Part shown: one piece after another, positions 1 through 64,000 of the stretch
Layout of the letters: every line of letters begins with the position of its first letter
Position numbering within the stretch: position 1 is the first letter of the stretch
Source of the DNA: Echinarachnius parma
Taxonomy: Eukaryota; Echinodermata; Echinoidea; Clypeasteroida; Echinarachniidae
Length of the DNA: 64,000 bases
Direction: 5' to 3'
Assembly: GCA_037951105.1 (NCBI GenBank)
Contig: JBAMJV010003338.1
Coordinates: 95,020-159,019, forward strand
Made by a program: the position numbers and the translations under genes
Notes under the pieces: generated by a model
The model's input: only the letters and a program-made list of their open reading frames with translations
Told to the model about the DNA's origin: nothing
Databases searched by the model: none

Positions 1-690
1 AAGGGCGGGGGGATGGAACCCCCAAACCCACCTGGGTACGCCTAAGATATTGATGTAGCTAAATATTGATTAACTTGCCCTACGAGGGACCACTGCATGT
101 GAAATAGGACATCCTAGACTAACTCCAATAAACAGTTTACTGTAGACTACAATGATATGTCTATTAATATTAACATGAATGCAACTTCACAAGTATCAAT
201 GTAATTAAATTAATGAAGATTTAATGGATCCCTCTATTTCCAATATGTATTCCCTAATTTTGTGAATGATGCCAATTGATATGTTTATTTTGTTGGAAAC
301 GAGAAAAATATTTATATTAGAAAGGAAATTTAAGATATAACATGCGAAAAATATGGCGCCACACACGACGGGTGTCTTTAAACGGCAAATATCACATCAT
401 TCAATGAATATTTCGGGTAAAAAAAAATGATTCCCAAAACAAAAAGGTAAACGATAGGGTGATCAAAGTTTCCAACCATTCATTCTGTCATTTTTCTTTT
501 GCATTTATATCCAGCATCGACCAGTGAGGAAAAAACAGAAGCAGAAGGACCATCAGCCATGTAAGCATAAAACCGTAACAAGGGCTGAATGTTGTCAATG
601 TTGTGTATCCCTTTTTAGTAGGCTTGTTAAGGGGCAAAAATATGGGTGTTGACTGCATTCTGGGGTACGATTGGTTTACTTTGCACACAT
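1..690. other. no recognisable gene
   Basis: AT-rich sequence with only short chance reading frames on both strands. I see no exon with credible splice sites and no repeat that I can match elsewhere in the window. Confidence 0.5.
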
Positions 691-693
691 ATT

Positions 694-940
694 CCTTGGA
701 TCAAAAGAAGAAAAAATCATCCAAAGAGACATTCTGTATCTATGCAAATTAGGCCTAATTTCCATAATTTATGCAAAATTGTATTCATATAAATTGGATA
801 TTCTATGTAAATGATGTTTTTAAATTCCTTGGATGAAAAGAAAAAAAATTAATCCAAAGAGACACTCTGTATCTTTGCAAATTAGGCCTATTTTATATAA
901 TGTATGCAAATGTGTATCTTTGTTTTTATTCTATGAAAAT
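694..940. repeat. tandem duplication, ~133-bp unit
   Basis: Two adjacent copies start with CCTTGGAT at 694 and 827. They share CCAAAGAGACA, CTGTATCT and GCAAATTAGGCCTA in the same order. A third, much more diverged copy may lie near 1205-1290 (CCTGTATAAATTAGCCTCAT). Non-coding. Confidence 0.7.
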
Positions 941-1448
941 TGTGTATTTATTGAGATATTTGAAGGAGAAATATTTGAAAATAGATGACCTAAGGTATAT
1001 CAAGGCCAGTGGATCAATCTAGCAGATTATTTCAACGTTTGGTGACGGTCTTATCCCTCAAATTCAAGATGGTCACCGGCAACAATGTTAAATTCGCATA
1101 TTTTGTGTTATTGTTGAACTCTATATCTCTATGATATGTCTATTAAAATCATTAGTGGGATGTCAAAATCAATTGTTGACTCATCCTTTGAACAAACTAA
1201 GAAGTTATTTATAAAGGAACACACAATTCCTGTATAAATTAGCCTCATTTTCAGAATTTATGTATAATGACACTTGAATGTAATTTATTATGATATTATC
1301 GTCTTCATTGAAATACTTGAATTGTAACATTTGTGCGGCGGCCACATTGGATTTGTGAGACAAGATGACTGCCAATGCTGACAATAACCTGCCAAAAGTA
1401 TTTGTTTACTTTGACTTACCCTAGTTCACCAATCTGCATAAGTTCAAG

Positions 1449-1985
1449 TTAAAGGTAGTGTTGAGTATTGGTATTTCCCGAAGTGCCCCCCGATATTTTG
1501 TTGTGAGATAATGAAAAACTGACTGTCAAATTCGAGAGAACATACAATTTTAATGACAGAATAAACTTTATTTGATCAAAATCGGTTCAGAAACGGCTGA
1601 AATATCCATAAAAATATTTGTTTTCAAAATATTCTTCACCGGCAATCACCATGCGATATTTAGACTTTTTAGAAAAAATTCAAAAAATTATCGAAGACTA
1701 CTTTGAAAAAAATCAGAATAGGTTTTTTAAAAAGTCGTTGATGATATTTCTATTGAATAATTATTTTAACAAACATTAAATGCACAATTTGTTATGAAAA
1801 AAGGCTAAAACCAATGATTTTTTAAATAGCACCCTCTTGAGTTGTAATGGCTTTTTAAAAATGATAACAGGGGTTTTACTTAGTCGTTTGTAATTGTGTA
1901 TACTTTTCGAGCATGGTGAAGTTATAACTATTACTTTGCACGGTAATGGTGCCGGTTTTGGTTACTAAAGTTGATTTTTTTTTAG
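1449..1985 (-). mobile_element. TTAA-family MITE, diverged and truncated copy
   Basis: Opens with TTAAAGGTAGTGTTGAG and contains the family markers GATCAAAATCGGTTCAGAAA and CGGCTGAAATATCC, then TTTTGGTTACTAAAG near the other end. It is the same family as the elements at 12967, 27576, 36975 and 42800, but far more diverged. The distal terminal repeat is missing, so it is an old broken copy. Confidence 0.7.
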
Positions 1986-2439
1986 GCTGAATTTCTTTGT
2001 TCTTGATCTATATGTGTCATTGATTTTCGTTATGATCATTATACCTCTCCAACTTGAAAGAACATCTTTCTGTTGTCGCATGTTATGATTGAGCCACGCT
2101 GATTTTGCTTAACAACAATAGCCAGAATTCTCATCAGTGGTACACTTTTAGACCAGGCTAAATAGAAAATACAAGTACACGGTTAAATCGTTTCACACCC
2201 GTAAAATGTATCAAGCCAGTTGATCTTTTCATACGTCACTAAAAATATTATAATTGTTTACTGTCATTATTCAGTTAAAAAAAGGAACGGCGTATTTGCC
2301 ATGTGAAGAAACATGATGTCTAGGTAAACGGGATAAGGCATCTCTTGCAAAGAAAACTGATGACTTGATTCACGGGATAGAACATCATTTACAAGGAAAA
2401 ATTATATCAAGAAAGCAATTTTGGGATCGAGCAGCTTAT

Positions 2440-2765
2440 GTTTTAGGATGTCTCGAGTAAAACCAAGTCAGGTTCTCTTTTTTGTCAATTTTTACCAAGT
2501 CATTACCTGGTAAATCGCATTTCCTGGCCATCATAGGTGCGTCATTGTTAGTGTGCATTAAGCTGTGTGGCGAGAGAAGGGGGGTATTGGAGGGAGTCAG
2601 CAGAAAGGGGCAATTGCCGTTATGTTTGCTCCCCAACATGTCCTCCATGGGAACTCACAGGTGCATGTACTTTGCTGTTTTAAATCAACTTTGTAACGGG
2701 CGGGGAAGGGAGTGGTTTTGAGATTTATTGGTGAGGAAATTTGTCTGGGGTTCTCACCTTTCTTT
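2440..2765. repeat. relic of the 33.7-34.3 kb foldback element
   Basis: Shares TCAGGTTC, TTTTTGTCAATTTTTACCAA and GTTAGTGTGCATT...AGCTGTGT with the left arm of the foldback element at 33725-34290. Only one arm is recognisable, so this is a partial copy. The short reading frames here are not supported as genes. Confidence 0.55.
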
Positions 2766-3105
2766 CTATCCGCTATGTGTTTCGGCAATGTTAAAAAGAT
2801 GTAGTTACTTTGTTGACATGTGCAAAAAATGATGAATGGTTGATACAATGTGTATTGTTTTTATGTTATATGTCCACTGGATATTGTGTAAATATGTAAA
2901 GTTAAAATGGACGTTATATAGCCGAGTAAAAAGAACAAATGCAACTCATTGCACTTACTTTGTAAACGGTAACGACTATCCAGTGGATAGTTTAAAATCT
3001 GAATACTTCAATCGTTAATATAAACCGAACACAACTAACACAACTTTACTATGTTAAGTAACTAACCCCCTAAACGATTGCCCATAATTTTATAACCAAT
3101 AATTG

Positions 3106-3558
3106 TTTCAAGATTTCGTCTTGCCAAGATATCCCTATGGGAGTTAGGAAAACAATGAGTACAAATAAGAGGTAACCATTAATCCATGGTTGAGTGAGCA
3201 CCCATTACAGAGAAAATAGTCATATTTCAAAATTTGCAAAAGTATTATCATCTTTACAAATTATTGAGAATTGTAAAATTAAAAACATGCACTGTTTTAC
3301 AATTGCAATTAATTCATTTTACCACATGTGCCATTCCAAAAAAAAAAAAATGAATGGAATATCAAACACCATTGTTTCATAAACCATAATCAATGCATTC
3401 AGCCACATGTACAGGCACGCGCAATGCCTTGTGACTTTTGAATTGGGCCATTTGTCTTTAATCTGTGCTCGTTCAGCTATAAAGTGATAATCTCTGATTT
3501 TCACATAAAATGTACATAACAGCTGTACCAATATTGTGGTAAGATGACATCTTGAAAC
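3106..3558. mobile_element. small TIR element inside the left arm
   Basis: TTGTTTCAAGATTTCGTCTT at 3105-3124 is inverted at 3537-3558 as AAGATGACATCTTGAAACAA. The right arm of the surrounding element has no equivalent of this ~450 bp, which fits a later insertion into the left arm. No protein is encoded. Confidence 0.5.
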
Positions 3559-3955
3559 AATTTAACAATGCTACGTTGGCCCATCGTTGGCCCAATGTAG
3601 GCGGTCATGTTGGGCCAACGTCAAAACGTGACGTCTAGCTCACGTCATTCTTGCCGCTGGGCCCTCGTTGGCCCAACCCCCATACGCCAACGTCAATTGC
3701 CAATGTTGAGCCAACGTTTGCCCAACCATTTATTTTGCTATTTCTGACGTCAGGCCAATATTGAGCCGACTAAACCCCAACGTTAATACGACTATATAAG
3801 TCAATGTCGGGCCAACGTTAAAACGTGACGTTTTGCCCACGTCATTCTTGCCGCGCTGGGCCCTCGTTGGCCCAACCCAACAAGCCAACGTCGTACAAGT
3901 GTTGGGCCAACGTTTTCCCAACCCTTGCCCAACCTTTCAGTTGGCTAATTATGAC

Positions 3956-4136
3956 ATCGGGCCAACGTTTAGCCAACCTTGGGTCAACCTTGAGCCAACC
4001 TTGAGCCAACCTTGAGCCAACCTTGAGCCAACGTTGATCCAACGTTGAGCCAACCTTGAGCCAACCTTGAGCCAACGCTGAGCCAACCTTGAGCCAACCT
4101 TGAGCCAACGCTGAGCCAACCTTTAGCCAACAATAC
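3956..4136. repeat. 11-bp minisatellite CCTTGAGCCAA
   Basis: About fifteen near-identical 11-base units with CTT/CGT/CGC variants. The reading frames through it are low-complexity and not coding. Confidence 0.85.
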
Positions 4137-4244
4137 GAACAATTAAAAAAAAAAAGATTAATAGGCTTGCATGGTGTTACAAATTTTACACTTCCGTCAT
4201 GCAACCACTAAATCCTACATCCTTATCCTACACAGTCCTAATCC

Positions 4245-4276
4245 TATACCTATCATTCTATCCTATCCTATCCTAT
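4245..4276. repeat. CCTAT-type simple repeat
   Basis: A TATCCTATCCTATCCTAT run, preceded by looser ATCCTA words from 4212. Confidence 0.8.
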
Positions 4277-4437
4277 CGTCTTAACAATATACTATGCAAT
4301 CGACTTAGTATATATATACCTATACATACTATGTACATTTGTTAATAGTTAGTAATTGCCGAGAGTAGATTCTAAAATAATGAGCCTTTGAATCATATTC
4401 ATAAGACTATTATTCAGGTGTCATTTATAGTTTTATA

Positions 4438-5112
4438 AATTATATAGAAAAACAAGGACATGATAACACTGTTTTCAATACAAAAAATAGCAAAAATAGG
4501 AATTTTTCTGTTCACTATTATGATCGTTTATAATCGATCATGAACCCCGATAGCAATTCTGCGTTGGCCCAATGGGTGATTTCAAGTATGGTGTTTAGGG
4601 CTGGTGTTAGTGTTTATAAAACTGGCGTTTGTGTGTAATAAACACTAACACCGGCCTTAAACACCATACTTGAAATCACCCAATGTCGGCCCACTTACGA
4701 CGCATTGGGATCGATTGCGGAACGAAACTTTACCGATCATAAATCACTAATTAATAGGTGTATCAAAGTGAATAAAGAGGGGGCTTTGCACCCCCAATAT
4801 TTTGTTAATAAAATTTAATTTAATTGTATTAATTTACCAATTCAACAACATAATATAATGTACAATATTTCACAATTTCCCGTCATTTATTAAAAAGGAT
4901 AGACATTGCATAGTATATTAGTCAAAACTAGCCCTTGAACAACTATATAAACAATACAAGTATGTACTGCACATTATATTATCGATAATATTACAACACA
5001 TTATATAGAAAACAGGGACATGATAACACTGTTTTCAATACAAATAATAGCAAAAATAGGAATTTTTCTGTTCACTATTATGATCGTTTATAATCGATCA
5101 TGAACCCCGATT
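4438..5112. repeat. pair of ~112-bp direct repeats
   Basis: 4438-4553 and 4999-5112 are nearly identical, sharing GACATGATAACACTGTTTTC and TTATAATCGATCATGAACCC. About 450 bp separates them, including the hairpin at 4574-4681. They could be direct flanks of an inserted segment or an older duplication. Confidence 0.8.
4574..4681. repeat. 43-bp near-perfect hairpin
   Basis: The arm at 4574-4616 (GGGTGATTTCAAGTATGGTG...) is the inverse of 4639-4681 with only two G-to-A/T-to-C type differences, both G:U pairs if transcribed. The loop is 22 bases. Flanking TTGGCCCAAT and ATGTCGGCCCA also pair, extending the stem. It could be a small MITE or an RNA hairpin; nothing shows transcription. Confidence 0.8.
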
Positions 5113-6220
5113 ACAACAATCCAAAATGTTCAAAAAACGTTTTCATACATTGTTGGTAGAACATAATTAAAATATATTTTAATTATTGTACAATTTAAGA
5201 AATCCATATCGTGACATTGTACATTTTAAGTCGCATGGAGCTTCATCTAAAATTACTGCCCCAATGTATGAAATGGACTGTTTCCCTATAATCTGTCTTG
5301 ATTTAGCTATCTTGCATTTTGTTAATCAATTTTCCCCGTGAAATATATAGCAGTGGTTCAATCTTTTTTTCGTAATATTTGTATCTATATTACTACAAAT
5401 GAAGTGCAATCCACTTGTGTTTATTCTGTCATTACAATTGTATGCTCTTTCAAACTCGACACTCCGTTTGTTATTATCTCACACAAATATTGTGTAACGG
5501 CCTCTATATACCAAAACTCAACTCAACTATCCTTTAATACGAATCCTTGATACCAAAAAACTGTTTTGTCGGTAACGATTTCTAAAAAGCATGAATTTGG
5601 TATAATATATTTTCTTTACACCTATATGAAATGCGTCAATATTTGACCTCATTACATTTAAATCTATGTGTAAATACTCTCTAAAAAGTGAGAAACCGGC
5701 TAAAAATCACCTGCAAACAATCCCAAATGGAAATAATAACGTAGGTTTGGAAATCGTTTATACAAATGAGGAAAAACGCTGGTACCACTACAGATCATTT
5801 TGAAACTCCATAATGTAATCGGTAATCAAGAAGAAAAAACATCATAAGTTAGAGTGATATCGGATAAATACCCCTTGACCACGGGCACCGAGTTGGATGT
5901 GTACAAAGTCTATGCGAATTTCATGAGCATGAACATGCACTATAGGGAAAAGTGTTGTTAGTCCTTTGCGAAATCTAAGAAGATTCTGTTTGTAACACTT
6001 CCAGCATTTTTGTCACTGATTCGTACACAGTTGATGAATTAAATTGATCAATGCTATAAACTTCGCATTCATCAGCCTGCTCTAAAACCATACTGGTGTA
6101 GTGGTGTTCATAATATAATAACATAACTTGAACCGTGAAAATTTGTAGACGTGGTGTGGCAAAATTTTCGCGTTCTCGTTTGTCCTTAATTAAGCAAGAC
6201 AATTAATCCAATATTGCTGC
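5113..6220. other. no recognisable gene; one small repeat relic
   Basis: No supported exon. 5872-5950 (CCCCTTGACCACGGGCACC...GTGTACAAAGTCTATG) resembles in inverse orientation a segment at 49815-49893 (GACTTTGTACACAACCCACT...GGTTCCCGTGATCAAGGGG). This suggests a short dispersed element of about 80 bp. Confidence 0.5.
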
Positions 6221-6224
6221 GTTC

Positions 6225-6385
6225 TACCATTATATCGTGGACTGCGCCCTATTGACCAGCATGCCTTGCTCCCAAGGGATCAGAAAGTGCACGTGTGGAT
6301 TGATTGTGAATGTGTCCGATGACCCCCCGATGACCGGGGAAATAATATCTTTATTAGGCGCTATATAAATCGAAACATTATTATT
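6225..6385 (+). mobile_element. SINE-like element with LINE-type tail
   Basis: Ends in CCGATGACCGGGG..AATAAT, GGCGCTATATAAATCG and an ATTATTATTAT tail. These are typical of 3' tails shared by SINEs and their partner LINEs. A second copy with the same word order lies at 50690-50830. I cannot see clear pol III boxes. Confidence 0.55.
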
Positions 6386-6456
6386 ATCTTATTTGTATTT
6401 TCATTATAAATTATAATTTCATCAAACGATTATTTGGCTGCACATTCGTGAATGCT

Positions 6457-6862
6457 ACCCAACTAACAATTGAACGTTTTCTGAACGTTCTAAACAGGTT
6501 CAAAGTTGGTTATTTGGACGTTATGTGAAAACGTTTTAAAACGTGTATTTGTGGAAGATTGAAAACGTTTTTAAAACGTGCCAAATGGACCTTTTTAAAA
6601 CGTTGTTTAAACGTTACCAAAAAATAAATAAAAAACCTTTCATGTATTTGCTTTCAAGTGCAAGGACCAGCAGAAACCCCGTCGGACGCTGAAGACGTTT
6701 TAAGAACGTTTTTTAAACGTTGATTAAAGACGAAGACCTACGTGACCTAATACAAACGTTTTGTAAAGGTTTTGTAAACGTTGATTAAAGACGAAGACCT
6801 ACGTGACCTAATAAAAACGTTTTGTAAACGTTTTGTAAACGTTTTGTGTTTGCTGGGTAGTG
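6457..6862. mobile_element. AACGTTTT-type MITE
   Basis: Starts CTACCCAACTAACAATTG and ends GTGTTTGCTGGGTAG, so the termini are inverted (CTACCCA). The interior is dominated by AACGTTTT words plus an internal ~63-bp duplication (TTGATTAAAGACGAAGACCT at 6720 and 6780). It codes for nothing. Confidence 0.7.
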
Positions 6863-7069
6863 CCCGTAATTAATGTACTCGGGTGTCTATTCACGAAAGC
6901 TTATGCGTATGCACTTATTCGGAATTTGAAAGACCGATTTCAACAATTACACGACAATGCGTGAATTTGAATGATTTCGATTGAAAAAGTGTCAAATTGA
7001 GCGGGAAAATGTTATGATTAATAATAAGTATTCATCAATTGTATCATAATTCTGTTGCTATCATTTCAT

Positions 7070-8640
7070 CGTTGGCCAAATCTCATTCAACCAACCAATA
7101 ACGACACTACGTAGTAGGCAAAACGTTGGCCTAACGCTGGCTTGCCTACCGTCGAAATGTGGTTGTTTGTTAAAGGTTGGTTTGACGTCAACTAGCCAAC
7201 CAATATCCAACGTCGCTCATTAACCGAATGTTGTAGTAGGCGAAATGTTGGCCTAACGTTGGCTTGCCCACCGTCGAAATGTGATTGTTTGTTAAAGGTT
7301 GGTTTGACGTCAACTAGCCAACCAATATCCAACGTCGCTCATTGACCAAATGTTGTAGTAGGCGACACGTTGGCGTAACGTTGGCTTGCCTACCGTCGAA
7401 ATGTGGTTGTTTGTTAAAGGTTGGTTTGACGTCAGCTAGCCAACCAATATCCAACGTCGCTCATTGACTGAATGTTGCAGTAGGGGAAACGTTGGCCTAA
7501 CGTTGGCTTGCCCACCGTCAAAATGTGGTTGTTTGTTAAAGGTTGGTTTGACGTCAACTAGCCAACCAATATCCAACGTCGCTCATTGACCGAATGTTGT
7601 AGTAGGCGAAACGTTGGCCTAATGTTGGCTTGCCTACCGTCGAAATGTGGTTGTTTGTTATAGGTTGGCTTGACGTCAACTAGCCAACCAATATCCAACG
7701 TCGCCCATTGAGCGAATGTTGTAGTAGGCGAAACGTTGGCCTAACGTTGGCTTGCCTACCGTCGAAATGTGGTTGTTTGTTATAGGTTGGCTTGACGTCA
7801 ACTAGCCAACCAATATCCAACGTCGCCCATTGAGCGAATGTTGTAGTAGGCGAAACGTTGGCCTAACGTTGGCTTGCCTACCGTCGAAATGTGGTTGTTT
7901 GTTAAAGGTTGGTTTGACGTCAGCTAGCCAACCAATATCCAACGTCGCTCATTGACCGAATGTTGTAGTAGGCGAAACGTTGGCCTAACGTTAGCTTGCC
8001 TACCGTCGAAATGTGGTTGCTTGTCAAATGTTGCTTTGACGTCAGCTAGCCAACCAATTTGGAACGCCATTCATTGACGTAATTACGTAGTAGGCGAAAC
8101 GTTGACTCAACGTTGGCTTGCCTATTGTCGAAATGTGGTTGTATGTCAAACATTGGTCTGACGTCAACTAGCCAACCAATATCCAACGCCACGCATTGGC
8201 CGAATGTTGTAGTAGGCGAAATGTTGGCCCAACGTTGGCTTGCCTACCGTCGTAATGTGGTTGTTTGTCAAACGTTGGTTTGACGTCAACTAGCCAACCA
8301 ATATCTAACGCCACTCATTGACAGAATATTGTAGTCGGCGAAACGTTGGCCCAACGTTGACTATCATACCGTCGAAATGTGGTTGTGTATTTAACGTTGG
8401 TCTGACGTTCACAAGCCAACCAATATCCAACGCAAGTCATTGACACAATTTCGTAGTAGGAGAAACGTTGGTATAACGTTGGCTTGCCTACCGTCGAAAT
8501 TTGGTTGTTTGCCAAACGTTAGTACGACGTCAACTAGCCAACCAATATCCAACGCCACTCATCGACACAATGTCGTAGTAGGCGAAACGTTGGCCCAACG
8601 TTTGTTTTTCGACCATAGAAATATGATTGTTCGTCCAACT
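7070..8640. repeat. 122-bp satellite, 13 copies
   Basis: GTAGTAGG recurs at 7111, 7234, 7356, 7478, 7600 and on to 8575, exactly 122 bases apart. Each unit carries ACGTTGGCTTGCCTACCGTC and GACGTCAACTAGCCAACCAA. Copies are closest in the middle and decay towards 8640. It forms the right arm of the element at 3563-8846. Confidence 0.9.
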
Positions 8641-9342
8641 ATCACCCAACGTTGTTTCAACGTACATTTGCCAATCAGTTTGCCAACAGTCAACAGACGA
8701 CGTTGGCTTAACGTCGTTTTAACGTCAGCTCGCCGACTGCAAAAATGTGGTTGTAAATTTACCTTAGGCCAACGTTGGCTTAACGTTGTTTTGCCAACCG
8801 CGACGGTGCCGACTATAGACTACGTTGGGCCAACGTAGCATTGTTATCTGGGTAATTATCGGTTATGAAAATTATGAGCAGTTGTTTAGGGGGGTAGTTA
8901 CTTTTTGTGTTCGGTTTATGTTTAACACAATGGGTTTCCAAAAAACGAAACCTGTTCAAACTATAATATTGTTAATACGAATTCAACAAGGTATGATGTA
9001 ACCGCTAGAATTCCAATTGGATTGTGACTACATTCCTTTAATAATTTATATTCAAACAAGGTAACAAGGGGGTTGCAATTACACAATACGCTATTCATCA
9101 TTGACCGAGCGATCGCATACCCGCTCGACTATTCTTTTGTAAAAAATGCATAAAAGTTGCGAAACGCAGGTCGCAGGTAGAAACTGGAAGGAAAAGGGAG
9201 AACCTCTGGGAATATTTCGCCATCACTAATACCCCCGTCACATCGCCCTACGCTCCTAATCCCCATTGATAATTTTGTAAGCAGGAGGCGAAGCAGAGTG
9301 GGAACGAGTTCATGATGTAGCTAGAGCGGCTTCCTACAAATT

Positions 9343-11995
9343 GTATTTTGTTCGATGGGGAATAAATTGGAAGATTATCTCACATGCGTGAAAGATAACC
9401 TCCCATGCATAAACAGACAATAGCTCCCAGAACAAAAGTTCAGATCGTGGGACCTCCACGTTTGTTTTGAACACATAAGGGGAGGGCCAACATCGAAAAA
9501 GTGGCTTCCTTAAGGACTTAGGTTGCCAGATCTCCACAACAAGTTTAAACCAATTTTATTTGCAAGTGTTTTTAATGAGACAAATTAATTCAGAGGTCTA
9601 CCTCAAAAAATTTGTTGCGAATACCTCCAAATTCAAGATGGCGTCCAAAGAAGTAGCCGTTTTGACTTGCTATAGATTATTGGCAAGATTTCCCAAACAA
9701 CACCTGAAATAAGCTTGATTTTGCAATCATATTAAAGACAATCAAATTTCCTATAATCTGATACCAAACACAATGGGTTTCAGGATATGTAACACGGTCA
9801 TTTTTAGCCCCAAACTCAAATTTTGGGCATTTTTTCTCAACAATATGAAATTATTGATTTACATAATTTGGCATATATCAATAATTGAATTAGCAGTTGA
9901 ATTGATACTTTTAAAAAAACTGTCCAATTATATGAACAATACTCTCTAAAAGTTTCAAGTGTATACCGTATCTGAATAAAAAGTTATAGTTCTTGGAACT
10001 CAGCATTTGATACGACAAATACAGCAAATTTTTACGATTTCGAACACTATACAGGGTGCCCCAATATATGTAATTCTATTTATGGACTTTATTCCAGAAT
10101 TTCTCCTAAATAATGACATATTGTTTATACCCTTTTTTAGCAAAACCTTCAATTTTCTTCTTTTATGTCATGAATATGCCGCTATCGGTTTAAAATAGTA
10201 CAGGAAAAAAGTGTATCGGTAATTTCACTGCAATAATAAATCCATCATGCAAAGTGCACTATTTAGTGCAATATTCAAATGGGAGGCGCTCGTCATTTAC
10301 AGTTGGATCGACCATATCTGGATAAGTATGTTTTTAACATGATTATTATTCAGAACACCACCGTTAGCTAGACTTTTTCAGGGTTCGGAGAACACTTTGA
10401 ATAGGCTATTACTTAGGTTTATCGTAGGGTAACTTTTTGTACCACCGTGTACATTTGTAACCATAGTAACAACAACAATAGAAATACAATAAATCATGTA
10501 TCTGGCTACTACAAGCCGCATTATGCACACTCATTTTCGCGTGAACATGAAAACCAATCACATGTGAAATAACACCCTTTAGCTGCTATTTTTATTTTTT
10601 TTAAATAAATATTTGTTGATTTGGTATATTTTTGTCCATAATCGGCTGTTGTTACCATGGTTACACCAGTACAGTGTAGTGCAACAAAAATAAACATTAG
10701 GCCTGCTGGGGCTTTTTGGTGTTGTGCATAATAGTTTAGCAATTGAGTTTGTTTTGTTTTAATACTGAGTCAGACAAATTGTATAGACCTTTATGGTCTC
10801 CAGGAACCTGCAATAAGATATGAAGGGCATGAAGGGTGCGTTCCTTGCGATATAGATGTTGTTCGAATCTAGATACGCTCTGCACATATTAAAGTATGTC
10901 CCGAATATTGTGTACTTCATTAAGACACTTATTAAAGATAATGAGCATGATCTTGATACTGTTAAAACACATCATGGACACCCAGTATGATTCGAATTCG
11001 CAATATGCATGACATGCGCGTCAGTATGCAGCTGACTGGAATGCTCCATGTGGAGTGGAATTAAGTTCATTTTAGCGTTTGATTTATGATAAATGCAATT
11101 AAACAAATACAGGACAGACACGACATCTACGCGGACTACATAATGATGGTGGAATTTTCATCATATTACAAGAAATGGTGTTTCTTTTTTTTATTTGTTC
11201 ATAACTGGAATTGAAGATGTCCCGAGATTGACGCAATCATTTGGTATACAAATCCTTTAATTAAGATTACACATTTTTGAGACACCCTGTATAGCATGAG
11301 AAATCGTGCAAAACTACCCGTTTTGTGGATAGCTAATACTGACTTCCAAGAACTATAACTTTTGGTTCAGATACGGTTTACATTTGAAATTTTCAGCGCG
11401 TATTGTTGATATAATTGGACAGTTTTTTGAAAAGTATTAATTCAACTCCTAATACAATTATTGATTTATGCGTAATTATGTAAATCAATAATTTCATATT
11501 TTTGGGGGAAAATGCATAAAATTTGAGTTTGGGGCTAAAAATGACCGTGTTACATATCCTGAACCACACGGTGTTTGGTATCAGATTATAGAAAATGTTA
11601 TTGTCTTTAATATGATTGCAGAATAATGTTGATATAAGCTGTCGTTTGTGAAATCTCGCCAATTATCTATAGCAATACAAAACGGCTGCCTTTTTGGACG
11701 CCATCTTGGATTTGGAGGTGTTCGCAACAAATTTCTTGAGGTAGACCTCTGAATTATGTTGTCTCATTAAAAATACTTGCAATTAGAATCGGTCTAAACT
11801 TGTTGTGGAGATCTGGCAACCTAAAGTCACTTTTTTCGACATTGGCCCTCCCCTTAACACCCAAAAACGAGCGTAGTAGAAGAGTAGAGGTTTCGCGATC
11901 TGAATTTCTGTTCATGCATGGGAGGTTATCTTTTACGCATGTGACAAAATCTTGCCATTCATTCCCCATTGAACAAAATATATTTTTCAGATATA
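9343..11995. mobile_element. long-TIR element, arms ~700-800 bp
   Basis: 9343-10130 is mirrored by 11200-11995. Shared words include GGTTGCCAGATCTCCACAAC, AGGTCTACCTC, AACACGGTCATTTTTAGCCC and CTATACAGGGTG, in inverse order. The arms differ by many substitutions and small indels, so this is an old non-autonomous element. Short frames in it are not convincing genes. A weaker inner inverted pair (10441-10465 and 10650-10672) surrounds the centre. Confidence 0.8.
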
Positions 11996-12099
11996 TTCCA
12001 GCGCTTGTGATCAGCTTTTGTCCGAGAGCGTAGTAAAGTACGTCTATTGTCAAAAGTAATACAGCCAACGCAATCAAAACAAATGTATTTACATTTACT

Positions 12100-12260
12100 C
12101 ATGAAGCCTAGTGCCCACTATGCGATCTGCGCTTGCGAGCTAGCCCGAGTTGCTAGCGATCTCGGTTCGGTGTGAATCGCACCAGTTCGCCGCGAGTCAG
12201 CCCGATCTCATTGCGTACGCGATCTTTTCGGTGCCCACTATGCGATCTCACGGCGACTTT
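12100..12260. repeat. fragments of the GCGATC foldback family
   Basis: GTGCCCACTATGCGATCT occurs at about 12111 and 12231 in the same orientation. It is the terminal sequence of the complete element at 13973-14281. These are partial or rearranged copies. Confidence 0.6.
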
Positions 12261-12377
12261 CCCTGAGAAATGCATTGTCCCTATTTCCACGCATGCGTAC
12301 ATGGTTGATGATTATAGCCAGGTATTGTTCGCTCTTGCTTGCACGGGCGTAGACATGACATTGATACCCATTCAAGT

Positions 12378-12403
12378 GGGGGGGGGGGGGGGGGGGGGGG
12401 GGG
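12378..12403. repeat. 26-base G run
   Basis: Uninterrupted G homopolymer. The true length is unreliable in most sequencing data. Confidence 0.9.
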
Positions 12404-12526
12404 TGAGCTATTCATTCATCGGATTACATCCCCCCAGTTGAATAGGTATTACGTAACTCGCTACGCTCATGCTTGCTTGTCTAGACATATCATAATCAGC
12501 TTTGCGAGTTTTGTTTATAAACCCAG

Positions 12527-12750
12527 TGCCCACATTGCGATCTGCGCCTAACGATCTAGAGCGATCTTGCCCGAAAAGGAGTGATCCCCTGAGATCTGTG
12601 GTTAAGTCGCAAAGTGGGCACCAATGGCCGCACCAGATCGATGTGACTCGCTTCCGCATGGGGTGGTGTCGGTTGCGGTCGCCAGATTTTGGACATTCAA
12701 AAATGTCGTTCTCGATCACATGTCGGGCGGGATCGCACAAACGGCAAGCC
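12527..12750. mobile_element. half of a GCGATC foldback element
   Basis: CAGTGCCCACATTGCGATCT, GATCCCCTGAGATCTGTGGT and GGTGTCGGTTGCGGTCGCC match the left half and centre of 13973-14281. The opposite arm is absent; the TTCTTGATATCAAGAA element begins where it should be. Confidence 0.6.
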
Positions 12751-13790
12751 GTTTGAACAATTATTCACATTTCCTAATAACAAGAATTGCTTAACAACAA
12801 CAAATAATTTCTTGATATCAAGAATTAATTTGTTGATATCAAGAATTAATTTCTTGATATCAAGAAATAAATTCATGATATCCAGAATTCGATTTCTTGA
12901 TATCAAGAATTCGATTTCTGGATATCAAGAATTGAATTCTTGAAATCAAGAGTTACCATTGGTTAAAGGGATAGTTGAGTTCTGGTAAGGAGAGTACAGT
13001 TTTGGTGAAACTGAATTTTAGTAACCAAAACCTGCATCATTGCATTACAAACTAATAGTTATAACTAAATTTAGAAAGGAACACAAAATTACAAATGACG
13101 TAGTAAAGATCATGTTATCATTCAAAAAGAGCCGTTAAAACATAAGAGGGCGCTCTCTAAACACTCATCGGTTTCAACCATTTTGAATAAAATATTGTGC
13201 ATGTGATGCTTTGTTGAAATAGTGATTAGATAGAGAAATAACCCACAACTATTTAGATACCTATTTTGTAACTTTTTGAAAAGAGGAAGCATTTTTTTTT
13301 TTTTTTTTAACGGCTGGTTCAAAATTCTCTAATAAACCTGGGGCCTCAGGTTTATTACAAATTGTTATATTTATGGATATTTCAGCCGTCTCTGAACCGA
13401 TTTTGATCAAACAAAGATGATTTTATTATTTAAATATTATGCTCTTTCAAATGTTACACTCAGTTTTTCATTACCTCACAACAAAATAAGTAGTCTAGCG
13501 CCCTCTCTACCAAAACTCAACTATCCCTTTAACAACAGAAAATTATTTCTTTATATCAAGAATTCGATGTTCAGTTATGCGAAACTGCTTTACAAAAGGC
13601 GCCCTGCGAGAATCAAGAATTCTTTTCTTGATATCAAGAAATTAATTATTGATATCAAGAAATGAATTATTGATATCAAGAAATGAATTATTGATATCAA
13701 GACATTATTTGTTGTTGTTAAGCAATGGTTATTCTTGATATCAAGAAAAGGAAATAAATGTTAAAACGTCTAGCCATGACTGGCCATGCT
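12750..13790. mobile_element. GATATC-palindrome element, interrupted
   Basis: Two blocks (12800-12955 and 13615-13755) are arrays of the palindrome TTCTTGATATCAAGAA at about 20-bp spacing. The ends are inverted: GCTTAACAACAACAAATAAT near 12790 and ATTATTTGTTGTTGTTAAGC near 13696. A TTAA MITE (12967-13528) sits in the middle. GGCAAGCCGTTT at 12742 matches the TIR edge of the related element at 25953-26312. Confidence 0.65.
12967..13528 (+). mobile_element. TTAA-flanked MITE, complete copy
   Basis: TIRs AGGGATAGTTGAGTTCTGG and CCAAAACTCAACTATCCCT, with TTAA immediately outside at 12963-12966 and 13529-13532. The interior contains CAACTATTTAGATACC and GCCGTCTCTGAACCGATTTT. TTAA target choice is the hallmark of piggyBac-type transposition. 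No transposase, so non-autonomous. Inserted in the GATATC element. Confidence 0.85.
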
Positions 13791-13972
13791 CACGCATTCA
13801 ATAAATTCCAACAAATTCAAATCAAACAAGCTTGAATCCATGGCTATTGTATTCCTCGACAATGCGTGGAAATGGGGCCAAGGCATGACCCCGAAGAAGT
13901 TACACTGAAAAGATTGTGTGCACAATGGAATCGGGCTGACTCACTGCGAACTGATGTGATTCCAAGGTCGCT

Positions 13973-14281
13973 AGCCCAATGCCCACTATGCGATCTTGCC
14001 CGAATAGGAGCGATCCCCTGAGATCTGTGTTAAGTCGCAAAATGGGCACCAATGGCCGCAGCAGATCGCCGCGAACCGATCTGGTCGCCATATTTTTGGA
14101 ACATGTCAAAACCCCGGCGACCGCAACCGACACCACCCTTGCGCACGCGAGTTACAGCGATCTGGTGCGGCCACTGGTGCCCACTTTGCGACTTAACCAC
14201 AGATCTCAGGGGATTACTCCTATTCGGGCAAGATCGCTATAGATCGCTAAGCCCAGATCGCATAGTGGGCATTGGGCTTAA
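13973..14281. mobile_element. GCGATC foldback MITE, complete
   Basis: AGCCCAATGCCCACTATGCG at the left is inverted at the right end (CGCATAGTGGGCATTGGGCT). Arms of about 130 bp pair along ATCCCCTGAGATCTG and GCGACTTAACCACAG. The centre holds GGCGACCGCAACCGACACC. No coding capacity. Confidence 0.8.
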
Positions 14282-14572
14282 CGTGCCAAGCACTTGCAAT
14301 GCTGCTACTGATTGAATGCCTTTGCTGGGCATGCACGCACAATACTTGACCATGCCTATTGTATTGTGCGGTGGCATTGTACACATACGTGGTTGCCTTT
14401 AAATACTTTCCTTTAAAATCCACTAAAAGCAATGTAGCCGTGGCCTTCAAATTAATGTGATACTGGGAGTGTACTCCACTGGTAGGATTTGGGTTGAAAG
14501 TAGTCTAACACATTGCATCCCCCATACCCGGTGAAAAACAAAATCTTGTAACTTGTGGGCCTAAAGCCCCTT

Positions 14573-15012
14573 TCACACCGGACCTGCGTAGAGTTGCGTA
14601 GTGTGGCGTACCGAGTACGCCGAAATAGGCTGCGTATTCATGAAAAAAAATGTTGCTTCGGCAATAAACGCTCGTAGGAGCCGCGAGTAGATGTTTCGTC
14701 GGACTGGCGTACGGGAGGAAGCGTACTATTGCGTAGGCATGGCGTACAATACCGTAGTGTTGCGTAGACTTGCGTTGGCACGACGTACAGTAGCGTAGAC
14801 TTGCGTAAAATCTGCGTACTTTCTGCGTCCAGTGTCTACGCAGACAGTACCCAAAAAAAATTAAACATGTTTAATTTTTGCGTCCATCTCGCGTACCTCT
14901 TTGCGTCCCTCAGCGTATAGTTACGTAGGACAGCGTAGGGCAGCGTACACTCGGCGTAGTCGGTACGCAGCACTACGCAACTCTACGTAGGGCCCGGTGT
15001 GAAACCCCCTTA
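14573..15012. mobile_element. CGTA-rich foldback element, copy 1
   Basis: Starts AAAGCCCCTTTCACACCGGA and ends CCCGGTGTGAAACCCCCTT, so the termini are inverted. The interior is built from GCGTAGACTTGCGTA words, with the palindrome AAATTAAACATGTTTAATTT at about 14858. No protein. It forms one half of a mirrored pair with copy 2. Confidence 0.8.
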
Positions 15013-15037
15013 AGAGAGAGCTCTTATTCTACTCTCT

Positions 15038-15462
15038 AAAGGGGATTTCACACCGGGCCCTGCGTAGTGTTGCGTACCAACTACGTCGAGTGTACGCTGC
15101 CCTACGCTGTCCTACGTAACTATACGCTGAGGTACGCAAAGAGGTACGCGAGATGGACGCAAAAAATTAAACATGTTTAATGTTTTTAGCGTACTGTCTG
15201 TGTAGACACTGGACGCAGAAAGTACGCAGGTCTACGCAACACTACGCTACTGTACGTCATGCCAACGCAAGTCTACGCAACACTACGGTACTGTACGCCA
15301 TGCCTACGCAATAGTACGCTTCCGGCAATACGCCAGTCCGACGTAACGTCTACTCGCGGCTCCTACGAGCGTTTATTGCCGAAGCAACACTTTTGTTCAT
15401 GAATACGCAGCCTATTTTCACACTACGCAACTCTACGCAGGTCCGGTGTGAAAGGGGCTTAA
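15038..15462. mobile_element. CGTA-rich foldback element, copy 2 (mirrored)
   Basis: Same family as copy 1 in opposite orientation: ends AAAGGGGATTTCACACCGGG and GTCCGGTGTGAAAGGGGCTT. Only about 25 bases (AGAGAGAGCTCTTATTCTAC...) separate the two, so 14573-15462 is one ~890-bp imperfect palindrome. Confidence 0.8.
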
Positions 15463-15486
15463 GTTATTTGCCTTTTTGATCAGGTT

Positions 15487-16890
15487 AATGGGGTTTCACA
15501 CTGGGCCGACGTAGAGTTGCGTAGTGTTGCGTACAGACTACGCCGATCGTACGCTGCCCTGCGCTGTGCCTACGCTGGCCTACGTAACAATACGCTGATG
15601 AGCGCAAAGGGGTACGCGAGATGGACGCAACAAATTAAACATGTTTAATTTTTTTCGCGTACTTTCGGCGTACACACTGGACGCAGAAAGTACGCAGTTT
15701 TTACGCAAATCTACGCAAATCTACGCAAGTCTACGGAACACTACGCTACTGTACGCTATGCCGTCGCAATATTACGCTACACTACGCCAGTCCGCCGAAA
15801 CATCCTTTGAGGCTGGCGTAGTGTTACGTATTCAAGGGCCGGTCACTTTTACGGTAGTGGACGTAGTGATCCGTAGGGTAACTTATTGTGGGTCAGACGG
15901 GGTGTAAGTACGTTAAACTAGGTTAAATAACGTTAAACTACGTTAAGTTACGATGATGAGCCACATAAGAGTACAGATTAGTACGATAAACTACGCTAGA
16001 CTACGCTAATGCGGGTGCAGCTAGCTCACGGACAGGAGTGGTACGTCTGACTACGCTTGAGTACGGTGGACTACGGTAGCCACTACGCTAGACTACGCTA
16101 AAGAACGTCACTATGGTATATTTAGCAACTCCGCACGGAGTATGCAGCCAGCCCGCGGTGTGGTACGGCCATTGTGAGCTTGTTTTTCAAACAGAGCAGT
16201 AACTGAAATTTGTCTAATTTTTGTTGCTGAAACATGCCTGGACCAAGAGTTCTGATGCAGGTTTTTTGCACGGTAAAGTACTTCAGAGTAAAATAGGGTA
16301 CGTTTAAAGTGATGCCTGTAAAGTGTCTAACTCCACGAAAATTACTTGGAGCTTCCTCGTTTCTCTTCTGCCGTGTTGTTTAGCTTATGGTAAGAGAAGA
16401 ATAAAATAGGGTTAGATTTTTTCAAATGTCCCTTTGGTATGAAGATAATTATCATTGAAAATCATTATTTCAAAAGCGTTGATCAACGCTTTTGATAAAA
16501 AGTACAATTGTCCTAGCTGAACACGTCCGCATGTAGCACGCGTGAGAACATTCCGGAGATTGAACTTTGAGCCGAGCGAGTGCAAATTCCATGAATTCTG
16601 TACTACGTGTGTAAACATACACGGGTGCGAATATCTCAAACGGTCATTTATTACTGCGACAAATGTATGGCCGTAGGTACGCGGTGCGTATGCACAGGGT
16701 ACGTGACCATACGCCATCGTACACCAGCCTATGCATAACCTACGCAGGGACTACGCCGAAGCAACATTTTTTTCATAAATACGCAGCCTAATTTCGACAT
16801 ACTCAGTAAGCCACACTACGCAACTATACGCAGGTCCGGTGTGATAGGGGCTTTTAGGCCCCTTCACACCGGACCTGGGTAGAGCTTAAG
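15487..16890. mobile_element. CGTA-rich foldback element, copy 3, expanded, plus a solo end
   Basis: Left end at 15487 (GGGGTTTCACACTGGGCC), right end at about 16855 (CAGGTCCGGTGTGATAGGGG), then an extra terminus GCCCCTTCACACCGGACCTG at 16858. It is about 900 bp longer than copies 1 and 2. The extra middle (about 16120-16720) is non-CGTA sequence, consistent with a secondary insertion. Short frames here are not supported. Confidence 0.6.
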
Positions 16891-16952
16891 AGAGAATTTT
16901 GTTTTCGTTTCAAAATCGCTAAACGTCTAGTCTAGACGCTCAGATGTCGACC

Positions 16953-17163
16953 AGCACACACACACACACATATCGTTCAAAGTAACATGTGACCGGCACG
17001 GTGTACTGTATGTACGTGTCATCGATATCAACGGTACGTGTATTATAACGTACGATTTAAGCTACCAACGTAAGTACGAGGTCCTTCTAAGCCACTGGCG
17101 TACTGGAGGGGGGAGGGGGGGGGGGGGGCTTGGGGGCGCCTGCCCCCCCCCCCCCCCCCCCCC
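16953..17163. repeat. CA microsatellite and G-run/C-run inverted pair
   Basis: (CA)n at about 16953-16970. A G-rich run (about 17107-17128) is followed by a 22-base C run (about 17142-17163) with CTTGGGGGCGCCTG between, which can fold as a G:C hairpin. CCACTGGCGTACTGGAGG just before it resembles termini that precede G runs elsewhere (63670-63720). Confidence 0.75.
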
Positions 17164-17419
17164 AAATAAAATTTAAATCATGGCTTATATCTAATTCGAT
17201 ACCAGTGATTGAAAAATAATATTTCTTTAGAAAAGATAACTCAGATTTTACATGTCAAGTCAAATTTCCGTCCTAAGTATGCACCAGATTGCATAATTTC
17301 AAGTAAAACATTGCAAAAACACCCTTACCGTGCACGGACGGACACACCCCTAGCTACATGCACATTTTGAGAAATATCCGCGCTGTTTGCTAATGTGTCA
17401 AACTACCTTTAAAGGGATT

Positions 17420-18250
17420 TGGTAACTTTGTTGACATGTGGAAAAAGTGATTGATGGTTGATACAGTGTATATATATTTTTTTATCTGATATGTCCACTG
17501 GATATTGTGTGAACATTTCAAGTTAAATGGATGTTATATGGCCGAGTAATGAGCAAAAATGCAAATTTATATTAACTAACTCATTGCACTGACTTTGTAT
17601 AAAGATATAGACCTGTTTTGGAAACGCCCCCTCTCAAAAAATGAAATGGAAGCTCTTATTACCAATCATGTGAAAGAATATGTTTTGACTAATACGTGAT
17701 GATACAAATTTTGCCTGGAAACCGCCTACTAATTGATATATTTGGTAAATTATCATATCGATCCGGCCTGGATAGATATCGCGACGGTTGATATACAGCC
17801 ACGTGCGATGCGTGTAAATCCTATGGCAAATACGCACATAGTAATTCGCCCAAGCAAATCGCTCGAACGAGCGTACGAATGTGGCCAGCGTAGACGGGCC
17901 AAGCTGACGGTGAATTTAGGCTCAATGTCAGCGGTTTTCATAAACGTTTTTACTGATTTTTCTGCATTTGACGATAGTACGGTTCAGATTTTTCCACACA
18001 CGCTCTTTTGTATGTTATTTCAATAATACTAATCAATTAGTTTGACCAATAAAGCTATTTCCCACTACTGGCCTTTCCCTTCAAACGGTTTCGACTATCG
18101 AATGGATAATTTAACATCTGAACACTTCAATCGTAAACTGTTTGTAACGAAAGAGAAAATTGAAAAACTGAAACCTGTCCCATGCTTGTATTGCTTTTAT
18201 GAATACAACAAGGTATAAGAGAACTGATAGAATTCCAATTGGATTTTGAG
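17420..18250. repeat. second copy of the dispersed repeat split at 2800-9035
   Basis: 17420-17605 matches 2800-2980, and 18083-18250 matches 2960-3015 joined to 8946-9035. It therefore shows the sequence without the 5.9 kb insert. It has its own ~480-bp insertion (17606-18083), which contains a 97-codon frame from 17733 that I do not recognise and do not call. Confidence 0.7.
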
Positions 18251-19090
18251 GATTTTGACAATGTTACTTAGTCCCTTAAACACCATAGGCAAAAAACATT
18301 ACATGCGGATATAGTAGTCTAGTAGGAAATAGGGGTTCCCATGCACCCCCCTAAAAACATGTTTTGATTATGATTTCTAGGACCCCTAGTATATCCTTTT
18401 AAACAATTTAGATGTTAACAGCGAACAAAAATGTCACTTTGGGTAAAATGGGCATATTTCCAAAATGGCCGCCAAATATCCATTAAAATATCATAATTTT
18501 TCATTAAAGTAGATTCTGGTCCATTTTCAATTATTTTTGTGTATGTAAGCTAATACATGGATTAAGTTAAACTGTTAGCATCATCCCCGGAGATATCAAA
18601 GGTCAAGGTCATGTTTAAAGGTCAAAGGTCAAACGATTTTTGTTCGAAATAGGCAAATAATGAATAAAAATTGGTATAATACAAAGTCATGTTAATTTTT
18701 GTGCAAAATAAAGGGGTCATGTATCAATATATTTATTTTTTCTACAACATTAATGTCCTGTTATGCCGGAAAACTCATCTTGACCATTTAAAAGTGTTCA
18801 ATAGGACTGTATTTTCATGACAATTGAAACAATACCATGTCACATATTGAAAGAAAATGCACAAGATTAATACAGACTAATACATAATTTTAAACATAAC
18901 ATGTGTAACGGAAAATATTAAAATCAATTAAAGGCCAATGGTCATATCAAGGTCACATGTCAAGGTTAAAGGTCAAGGTCACATATCAAGGTCACGTGAC
19001 AAGGTCAGGGTCACGACATATATACATTTGATATCTGATGAAAGCATGCTTAATGTAGATTCTAGTAATAATAATGATATTTTACATGTA

Positions 19091-21388
19091 CACATTTAAC
19101 AAATCGAACTTGCACATTAAACAAGTCAAACCGCACATTTAACAGGTAAAATCGCACATTTAACAAGCCAAACCGCACATTTTAACAAGTCAAACCGCAC
19201 ATTTAACAAGTCAAACCGCACATGTAACAAGTCAAACTGCACATTAAACAGGTCAAACCGCACAATCAACAAGTCAAACCGCACATTGAACAGGTCAGAC
19301 CGCACATTCAACAAGTCAAACCACACATTTAACAAGTCAAAACACACACTTAACAAGTCAAACCGCACAATTAACAAGCCGAACCGCACATTTAACAAGT
19401 CAAACCGCACATTTAACAGGTAAAATTGCACATTTAACAAGCCAAACCGCACATTTTAACAAGTCAAACCGCACATTTAACAAGTCAAACCGCACATGTA
19501 ACAAGTCAAACTGCACATTTAACAGGTCAAACCGCACATTGAACAGGTCAGACCGCACATTCAACAAGTAAAACCACACATTTAACAAGTCAAAACACAC
19601 ACTTAACAAGTCAAACCGCACATTTAACAAGCCGAACCGCACATTTAACAAGTCAAACCGCACATTTAACAGGCGAAATCGCACATTTAACAAGTCGAAC
19701 TGCACATTGAACAAGTCAAACCACACATTTAGCAAGCCGAACCGCACATTTAACAGGTCAAATCGCACATTGAACAAGTCGAACCGCACATTTAACAGGT
19801 CAAACCGCACATTCAAAAAGTCAAACCGCACATTTAACAAGTCAAAACACACATTTAACAGGCGAAATCGCACATTTAACAAGTCGAACTGCACATTAAA
19901 CAGGTCAAACCGCACATTTAACAAGTCGAACTGCACATTGAACAAGTCAAACCACACATTTAGCAAGCCGAACCGCACATTTAACAGGTCAAATCGCACA
20001 TTGAACAAGTCGAACCGCACATTTAACAGGTCAAACCGCACATTCAAAAAGTTAAACCGCACATTTAACAAGTCAAACCGCACATGTAACAAGTCAAACT
20101 GCACATTTAACAGGTCAAACCGCACATTGAACAGGTCAGACCGCACATTCAACAAGTAAAACCACACATTTAACAAGTCAAAACACACACTTAACAAGTC
20201 AAACCGCACATTTAACAAGCCGAACCGCACATTTAACAAGTCAAACCGCACATTTAACAGGCGAAATCGCACATTTAACAAGTCGAACTGCACATTGAAC
20301 AAGTCAAACCACACATTTAGCAAGCCGAACCGCACATTTAACAGGTCAAATCGCACATTGAACAAGTCGAACCGCACATTTAACAGGTCAAACCGCACAT
20401 TCAAAAAGTCAAACCGCACATTTAACAAGTCAAAACACACATTTAACAGGCGAAATCGCACATTTAACAAGTCGAACTGCACATTAAACAGGTCAAACCG
20501 CACATTTAACAAGTCGAACTGCACATTGAACAAGTCAAACCACACATTTAGCAAGCCGAACCGCACATTTAACAGGTCAAATCGCACATTGAACAAGTCG
20601 AACCGCACATTTAACAGGTCAAACCGCACATTCAAAAAGTTAAACCGCACATTTAACAAGTCAAAACACACATTTAGCAGGCGAAATCGCACATTCAACA
20701 AGTCAAACCGCACATTTAACAAGTCAAAACACACATTTAACAAGTCAAACCGCACATTTGACAAGTCAAACCGCACATTTAACAGGCGAAATCGCACATT
20801 TAACAAGTCGAACTGCACATTAAACAGGTCAAACCGCACATTTAACAACTCGAACTGCACATTGAACAAGTCAAACCACACATTTAGCAAGCCGAACCGC
20901 ACATTTAACAGGTCAAATCGCACATTGAACAAGTCGAACCGCACATTTAACAGGTCAAACCGCACATTCAAAAAGTCAAACCGCACATTTAACAAGTCAA
21001 AACACACATTTAACAGGCGAAATCGCACATTTAACAAGTCGAACTGCACATTAAACAGGTCAAACCGCACATTTAACAAGTCGAACTGCACATTGAACAA
21101 GTCAAACCACACATTTAGCAAGCCGAACCGCACATTTAACAGGTCAAATCGCACATTGAACAAGTCGAACCGCACATTTAACAGGTCAAACCGCACCTTC
21201 AAAAAGTAAAACCGCACATTTAACAAGTCAAAACACACATTTAACAGGCGAAATCGCACATTCAACAAGTCAAACCGCACATTTAACAAGTCAAAACACA
21301 CATTTAACAAGTCAAACCCGACAATTAACAAGCCGAACCGCACATCTAACAAGTCAAACCGCACATTTAACAAGTCAAACTGCAGATT
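19091..21388 (+). repeat. 21-bp satellite, left array, ~110 units
   Basis: Unit core ATTTAACAAGTCAAACCGC with a period of 21. Higher-order structure is visible: an 11-unit (231-bp) block and a 28-unit (588-bp) block recur, for example segments starting near 19707 and 20295. The period is divisible by three, so long open frames exist on both strands (NVRFDLL or NKSNRTF repeats). They are by-products of the satellite, not genes. Confidence 0.95.
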
Positions 21389-24300
21389 GAACGCGGTTTA
21401 ACTTGTTAAATGTGCAGTTTAGCTTGTTAAATTCGAGGTTTGACTTGTTAGATGTGCGGTTTGACTTGTTCAATGTGCGGTTTGACTTGTTAAATGTGCA
21501 GTTTAGCTTGTTAAATGTTCGGTTTGACTTGTGCAATGTGCGGTTTGTCTTGTTAAATGTGCGGTTTGACTTGTTGAATGTGCGGTTTGACCTGTTCAAT
21601 GTGCGGTTTGACTTGTTGAATATGTGGTTTGACCTGTTAAATGTGCGGTTTGACTTGTGCAATGTGCGGTTTTGTTTGTTAAATGTGTGGTTTGAGTTGT
21701 TCATTGTGCGGTTCGATTTGTTAAATGCGGTTCGTTAAATGTGCGGTTCAGCTTGTAAAATGTGCGGTTTGACTTGTGCAATGTGCGGTTTGGCTTGTTA
21801 AATGTGCGGTTTGGCTTGTTAAATGTGTGGTTTGACTTGTTCAATGTGCGGTTCGACTTGTTAAATGTGCGGTTCGGCTTGTAAAATGTGCGGTTTGACT
21901 TGTGCAATGTGCGGTTTGGCTGGTTAAATGTGCAGTTTGACTTGTTGAATATGCGGTTTGACCTGTTAAATGTTCGGTTCGACTTGTTAAATGTGCGGTG
22001 TGACTTGTTAAATGTGCGGTTTGACTTGTTAAATGTGAGGATTGACTTATTAAATTTGCGGTTCGGCTTGTTAGATGTGCGGTTTGACTTGTTCAGTGTG
22101 CGGTTTGACTTGTTTAATGTGCGGTTCGGCTTGTTAAATGTGCGGTTTGACTTGTGCAATGTGCGGTTTGGCTTGTTAAATGTGCAGTTTGACTTGTTGA
22201 ATGTGCGGTTTGACCTGTTAAATGTTCGGTTCGGCTTGTTAAATGTGCGGTTTGACTTGTTAAATGTGTTCTTTGACTTGTTTAATGTGCGGTTCGGCTT
22301 GTTAAATGTGCGGTTTGACCTGTTCAGTGTGCGGTTTCACTTGTTCAATGTGTGGTTTGGCTTGTTAATTGTGCGGTTTGACTTGTTAAATGTGTGCTTT
22401 GACTTGTTAAATGTGCCGTTCGGCTTGTTAATTGTGCGGTTTGACTTGTTAAATGTGTGCTTTGACTCGTTTAATGTGCGGTTCGGCTTGTCAAATGTGC
22501 GGTTTGACTTGTGCAATGTGCGGTTTGGCTTGTTAAATGTGCAGTTTGACTTGTTGAATGTGCGGTTTGACCGGTTAAATGAGCGGTTTAGCTTGTTAAT
22601 TGTGCGGTTTGACTTGTTAAATGTGTTCTTTGACTTGTTTAATGTGCGGTTCGGCTTGTTAAATGTGCGGTTCGACCTGTTCAGTGTGCGGTTTCACTTG
22701 TTCAATGTGTGGTTTGGCTTGTTAAATGTGCCGTTCGGCTTGTTAATTGTGCGGTTTGACTTGTTAAATGTGTGCTTTGACTCGTTTAATGTGCGGTTCG
22801 GCTTGTCAAATGTGCGGTTTGACTTGTGCAATGTGCGGTTTGGCTTGTTAAATGTGCAGTTTGACTTGTTGAATGTGCGGTTTGACCGGTTAAATGAGCG
22901 GTTTAGCTTGTTAATTGTGCGGTTTGACTTGTTAAATGTGTTCTTTGACTTGTTTAATGTGCGGTTCGGCTTGTTAAATGTGCGGTTCGACCTGTTCAGT
23001 GTGCGGTTTCACTTGTTCAATGTGTGGTTTGGCTTGTTAATTGTGCGGTTTGGCTTGTTAAATGTGTGCTTTGACTCGTTTAATGTGCGGTTCGGCTTGC
23101 GGTTTGACTTGTTAAATGTGTGCTTTGATTTGTTTAATGTGCGGTTCGGCTTGTTAAATGTGCGGTTTGACCTGTTCAGTGTGCGGTTTCACTTGTTCAA
23201 TGTGCGGTTTGGCTTGTTAATTGTGCGGTTTGACTTGTTAAATGTGTGCTTTGACTTGTTAAATGTGCGGTTCGGCTTGTTAATTGTGCGGTTTGACTTG
23301 TTAAATGTGTGCTTTGACTTGTTTAATGTGCGGTTCGGCTTGCGGTTTGACTTGTTAAATGTGTGCTTTGATTTGTTTAATGTGCGGTTCGGCTTGTTAA
23401 ATGTGCGGTTTGACCTGTTCAGTGTGCGGTTTGACTTGTTCAATGTGCGGTTTGGCTTGTTAATTGTGCGGTTTAGCTTGTTAAATATGAGGTTTGACAT
23501 GTTTAATGTGCGGTTCGGCTTGTTAATTGTGCGGTTTGACGTGTTAAATGTGTGCTTTGACTTGTTTAATGAGCGGTTTGGCTTGTTAATTGTGCGGTTT
23601 GACTTGTTAAATGTGTGCTTTGACTTGTTAATGTGCGGTTCGGCTTGTTAAATGTGCGGTTTGACCTGTTCAGTGTGCGGTTTGACTTGTTCAATGTGCG
23701 GTTTGGCTTGTTAATTGTGCGGTTTGACTTGTTAAATGTGCAGTTTAGCTTGTGAAATGTGCAGTTTGACTTGTGCAATGTGCGGTTTGACTTGTTAAAT
23801 GTGCGGTTTGACCTGTTCATTGTGCGATTTGACTTGTTGAATATGCGGTTTGACCTGTTAAATGTGCAGTTTGACTTGTTAAATGTGCGGTTTGGCTTGT
23901 TAAATGTGTGCTTTGACTTGTTCAATGTGCGGTTCGACTTGTTAAATGTGCGGTTCGGCTTGTAAAATGTGCGGTTTGACTTGTGCAATATGCGGTTTGG
24001 CTTGTTAAATGTGTGGTTTGACTTGTTCAATGTGCGGTTCGGCTTGTTAAATGTGCGGTTTGACTTGTACAATGTGCGGTTTGGCTTGTTAATGTGCAGT
24101 TTGACTTGTTGAATGTGCGGTTTGACTTGTTCAATGTGCGCTTTGACTTGTTAAATGTGCGCTTCGGCTTGTTAAACGTGCGGTTTGACCTGTTAAATGT
24201 GCATATTGACTTGTTAAATGAGTGCTTTGATTTGTTTAATGTGCGGTTCGGCTTGTTAAATGTGCGGTTTGACCTGTTCAGTGTGCGGTTTGACTTGTTC

Positions 24301-25145
24301 AATGTGCGGTTTGGCTTGTTAATTGTGCGGTTTGGCTTGTTAAATATGAGGTTTGACCTGTTTAATGTGCGGTTCGGCTTGTTAATTGTGCGGTTTGACT
24401 TGTTAAATGTGTGCTTTGACTTGTTTAATGAGCGGTTTGGCTTGTTAATTGTGCGGTTTGACTTGTTAAATGTGTGCTTTGACTTGTTAATGTGCGGTTC
24501 GGCTTGTTAAATGTGCGGTTTGACCTGTTCAGTGTGCGGTTTGACTTGTTCAATGTGCGGTTTGGCTTGTTAATTGTGCGGTTTGACTTGTTAAATGTGC
24601 AGTTTAGCTTGTGAAATGTGCAGTTTGACTTGTGCAATGTGCGGTTTGACTTGTTAAATGTGCGGTTTGACCTGTTCATTGTGCGATTTGACTTGTTGAA
24701 TATGCGGTTTGACCTGTTAAATGTGCGGTTTGACTTGTTAAATGTGCGGTTTGGCTTGTTAAATGTGTGCTTTGACTTGTTCAATGTGCGGTTCGACTTG
24801 TTAAATGTGCGGTTCGGCTTGTAAAATGTGCGGTTTGACTTGTGCAATATGCGGTCTGGCTTGTTAAATGTGCGGTTTGGCTTGTTAAATGTGTGGTTTG
24901 ACTTGTTCAATGTGCGGTTCGGCTTGTTAAATGTGCGGTTTGACTTGTACAATGTGCGGTTTGGCTTGTTAATGTGCAGTTTGACTTGTTGAATGTGCGG
25001 TTTGACCTGTTCAATGTGCGCTTTGACTTGTTAAATGTGCGCTTCGGCTTGTTAAACGTGCGGTTTGACCTGTTAAATGTGCATATTGGCTTGTAAAATG
25101 TGCGGTTTGACTTGTTTAATGTGCGGTTCGACTTGTTAAATGTGT
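21389..25145 (-). repeat. 21-bp satellite, right array, ~178 units, inverted
   Basis: Same unit in reverse (GCGGTTTGACTTGTTAAAT). A large block is duplicated about 859 bp apart (from 23759 and from 24618). Variants such as TTCGGCTTG and TGTGCTTTGAC form subfamilies. Scattered one-base changes in unit length break the frames. It is longer than the left array, so the two arms have expanded independently since the inversion formed. Confidence 0.95.
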
Positions 25146-25952
25146 ACATGTGAAAGATCATTATTTTTACTAAAATCATTAAGCATGCTTTCATTAGAGA
25201 TCAAATGTATATATGTCGTGACCCTGACCTTGTCACGTGACCTTGATATGTGACCTTAACATGACCATTGGCCTTTAATTGATTTTAATATTTTCCGTTA
25301 CACACGTTATGTTTAAAATTATGTATTAGTCTGTATTAATCTTGTGGGTTTTCTCTCAATATGTGACATGGTATTGTTTCAATTGTCGTGAAAATACAGT
25401 CCTATTGAACGCTTTTAAAGGGTCAAGATGAGTTTTCCGGCATAACAGGACATTAATGTTGTAGGAAAAATAATTATATTGATACATGACCCCTTTATGT
25501 TGCACAAAGATAAACATGACTAAGTATTATACCAATTTGTATTCATTATTTGCCTATTTCGAACAAAAACTGTTTGACCTTTGACCTTTAAACATGACCT
25601 TGACCTTTGATATCTCCGGGGATGATGCTAACAGTTAATCCATGTATCAGCTTACATACACAAAAATAATTGAAAACTACTTTAATGAAAAAATATGATA
25701 TTTTAATGGATATTTGGCGGCCATTTTGGAAATATGCCCATTTTACCCAGAGTGTCATTTATTTTTCGCTGTTAACATCTAAATTGTTTAAAAGGATATA
25801 CTAGGGGTCCTAGAATTCATAATCAAAAAATGTTTTCGGGGGGGTGCATGGGAACCCCTATTTCCTACTAGTCTATAGGGAGAAACTTGCAGGGAGAAAC
25901 TTGCAAACATCGAGCACAAACACGAAACATGATGAAGGGGATTATGTTTCTA

Positions 25953-26312
25953 AAGGAGTGGTCACATTGGACACGACTCCCCACGACTAGACCCACGAAT
26001 GCAGTACGCATTGGTACAAATCTATGGCAAGCCGTTTTAACATTTATTCCTATTTCTTGATATCAATAATTGAATTATTGATATCAGTTTATTTCTTGAT
26101 ATCAAGTATTACTAATACAAAAAAGTATATTTCTTGATATCAAGAATGCATTTCTTGATATCAAGAATTCGATTTCGTGATATCAAGAATTGAATTCTTG
26201 ATTTCAAGAAATAGGAATAAATGTTGAAAACGGCTTGCCATTGATTTGTACCAATGCCTACTGCATTCGTTGGTCTAGTCGTGGGGAGTCGTGTCCAATG
26301 TGACCACTCCTT
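25953..26312. mobile_element. 360-bp MITE with ~110-bp near-perfect TIRs
   Basis: AAGGAGTGGTCACATTGGAC at 25953 is inverted at 26312. The arms match for about 110 bases with roughly five differences. The centre is an array of TTCTTGATATCAAGAA-type palindromes, as in 12750-13790, and the arms include GGCAAGCCGTTTT. It sits about 75 bp beyond the satellite foldback element. Confidence 0.85.
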
Positions 26313-27414
26313 GATGGGTCAGTCACATAGATATATAGATATAGATATAGATAATTTATTGTCACGTTAAAATACAATAACATAACATTTGTTGCCGGAC
26401 ATTAAACAAATATGTGCAGAAGTCAGAATCAGTAATACAAATATCACAATTATACATAACATACAAATCATACAGTACGAATAAATATCACTTACAATTG
26501 TTTAGAGGGAGAGAGAGAGAGAGAGAGAAAGAAAAGCTTAAGGGACAGAAGTAGAGTAGCAATGTGCATAATTAAACTTAACTCAAGCTCAGTCCCATAC
26601 GACTGCGATAAGCTGCCAGTAGCTCCAAAATCATATGAAAGGCGGATAGTGTCAAACACCGGGTAGTAAAAACATCCTTTGGCACTTGCAATTTGAATAA
26701 TCCTAAAAGTATTGCGTGGCTTCCATACATACTAAAGTATTACAAAATAGCTGTAGAGTGTATAGTTCTGTTACGTGTTGAACAATTCACATTAATTTTC
26801 ATGTAATTAATTTTAAAAGTAGATTGTAAAAATATGAAAAACCTTGTGTACAAACTCAGGACTACAATTATAGTTTCACATAACTCACATACGCTCTCAT
26901 TGACTTGCCTACTATGCAAATCAATGTGAGTGGATTTGCCCGAGATATCCAGGGTTATGCATTGTTTGGCAAATCATCAATAGTTACTATGAGCTTTTCC
27001 GGTCAAGTGCAAACAGATGGCTGAGGGGACAATAAGCATTGTGTGGTACATAATGGCGCAAATAGCTCATCGACTTGGGCACAGCTCCTGAATTTGAGGG
27101 GGCTCCACCCCCTACCATCACTCTTCAATTGTTTCAATCGCAGCTTGGATATGCCATCACCTGCAATGAGAAGATAACGCACGGCGCATGCGTTCCTCGT
27201 GACCAGTCGTGCTATTGTATGATCAATAACACAATCCAGGCCTATTTAGCACGATAAATTCGATTTTATGAATCTAAAAAAAGAGATCCAACTCATCTGT
27301 GGCGATAAATGACAGTGAGATCGCATATTATCCACAAGGCTTCCCATTTAAAAACATATATGCATGACTTGGAGCTCTATGAATGAGTAATGAGCAGAAA
27401 CAACGATATTCTAA
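26313..27414. other. no recognisable gene; microsatellites
   Basis: Contains an AGATAT/GATA run (26325-26352) followed by AATTTATTGTCACG, and a GA run (26508-26530). The sequence after the GATA run resembles the reversed tail of a retroposon. A 60-codon frame at 27075-27257 has no features that I recognise. Confidence 0.45.
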
Positions 27415-27575
27415 ATCGCTTAAACTGCGAGAAATGAAGTGTTTCGTGAAAGGAAAGGCGTTGAAACAACGCCTTACATTCTAAAGTCTATGTTCTTATT
27501 TGTTTGGTTTCAATCTGACGTAGACAAAAGGGTGAAATTTAAGGTTAAAAATATGATTTAAAAACACTGATTTAA

Positions 27576-28121
27576 AGGGAAAGTTGAGTTTTGGTAGAGA
27601 GGGCGCTAGACTACTTAATTGGTGTGTGAGGTAATGAAAAACTGAGTGTAAAATTTGAAAGAGCATAATATTTAAACAATAAAATCATCTTTGTTTGATC
27701 AAAATCGGTTCAGAAACGGCTGAAATATCCATAAATATAACAATTTGTAATAAACCCGGGACCCCGGGTTTATTAGAGAATTTTGAACCAGCCGTTACAA
27801 ATTCAAAAAAATGCTTCCTCTTTTCAAAAAGTTACACAATAGGTATTTAAATAGTTGTTGGTTATTTCTTTATCTAATCACTATTTCAACAAAGCATCAC
27901 ATGCACAATATTTTATTCAAAATGATTGAAACCGATGAGTGTTTAGAGAGCGCCCTCTTACGTTTTAACGAAATGATAACATGATCTTTACTACGTCATT
28001 TGTAATTTTGTGTTCCTTTCTAGTTATAACTATTAGTTTGTAATGTAATGATGCGGGTTTTGGTTACTAAAATTCAGTTTCACTAAAACTGTACTCTCCT
28101 TACCAGAACTCAACTATCCCT
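27576..28121 (-). mobile_element. TTAA-flanked MITE, complete copy
   Basis: TTAA at 27572-27575 and 28122-28125. TIRs AGGGAAAGTTGAGTTTTGG and CAGAACTCAACTATCCCT. Same family as 12967-13528, in reverse orientation, inside the inverted-arm element. Confidence 0.85.
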
Positions 28122-28176
28122 TTAACTTATGTTTACATTATAATATAATATACTAAAATATGCTTGCTTCTCGGTA

Positions 28177-28612
28177 ATTTTTACATTATTGGAAAGGGTA
28201 AAGTTCTGTCGCAAATACTTCATCATTTATAATCATTCATTTTTTAGAACAGTCAGGAGCTAGCAAAATATAACAAGATGTAAAGAAATTACTGTAATTT
28301 TACACATTCTAGGGCTGTGATTGGCTTATACAACATCACGCGCGATGTGTGGGATATTCAACCGAGACCGCATGCTGACAAACCGGGCAATGCCAGGTGC
28401 GAATGACTGTTGCTATGGGCCTGTAACCTCAGCAACAGTGGTCAGTAGTTGAATGAGCCAATCACAGAGCTAGAATTTCGGAAATCACTGTCATTTGTTT
28501 TTATCTTGTGTGATATTTCGCTAGCTCCTGACTGTTCTAAAAAGTAAATTAATATATGAATCGTTTCTCATCAAAGACGAGACTTTGCCCTTTCCAATGA
28601 TGTAAAAATAAC
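28177..28612. mobile_element. palindromic block around CAGGAGCTAGC
   Basis: TTACATTATTGGAAAGGG and TAGAACAGTCAGGAGCTAGC on the left are mirrored by GCTAGCTCCTGACTGTTCTA and CCCTTTCCAATGATGTAA on the right. The inner part also pairs (GGGCTGTGATTGGCT with GAGCCAATCACAGAGC). This may simply be the inner part of the larger inverted element rather than a separate one. Confidence 0.6.
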
Positions 28613-29119
28613 TGAGATGCAAAGATTAATAATAAGTCCTTTTACGATACGATCATGTTGAATTTTATTGTGTTTTGTATCCTTGTTTTTAACCTTAAAT
28701 TTCACCCTTTTATATGTGTCAAATTGAAACAAAATAAAGATTTATATGAACTTTAAAATGTTACTTGTTTTATGAACACTTTTCCTTTCATAAAACACTG
28801 CATTTGTCCTAATTATTTAGCTTTAAAACACCGGTATCTTAGCTCAGTACGTAGAAAGATGACACATACATGGTCGTCAATTAATTATAAATTATACTCT
28901 TCACTTCTGCCTCATTATAACAGCGAGTGCAACCAAGCTGTGAGTTTATTTTTAAATTGCATTCGATTGGGACGTTTTCAAGTGTTTTTGACACAGTATT
29001 AGTAGAGCAGATAAGTGTAAAATATCATGTAAATCGTTCAAAGTTTGATACAAGCAACATACTTGGTATGCAGACTACCTTAGGGATACTTTTTAGAAAA
29101 AAACACTTAGCCAAGCGAA

Positions 29120-29700
29120 AATTCAAGATGGCGGCCATTTTCCAAGATGGCCGCCGAAAAGCTACTTTTTTTATATAAAAATTGACTGGGTTGGCCGATT
29201 TTAGTAATCTTGGTGTCGTTTTATATGTTTATTGACATGCTGAACACGATGGTAATACATAAGGACCCATGTGATGGCCAAAATCCAAGATGGCCACCAT
29301 TTTCCCAGATGGCCCCAAAAAGATATTTTTTTATATAAAAATTGACTGAGTTGGCTGATTTTAATAATCTTGGTGTCGTTGTATATGCTTATTGACATGC
29401 TGAACACAATGGTTATAAACAGATTCATATGATGTCCAAAATCCAAGATGGCTGCCATTTTTACAGATGGCCCCAAATAGCTACTTTTTATTTTAAAAAT
29501 TGACTGAGTTGGCCGGTTTGGATAATCTTTGTGTTGACTTGAACGTTAATTTATAATATCAAAAGCGATTGTAATTCACACGGACCAATATAATAGCGAA
29601 AATCCAAGATGGCTTCCACCTTCAAAGATAACCGCCAAGGCTAATTTTTTTTCTCATAAAAGTTGACTGAGTTTGCCGATTTTTATTATCTTGATGTCGA
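29120..29700 (+). repeat. ~160-bp tandem units, left arm
   Basis: CAAGATGG recurs at 29124, 29286, 29454 and 29605. Each unit has a paired CAAGATGGC...CCAGATGGCC block, then a short T/TATA stretch, AAATTGACTGAGTTGGC, and ATTGACATGCTGAACAC. Confidence 0.85.
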
Positions 29701-29829
29701 TTCATATGTGACCTGATATGTTTCTTGATGTGCTGAAAACATTTGTGTTACACAAAGACCTTAACAATGGCATAGCTAAGGGATATCGGGCTATATAACC
29801 CCGCGGGGGCACTCATGTATAATGTAAGA

Positions 29830-30220
29830 CGGGTATGTGCCGCTAACAACCCCCCCCCCCCCCCCCCCTCCCCCCCGCTTTCACACCCGATTTTCAAAAA
29901 TGTCCACTCCATAGACCCCAGGAATCACTTGGCCAGGTAGTTGAGTAGCGCCAAGTCCATATTCTTCTTCTAGTCAGCTCCTTGGACCATCAATTTTGAG
30001 GGTTTCCGTAGGTCTTTGGTAGCTCGAAGTCCATGTATTTTGTAGTTTTAGTATGCTCCTTAAGACCCCTTAACTCCCGTTTCTGGGTTTTTGTAGCTCC
30101 AAAGACCCTATATTTGATGCTTGTAGTCAGCTCTTAAGATCCCCACATCCGGATTCCGTGAGGCTCACCCCCGTCAAAAAATAATTGTAACCCCTCCCCC
30201 CCCCCCCCCCCCCCCCCCTG
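29830..30220. repeat. C runs and ~75-bp diverged tandem repeat
   Basis: C runs lie at about 29850-29876 and 30197-30218. Between them a unit with GTAG(C/T)...TCCTTGGACC / TCCTTAAGACC and TAGTCAGCTC recurs roughly three times. Non-coding. Confidence 0.6.
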
Positions 30221-31669
30221 TATATAACCCTTCTGTCTGTACTGAATTAATGGAATGTCTTTTGTTCTTGATTTTTTTGGACAGGCTGCTCCTTTATTGA
30301 TATTTCCCATCCCGGAACGATCTCTTTACCTCATCCTGGACCGTCCAAGCCCTTGGACCCCTGAATATATGCCTAACATGTTTATTAAGAGAAGAAGACG
30401 ATTTTAATCATTAATAATGTATTGGGAGTTCATGTACAGTATGCATACAACATCATTGTATACACCCAGATCAATTCTCATGTTCAGATTAAACTTTCCG
30501 ACCCCTTCTCAGTTGGAATATGGGTACGCATGGACCGCTCTATATATATACCAAACAAAACTGTAGAGATTTTTGCAGCTTCCTTATCATCAGCTTTGGG
30601 TAATAGGGGTATGATATTGTTACAGTATCACACGTTTACCCTATTCGATATGCCACATTGTATAGATGGACACCGACACTGGTCACACCGCTCCTCCTTT
30701 TGATGATGTCAGCCTTTATCTTTTCAGGGAACCATGGTCCCAAATATTATAACTATTACAAGTAAAGGGCAACAGTCTTTATATCCTAAAAGTTTAGAAA
30801 AATAGATTTCCATAAGATGTATTAGATATAGCTATTGTCTAGGACGTATGATAGTTAAAAATAACATGCTGTCTGCATATCCATCCACTTAGCCATGCCT
30901 TTGAACCATTCCAGAAGCATGATCTGTACACATCAGTGTAAATATAATTGTTTAGCAACATCATATGAGGTGTATTATAGATCATTAGTGTCTTGCATAT
31001 TTCTTTCTTTTATGGGTTCATCCATTTCCTGGGATACGTTCAATTGCTTATCCATTCTCTTATTGAAGTGGGACTGAGTTTGCACTACTTGCTCATGGTG
31101 GTTGGTCAAATTAGCAGTGTATCTTTACACCCTGAATGGTCATCATACTCAAGGAAATGATGAGCCTGACGGGAGTGCGTTATTCAATGTTTTAAAGACT
31201 GACGTACTTGTATCCATATAGGTGATAGCTGGATGACTATAGTGTCCGAGTCAATGTATAATCAATTATACTTACAGCCCAAACTGAATCATTACAGAGA
31301 AGCAAATAACAGACGGTGACCAAACTCTTACAAGATATTCCGTTTTGGTATATATCGTAAAAAGGACCATGTCGTTGCCAGTCTCAGGCTATGAGCCTAA
31401 TGGGGGTTGGGAAAGTGGATAGGGGGATAGGACGATGCACGGGATAGCAAAGATATCGCGTTCATATTTATTTAAATCGTACATTTATTGTCACTCAATC
31501 ATCTCAAAAGTTCAGAGGCATAACCAAAGCACTACCAATGATGAGAGGGGTGGCAAACAAACTTTTAGGGCAATATTTCCTATAAGGTAGCAGCCTTAAC
31601 CAAAACATGAAAAAGTAAAATCATGATTTCCTTAGGGAGGAATGGCTAATCCCTCCTTTATCCCCTTGC

Positions 31670-32470
31670 TACGCCATCTTGGAAAATGGCCGCCATGTTC
31701 GATTTTTACCATTATTTAGATCCATTTGTATGAAAATAGTTTTCAGCTCATCAAACAACCTTTTAATCAGTACAAAGATTATTAGAATCAACCAACTCAG
31801 TCAGTTTTTGGAAACAAATGTAACATGCTTTTTGGCAACCGTCTTGAAAAATGGTCGTCATGTTGGATTTTCGCCATTATATATGTCTGTATGAATCATA
31901 ATCGTCTTCAGCATATCAGGTCACATGTGAATCGACATCAAGATCATGCCTTGGCGGTCATCTTGGAAAGTGGCAGCCATCTTGGATTGGGGCCATCGTA
32001 TGAGTCCGTATGTATCACCAGTGTGTTCAGCATGTCAATAAACATATAAAAAACGACACCAAGATTATTAAAATCGGCCAACTCAGTCAATTTTTATATC
32101 AAAAAGTAGCTCTTTCGGGCCATCTTGGAAAATGACGGCCATCTTGGATTTTGGCCATCATATGAATCTGTATGTATCACCATTGTGTTCAGCATGTCAA
32201 CAAACGTATAAAACGACACCAAGATTACTAAAATCGGCCAACTCAGTCAATTTTTATATAAAAAAGAAGCTTTTTTGGGCCATCTGGGAAAATGGCGGCC
32301 ATCTTGGATTTTGGCCATCGTTTAAGTCCGTATGTATCACAATTGTGTTCAGCATGTCAATAAACATATAAAACGACACCAATATTACTAAAATCGGCCA
32401 ACCCAGTCAATTTGTATATCAAAAAGTAGCTTTTTGGCGGCCATCTTGGAAAATGGCCGCCATCTTGGAT
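31670..32470 (-). repeat. ~160-bp tandem units, right arm
   Basis: Inverted counterpart of 29120-29700. TCTTGGAAAATGGCCGCCAT and GGCCATCTTGGAAAATG blocks alternate with TTCAGCATGTCAATAAAC and GCCAACTCAGTCAATTTTT. Frames across it are artefacts of the repeats. Confidence 0.85.
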
Positions 32471-32590
32471 TTTCGCGTGGCTAAGTGTTTTTTCTTGAAA
32501 AGTGTCCCTATTGTAGCCAACATACCAAGGCTCTTGCTTGTATCAAACTTTGAACGATTAATACACTTATCTGCTCTACTATATCATTGT

Positions 32591-33241
32591 ATTCGCAGCT
32601 AATGGCAGGTAGTCGCATGCGTTTGTAACTGCCCCATTCATAGATTGCAAATTGCAAATTAAACATCCATTGTATAATACAATGTCACAAACAAGTTGTC
32701 TTCCGGGTCCCGACTTTCTCAAGTAAGCTTTTACATTATGGTCGCTATTCTAAAAAGCTATTGGGGAAAACAATTCATTGCAAATAACGCGCCTTTGTAC
32801 TGTGACCCCGGCGCGCCCCCAAAATAATGGTTTGTTTACATGCAGAGCGCCACTACGACAAGATATTGAAAGGGCGGCCGGGCCGAGCCCGCCACTGTAA
32901 ACGCACACAATTGGGGGGCCGAGTACCGCAATTTAGGCCGCGGCCGAGCCGCGGCTCGGCCCGGCCCTGCACTGTAAACGGGGTCTAAGTACTGTTTGAG
33001 TAAACAGTTGTTGAGAGTCCACTGAAATCGTGACTGAAATTCTAGAGCCCTGATAAGATTAACTTTAGAATTACGCGAGGGGTAATTAAGTGTCTAAACG
33101 CGCGATTGTGTTTTTTGTTAACATACGATACACTCTCCTGTTCTCTATCGGAAACTAGCGGCGGAGAACGATGGTACGTGCACCCTGTAAAATTTCAAAT
33201 TATAATATTTTTCGTGTCGCCCTATCATTTTGTCGATACTA
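32591..33241. other. no gene; GC-rich palindrome
   Basis: 32872-32988 is much more GC-rich than its surroundings, with GGCCGCGGCCGAGCCGCGGC and paired CACTGTAAACG copies (32902, 32972). This suggests a small inverted-repeat element. No exon is supported here. Confidence 0.5.
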
Positions 33242-33312
33242 TTAAAGGGATAGTTGAGTTTTGGTCAAACTTGATTTTAGTAACCCAAACCTGCACCATT
33301 TTAAATGGTGCG
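33242..33312 (+). mobile_element. solo end of the TTAA MITE family
   Basis: TTAAAGGGATAGTTGAGTTT followed by GTAACCCAAACCTGCACCAT matches about 70 bp of the MITE end and then stops. The other terminus is absent. Confidence 0.7.
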
Positions 33313-33724
33313 GTACAAACGTACAAACGTACAAAACGTGCGTTTGCAGTGCTCCTGGTATCAAATGCATATGGAGCATACGCAAAAGTCCTGTTTAAAG
33401 TTAAACAGGTGTTTAGTTCGTAAGGACTTCGACTTCAGAATGCCAAATTAATTTATACGGTCCTGTCTAACCAACCATTTGTGTAAATTAAGGACTTCAG
33501 AATACCAGCCTGATTTCTTTTCATGCACCTGTAATTGAGTCTGCATTTTGGGAACCTGTATTGATCCTGCAAATATGACACACTCCTTTAACCAAGAAAA
33601 CAGGGAGAGAGTTCTTATGTGGGATCAATAATGTCCAAGTATGGGTGATGATCCATTTCTCCTTTTATGTATAAGCCACAAATCATGTCGCGTCTCGCAA
33701 TCACATTCGATATATTGCTTTGTT

Positions 33725-34290
33725 TCTCTATAACTCGTATGTTTCCATACAGGGTCGCCCCCCAAAAAAGGAACGGGGCACTTCCCAAAATAAAATAATA
33801 AAATGATTTTTTCCATCGGATGGGGTGTCTTTTCCAATGAAAAACGATACCAAGAACAGTCGTATCGTGTAGTTTTTGTTTTAGGGCGCTGTGAGTGACA
33901 CCATGTCAGGTTCCCTTTTTGTCAATTTTTACCAAGTCAGTGCCCTATAATTCGCACTTACTGCCCGTCATAAGCATTGAAGAACGAGCATAACGCGCGC
34001 CATTGTTAGTGTGCATTCAGCTGTGTCCCGATATAATTGTCTGATGCTGTAAGGGGAAGGAATTGCGATTCATCAGGCAGTGACTCGGTAAAAAATGACA
34101 AAAATGGGAACCTGACATGGTCTCACTTAGAACGTCATACAACAAAAACTACTTGTCCAAAATCACTGTTCTTGGTATCGTTTTTCATTTTTTCATTGGA
34201 AAAGACACTCTATCCGATTGACATAATCGTTGTGTTACTATAATTTGGGAAATGCCCCGTTTCGTTTTTTGGGGGCCACCATGTATAGCT
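33725..34290. mobile_element. foldback element, ~250-bp inverted arms
   Basis: The left arm (GGTCGCCCCCCAAAAAAGGA, GTGTCTTTTCCAATGAAAAA, GATACCAAGAACAGT, ACCATGTCAGGTTCCC) is mirrored to the right, ending in TTTTTTGGGGGCCACCATG. The right arm ends about 35 bp before the splice acceptor of the death-domain exon, so the arm is intronic. A partial relative is at 2440-2765. Confidence 0.8.
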
Positions 34291-34324
34291 CATATGTTTT
34301 CCTTTCCTACATGACTTCGATTAG

Positions 34325-34611
34325 AGAAGCGGATGAGATCTCTGATATGAGTTTGCGGAGGATCGCGAGAGCCATCGGAGGAAGCAATACGAATCTAATG
34401 GATTTGGGTTTGGAGCTTCGCTTTAAGATTGTCCAGGTCAAACAATACATTCAATCAAATAAGCTTGGCGGCGAGGTGACGATAGACGGAACAAGTTCCA
34501 TGTTGTTTGATTGGAGGGACAGCCAATTAAAGAAGGACCAACGTCGCACCCTGAGAGCAGCACTAGAGGAAGCTGGTCTCCTCCGAATCGCAGAGGAGCA
34601 TTTAGTATTAC
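34325..34611 (+). CDS. internal exon encoding a death domain
   Basis: Encodes about 95 residues with the pattern of a death domain: an opening helix SLRRIARAIGGSNTNLMDLG, then ELRFKIVQVKQYIQSN, a variable loop, the conserved MLFDWRD, and the closing helices TLRAALEEAGLLRIAEEHL. Death domains are six-helix modules that pair with other death domains in adaptor, receptor and NF-kB or apoptosis signalling, usually in the cytoplasm. The acceptor is TTCGATTAG|AGAAGC (phase 2) and the donor is TTAC|GTATGT (phase 1). The open frame continues upstream into the foldback element, but that part reads as the transposon arm and I treat it as intron. Upstream exons were not found and may lie outside the window or among the repeats. 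The domain lies at the C-terminus, the usual place in adaptor and receptor proteins. Parent protein not identified. Confidence 0.7.
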
Positions 34612-35385
34612 GTATGTTCTTTCATCGCAAACTAGCAATGTTTTTTTGTGATTTCAACTTTACGATAACCATGAGGATAAGATTTTTGAAGAACACTTGC
34701 AGTTTAATGAAATGTATACATAACATTTAATGGCATTAATTGTATCTATTTTATTAAGAACTATTCACTAAAATCATTGAGCACAGTTATTGGTTGTAAA
34801 GAGAAGAAGTTAGGATTAGTAGTTGTTACTTTATCAAATCATTCAATCAAACATAATGCCCGAATCGATAATATATATGAGTATGTAATGCGTTGAAGAT
34901 TGTGGTCTTCAAGTTCGATCCTTCCTGACGTTGGTAAACGTTACAAAATAAGCAAATGATATGTAAATCTTCAGGCATGAACAGGGGAACCACGCTCATT
35001 CCAAAATCTTAATGAAACATACCTTGTTGTCTTACCTTTCCTAGACATTGCAAACATAACTGACCTCCGTTGAATTGAGTAGTTGCTGATCTAAATTTTC
35101 ATACATTTACAGTTCGCCGTTGTCCAGGAGTTAGAAAACGAAAATGGGAACTCATCCGATTTAAACATGCACTCACTTAGTATTGTTTATGTTGCATTAC
35201 TACGTAATGTTTACAATGAGGTTAATTATTAAACGAACCGATTAATGTATCTTGTTAAATCCGAGTAAATATTATTTGCCAGATAAATGGGGACTACCGG
35301 TTCTTGATATTCAATTATATCAATACATAATTTTATGATAATTATTTCCAGTTTTATTTTCGGCCCTGTTTGATCTTTTCTTCAG

Positions 35386-35447
35386 AAAAACGACCCGGAC
35401 CTGACTTAAGAAAGGGAGGATCTAAAAGAAAACGCCCTAAAAAGTGA
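35386..35447 (+). CDS. terminal exon of the death-domain gene (predicted)
   Basis: After a pyrimidine-rich acceptor (CTTTTCTTCAG) the exon continues the phase-1 frame of the death-domain exon, giving a short basic tail QKRPGPDLRKGG then SKRKRPKK and a TGA at 35445-35447. The cluster of K/R could be a nuclear-localisation or membrane-contact signal; that is inference. An alternative exon beginning after TACATTTACAG at 35113 would also continue the frame, giving a basic tail with a stop after about 24 codons. The choice between them, or alternative splicing, cannot be settled from the sequence. Confidence 0.5.
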
Positions 35448-36875
35448 AGAGTGCAACATGTTTACCGTTGAGCATGTTCATCGTGAAGGTGAGTTGATAT
35501 TGTCAATCCTGTTAGTACTGAACCGCCGAACAAGACTGTGAATGGTTGTCATGCATAAACTCCTACCCTCCTCCTACCCTTCAATACAGCGCTGGACTAT
35601 AATGGACGAAACTGTGAATGGCTGTTATATGTATAAATGCTTATCGAGGATACAAAACCGCACTAAATCCGTACAGATGTCAACGCATCTTCAAAAAAGA
35701 GTATACATTATGTAAGCCATATTTTGGAGTGCCTGATGATAGGGCGCTTAAGGGGCCCAGTGGGGTATTCCACTTTTTTTTCATCAAAATTGAGATTTTA
35801 ATCTTAAAATGATCCATGGATTCTAAGCTTTAAGAACATGTATACATTGTGGGGTAGAGGGTAGCTATTAAAAGGACAAATTAAGGAGTTCGTTATCAAT
35901 GTTGTACATTTTGGGGGCCGAAAGTGATTATTTTCTGGCTTAGATTGGAGATTTTTAATTGTACTTTAAATGTCCCAAATCAAAATTTTTACCATCCAAA
36001 TAGGGTTTCTCTTTTTTTAGAGTGAAGCAGCAACATCTAATGTCATGCAGAAAATAAACATGTCAGTTTATAGGTGATTAACATGTCCTAAACTTCCATT
36101 GAACCAACTTCCGACTATTTATCCCACTATTTTCCTATATTTATTCATGTCACAATTATCAAACAAATATCAATATTGTATATGACTTTTCAAGCTCATT
36201 TGCCGAAAATCAGATTTTTAAGACTTAAATTCTAAAAAAAATTATGTTATGTTATGTGTCCCATTTCTGATTTTTGTTAAAGTTTTGATTTCACTAAGAA
36301 GATGGATGAATATTAGAAAAAGCCATTATAGGTTTGTTGGTCTATCATTGTAGTTTCTATGTTTACATTAACAAAGATGTATACCCCTACAATTTTTAGA
36401 AGATGCGATTTGAATGATGGCATATCAATTTGTTTATATTTTTATTTTTTCAATATATTTGCCTTTTGAGTTCTTATTTTAAGTCCTATTGTCTAACTGT
36501 TTACTTTTTTATTCATGATTCCGTGTAAGTGCGCGAAAATGGCAAATAATACCCCACTCGTATCATGAAATTAAAACTTGTTGGTGCATCTCACTTTGGT
36601 AGACACATTTGCGGTAGTAAACTTTTTTGTATGTTGAAGTCATGGAAATTTTATTCTGTGAATTCGTAGAATTACAAATAAATCTGAATCTTCAATTTCA
36701 ATGAATTAACTTATTCTTTAATCTCGTCACATTTGTAAACATATTATGCATAATGTTCATTTGTTTGTTCTTTTTTTTTCTAAATTGAATATTAACTGTA
36801 TTTCATACTTGATATATGATGTGTTTGTATATAGATCTGAAATGAAATAAACTTGAAGCTTGAAACATAAATCAA
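35448..36875 (+). other. probable 3' untranslated region
   Basis: AT- and T-rich sequence without reading frames after the predicted stop. Candidate poly(A) signals AATAAA lie at 36677-36682 and 36846-36851. A short duplicated segment (GTGAATGGTTGTCATG... and GTGAATGGCTGTTATATG) lies at about 35538 and 35612. Confidence 0.45.
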
Positions 36876-36974
36876 TGCGTCAAGTTCCATTACTAGACGA
36901 ACCCTAATAAATGACAAAAAAGACGCGGAATTGACTGAATAAAAAATATAGATACAACAAAATCATGCACTTAA

Positions 36975-37515
36975 AGGGATAGTTGAGTTCTGGTAAGGAG
37001 AGTACAGTTTTGGTGAAACTGAATTTTAGTAACCAAAACCTGCATCATTACATTACAAACTAATAGTTACAACTAGAAAGGAACACAAAATTACAAATGA
37101 CATAGTAAAAATAAAGTTATCATTCAAAAAGAGCCGTTAAAACGTAAGAGGGCGCTCTCTAAACACTCATCGGTTTCAACCATTTTGAATAAAATATTGT
37201 GCATGTGATGCTTTGTTGAAATAGTGATTAGATAGATAAATAACCAACAACTATTTAAATACCTATTTTGAAACTTTTTGAAAAGAGGAAGCATTTTTTT
37301 GAATTTTAACGGCTGGTTCAAAATTCTCTAATAAACCTGGGGCCCCAGGTTTATTACAAATAGTTATATTTATGGATATTTCAGCCGTCTCTGAACCGAT
37401 TTTGATCAAACAAAGATGATTTTATTATTTAAATATTATGCTCTTTCAAATGTTACACTCAGTTTTTCATACCTCACAACAAAAATAAGTAGTCTACCAA
37501 AACTCAACTATCCCT
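36975..37515 (+). mobile_element. TTAA-flanked MITE, complete copy
   Basis: TTAA at 36971-36974 and 37516-37519. Same TIRs, and about 95% similar by eye to 12967-13528, same orientation. Lies just beyond the probable end of the death-domain gene. Confidence 0.85.
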
Positions 37516-37519
37516 TTAA

Positions 37520-38049
37520 AACAAATAAATGGTCATTGTTATAACCATTTAAACGGAGGTTAAAATCTAATAACCATACAATATACCTGACATCATTCAT
37601 TGTAATGTGTTATTTAATGAAGCAAATGATCGTTATCTATACTACTCTGCTTGTAACGTTTACTTTATCCTGCTCAAAATTGCTTAATGTATTAGTTCTA
37701 CAATTAAATATTAGGGGGAGGGGAGACTTGGTCTGGTATGTTCAAGTTCAAGTTCGATACAATTAATTAATCGCAACGACATTTTGTAAAATATACAAGC
37801 TGATTGATAATTAAGTGCATGTTATTGTACATTGCCAATCAAAAATACCAGTAATACCATTTTTGATTAAGTTGCAATGAATTAATAAATAATCATGTTA
37901 TATAAGCGAAATCAGGAAGAAAGGTATGAACATTTTAATTAAAATTGGAGGGATCTACTAAAAAGCATGGTTTGTAGAATGTGGATCCCTAAACAAAACA
38001 AAAAAAACAGAAAACAATATAAATAAATTTAAAAAAAAGTATGTATTCA
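37520..38049. other. no recognisable feature
   Basis: AT-rich intergenic sequence with no exon, TIR or repeat that I can match elsewhere in the window. Confidence 0.5.
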
Positions 38050-41000
38050 AGAATGTATATCACAAATCAAAGCGTATGTTTGATAGGTTAAACATGTATG
38101 CAATCGCAATGTATATTGATCTTACTGTATATTTTTGGATCGCGCTATATATTACTCAAGTCCATTGATCTTCGCGTCCATTCCGTATTTCCATACTTTT
38201 CGTAAATGAATCGCAAATGTTTAAATGTATTGTACGCACTCCTGTTTTAACGTATACGTCTCCTTCTTAATTATGTACTAAAGTGACATATATTGTGTAT
38301 GTTGTATTGTTTAATGTTCAGGTTTGAACATAATATTAGTATGTCGTTATTATGAAATTATCATAAATAAATACCCGTCGGTAAACCATGCAATACTCCT
38401 CTTTGGCAAGAATAATTATATCAACGGAGTAAAGCTGTTTTATTCAGTAAATGTATCATATGGGCATACATACAATAAGATATCATTTGATTTGGTATTA
38501 ATGCATGTTCTAGGTACACAGTTTGGTAGTCTGGAGTAACAAACCCAGATGTGATTATTTCCGACTGGGAATAAGTAGTTGAAAGTCATATTATATCCAC
38601 AATTAATCCACGAGATTAAATTGACCTTTTAACCATAACTCATATTTACCTTTTACTGGATAGGCATAGCGTATTATGTAAATATTGGTGCGTGTCGAAA
38701 ATGCTATGTTATCAAGCAATCGTTTGGATGGTATTAACTTGTGTGAATATTATGTGTAACGTATCGTACTTCAATTTGTATTATCAATTTGTAAACTAAA
38801 TAACTAGAAAATGTTTGGATGTACCAGAATACGTATGTATATATAGTAGTGAGCATATAAAGTTTTCATATCATATATTGTGAGCAAATAATTTGTACGC
38901 GGACGTAATGTATGCATGCATAATAAAACATGTACATAAGCTTTTAATACTTAATAGCCCAAATTCTCATCACTGGCTCAACTTGTGCAGACATAAAAAA
39001 AAAAGACAGAGACTACTGGCATGACTGGTATAACCAGGTGCACCTGCATACCTTTTGTTTTTTCGCTATTGATCCCTGGAGATAGTATAATTGTTTCCGT
39101 TCATTATCCAGTCAATCCCTTGAGTTTTGCGTATATGCACCAGGGCAATAGGCCCTTTGAAAGTCGTTCATAGTATAACCGTTCACCAGCAATACAATTT
39201 CCAGGATGATCCTGGCGCAATTTGGCTGATGACTTTTTGTTATAATCAATATTTGTTTAGTGTTGACATTGTACTAATTACCGTGGCTGTATAAAGCTTC
39301 CATAGCCCTATACTGGGTCGTTAGCACAGTTTATATTGTCACATTTGACGGTTTGTACATAAATATACAATGATGCATAATAACATAAATGAAATGGTGT
39401 TTTGAGGATTATTTGTTGTTATTCATAGTATTTGTTTCTGCGATAGTGTACATGGCCTTAAGATGTAATTTTTTTACATTTATGGAACTATACGAATTTA
39501 AAGGGTTTGATGTAATACAATACGAGAATATTGTGTCGTCAATTTGTACACTGCTTATATAAACAGGCAAAACAGTGTGTTGATATTCCTGCACTGCTTT
39601 TTGGGAGAAATTCAATTTGTGAAATCATTGCCTAAATAGCTGACCAGGCTTAATACGTTTTGAGCATAATAAGACTTTTTGTTTAATGGTAACAACAAAT
39701 GGCTAAAGTATAGTATGGTGTACGTATCATCAGTACATTGCTATACATTGCATTTTGTTTGTGAAATATTTACGTCGTTGCACACCGTAAGAAGACATGG
39801 TAATTGTGTATGTATAAAATGATATCCACGTAGATATACACATGTGCATGATGTTAGATTGACCTCCAGGCGAATGCACCACTAAAATGAAGCTTGGGAC
39901 ACATTTATTTTAATTAAACATATCGTTGCAACGTGAAAGGGGTGCGATAACTTGCGTATATTCCAAAATAATTGCAAGACTACAAATTTTACAATACAAT
40001 GTCAAATAAGCGATTATTCAATAATCCTGAACTCTAGTGTGTGTATATCTACGAGACTACGTGTAAACTTGTTTTAATAAATGGAATGCGTGCGTTGTGT
40101 ACAGAACCTAGATTAATTAGATGTACTGAAACAATTAAATAGTGGTTCGTCAACTAATTGCTGACAAAGCAATATTTTGACACACGCGCAATCGTAACAC
40201 ATAGGCATACTGTGCTGACTTCAATGTGTTTGTAATAAAAACAACATGTTGTTATTATGTAGTCAATAATGTATATAATAAAAGCAAAGCCTATGTTTGA
40301 TAGGCTATACATGTACGTAATTAATGTGGGCAAGTAGTTAATCAATGTTTAATAGTCTTACTTCATATTGTATATATTACTCAAGACCATGGATATTCAT
40401 GGCCAATCCGTATTTCCATATTTCTCGTAAATGAATCGCAAACTGTTAAATGCATGTGTACATTATATGAACTTTTGGATTAACGTAGAATTGTAATGCT
40501 TAATTAAGTTATATTATCTGAACATATATGTTGTATTTTAGTATGTTTGTATGTTCAGGTTGGAACATGAAATTATTATTATGACATATCATTGAAACTC
40601 TTCAGTTAATCAGGGGTAATACTCCTATTCGGCAAGAATCACAATACGTATCAAATAAGTTAAATTGTTAAAGTAAATTTATAATATAGTTATATATACG
40701 TAAATATTGACTTGGTATATATTTGAAAAAACATGGAAATGTAATGGCAGCATATACTTTATTTGGTCAAAATCGGTTCAGAAACGACTGAAATATCATT
40801 AAATATATCCGATCGTATTAAATTTTGGCCCCAAATATATTCGATGAAAAAGAAAACAAAAAAAATGCTTACACTTTTTCAAAAATGTTCAAAAGCGGTT
40901 TTTAAATAGTTGTTGATGATCTCTCTATTCAATCATTATTTTAACAAAACACCACATGCATAATTTGGTATGAAAAATAGTTGAAACCAGTGATTTTTTA

Positions 41001-41410
41001 GGAAGCGCCCTCTTGTCTTTTAATGGCTTTTTTGTAATGATAACAGGCCTTTTGCTTAGTCGTTTGTAATTTGTTATACATTTCGAGCACGGTGGAGGTA
41101 TGAATATTATTGTGTAATGTTATTGTGCATGTTTTTTGTTAGTTAAGTTCAGCCTTATCAACACTGTACTACCCCTTTAATTTGTACGAATAATGTGCAA
41201 ATTAAATAACTAGATAATATGTTATCGTAATTGTTGGTATTCGATTAAATTATGTCCTAGAAAACTGTTTAATGACAATAAGTATGTAGTAGCGAGCATA
41301 ACGTTTTGATATTATAGTTGTATCATGAGCAAATACTTTGTACTCGGACGTAATGTATGTCTGTATAATACAACATATACGTAAGCTGGTAATAGTCAAT
41401 AGTTTTACAA
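38050..41410. repeat. ~0.9-1.1 kb direct duplication
   Basis: 38050-38960 and 40250-41410 share, in the same order and orientation: ATGTTTGATAGG, ATATTACTCAAG, CCGTATTTCCATA, GTAAATGAATCGCAAA, AATACTCCT...GGCAAGAAT, AAATAACTAGA and GCGGACGTAATGTATG (CTCGGACGTAATGTATG in copy 2). Copy 2 is longer because a TTAA MITE (40745-41176) has inserted. 38961-40249 between them shows no gene. Confidence 0.75.
40745..41176 (-). mobile_element. TTAA MITE, 5'-truncated copy
   Basis: GGTCAAAATCGGTTCAGAAA and the CCTTTTGCTTAGTCGTTTGT block match the family. It ends ACCCC followed by TTAA at 41177-41180. The other terminus is missing. Present in only one copy of the duplication, so it arrived after the duplication or was lost from the other copy. 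Confidence 0.65.
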
Positions 41411-42369
41411 TAAGCTGTACTTTAACTTTTCGCACCTTATACTGCGTAGCGCTGCATATGCGAAGCAATAGAGTTTTATATTTAGGAAGACTAGAAAAGG
41501 AAGTGTTAAGCAATTCTGCGAAGTTTCGTAAGTAATACAATCTATTAAACAGACTATTTACTCGGAAAACAGAAGTGTAAGTGCGTGTGTTTTGTAGTAT
41601 GTTAATGTGTGTATAAAGTGTTTTATTGTCTGGGGTGGGTGAGGGGGCACGTGTCCTAGTTTATTAACAAAAATTAAAACATAAAAGTCACTTATAGAAT
41701 AAGTTAATTCAAAGGCATCCGCGTAGCCCCCTACCCCCCCCCCCCCCCCTTATATCTGTAAGGCTACCAAGTATAATCACTATGTTAGAAAAAAAAAACA
41801 CATAGGATGTGATAAACCTGCAATAAAAATGCACTATTCTATTCGATGCAGATTATTCATATCAAAGGTGTAGTTTTGCTCGTGTTGGAAACACCGAAGA
41901 CCCCATTCCCTTCTAATTACAGCGATAAGGTACACGATATATTTAAAACATAAAGACATTTTGACGAATGTAAATGGTAGCGTTTAAACATGTATGCAAA
42001 AAACTTATATCATACCTCCAAAAAAAGTTATGCAATTCAAGTTTGAGCGTTCATTTCTCTCTTTTCCCTAGAATTGTTATTAATTTACATGACTTTGGTA
42101 TCAGTGAAAACTTAGTTTATTTTCCTTTACTCTGATGCCCCGTTTTAATTGTAATGTACTGGAATGTACATTGCACTAAAATATGGGACAAAGTCAAGAT
42201 TGAAATGTTGAAAAAATGTTTTGCTATAGTGTGACCGCCTCAACACCATTCATACTCTCCAAACGAAAGCAGAATTTACTTTAGAAATAACGTTTTTTTT
42301 TCATCATTTTGATTGGACATGGCTCCATATTCAGGTCTACTTGAACATTTCTAAAAATATATATGTATA
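41411..42369. other. no recognisable gene; C run
   Basis: Holds a 14-base C run near 41736-41749 (after CTACC) and AT-rich sequence. No credible exon. Confidence 0.5.
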
Positions 42370-42556
42370 CAGGGAAATCCCGTTATAACGAGCTCGCTTA
42401 CAACGAGGTACCGTTTATAACGAGGAGAATCCTTTGGTCCCGATTGTTCCAATGGCATAATGCTCCGATTATAACGAGCTCGGTTATAGCGAGATTCTGG
42501 TTATAACGAGGTAAAATCGATAGTCCCGACTACCTCACTATATCGGGGTTTCCCTG
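42370..42556. mobile_element. Tigger/pogo-like MITE, 187 bp
   Basis: CAGGGAAATCCCGTTATAAC at the left and the inverse of CAGGGAAACCCCGATATAGT at the right, with TA at 42368-42369 and 42557-42558. Internal ATAACGAG words repeat on both strands. CAG termini, TA target duplication and TATAACGAG motifs are typical of the pogo/Tigger branch of Tc1-mariner elements. Too short for a transposase. Confidence 0.75.
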
Positions 42557-42799
42557 TATCAATGCTCAAACTTGAAGTGAGGATTTTATTGTGAAGGTTT
42601 TATACTACATAGAATGGAATCGGTAACAAACGTCTTTTTTTATACATTAAAATCGAAATTAAAACTTTACGATTCACGGTTGCGCTGAAGCATGCGCGAA
42701 AACCAGCTGGTTGAATTTTCGGCAAGTCCAGTGAGAATATAATTATCTTCTGTTTACAAATAATGCTTCACGCGTCAGGTAAATCAGTGGATGAATTAA

Positions 42800-43371
42800 A
42801 GGGATAGTTGAGTTTTGGTATAGAGGGCGCTACACATAATCATTTTTTGTGAGATAATGAAAAACTGAGTGTCAAATTTGAAAGAGCATAACATTTTAAT
42901 GACAGAATAAACTTTATTTGATCAAAATCGGTTCAGAAACGGTTGAAATATCCATAAACATAACCATTCGTAATAAATGTGGGGCCCCACAATTATTCAA
43001 TAATTTTGAACCAACCGTTAAATTTTGTTTTTAAATGCTTCCTCTTTTCAAAAACTTTCAAAAGAAGTTGTTTAATAGTTGTTGATTATCTCTCTATCTA
43101 ATCACTATTTTTACAAACCATCCGAGGCACAATATTTTTATATAAAATGGTTGAAACCAATGAGTTTTTAGAGAGCGCCCTCTTCAGTTTGAACTGCTCT
43201 TTTTTTAATGATAACAGGCTTTTTACTTAGTCGTTTGTAACTTTGTATTCCTTTCGAGCATGGTGAAGTTATAACTATTAGTTTGTAATGTAATGGTGCA
43301 GGTTTTGGTTTGGTTACTAAAATTCAGTTTGACCAAAACTGTACTCTCTTTACCAGAAATCAACTATCCCT
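42800..43371 (-). mobile_element. TTAA-flanked MITE, complete copy
   Basis: TTAA at 42796-42799 and 43372-43375, TIRs AGGGATAGTTGAGTTTTGG and CAACTATCCCT, and the family core. Same orientation as 27576-28121. More diverged from the others. Confidence 0.85.
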
Positions 43372-43554
43372 TTAACTCAAATAAAACAGTAAATCTAAAT
43401 TCAGTTATTCTCACAGTGCCATATTATAATCAAAATGATTATGTATTACATTGCAATATTTGCATTGCATACTTCATGTTACATCAGATATCTTTGTTTG
43501 TATCATGGCTTTAAAATAGTACGACCTGGACCTTGTCATAACAGAGCTCGTTCT

Positions 43555-44060
43555 AAAGAGGTTCCACTGTAATAAATCGCTCCCTTGATGCAGCTACATG
43601 TATTGATAGCATAAGCCCACACACAAGATAAAACACAAATTGTATTTGAATCTCCTTACCACAAGATAAAACACACAAAAAAAACTAAAGAGGTTCCACT
43701 GTAATAAATCGCTCCCTTGATGCAGCTACATGTATTGATAGCATAAGCCCACACACAAGATAAAACACAAATTGTATTTGAATCTCCTTACCACAAGATA
43801 AAACACACAAAAAAAACTAAAGAGGTTCCACTGTAATAAATCGCTCCCTTGATGCAGCTACATGTATTGATAGCATAAGCCCACACACAAGATAAAACAC
43901 AAATTGTATTTGAATCTCCTTACCACAAGATAAAACACACAAAAAAAACTAAAGAGGTTCCACTGTAATAAATCGCTCCCTTGATGCAGCTACATGTATT
44001 GATAGCATAAGCCCACACACAAGATAAAACACAAATTGTATTTGAATCTCCTTACCACTT
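43555..44060. repeat. 132-bp tandem array, ~3.8 near-identical copies
   Basis: AAAGAGGTTCCACTGTAATA starts copies at 43555, 43687, 43819 and 43951, exactly 132 apart, and the copies look identical by eye. AGAGGTTCCACTGTA with GAGCTCGTTCTA just before it resembles a Tigger-type transposon terminus. The lack of divergence means the expansion is recent, or an assembly effect. Confidence 0.9.
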
Positions 44061-47000
44061 ACACAAAATAAATGTTTGGTCGAATAATGCATTAAGAATT
44101 CTCAACAAATTTAGTAAAAGTACATTTATTCAGAATTACATCTGCATAATAACAGAAAAAACAAGTCCAGCATTCAAACTAGCCAGAAAAATATTTCATG
44201 TTAACATCAAATAACGCTGGAAATACCATTTAAAAATACTTAGTAGTACCATATCATAATAACATTGTCACATACAACATTTTAAAATAATGGTATCAAT
44301 CATTAATAAAATACTGAATTTCAATGGCTAAACTGCATAATTATTATAAGTTTCTCTGTTTACCAGGATGCAAACAAAAATGACTGAAAATTGCAAGGAA
44401 CACAATATGGTTTACATAATTATAAGCTATCATCGTACAATTGGTTGATTTACCCTATTCAAATAATGCCTGTCAACCTGTTACGACAAAGGGGACCACC
44501 AGGCAAAAAATATCATATTTTGGTATAATAATGACTAACAGTTTCCAAAGGGTTGTGTAACTCATAAACAATACAATTAATGACCACCACTTAAGGAACC
44601 AATATGGCCTCATTGTTATGTACGCGCCAAATGTCTGGAAGTGGCCAATTCTATTAACGCGTACGTTTGGAGACGATAGAAGTACGGTAGATGCATACGT
44701 CCTAGATAATGCACTAGTCTTTATATAAATGGTCTTGAAACCAATTTTTCTGAACTAAAACTATTACATTTCATTTATAATGTTATTATTTTGGGGTAGT
44801 GGTTCCCTTAAAACCCTATATAAGGCTGGGCTATTTGAGATCTGTAATTGCTAGAGCCCTTCAAAACAGTACATGTACATTAGGTCCCAAATGTTTACAT
44901 TTTATATTACATACAGATTTTAATATCAGTAACACATTTTGGGTTTTTAAAAAATAACAATTTGATATCTTACCCAGAAATGGTTTAGAATATGCATCTA
45001 TCTACCTAAAACATTTACTGGGAATTCTGTTTTTGTTTTAAACATCACATTCAATAGCACCAGATTGATGTACATGTAGGTTTTCCATTTGTTTTAGATC
45101 AAGTATTATTCACAAGTTTGGCAAACAAAAACACATTTGGCAGCAGCAAGTTGATATTAAAATGTACAAAAGAAAGACACAGTCATGACTTATTTATGGT
45201 ACAAAATGTTAAAAAAATGATCTGCAGATGCATGACTTTGAATAATGACAATCATTAAGACAGCCTTTTACATTTCGAAATATGATTATTTGCTTGGTAG
45301 AATTATGTAAAACCAAAATATATCACATGTCATCAAATTCAATAACAAAAGGAAAAAAATAGATATTTACAAAACTAAAACATTCAAAATGAGCGTGTCT
45401 CCTTTTTTGGTTGTACAACATTTTGATATGAAACCAGTGCATGTTACACATTTTAAGTACAGTACATCACAATCTCAAGGTTCATCAATAAGTAACAAAT
45501 GAATAACAGTACTAATTAGAATAATTGACACTAAATTTTGGCACTATTATCTTAGCATCATTAGCCTGTTCAGGACGGATTGATTGTGGTATAACATGTA
45601 TTCGCCATAGACCTAAGCCCAAGTATTTTCTGGACCAGTCCTGAACGGGTTAAAGTAAGTTTACATCTGACGAATTTACAATTTACAATTATTCTTCAGA
45701 ATGATGCCACTGTACAGGGGAACACCGTAATAAAGGTATATCATATAGAAATACAATTCTAGCATCTAAGCATGATTTGAAATGGTTTGAGTTTGAGTTT
45801 GAGTTTATTTATTTATTCACGGTAAAAAGCCGGCTTTCTGAAGTGATAGTTTCTGAAATTATAATAGTGAGATTATCATAGAGTTGGCAGAGCACACGCA
45901 CAACCTTTGATTTTAGATTAGGTTACTTCCATGGTTAAACACAACATTTTCAATTAATAGCATCCCAATTAAATTTTGCCTTCGGTTTACACACAAATTC
46001 TCTTATATCTATGGCAACTCTTGCGGAGAAATGCAACACTCTTCCGTGGAACATAATGATTTAAATCAAAATCAATTGAACTGTTTAGCCAATCAATTAC
46101 TTAGTCATGTAACATAAAAGCTCATGTAGAAACTCAACTTTTATAGATGTTTCATACAGAACAATGCAGAATAATAAAATGTCATTAATGTGAAAGGGAT
46201 GAACGATCAAAAGGCAACAATGCAAAAAGGAAACAAACTACAAATAACCTTATTTACAGCAAACAAAAATGTTGAGAATGTATGAGGCCTGTGTGACATT
46301 ACCCCTGTCTAACAAACTGGGACAACTAACACAGGCCTTTGCATACACACTCAATGGCAGTGAATAGTAAGCTGGTCTTTACAACAACAAAAAAGGAAAT
46401 ATTCAAAATATAACAAATGTACATATTTACACTGAAGAATGGACAAGACTTGGAATTACCTCATCCTTTGGCATGTCGCCGACAGTCCAAAATTAAAATA
46501 ACCCACTTAGCCAACACGAATGGACTAACTACACTGTCAGCCATAGGAAACTAAACACAGCATTCGGATGACACTGCAGGCAATAGAATTTACATCACCA
46601 CCAGCATCAGAGGTACACCTTGGTAATCCCCTTTTTTACAAACAAGAGGTTGATACAATAGTACTAGTTAAATAGAGAAAACAAAACTAGTAGTTTACAT
46701 GATCATGAGTTGCATGGGCACAACATGATCAGATCGTGTGGCCCATTTTGGTTTATTTCAGATAGTGTCAAGTTTCTTATGACTGTCAATATAGTAAGAA
46801 AAAAAGAAAAACAACTGTTTTACCAGCCCAGAACTGGTGCAAACAATCCAAAATTCAACTATGCAGTTACCTTTTATATTTCAGTGATGACAGAATGGGA
46901 TTCTAGCTAAAAGACGATTTGATTTTTAGTAAAAAGAGCTTTTTAGAAGCGGAGTAGAGTAAATATTTATAGTAGCTACGTTAGCTACAAATGTTCATAT

Positions 47001-48270
47001 TATTATCATTATCATGCATTCGCCATGATAGACCCCAGCCTGCGTACTTTCGAGGCCAGTTTAAATGGGTTAAACACATTATTTAAATGACAATTTATGT
47101 CCCCAACCAGTGCGAACTCTAAAATTAGATGACACATTATTTTACAAATATTATTTTAGTGATGGCATTATGATATTTTGGCTATAGATTGCTAAATGAC
47201 ACAGAAATTAACTGTCTGAAAAGCAGGTTGCCAGCTAGTGCACATTACCAAATTTGATGGTGCAGTAACAAAATTCTGGATAAAGACTGCAAGATGTAAC
47301 AAAGTACTGTCTGAGAGCACAGCACAATCAAGTGCGCAATCCTGTATTTTGAAGATCAGTAATTTTGTAAAGGATTATTTCAGCATTGGCAGTATGGGAT
47401 TCTAGCTATAGACTGCAATATAACGATCCAATCACAAATTACTGTCTGAAAAGCATGTCACCAACTGGTGACTGTTACCAAATTTGAAGACACAATAACT
47501 TTTAAAATGTAACGGTAGTTGGTTTAATTTTAGTGCAACATGCATTCTCCATGATAGACCTCAGCCTGCATAATTTCGGGACAAGTTCTAACTGGGTTCA
47601 AAAAGATTATTTCAGTGATGGCAGTTTGAGATTCTAGCTATGGACTGTAAGATGATGAACCAATCACAAATTAATTTCTGATGAACCTATTAAAAAACAC
47701 TGTCTGAATGCATGTTGCTAACCAGGGCACATTCAAAAATTAGTTATTTATTTTGAGATCGGTCCTAACTGGTTACAATGATTATTTCAGTGATGGCAGT
47801 TTGCGATTCTGGCAATGGGCACATGATGAACCAATCACAAATTCCTATCTGAACAGCATAGCGCTTACCACTTTCTAAGTTCTAAGATACAGCAGTTTTT
47901 GAAAGGATTATTTCAAAAGGGCCATATAAGATTGTAGCTATGGTTTGTAAACTCACGAACCAATCACAAATTAGTGTCTGAAAGCATGTTCCCAGCCAGT
48001 GGGCATTTCAGAATTGGATGTGGATGCAACAACGTTAAAAGGATTATTTCAGTGATGGTACAAGATTATGGCTACGGGCACATGTCAAACCGATCACAAA
48101 TTACTGTCTGAACAGAATAGTGCTAACCAGTGGACATTACCAAATTATACAGTGGTTTCTGAAGGCATGTCCCCCGGTCGGCATTCCAGATTTTCATGAT
48201 GCATCAATTTTAAAAGGATTATTTCAGGATGGAAGAACAAGATTCTGTTAACCGGTACACGACCAACCAA
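44061..48270 (-). other. 3' flank / possible long 3' UTR of the SRA gene
   Basis: No reading frames of note. AATAAA signals on the minus strand lie at 47747-47752, 46752-46757, 45806-45826 and 44125-44130; which is used cannot be told. Contains a TTTGAGTTTATTTATTTATT retroposon-like tail (45785-45830), a mini palindromic element (45565-45651) and a diverged tandem repeat (46850-48290). Confidence 0.4.
45565..45651. mobile_element. mini palindromic element
   Basis: CCTGTTCAGGAC and GTCCTGAACGGG are inverted ends of an 87-bp element, with CATGTATTCGCCATAGACCT inside. Relatives: 49223-49315 (complete), and end-less internal fragments at 47015 and 47530 (CATTCGCCATGATAGACC, CATTCTCCATGATAGACC). 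Confidence 0.65.
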
Positions 48271-48290
48271 TCACAAGTTGCTGTCAGGGC
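46850..48290. repeat. diverged tandem repeat, ~110-160-bp units
   Basis: Each unit has GGATTATTTCAGTGATGGCA, GATTCTAGCTATGGACTG, then CCAATCACAAATTACTGTCT. At least seven units recur up to 48290. The last unit overlaps the stop codon of the SRA gene (CCAATCACAAGTTGCTGTCA). Confidence 0.7.
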
Positions 48291-48354
48291 TGCTGGGTGG
48301 GGATAGTTCGCTGCTGTTTTCTGGCATCCCTTCACTACTCTCGTCTTCCTCAAC
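48271..48354 (-). CDS. SRA gene exon 8 (C-terminus)
   Basis: Acceptor TTCTTTTTAG, phase 0. Encodes VEEDESSEGMPENSSELS then PPSSPDSNL and TGA. Low-complexity, acidic and serine/proline-rich, likely disordered, with possible SP phosphorylation sites. The stop lies within the first unit of a downstream tandem repeat. Confidence 0.75.
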   Translation of the reverse strand, partial: VEEDESSEGMPENSSELSPPSSPDSNL

Positions 48355-51300
48355 CTAAAAAGAAGTAGGGTGTACAAAAAATGAAACATCAATGAAAAGC
48401 ATTTTTAAACTAAAGATATAAATTCAAATTACCAGTTGTTGCCTACCTATCACAAGATTTTCATGTACATGCGCAACTATGGGAAAATATTGTATTTTTT
48501 TTTTCCAAAACTCAACATAACTGCAATCAAACCTGCTGTATTCCAATGGGCAATAATAAAACATATGATTTTGACAATATCCATAATCAAAGGCAATGTG
48601 GTATTTTATATAAAATATAATTTTTGTTTCAATGTTGGAAATGGCTTGCATTGGTTCTTGCGTGATATAAATACTGGTCTATCACCATTATTTTATACTG
48701 TTGTACTAATTTCAATCTTCAGGCTAAAAAAAATAACAGTAAAATGGCAAACTGATTTGGTCGCCATGGTTACCTTCTGGTCATCACCAGAGTGCTCCGT
48801 GAAGCCGCTGTCCGATGAGCATTCCTCCCCGTCCCTCCTCTCCTCATCCTTCCCCCTCTCCTCCTCCTCCTCCTCCCACGGAGGCGAGGCCTGGTCGGAG
48901 CATCGCTTCAGGGCAAACTTGTAGACGCCATAACCGGATAGACCCATGGTGAACCAGAATTTCTCAACGGTGTATAGACCTGGGAAGGATTTAACAATAA
49001 GGAAATGTTATAGGAGATGTAAAAGGTCTTCTTGATCACCCCTCTTTCCTCAACCTTCCCCCTCTCTTCTTCATCCTCCAACTCTACCTCCCATGGAGGA
49101 GATGACTTGGCCGAGCATCGCTTCAGGGCAAACTTGTAGATGCCATAACTGGATAGACCCATGGTGAACCAGAATTTCTCTACTGTGTATAGATCCAGGT
49201 TGGAGTAAACAAGAAGGAAATGTTAACCCGTTGAGGACGAATTGATTTTGGTATAACACGCATTCTCCATAGACTCGAGCCCGAAATATTTCGGGACCAG
49301 TCCTCAACGGGTTAAAGTTGTTAATTCCTCCTTCTGCATCCTTCTTTGCTCTTCATCCTCATCCTCTTATCTAAATCTCCAGAGGGGAGGACTGATCTGA
49401 GCATCGTTTCAGGGAAATTTGTAGATGCCGAAACCAGATAGAACCATGATAAACCACAATTTCTATACTGTGTACCTACAGATCTGGGTATAGACATATA
49501 GACCCGGGATGGATTTAAAAAAGGACAAAATCAAAAGGTCATGTAAAAAGTCTTCACCCATAGTGAACGCCAAACAGGAATTTCTCAACTGCGCATAGGC
49601 ATGGAAAAGAGTTAAGATTATTACGGCCAATATAAAAGGTGATGTATTTATCCTACTTTATAAATATTTATCTTCTGTTATTCTGAAAACAACACTTAAA
49701 AAACTTTCAAATTAACCTGTTTACTTGCAATTCTTAACAGGTCTATTGACCTAACAAACAAGATTTTGTTTTGTTTAAAAAAAAAAACAGCCAAGGCCCC
49801 AAGACAAGACCAGTTAACCTGTTCCCTACGAGTTTATGAAATCCCCATAGACTTTGTACACAACCCACTCGGTTCCCGTGATCAAGGGGTTAAACAAAGA
49901 TCCAGCCAATACAAACTCAATATTGAGATTTTCCACTCCTTACCATCGTATCGGTATCCATACTCAGGGGCGTAGGGGCTGTGTAGCTTGTATCCTCTGA
50001 TGACCCGCACCAGACGACCACTCTCAACGTTCTTACTCAGAGCAAGATTGCCTGTCATCAAACAAGATATAAATGATTAATAGTATAGTGGAAATGCACA
50101 AAATGTACAAGCCAGTTTGCCTGTGATCGGTAAAATAATTAGCTTTGGGCCACCAGATTACATTAATGCCTAATTCCACTGATCCAAAATTTGCAATCCA
50201 ATACATGTTTGTCTAGTCTCTTTGGGACCCCCATAAATCAGGTTTCAGGTCACAAGAAATCTGTTGTTTGTTTCACTCCCGACAGGGCCAAAGGCCCACA
50301 AATTTCTAGCATCGTAATGGAAATTGCTTTAATGCTAATATTTAAATCAACTTGTAATAATAACACTAAATACAGGGTTGTTTTCGGTGCTGTATAGCAT
50401 TTGTATCATCTTTGGTCCTAAGGTACAGTTAACCCGCACAATTATTTCATGCCATCTAGCCCAGGATACAATAGGATACAATAGGGTACAATACCAGCCC
50501 ACAAAAAGTGTGTGCAACATCTCCACTCCCTGGGTCCCTACGGGGTCTCCATTCAAACACACACCATGGGGTGTTGCATTAAGAATATTATTATGATCAA
50601 TCAAATGCAAGTCATGTGAGCCAATCAAATACCCACATTTAGACGCACTTTCTGGCAGAAGATGAATCGCATCTTTGCATTTGATTGCAACTCGAGGTTG
50701 CCTGGCTGGAATGCTCCCAGGGAATGGAAAATGTGCACTGGATTGAGTGCAGTATGTATCCGATGACCGGGGTAATAATAGTGATGCGCTGCGAGCGTTG
50801 AAAGACGGAACGTGCGCTATATAATGCTATGCCCCCCTTGGTAGAGAGAAGCAATACTGGACTGATTGTGCAGCCGATGTGATATTTTCATTGATAAGTA
50901 AAGGAACCATGTATTCCTTATGAAAGAAGTGAACGTTTTTTGTCAGATTGATCTCCAAAGCAATCAAATTTCTATCCTTTTTTCTATAATCGACATTCTG
51001 GAACACTTTTTATTTCAATCCTTCTGTAAACCATCTAAGCAACGCGGCAAGGTACAAGTGAAGCATGACAGCTTTGCCTTCAAGTAATTTGGATTGAATT
51101 TGATTTAAGGTTAAAGTAATCCATTTACTTTATATTTTTCCCAAAAGTAATATTCGAGACTTCAGTCATATCATTGGAAGATTCTAGAAATAATACGTAG
51201 GCTTTTCATGGAAAATAAACTGTCGAAAGTGTCTACAGAAGCTTTAACATTCAGTCGTAAAAAAAAAAAAAATCAAAACTCATTTCATTTCTCTGTTACC

Positions 51301-54300
51301 ATTTATAAGCTAATACACGGTACAAGAGAAGTTTGAATGCTCCAAGTGATTGTGGTTAAATTTTCACAAAGTTAATGGACTTTAATGAATCACTTCAGAC
51401 AAAATGTTTTTTTTTTAATTTTTTATTTTCATCTTGCTCACCTCTCTCCAGTGTCTGGTCCTTGGACTGAGGGGCAGTTCTCAGGTTCTTGGGGTTATTC
51501 TTTGTGCCTTTTAGATCCCTGCCACCTGCAAAGGGAAAAGTAAACAAAGTTTATTATTGATCATGAACAAAGATGGTCTCTGGCTATTTGGTAGAACACA
51601 GGTCTAGCAATCTAGAGGTCTGGGGACTGGGGCAAACAACAACTATTGATAATGAACAATTAAATGCTTTCTGGCTCAGTGGGTAAAGCAAAGGGTCTAA
51701 CAATCCAGAGGTATGGGGACTGGAGGCAGTTCTCAGGTTCTCGGGGTTATTCTTTGTGCCTTTAAGATTCCTGCCAGCTGCAAAACGAAAAGTAAACAAA
51801 CAACAACTATTGATAATGAACAACAATACTTTCTGGCTCAGTGGGTAAAGCAAAGGTTCTAACAATCCAGAGGTATGGGGACTGGAGGCAGTTCTCAGGT
51901 TCTTGGGGTTATTCTTTGTGCCTTTGAGATCCCTGCCACCTACAAGAAGAAAAGTCACTAGGGTCCCCTCTGGTCCAGGAGGTAGAACATTGGTCTAACA
52001 ATCCAGAGGTCTGGGGACTGGGGGCAGTCCTCAGGTTATTGGGGTTATTCTTTGTGCTTTTCAGACCCCTGCATCCTGCAAGAAGAACAATCAAAGTTAA
52101 ACAAATATAAAACCGAACAAATACAACAAGGCTCTCTGGCTCAGTTGGTAAAGCAAAGGTCTTGCTATCCAGAGCTATAGGGACTGGGGGTAGTTCTCTG
52201 GTTATTGGGGTTCTTCTTTGTGCATAAACTAGGGTCCTTTCTGACTCAGTTTGTAGGGGACATGTTGAGCATATCAAGCAAATAAAATCCATTGTATTTT
52301 AACCCCAGGATTCTTCTTTATGACGAAAAGAACCTCTAGAAGAGGCACACTCTACCAATCTTGCAACAGCATAAAAGAGTCACATTTGACTTCTACATGT
52401 ATGTAGTAACTCAATTTGCCCAGTGAATGTAAGGCACTCTTCCATACCCACGTTTAGGTTTTGAGCACATACAAAAGGCTATCAAGATGATCCTAATCTA
52501 GCGCACATTGAATAAGTATTGGACTTTGCAATACAACTATATATGTAATGAATGATGTTCATGTTGTGCTCTTGCAACGGAGAAATTTCTGTTGCGAAAG
52601 CACAAAAAGCTGAACAGGCCCAATAACAGCAACTCAAACGCACCACTTGAGTGCTATATACCTCCGCCAATACTAAAGTCCATTTGCCAAATATGTCAAT
52701 ATTACTTCTTGTGCAACTTTGGACTACGACTTTTGACGTTAAATTTAACAGGTTCGTTTCTAGAAGGACAGGAAGCTTCTATGAAAAATTTGTTGAGATA
52801 TCTGCAAAATTGTACGCAGGAGACTGTTCACGAACAAACACACACACAAATGAAACCGAAAACATAACCTCCTGCAGCTTCTTGGTGGAGCTTATTAGAC
52901 CAACTCACCTTGACCAGTGAATGTGAAGCACTCCCCCATATCCAGGTCGTCCTCGTATCCTCCCGAGAGGGCCACCGAGTAGCACCCCTCCTCGCCCCCG
53001 TGGATCCCCGACACGGTTGGTCTGTGGATTCCGTCTCGCGAGCACTCCATCCGGGTCTCCCACGCGGTACCGACTTCGACATCTGCCAACGAAAAGATAT
53101 TATATCAAGAATCCTGTCAACAAGTTATTAACAGTTTTTCCATCCCGGGTAAGTAAAAAATGTTTGTGTTTTTATTTTAGTGGCCCGAAACCCTGTACGT
53201 TGTTCTGACTTTACATCTTCCAACGGAAACAAGTGATCAATTATAAAAAAATGAACTGCTTTTCCTTGTGGCCCAGCTCAGCTCAGCTGGGCAAATAAAA
53301 ACAAGTGAACAAATTTTTGAATTCTAGTGGCAATTCAATTATTTTCATAGAGGGGCAGAGTTAGAGTGGACCGAAATCTTAATCTGAAATGCAAATCTAG
53401 TTCCCCTAAGCAAAGAAAAACATTTATAAACAAATGTCATGGCTGCCCATTTGGGCCAGTGGAATTAACCAATGAGATCCATTGGCCCAAGCTACATTCA
53501 GTGACCCTGGGCCTCTGGGCCTGTGCTAATTAATGTTGGGCACATTGGTTTAAATTACAGGGTTGGAATCTTGCATTATCCACGTAAAGTGTCACAGTGC
53601 TATCAACATTTAATTTGCTGACTATTCCATTTGTGGACCAGTGCAATATGAAGCGATCCGTGGGCTTTTGATGTCTATTGCAGAAACAATGCAGTTGATA
53701 AACATGATCAGCTACAACTATCCAACCGTGAAGGTTGGATACCGAACTGCTGTCCGTTTGGACTCGGCACTAATATATTCTTACCTGGTATAGCCCCAAA
53801 TGTATTTTCTCTTGGCACACGCTTCACAGGTTTGTAGTCCGCATCTTCATCAATGCTGTCCACCACACTGAAATCAATATCGCCTCCTTCAACTGGTTGC
53901 TATGGAAACAATTGAGGAAAGCCAACAGTCATTTATTTTGTTATTTGATTCTGGTCACTTTTAGGCCAAATTAAACATAATAAATGTTTGGAATCCCCGC
54001 CCACTTTTTTTAATGAGGCCGCCCGTTTGTTTGTTTTAATTTTTAAAAAAAACTGAATATTTCAGCTTTTTGGGAAGAAAAATAGCCTGGCTGGACATCT
54101 TGAAAAGTCTGCCAAGCATCCATTTTCGATAAAGCCAGGTAGTATTTAATAAAAATTAAAAAGGGCCTCCGCTTTCCTCTTTTACTAAAAGGCAGGAAGT
54201 TTACACTACGTCACCTGCCATACATGTAGTCAGGCATAGCTCCACTCCCTCTATTGGGCCCTGTACGAGTAGATCATCAGGAAAATAGAGCTCAATGGTC

Positions 54301-57300
54301 AAATATTTCTTAGAGATTCAATCAGATGTGCAAATCTTCTTTTCATCCTGTTCATGCTAGATACTAATTAAATTTTCTCCCTTTTCGCCCAGTGGACCAG
54401 TATGTGAATCTGGTGGCCCCAAACGAAGAAAAACAACTCAAGTTGGATATGACAAAATATATATACCATTTTAATGTTATATGAAAATCAGCAAAATCAG
54501 TTTTCCCGACTTATTGGTCGTTTTGTGGTGTAAGGTCACATATTTTTCTTATAGCTAATGGCTCTGGTTTTTTTAAAGGTGCCAAAAGGCTTAATGGCAC
54601 TTTGAGGGCCTGTATTTTGAAAAACATACTGAACTGAAAACTTATTTTTGTATTTTCTTATAGCATCCACCTAGATTGATCTCCCATACCTTAACGAAAA
54701 TATTTGGACTTCCCTTTATATAGGTCAGATAACCCTAAAGGGCCAATTGTTAACGGAAATTTGTCAACCAAAAATGGGTTCAATTATGTTCAGGTATAAA
54801 AAAACACTAACAGATTTTTTTGTTTTTTTATTTGTTGATAATTATGAACGAGTGTGAGTTAAACTTTCAGAAAATTAATGGCGCTTAATATGTAAAGTAA
54901 TATTTTGACAGTACAATGCCATCAAAATTGGTGTTTCGGACGTTACATCCTCCGTTAACAATTTAACCCCTCATTACCCCTACCAGTATCATAATTTATT
55001 GAAATGATATCAGTATGAAAATTGAACTAACAGTTTCCTCATCATATTGCCTAAAAGGGAAATGACTGATTTCTTAAGCCAGCGATTAAAAAAAAAAAAA
55101 AACATGAAATGCACACATGCTCTCATTTTCCGTTAACAATTTTGTAACGTCCGAAACAATATTTCTTTAGAAATAATTTTTAAAAGGGGGATAACACAAA
55201 CAATTATTTATCTCAGTTTTGAAGAGACTTGATGTACCTTCCCATCACAGAAAAAAAAAATGCAATAACTTATTGTATTATGATTATATCTTTAAAGTTA
55301 ACTTTCCGTTAACATTTGTAACATCCGAAACAAATGTAACGTCCGAAACCAAAAATGATACTTATAAGCTCATAAGTCACAGGAAAGGGCACATTATATG
55401 AATCAATCATCATAATATAAAATAGTATTCATTTTGAAACAAATTTACACATGAATTGGGTAATTAATTGCCAAAACAAATGTTTGAGATCAACCAATGG
55501 GCAATTCCATAAATTCGGACGTACATTTCACACACTTCAATTAGGTACTAAAGAAGAAGTTAATGTAAATCATACAATTTTATGTGATCAATAGATTGCA
55601 AATGATGAGTAGAAAATAATAATATGACTTATTCAGATTTTACCACCTTAATGACCTTGTACCGATTAAAAAACACTGCATGGTCGGACGTACTCAGAGA
55701 AAATGATTTTTCTGACAAGAGGATTTCAACTGGAAAACTCTGTGAAGTTAATCATTTTTTGGGGCCAAATCATCTATTACCATGTTGATAAGATTGTAAA
55801 TGATGGGAAATATAAAAAAAATTGTAATATTTCCCCTTCGAAGTATGGAATATTTACGCTTTATTTTTGTGTCGGACGTACAATGTCGGACGTACAAGAC
55901 TGCCGTGTCGGACGTACATGTGTTATACCAATGCAAGTCTACTTGCTGCTGAAATATTTGCTGTAAATAGACACTTTAAGTCATAGTTAGTAAGTAATGT
56001 TGTCTTAAATAGTAGATATAAACATTTTATCACTGTACCATTAAATTTTGGCAGTATAATACAAATAAAAACACAAATAATCTTCACTAACATGAATATG
56101 CACTGATGGGACTACATGAACTAGATTTATAATGTATATTTGAAGTTTAGGGTTGATTTTTCATCACAAAATGTATGTTTGTTGTTCTTTCCTACTAAGA
56201 AAATTGTTAAATGTCCTAAGTGAGTCAAAACAAAATAATAATTATACAACGTGGTCCACCTGAAGTATGTTTTTATGATATATTTTATAATGACAGCATG
56301 ATAGTGTGTAGTATTAGTATGTAAATAGCCATACAAAAATGTGACTATGGAATGTCCAGCCATATGATGATGATTTGTTATAATTAGGGATATGAATCAC
56401 TAAGTAATTAAGAGATATTACATTTGAATACACTCTTTAATCATACAGATAAGATACAGTGTGAATTTAAGTGTTTTAGGCTGGCAAAACTCTATTCATT
56501 TCAATGCTGTGTCGGACGTACATGGTCGGACGTACGCAAAAAGTGTACGTCCGACCACCCATTTTTTCCGTAATTAGTGATGATTGGAATTTTTTTTTTT
56601 ACTCTCTGTGTAGAGGGGTTAGAACTTGCTTTGCATTGACATCCTGCCCTTTATTGGATTCTTTGTCTTTTCGTGAAATAGAAATTAAGTGTTTTTCCGT
56701 GTCGGACGTACATGACAAAAATAGTCCTGATATTAATTAGCTACAAATCGTAATTAAAAGAGTATTTTTCTAATTTTTTTGTGTTAATGGATTCAGAAAG
56801 TTATACTGTTTACATCTATCATGGTCAATTAATTATTCAGTCTTTTTTAATTGAAATACATAAAAAGATCAAATGGTATGTTACAGCAAAGAAAAATCAG
56901 CAACTTCAGTATGCCTGGATTTGGAAGGGTCTCTTGACCTTGAACTTAGTCCAAAAAAATTTTAACGAATGGTTTTTGACAGTTCACATTATTACCTTCA
57001 AATTGATGTATTATTTGGACCAATATGATGATTTTGAAATTTTGGCCTACTGGTTGACATATTTATGGAATTGCCCCAATGTAAACAAATGTGTTTCGGA
57101 CGTTACATGGGGTAATTGTTAACACAAAATTGATATTTTAGTGCATTTATTTTCAAAATGATAATATATGGTTATTATTATTCATTTAGATCATGTAAAT
57201 GAAACATAATCATCAAAATACATGATGCTTTAATAACATTTAGATGCTTCGTCTGCCCCAAATCCACATTTTCACCAATTTTTCAGCGATTTTTCTCAGC

Positions 57301-60300
57301 TAATTTGTAACCACTAAAGATTTACAAGACACTTGATATAGTGAATGATATGACTAATCTACTTGGAACAATAACCTTTCTTTTGTGGAACTGAAACACT
57401 ACCTGCTGCAACAACTCCTGTATTTTGTTTACCATTTACAGAATATTTTGTATGGTATTGTGAGCTCGTTTCGGACGTTACAAAATGGTGTTAACACACA
57501 TTTTGATTGCACAAAAAATTCAATTTGGAACATTTAAAAAAGTATTATCTACATTTTTCATGATCTATATGCTTCCTGCTCCAAGCAAAAGTGTTTTGAA
57601 AAATAAATTATCAGTTATTTGTCTCTGGGAAGGAACTTTTATTTATAAAATGTGAGGAATTGCTATTTTTGCCCCATAATTGTTCATGTTGTAAAGCACA
57701 CACAGAACTACATGTATACTGATTTTGTTTTTTTGTATCACATCAAATGCATTATTAGGTTGATTGCCTTTATAATGTTCTATAAGAAACAAATGTTAAG
57801 TCTCTGTTTCATTATTCATTTAGTGGAAATATAGACATTTTCATTAACAGAGCCTTTTAGTGGTATACAAAAGTACAGTATAACTATGCTAAATTTACTC
57901 AAAGTTGCAAAACCTGTTTTTTCATATACTTAAACTTGATAAGAAGAAAATAATCTGCGCTGATCCACATGTTTTACTGACACTAATTAAAATGTTAATC
58001 ATTTGTAAAATTTAAAAAATCCACATGTTAAAACAAAAGTTAGTTTTTAAATACTATATGGCATATATGTAAACTATAGGTACAGTACATGTACACCATG
58101 ATAATTCCTTATCTTATTCTTAAGGCAATTTCCAGAACATTACTGGTTTATGATCATTTACATTTTTGCGCAAGTCAGCTATGTTTGAAAAATGTAACCA
58201 TATCTGCTGGAACAAATATATTTTCTTGACCATAACCTTATGTGGTACATACAAGTGTACTGTACATGTGCCATTATAACTTGAATTTGAGGTTTTGCTA
58301 ATATCATATTGATCAGTAATGCATTTATGACAGTTATTCTAATTTTCAATAATAGTTTGATAATAGTTTGATAAAATTAGTTTGAGCTTCATGTTTTATC
58401 AAAATAAGAAAATGGAAAATTCAAATCATATACAATGTATGTCATTGTACAATTTACATATACTTTTATCTTTTGTAAAATGATGAAGGAAACTCTGGAA
58501 AGTCACATCGATCATCCTTTGACTGTATATTAATAACAGTTTCTAATTGCATGTAATATTTGTACAAAATCTTGGATTTTGTCTATCAATATGGACTTCA
58601 TTCACTATCCCTTTCGTTGGGAGTTCAATTAATGCACATATTTATGGGTTTTGCTTGCAAAATCGTGCAAACAAAGCGAGTTAAGATATGTTTTGAAGTG
58701 ATGTTAACACCATGTAACGTCCGAAACAAAATAGGGTATGTCATAACATAATGCAACTTTACTACAATAAATTACAGATCACAATTCTCAAATTGTAGTT
58801 ATTGTAGTACACAGTACTTCATAATTTCACTAAAACCCTTAAAATTGTCTCTACTTTGGAGATCTGAACATATAATTATATATATAAATCAAGTTTACAT
58901 GTACTGTACTGTACTATAATGTATATGGTTGATAGAAGACCCCTTTCTGTGCTATGAAGTTAATTTGACCATTTCAAAGAAGAATTTGGATAGATTTACA
59001 TCTAAACATATATTTTCTGTATTTAAATATTCCAAAATAGCAAAGATTTAAACCACAACTGGTCATAGAAGTGTAAAAAAAGGGTAAATGTTAACAATGT
59101 GTAACGTCCGAAACACATACAAGAATCAAATTTGAATTTTGTTTGCAAGTGTCTTGCTCCAATTTTATATCATGTAAATATGTCCTATCATGTATTGTTT
59201 CCATTACAATAAGTTTGAACCAACAACAGTAAACAAAATTTGCATTACAAAAACTTCAAATTGCAAAATTCAAATTTTAAGGCTATTTTTCACTTTAAAA
59301 TGACCTAAAAACTAAAATTTAAGAAACAGAAGCCCCGAAAATGGCACACATGATGTCAGAAGCCCATTTTAATTATTTGTATTATTTGTAATGCCATTTG
59401 GAATAGTAGGATTTTAGTATGGCAATGTGAAAATATATCATATTTTTCTTTTAAATATAGGAAATCCTAAATGTCCATAGATATTTCGCAGAATTGGGGA
59501 TAGATTAAGCCCAGATATTTATATTTCACGAAAATATAAGTTGTGTCAATGTTAAAAACACATGTTTGAAGTAACGCTGTTAGGTAAACAAAAAATCCCG
59601 GCCCGTTCTCGGATCGTTAGAATTCTATATCGCTAACGAGATCTCGGATCGGATCGGATCTCGGAGAAAAAAAAATTGCAATTTGCTCTGAAAAAATGCA
59701 GCGTTGTAGACTCATCTTTCTGTTTTATATGGCAAAAATATTAATAATAATGACGTTTCGAGGCATGTACATATCAATTTTTACGGAAAAATAATATTCA
59801 GATTATTCAGAGTTTCGCAAGAAAAGTATTTTTTTCGATGGTTTGTTCGGCATCGCACCACACGTTTCACAGAAACTCAACCCGCCAATCGCGTGGAAAA
59901 CCGCGCTTGTGAGCCACTGCCGGGCCACTGCCCTCAAAAATCAGCTATAAATTACCCTTTTAGGGAACCACACAATTCTGGTAATCTACTTACATGATAA
60001 CATGGCATCTGAAAGCCGAACAGAATACAAAATAACCCCCCAAATCAAAGACAAAACTGCTGAATTATCGATATATTTCCAAAGAAAAAATCGGATTACG
60101 GACGGCTAGGCCTCGAGAGAACTCCAATGAGTTAGCTAGCTATAGCTTGCATGCACATGCAACAAGTTATTAGGCGTTAATTTGGTCGTATTACTTTGCG
60201 TGTGTTATGGTGAACGTTTTTTCTTACGCGAGATCCATCCGCCGAAAAGTGGGGAATTCCCGGCGGCGGATCTATATCTGCACACGCAATTATACAAGCA

Positions 60301-62782
60301 AACGGGAGCGGAGTAGTAATTTTTTATCGATATTTTGCGCAATTGTTTTCATTGTTTAGGGGCATATTTTTGTTTCCGCCCAGCTATCAAACGCCAAGAA
60401 ATCATGTAAGTAGAATATCAGAACATTTTTAAATGTGCAAATGACAATAATACGTATTCAGAGCCACATTTTGAATGCACTGGCTTATTAGCTCGATCAT
60501 ACAGACATCCAACAGACGTCTCCCCCTCGAGTATCGGCGTAACTTTGATTGCACATCCGTCCACAACATCGTTCAAATGACTAGCAATTTCACGCATCCT
60601 GTTCAATTTTCGACTGCAAAACGAACTGACGAACCAAGAATTTCTCCAAAATAACCACTCATAAAGTAAACAATATTGATTTCCCCATTTCTTATTTAAA
60701 TTACACTACTTAATGGACTGTCAAACATACACATGTTCAATTATCACTGGAGAAAATGGGTCGGCAAAATCTTCCGATATTTTCTACCGAGAACAAATAT
60801 TTCTCGGATCCGTCTCGGAATCGGCTCGGAAGCCATTACCGCCGGGATCTCGGATCGGATCCGGATCGGATAACAGCATTAGTTTGAAGTTAGTTCACTT
60901 AATTTCAATTTTGACCATGTTGGTTGACACATTTGGCATCTTTAAAAAAACCAGTGCCTAATATCATTTTGGATTCCCATTCAGGCAAGTAAAATTTGTA
61001 TTATTATCAAAATTATGGCAGGCAGTGGCTAATTTTGGCACACTTAATACTTAATCTCCCATGCAACCTGCAAGAATGTCGCTTGGCATAGTCAGAGAAC
61101 CCGCCCCCTCCATTGGGGCCATGCATCAGCTGCTCGAGGTGTCTTAAATTGGGGTCCGGGGGGCGGGGACTCGCTGTACAGCGAGTGGCCCAGGGCCACT
61201 CTGCCTATTTTGAGGCCTGTTACTTGGTTTTTAGATTTGATTACACGCTAGAACTTACACGCTAGTACTTTCCCCTGCAGCCAGCATGACAGTTGCCAGC
61301 CAGTCAGAGAACCCACCATCTCCATTGGGCCCAGAATCAGAGGTGTCTTTGGTGACCGGGGCTCACTGAAGCACCAGAACTCGGAAGGGCACTGGCCTGG
61401 TGAGATGGTGACCAGGCCATGGGCCATTTTGAAGCCTGTTTAATTGGTTTTATTTACAGTCACTCCATACTTACCCTTCCCTGCCCGTCGCCTGCCGTAG
61501 TCAGAGCACCCACTCCCTCCATCTGGTCAAGCATCAGCTGCGGCTGCTCGAGGTGTCTTTGGGGTTCGGGGGCTTGCTGTAGCACCCAAACTCAGAAGCC
61601 TTCTGAAAAGGGCACTGGCCCGGTGACCCCAGGCCATGGGCCATTTACAATGTTAATTGGTTTTTATTTACACTTTATTCTTACCCTCCCTTGCAGCCTG
61701 CGAGACAGTCGCCTGCCATAGTCAGAGAACCCACTCCCTCCATCTGGTCCAGCATCAGCTGCGGCTGCTCGAGGTGTCTTTGGGGTTCGGGGGGCTTGCT
61801 GTAGCACCAGAGGGGCGCTTCCTCTTCAATCCAATGGCAGAGGTCTTCCTCTTTGGGGCAATGAACTAGTGAAAACAAAAAGAATTACAAAATTGTGTTA
61901 TAAATATTAAAGACCTTTAGTTTAAAATGACACTGCACTGTGGCTATTTGAACGTGACTGTAAAGCTACGTGATGTACATGGGCCAGTCAGCTGGACCAT
62001 TAACACGCAATTACGCTAATACACTGGAGATAAGCATGTATCACGTCACTGTACTGTTCAATAGCTGGCTGAACCAAATAAAGTGACAGAATGATCAATA
62101 ATAAGTTGATTGCGGTCACTAAAACGGAAGAACGCTGTTAGTGTTAGGACGCACTAAGGAAAAACGGACGGGAAATAATCATTTTTTGTTCTACATGTTG
62201 CAATCTTCAAAACAACAGAGTCAGTAATTATTAATATTATCAAAGTATATGAATTGAGGATCACATTTAAACAAAAGTTTGCTTGCATTTGCCATTTGCT
62301 GGTAAAATGGAGTGACTGAATCTAGCCACAAATCATACATTGAACGTAATTAATATTACTATAGGGCTATAGGCCTACTACTATTTTCACAATCAAAATC
62401 TCACTAAAGTAACAATGCATGTCAATGAATTATAATAATTAGTAGTCAGGTAGTCAGTGACAAGTCGCAATCGCAGTCAATTAAACAAAAAAAAAACATC
62501 AATTAATTATCATCATGATCATGATCAAAACAAAGTCACTCTCAAATTAAAAGTCAGACAGATTATTATTAGTATTACAACTTAGCTTATAATCAAATCT
62601 GAGATTACGATTAACGTAGAAGACAACGAAGGACAAAGTCACACTCACAAAGTCAAGACAAAAAAAAAGTAAAGTTACCGACTATTTACCGGTTTCAAGA
62701 TGCCAAGATCTGCCAACACTTTCCTGTTTTCTGCGATGTTTTTCAGTCGTCGCTTTTCATATTCTGACAATTCACCCGGCAT
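48271..62782 (-). CDS. SRA/YDG-domain protein, UHRF1-like, 8 coding exons
   Basis: Joining 62782-62690, 61865-61685, 53899-53785, 53082-52909, 51525-51442, 50051-49944, 48979-48774 and 48354-48271 gives about 347 residues; all junctions are GT...AG and phases agree, except for one extra base in exon 2. Order: residues 1-31, an EYEKRRLKNIAEN motif like that of WDR76; 32-91, a basic linker; about 115-281, one SRA domain (VGTAW, HRPTVSGIHG, YSVALSGGYEDD, FTFTGQGGRDL, YRYDGLYTVEKFW); 282-347, an acidic, serine-rich tail. SRA domains bind 5-methylcytosine by flipping it into a pocket. Aligned with human UHRF1, pocket residues Tyr466, Asp469 and Thr479 appear kept (Y172, D175, T185), Tyr478 is Phe184, and the NKR finger that reads the opposite strand is replaced by TKN. 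No UBL, Tudor, PHD or RING domain, so ubiquitin-ligase activity is not expected. Likely nuclear DNA-binding protein. Confidence 0.85.
48774..48979 (-). CDS. SRA gene exon 7 (end of SRA domain, acidic stretch)
   Basis: Acceptor TCCTTCCCAG and donor CAGAAG|GTAACC. Encodes the last SRA strands (LYTVEKFWFTMGLSGYGVYK then FALKRC), followed by PPWEEEEEERGKDEERRDGE and a serine-rich segment ending DDQK. UHRF1 has IYKVVKYWPEKGKSGFLVW at the same place. The CTCCTC-rich DNA of the glutamate run is a microsatellite-like tract. Confidence 0.85.
49020..49197 (-). pseudogene. decayed copy of exon 7
   Basis: In intron 6. Very close to the functional exon over LYTVEKFWFTMGLSSYGIYK and FALKRCSAKSSPPWE, but the acceptor CCCAGGTC has become CCTGGATC (AG lost) and the downstream part runs to a stop (GGG TGA). 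The high similarity makes it a recent duplicate, or an alternative exon that has lost its acceptor. Confidence 0.75.
49223..49315. mobile_element. mini palindromic TTAA element
   Basis: TTAACCCGTTGAGGAC at the left is exactly inverted at the right (GTCCTCAACGGGTTAA). Total 93 bp including both TTAA. Interior CATTCTCCATAGACTCGAGC matches 45565-45651. A tiny non-autonomous element, inserted between exon 7 copies. Confidence 0.75.
49375..49610 (-). pseudogene. two older decayed copies of exon 7
   Basis: 49375-49490 keeps GAGCATCGTTTCAGGGAAAT, GTAGATGCCGAAACC and a degenerate ACCACAATTTCT block. 49545-49610 keeps only CCCATAGTGAACGCCAAACA and GGAATTTCTCAACTG. Both have frame-breaking changes. 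With the copy at 49020-49197 they form a series of increasing age upstream of functional exon 7. Confidence 0.6.
49944..50051 (-). CDS. SRA gene exon 6
   Basis: Acceptor TTGATGACAG, donor GATG|GTAAGG, phase 1 on both sides. Encodes GNLALSKNVESGRLVRVIRG and YKLHSPYAPEYGYRYDG. UHRF1 has [20 protein letters not shown] and PAEGNRYDGIY here. The RYDG motif gives the YDG name to the family. Confidence 0.9.
50690..50830 (+). mobile_element. SINE-like element in intron 5
   Basis: Shares CCGATGACCGGGGTAATAAT and GCGCTATATAA with 6225-6385, plus TGCTCCCAGGGAAT and TGCACTGGATTGA upstream. Flanks are unclear. Orientation is opposite to the gene. Confidence 0.5.
51442..51525 (-). CDS. SRA gene exon 5
   Basis: Acceptor CCCTTTGCAG, donor GAGAG|GTGAGC, phase 1 on both sides. 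Encodes GGRDLKGTKNNPKNLRTAPQ and SKDQTLER. This is the position of the UHRF1 NKR finger (GGRDLSGNKRTAEQSCDQ). GGRDL is kept but NKR is TKN, so selective reading of hemimethylated DNA in the UHRF1 manner is unlikely. That step is inference from the alignment. Confidence 0.9.
51573..52230 (-). pseudogene. tandem chimeric copies: decayed exon 5 + tRNA-like segment
   Basis: In intron 4. Four units (exon parts near 51726-51784, 51889-51946, 52024-52083 and 52193-52222) still encode forms of GRNLKGTKNNPENLRTA and some keep an upstream CAG acceptor, but lack the rest of the exon. Each is joined at the same point to a plus-strand segment beginning TCTGGCTCAGTTGGTAAAGC, which matches the D-arm/A-box pattern of a tRNA. 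The B box and acceptor stem are not intact, so these are not tRNA genes. Unit spacing is about 140-160 bp. Confidence 0.7.
52909..53082 (-). CDS. SRA gene exon 4 (methylcytosine-pocket exon)
   Basis: Acceptor TCGTTGGCAG, donor TCAAG|GTGAG, phase 1 on both sides. Encodes DVEVGTAWETRMECSRDGIH, RPTVSGIHGGEEGCYSVALS and GGYEDDLDMGECFTFTGQ. Nearly every position with a known role in the UHRF1 SRA pocket is in this exon (GGYEDD, FTFTG). The exon is more GC-rich than its surroundings, as expected under coding constraint. Confidence 0.95.
53785..53899 (-). CDS. SRA gene exon 3
   Basis: Acceptor TTTCCATAG, donor ACCAG|GTAAGA, from phase 0 to phase 1. Encodes QPVEGGDIDFSVVDSIDEDA, DYKPVKRVPR and ENTFGAIP. 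The last part is the start of the SRA domain (NHYGPIPGI in UHRF1), preceded by an acidic stretch. Confidence 0.85.
54933..59114. repeat. cluster of GTAACGTCCGAAAC motifs
   Basis: GTAACGTCCGAAAC or its inverse lies at 54933, 55144, 55318 (one mismatch), 55336, 57093, 57468, 58714 and 59101. In most cases GTTAACA lies within about 20 bases on the GTAAC side. Orientation is GTTTCGG at 54933, 57093 and 57468, the reverse elsewhere. Nothing between the motifs is recognisably repeated, so this is not an ordinary tandem repeat. Confidence 0.8.
55514..56711. repeat. cluster of GTCGGACGTAC motifs
   Basis: GTCGGACGTAC lies at 55683, 55871, 55885, 55907, 56511, 56525 and 56701, inverted at 56545, and as TTCGGACGTAC at 55514. 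Often flanked as TGTCGGACGTACATG. It shares CGGACGT with the surrounding GTAACGTCCGAAAC set but differs on both sides, and it occupies only the inner 1.2 kb. Confidence 0.8.
59572..60881. mobile_element. hAT-like element, 1310 bp, 8-bp target duplication
   Basis: GTTTGAAG occurs immediately outside both ends (59564-59571 and 60882-60889). Termini are TAACGCTGTTA and the inverse of TAACAGCATTA. Subterminal regions are rich in TCTCGGATCGGAT. An exact 8-bp duplication is the hallmark of hAT (also P and some others). No transposase domain is seen. More CpG-rich than the rest of the intron. Confidence 0.75.
60418..60620 (-). CDS. unassigned open frame inside the hAT-like element
   Basis: After a pyrimidine-poor TTTTGCAG, a frame of about 65 codons reads RKLNRMREIASHLNDVVDGC, AIKVTPILEGETSVGCLYDR and ANKPVHSKCGSEYVLLSF..., then stops. 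Its balanced composition contrasts with the surrounding AT-rich DNA. I do not recognise the sequence. It could be a captured gene fragment, a transposase remnant, or chance. Confidence 0.25.
61045..61645 (-). pseudogene. three decayed copies of exon 2
   Basis: Blocks at about 61481-61645, 61262-61425 and 61045-61205 repeat the second half of exon 2 (AAGACACCTC..., ATGGAGGGAGTGGGTTCTCT, GACTA(T/C)GGC). They are preceded by shared sequence (GGCCCATGGCCTGG, GGCCAGTGCCCTT) absent from the functional copy. The first has a stop (GCT TGA) within the frame; the second has lost much of the middle. Spacing is about 210-220 bp. Confidence 0.65.
61685..61865 (-). CDS. SRA gene exon 2, with one-base frame problem
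   Basis: Acceptor TTTTCACTAG, donor GGAGG|GTAAGA. The frame from exon 1 gives FIAPKRKTSAIGLKRKRPSG then ATASP. The frame needed for exon 3 gives TPKTPRAAAADAGPDGGSGF, SDYGRR and LSRRLQGR. They meet at a run of six C (plus-strand G at 61789-61794), where the duplicate copy at 61481-61645 has five. The exon is 181 bases; 180 would join cleanly on both sides. Sequencing error in a homopolymer is the likeliest cause; a real frameshift allele is the alternative. The encoded linker is basic, with KRKRP suggesting nuclear import. Confidence 0.7.
62690..62782 (-). CDS. SRA gene exon 1 with start codon
   Basis: ATG at 62782-62780 in AAGTAGCCATGC, with an in-frame TAA nine bases upstream supporting this start. 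Encodes MPGELSEYEKRRLKNIAENR and KVLADLGILKP; donor AACCG|GTAAAT, phase 0. The YExxRLxNIxEN...L(x)2L pattern matches the segment before the WD repeats in WDR76 (YERKRLKNISEN), a chromatin-associated protein. Its function here is unknown. Confidence 0.8.
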
Positions 62783-63260
62783 GGCTACTTAATTTGTATT
62801 TTTCTTTAGGGATGAAAGTAGCTGAAAAATACGGAGTGTTGAAGAGCGGCTAAAGCACGTGAAGCAGACGAGAAAAGGCGAGGCTAGCCGGCTACTGACG
62901 GGGTACTTGTTATTGAAAGCTCCGTAGAATCGATAATCCCGGACGGACCAAGCCAATGCCAAAGTCAAACCGCAAAACTTCCGACTTTCCGATGAACAAG
63001 TTAGCTTGTTATCGTTATGTAGAAATTAAATGTCACTGTTCATAAATAACTGTAAGATTTCCTTTACAATGTCAGGAAACAAATGTTTTAACCAGCAACG
63101 TACGTCTAAATCAGCTCTTTATAAACATGTTTCGAAAAATGTTACACGTCCAGTGCATACGCAGTCATACGAAGCACTCGTACAACACGTGCGCGGTGTT
63201 GTTAAATGAAAATTAGTATGCACATGTCAGGTGATCGAGTTTTCGCGGGATCGAATTAGC
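62783..63260 (-). promoter_or_regulatory. presumed promoter / 5' UTR region of the SRA gene
   Basis: More CpG-rich than the intergenic average. Contains CACGTG at 62856-62861 and TTTCGCGGGA at 63241-63250, which resembles an E2F site; UHRF1 in vertebrates is E2F-responsive. No TATA box is obvious. The start of transcription cannot be placed. All regulatory readings are inference. Confidence 0.35.
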
Positions 63261-63389
63261 CTTGCAGACTGGTACCAACTCTCGCCAATATATTGCGTGC
63301 AGAAAAGAGTCATTTGTTTGAAGAAGCGTGATAGAACAACAGCTTAAAATAAATCACGTACCTGGGATTGTACATGCGCGCCCCTGGGC

Positions 63390-64000
63390 AATCTATTCTC
63401 ACCAAGCTGTGGCGTAGGTCGGGTTGGGGTTGGGGTTTGGGGTTGGGGTAGGTGGGGGGGGGGGGTGGGGGGGGATAAAGGCGTGCACCTGCCCTCCAAT
63501 TATTTGACAAAACATAACAACAAAATAATTTATAACAAACAAAAAGGTTGATGATCGGTGAAACATCACGGCACAGTCTACATGGTAAAAAAAGAATTAA
63601 ATAGGCCTACATCAAGCTACAGCGAACTGTATAATATGTAGCCTAGAATTTTGCTACGTAAAATGAGTCAGTGGTGTAGCGCAGTATGTGTCTATGGGGG
63701 TGGGGGGGGGGGGGGGGGGGTTGGATGACGTGCCCTCATATATTATAAACTCATCATGTACGGGGAATTACCATATGGAACATTTTGGGGAATACTTGGG
63801 TTACTTTTTCTGCCGGGGGGGGTGGGGGGGGGGGGAGGGCAGGAGTGGGGATGGCATGCCCCCCGCCCCCCCCCCCCCCCCAAAAAAAAAAATACACCTT
63901 CATCTAAAACCATTACGGGAAATCCTTAACTTGTAAATTGATTCATAACCATGGAACTTTTGGGGGGTGGGGGCGGGGGGGGGGGGGGGGGGGGAAGGGG
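63390..64000. repeat. G-rich low-complexity region
   Basis: GGGTTGGGGTTGGGG at 63420-63450, then long G runs at about 63452-63474, 63696-63721, 63816-63837 and from 63961, and a C run at 63863-63882. CAGTGGTGTAGCGCAGTATG at 63671 precedes one run. Such GGG(T) stretches could form G-quadruplexes. Run lengths are not reliable. Confidence 0.8.

Follow-up and report, generated by a model that had tools for sequence, protein, structure and literature searches.

What is a 7.5-kb palindrome built around two opposing arrays of the same 21-bp repeat: a mobile element, a satellite, or an error of assembly? Such a structure lies in a 64,000-nucleotide stretch of DNA (hereafter the window) from the echinoid Echinarachnius parma (contig JBAMJV010003338.1), where a first-pass annotation likened it to the plan of Foldback-type transposons and proposed that it links transposition to the birth of a satellite. 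To our knowledge, few worked cases connect foldback transposons with satellite DNA. In this study, we followed the structure through the whole assembly, and we find that it belongs to a mobile family of dispersed copies with defined ends.

The window contains a single element of 7,561 bp (Table 1). The first-pass annotation had found this element and extended it to 18313..25877, whereas each end lies two bases further inside. Most of its structural description was borne out: the inverted outer arms of about 750 bp, the approximately 110 units facing approximately 178 units of one consensus, and the inversion junction near 21390 are all present at the positions given in Table 1. The arms measure 731-776 bp and agree at 95.3% of 730 aligned bases, with several short gaps in addition. 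The two arrays, whose lengths depend on the draft assembly, abut directly in opposite orientation without a spacer. Mean unit identity, calculated from exactly-21-bp units only (106 left, 171 right), reaches 0.84 for the left array and 0.836 for the right, against 0.832 when left units are compared with right ones. The proposed higher-order periods were also recovered, as the best 210-bp windows are 98.6% identical at lag 231 and 100% identical at lag 588 in the left array, and 100% identical at lag 859 in the right. Likewise, no recognisable protein is encoded in the element, the extended stop-free reading frames of the arrays reflecting read-through of the repeat, and an Rfam search of the window gave no match. 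A single-stranded DNA fold predicted for the middle 1,001 bases, -402.6 kcal/mol as a raw value with no shuffle control at that length, is consistent with the very stable hairpin that had been envisaged, but identity between units of the two arrays averages only 83%.

Table 1. Coordinates of the foldback element and its flanking duplication in the window.
Feature	Position	Strand	Remark
Target-site duplication, left copy, TAG	18312..18314	.	Same TAG on both sides; triplet identical at 9 of 10 two-ended loci
Left arm, outer non-repetitive terminal inverted repeat domain, starts TAGTCTAGTAGGAAATAGGGG	18315..19090	+	Arm comparison
Left satellite array, consensus CACATTTAACAAGTCAAACCG, 109.5 units, with higher-order lags of 231 and of 588 bp	19091..21392	+	
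Central zero-spacer inversion junction, ...CTGCAGATTGAAC/GCGGTTTAACTTG..., break 21392/21393	21375..21410	.	Common to 7 of 11 opposed-array loci
Right satellite array, 178 inverted units of CACATTTAACAAGTCAAACCG, higher-order lag 859 bp	21393..25144	-	
Right arm, 95.3% identity to left arm, 730 aligned bases	25145..25875	-	
Target-site duplication, right copy, TAG	25876..25878	.	Matches left triplet

The assembly to which the window belongs is a draft of 1.2 Gb in 14,790 contigs. On its contig C14600, cox1 and cox2 translate sensibly under the echinoderm mitochondrial code, with AAA at positions typical of Asn and ATA at positions typical of Ile, in keeping with an echinoderm host. A 500-bp arm query gave at least 45 matches on at least 27 contigs, a lower bound since 40 of 72 candidates were scored. 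The 26-bp end of the element occurs at 37 places in the 1.2 Gb (up to three mismatches) and its reversed-pattern control at none, which excludes chance. Together, the arm or the 26-bp end is found on at least 33 contigs, six of which were added by the end search; among these six, C10679 lacks any other match to the arm, while those of C4082 and C8389 are only short or weak. Some contigs have flanks in common and were counted as one locus each (C3372/C1272/C6854, C6881/C8302, and C13807/C7370/C1875), and the flanks of C8473 and C11673 are 83% alike. After duplicate contigs were merged, about 27 loci remained, many of them fragments. The search for other insertions with the same ends thus succeeded: ten loci have both ends, and nine of these have opposed arrays, as do 11 loci overall. 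The array patterns are more broken at L012, L014, and L017. Locus L016 retains the two arms, with only one array of a single orientation; together with L018 and L022, it carries about 310 bp of extra non-repetitive arm on the inner side.

The terminal sequence of the element is TAGTCTAGTAGG. Among the 36 ends listed, 24 have exactly TAGTCTA before GTAGG, GTTGG, or GTAGA, and most of the remaining ends are one or two bases off TAGTCTA. Both ends were located on 11 contigs representing the ten two-ended loci (3.3-8.7 kb), and the flanking triplets match on nine of these contigs, so that a perfect 3-bp duplication is seen at nine of the ten loci (TAG, TAG, GTA, AAG, AAG, CTT, CGT, CAA, and TAG). 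The sole two-ended locus without a duplication is L013 (ATG/TTG); the noisy contig L010 also has no matching triplets, and its flanks assign it to the L011 locus. An eleventh copy, 16.5 kb long with a nested LINE (C2491), is flanked by CTA on both sides in a by-eye reading. The 5-bp target duplication TATAG proposed earlier proved to be a 3-bp TAG, the TA on the right side belonging to the element as its final two bases. A 7-bp duplication, TAGTCTA, was considered as well. However, other copies also carry TAGTCTA within their boundaries, so it is part of the element, and the three bases beyond it form the duplication; the affinity to Galileo suggested by the 7-bp reading fell with it.

For two copies, empty or related empty sites are found. 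The flanks of the copy on C1844, when joined with one CTT, match contig C496 without a break at 98% identity, compared with 93% for the second-best member of the repeat family hosting this copy (among 40 of 5,272 candidates scored). C496, with its single CTT, represents either the unoccupied allele or a duplicate of very recent origin. The copy on C11960 likewise corresponds to related but empty sites on C3427, C3593, and C5688, each with one CAA. The window copy yielded no empty site, the nearest paralogue of its left flank (C3560) ending 34 bp before the insertion. The existence of filled and apparently empty versions of one site (C1844 and C496) hints at recent activity of the family.

The central junction is itself a heritable landmark. 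Apart from a few substitutions, one junction sequence is common to the window copy, L010/L011, L012 (twice), L013, L015, L018, and L022, whereas L009, L014, L017, and L030 (four of the 11 opposed-array loci) have other centres. Read most simply, this means that most of the family goes back to a single inversion event.

Because the copies are dispersed, have defined ends, are flanked by 3-bp duplications, have empty sites, and, in most cases with opposed arrays, inherited a junction, we conclude with a probability of about 0.92 that the element is a non-autonomous foldback DNA transposon, as the first-pass annotation had supposed from its plan. It has the long inverted repeats with internal tandem repeats that characterize foldback elements, paired at ten loci, and the duplications and the empty sites of two copies provide the mark of mobility. 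Several observations count against this reading: a partial scan gave no transposase, the triplets of L013 do not match, L016 has a single array orientation, the centres differ at four of 11 opposed-array loci, the window copy yielded no empty site, and L010 is noisy. As a foldback transposon, the element would be cut at its terminal inverted repeats (TAGTCTAGTAGG...) by a putative transposase encoded elsewhere, and the whole palindrome would then be inserted at a new place, with the 21-bp arrays travelling as a component of the arms.

How the arrays change after insertion can be read from the blocks that they have in common. We counted ungapped 210-bp windows reaching at least 95% identity across ten two-array copies and L016, with L010 and L030 excluded. 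The two arrays of the window copy are largely recurrent within themselves (83% left, 81% right) and have 0% in common with each other at 95% identity over 210 bp. The left array has 45% in common with the left array of L011, and the right array has 13% in common with the right array of L012. In six of the ten copies, on the other hand, blocks are common to a copy's own two arrays. The left array of L018 covers 97% of the right (longest block 701 bp), and sharing amounts to 49% in L012 (longest block 944 bp), 50% of the shorter array in L017, 27-32% in L014, 26-32% in L009, and 17-26% in L015. None is seen in the window copy, L011, L013, or L022, although in L013 (380 bp) and L022 (256 bp) one array is too short to tell much. 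On the basis of these patterns, within-arm expansion is common and between-arm exchange takes place in some copies. This picture is matched by the arm tree, as the right arms of the window copy and L012 pair (95/90) and the two arms of one copy pair with each other in L017 (100/100) and L013 (98/94). In L011, an unrelated 438-bp module has been amplified together with the repeat, giving three identical-looking copies with a 906-bp period, whereas L010, placed at this locus by its flanks, holds a single copy of the module. As L010 is noisy, this difference may be allelic variation or an effect of assembly.

The array patterns suggest that the arrays of each arm would grow, shrink, and acquire separate higher-order repeats by slippage or unequal exchange within that arm, and that some copies may exchange sequence between their arms across the inversion, by conversion or inversion, leaving long near-identical inverted blocks. 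Tentatively, and with less than even confidence, we propose that a foldback lineage has become a near-complete satellite palindrome, its inverted repeats having taken over the entire element, that it is moved by an enzyme making 3-bp duplications unlike those of Mutator or P, and that its arrays are homogenised by both within-arm expansion and exchange across the hairpin, the balance differing among copies.

Why the arrays are kept is a further question. Each 21-bp unit, corresponding to two helical turns, might serve as an extra transposase binding site, so that elements with longer arrays win the enzyme. This idea, which would supplement rather than exclude the foldback explanation, seems rather unlikely to us. 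Such sites have been discussed for Galileo (PMC3573991) and Tetris (PMC4079207), and one consensus has been maintained in both window arrays. However, the arm contains no match to the 21-bp unit beyond chance (196 of 300 shuffles were equally good or better), and there is thus no sign of the unit copying an arm site; some arm-bearing stretches, e.g., L027 and L028, have no array at all. The same comparison speaks against the arm as the origin of the 21-mer, an origin of the kind proposed for Tetris.

The arrays could also have been acquired from outside, by capture of a pre-existing satellite between two arms rather than by growth within the element. With a 501-bp array query (all 35 first-look candidates scored, very common words being skipped by the search), matches were obtained on 29 contigs, five of them with matches of 30-62 bp only and 24 with at least 140 bp. 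Arm sequence is present on 22 of these 24 contigs, 21 of which were recognized by the arm or the 26-bp-end search and one, C3383, by the last 68 bp of the arm at 100% identity. The two others, C7435 (a 452-bp array) and C573 (140 + 149 bp), show no arm within the 2.4 and 4.0 kb inspected, as capture would allow, but these free arrays are small and fit better as broken-off pieces. With the arm on 22 of 24 array contigs, one of them holding only the 68-bp remnant, the satellite is still nearly confined to the element, and capture appears improbable. The repeat is therefore an element-borne array with little escape, in contrast to a classical satellite, whose arrays stand independent of a mobile element. 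The suggested birth of a satellite is weakly supported by the two contigs without an arm and opposed by the other 22.

As for the enzyme that moves the family, no transposase and no autonomous partner were found in a partial scan of reading frames (at least 120 residues in L009-L034 and at least 70 in L042), six of which were sent to Pfam and the rest judged by eye. The Pfam search returned reverse transcriptase above the cut-off in L029 and L021 and below it in L025, and nothing for the other three frames. Two candidates for an autonomous partner were rejected: the DNA common to L027 and L028 has no frame of more than 100 residues, a short frame in it resembling the tail of a LINE, and in the 16.5-kb copy on C2491 we could make out a LINE reverse transcriptase but no transposase. 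Exact-pattern scans of viral contigs and of prokaryote genome contigs gave no relatives.

The duplication provides a guide to the superfamily. P elements make 8-bp duplications, and the P superfamily including Galileo is recognized by 7-8 bp, compared with 3 bp here. CACTA (EnSpm) elements do make 3-bp duplications, but their termini begin with CACTA or CACTG, which the termini TAGTCTAGTAGG do not. PIF/Harbinger elements have a 3-bp duplication limited to TWA, a pattern not followed by TAG, GTA, AAG, CTT, CGT, and CAA. A Mutator-type foldback element, the usual assignment of foldbacks according to the Tetris paper (PMC4079207), would be alike in structural plan; however, Mutator duplications are 8-10 bp long, whereas the empty sites of two copies display 3 bp and nine of ten loci agree, which makes this assignment highly improbable. 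Least probable of all is the artefact that the first-pass annotation had feared, a satellite block collapsed or mis-inverted in a draft of 14,790 contigs with at least one noisy duplicate (L010), since the junction recurs at seven of 11 opposed-array loci with differing flanks, both ends are found at ten loci with differing flanks, and two copies have empty sites.

Among known systems, FB of Drosophila melanogaster and TU of sea urchins are foldbacks whose arms contain short tandem repeats and whose target duplications are longer, 8-9 bp. The present family has the foldback plan in common with both, TU being also from an echinoderm, but is set apart by description through its 3-bp duplication. 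Helentrons are without terminal inverted repeats or target duplications. Those of the Pacific oyster are reportedly mobile elements that spread short satellite-like arrays (PMC7492417). As a mobile carrier of short arrays, our element is similar to them, although it has both terminal inverted repeats and target duplications.

The closest precedent is Tetris of Drosophila virilis (PMC4079207). Tetris has long inverted repeats in which a unique outer domain (up to 866 bp) is combined with a domain of tandem repeats, and it possesses inner and middle domains as well; it has no apparent coding capacity, few complete copies, and target duplications of 8-10 bp. Its unit is about 220 bp, with one allele pair having three versus four units, and the repeat occurs alone on 39 of 69 contigs, in up to 66 copies. 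Tetris has already been linked to satellite DNA, with the arm proposed as the source of the repeat (PMC4079207). In both families, the arms combine outer unique and tandem-repeat domains, no coding capacity is apparent, and array size varies. By that description, the present element differs from Tetris in its 21-bp unit, its 110 + 178 units, its 3-bp duplication, the absence of a middle domain in the window copy, and the scarcity of free arrays. Galileo, a member of the P superfamily in Drosophila, also has tandem repeats inside long inverted repeats that expand and contract independently in each arm, as in our family. However, Galileo has 7-bp duplications, repeats of about 210 bp in up to three copies, and a known transposase sequence (PMC3573991), compared with a 3-bp duplication and no transposase in our partial scan. 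FB- and TU-type foldbacks are also named in the Tetris paper (PMC4079207). In the literature searched, which covered few subscription papers and no repeat databases, we noticed no foldback family with this combination of features.

The link between foldbacks and satellites is therefore not new, as Tetris is a published precedent. The present family stands out by its short 21-bp unit in very large arrays, its 3-bp duplication, and the lack of a middle domain in the window copy. The foldback plan has been suggested to arise independently in different transposon lineages (quoted in PMC4079207), and a foldback with a 3-bp duplication fits such independent origins. With ten two-ended copies of known array phase, mostly with a central landmark, the change of the arrays after insertion becomes readable, and the family lets within-arm expansion, between-arm exchange, and the escape of arrays be compared.

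The copy of the foldback element in L012, a stretch of another contig, carries the central junction twice, with a junction of opposite sense between the two, and is organized as a palindrome nested in another palindrome; this layout may have been produced by inversion through recombination between the arrays. In the 16.5-kb copy on contig C2491, two occurrences of a LINE and of a portion of the array lie about 7.5 kb apart. The arm-bearing stretches L020 and L021, which judging from their flanks represent a single locus, contain only a small number of bases of 21-bp array, after which another repeat, CGTTATTCCGAAGGTT, forms inverted arrays; repeats related to the latter also occur in a further stretch, L024. 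The inverted arrays may be another satellite, or else a nested element.

The left arm holds nine copies of the hexamer AGGTCA, all in the same orientation (0.33 expected from 200 shuffles); the hexamer is similar to a nuclear-receptor half-site. Two arrays that, as judged from their consensus, are mutually inverted have AAGATGGCCGCCATTTT in their unit, and AATGGCCGCCAAATAT is present in the arm as well.

Features of the window and of related copies
Feature	Location	Details
Double-junction copy	L012:1081-4940	
16.5-kb copy	C2491:45513-62420	L029, L042, L040
Arm-bearing relative	L020:1456-2210	
Arm-bearing relative	L021:1457-2200	
AGGTCA hexamers	window 18600-19007	
Arrays with AAGATGGCCGCCATTTT	window 29118-29534, 31959-32473	158-160 bp unit
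Small palindrome	window 25953-26312	
Repeats related to those of small palindrome	window 12798-12955, 13628-13748	
Repeat-family member	window 12963-13530	
Open frame	window 34227-34730	weak Death-domain match, E 0.021
Tandem array	window 7111-8602	122-bp unit, 12.2 copies, 89% matches
Tandem array	window 43553-44058	132-bp unit, 3.8 copies, 100% matches

Adjoining the element, and distinct from it, is a small palindrome in which ATTTCTTGATATCAAGAAT repeats are enclosed by inverted ends (AAGGAGTGGTCACATTGGACACGACTCC...); inspection by eye revealed no target duplication around it. By eye, the window also contains a member of the repeat family into which the foldback copy on contig C1844 inserted. 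The weak Death-domain match of one open frame falls under the curated cut-off. Among the tandem arrays, that of the 132-bp unit is probably very recent, as its copies are identical in sequence.
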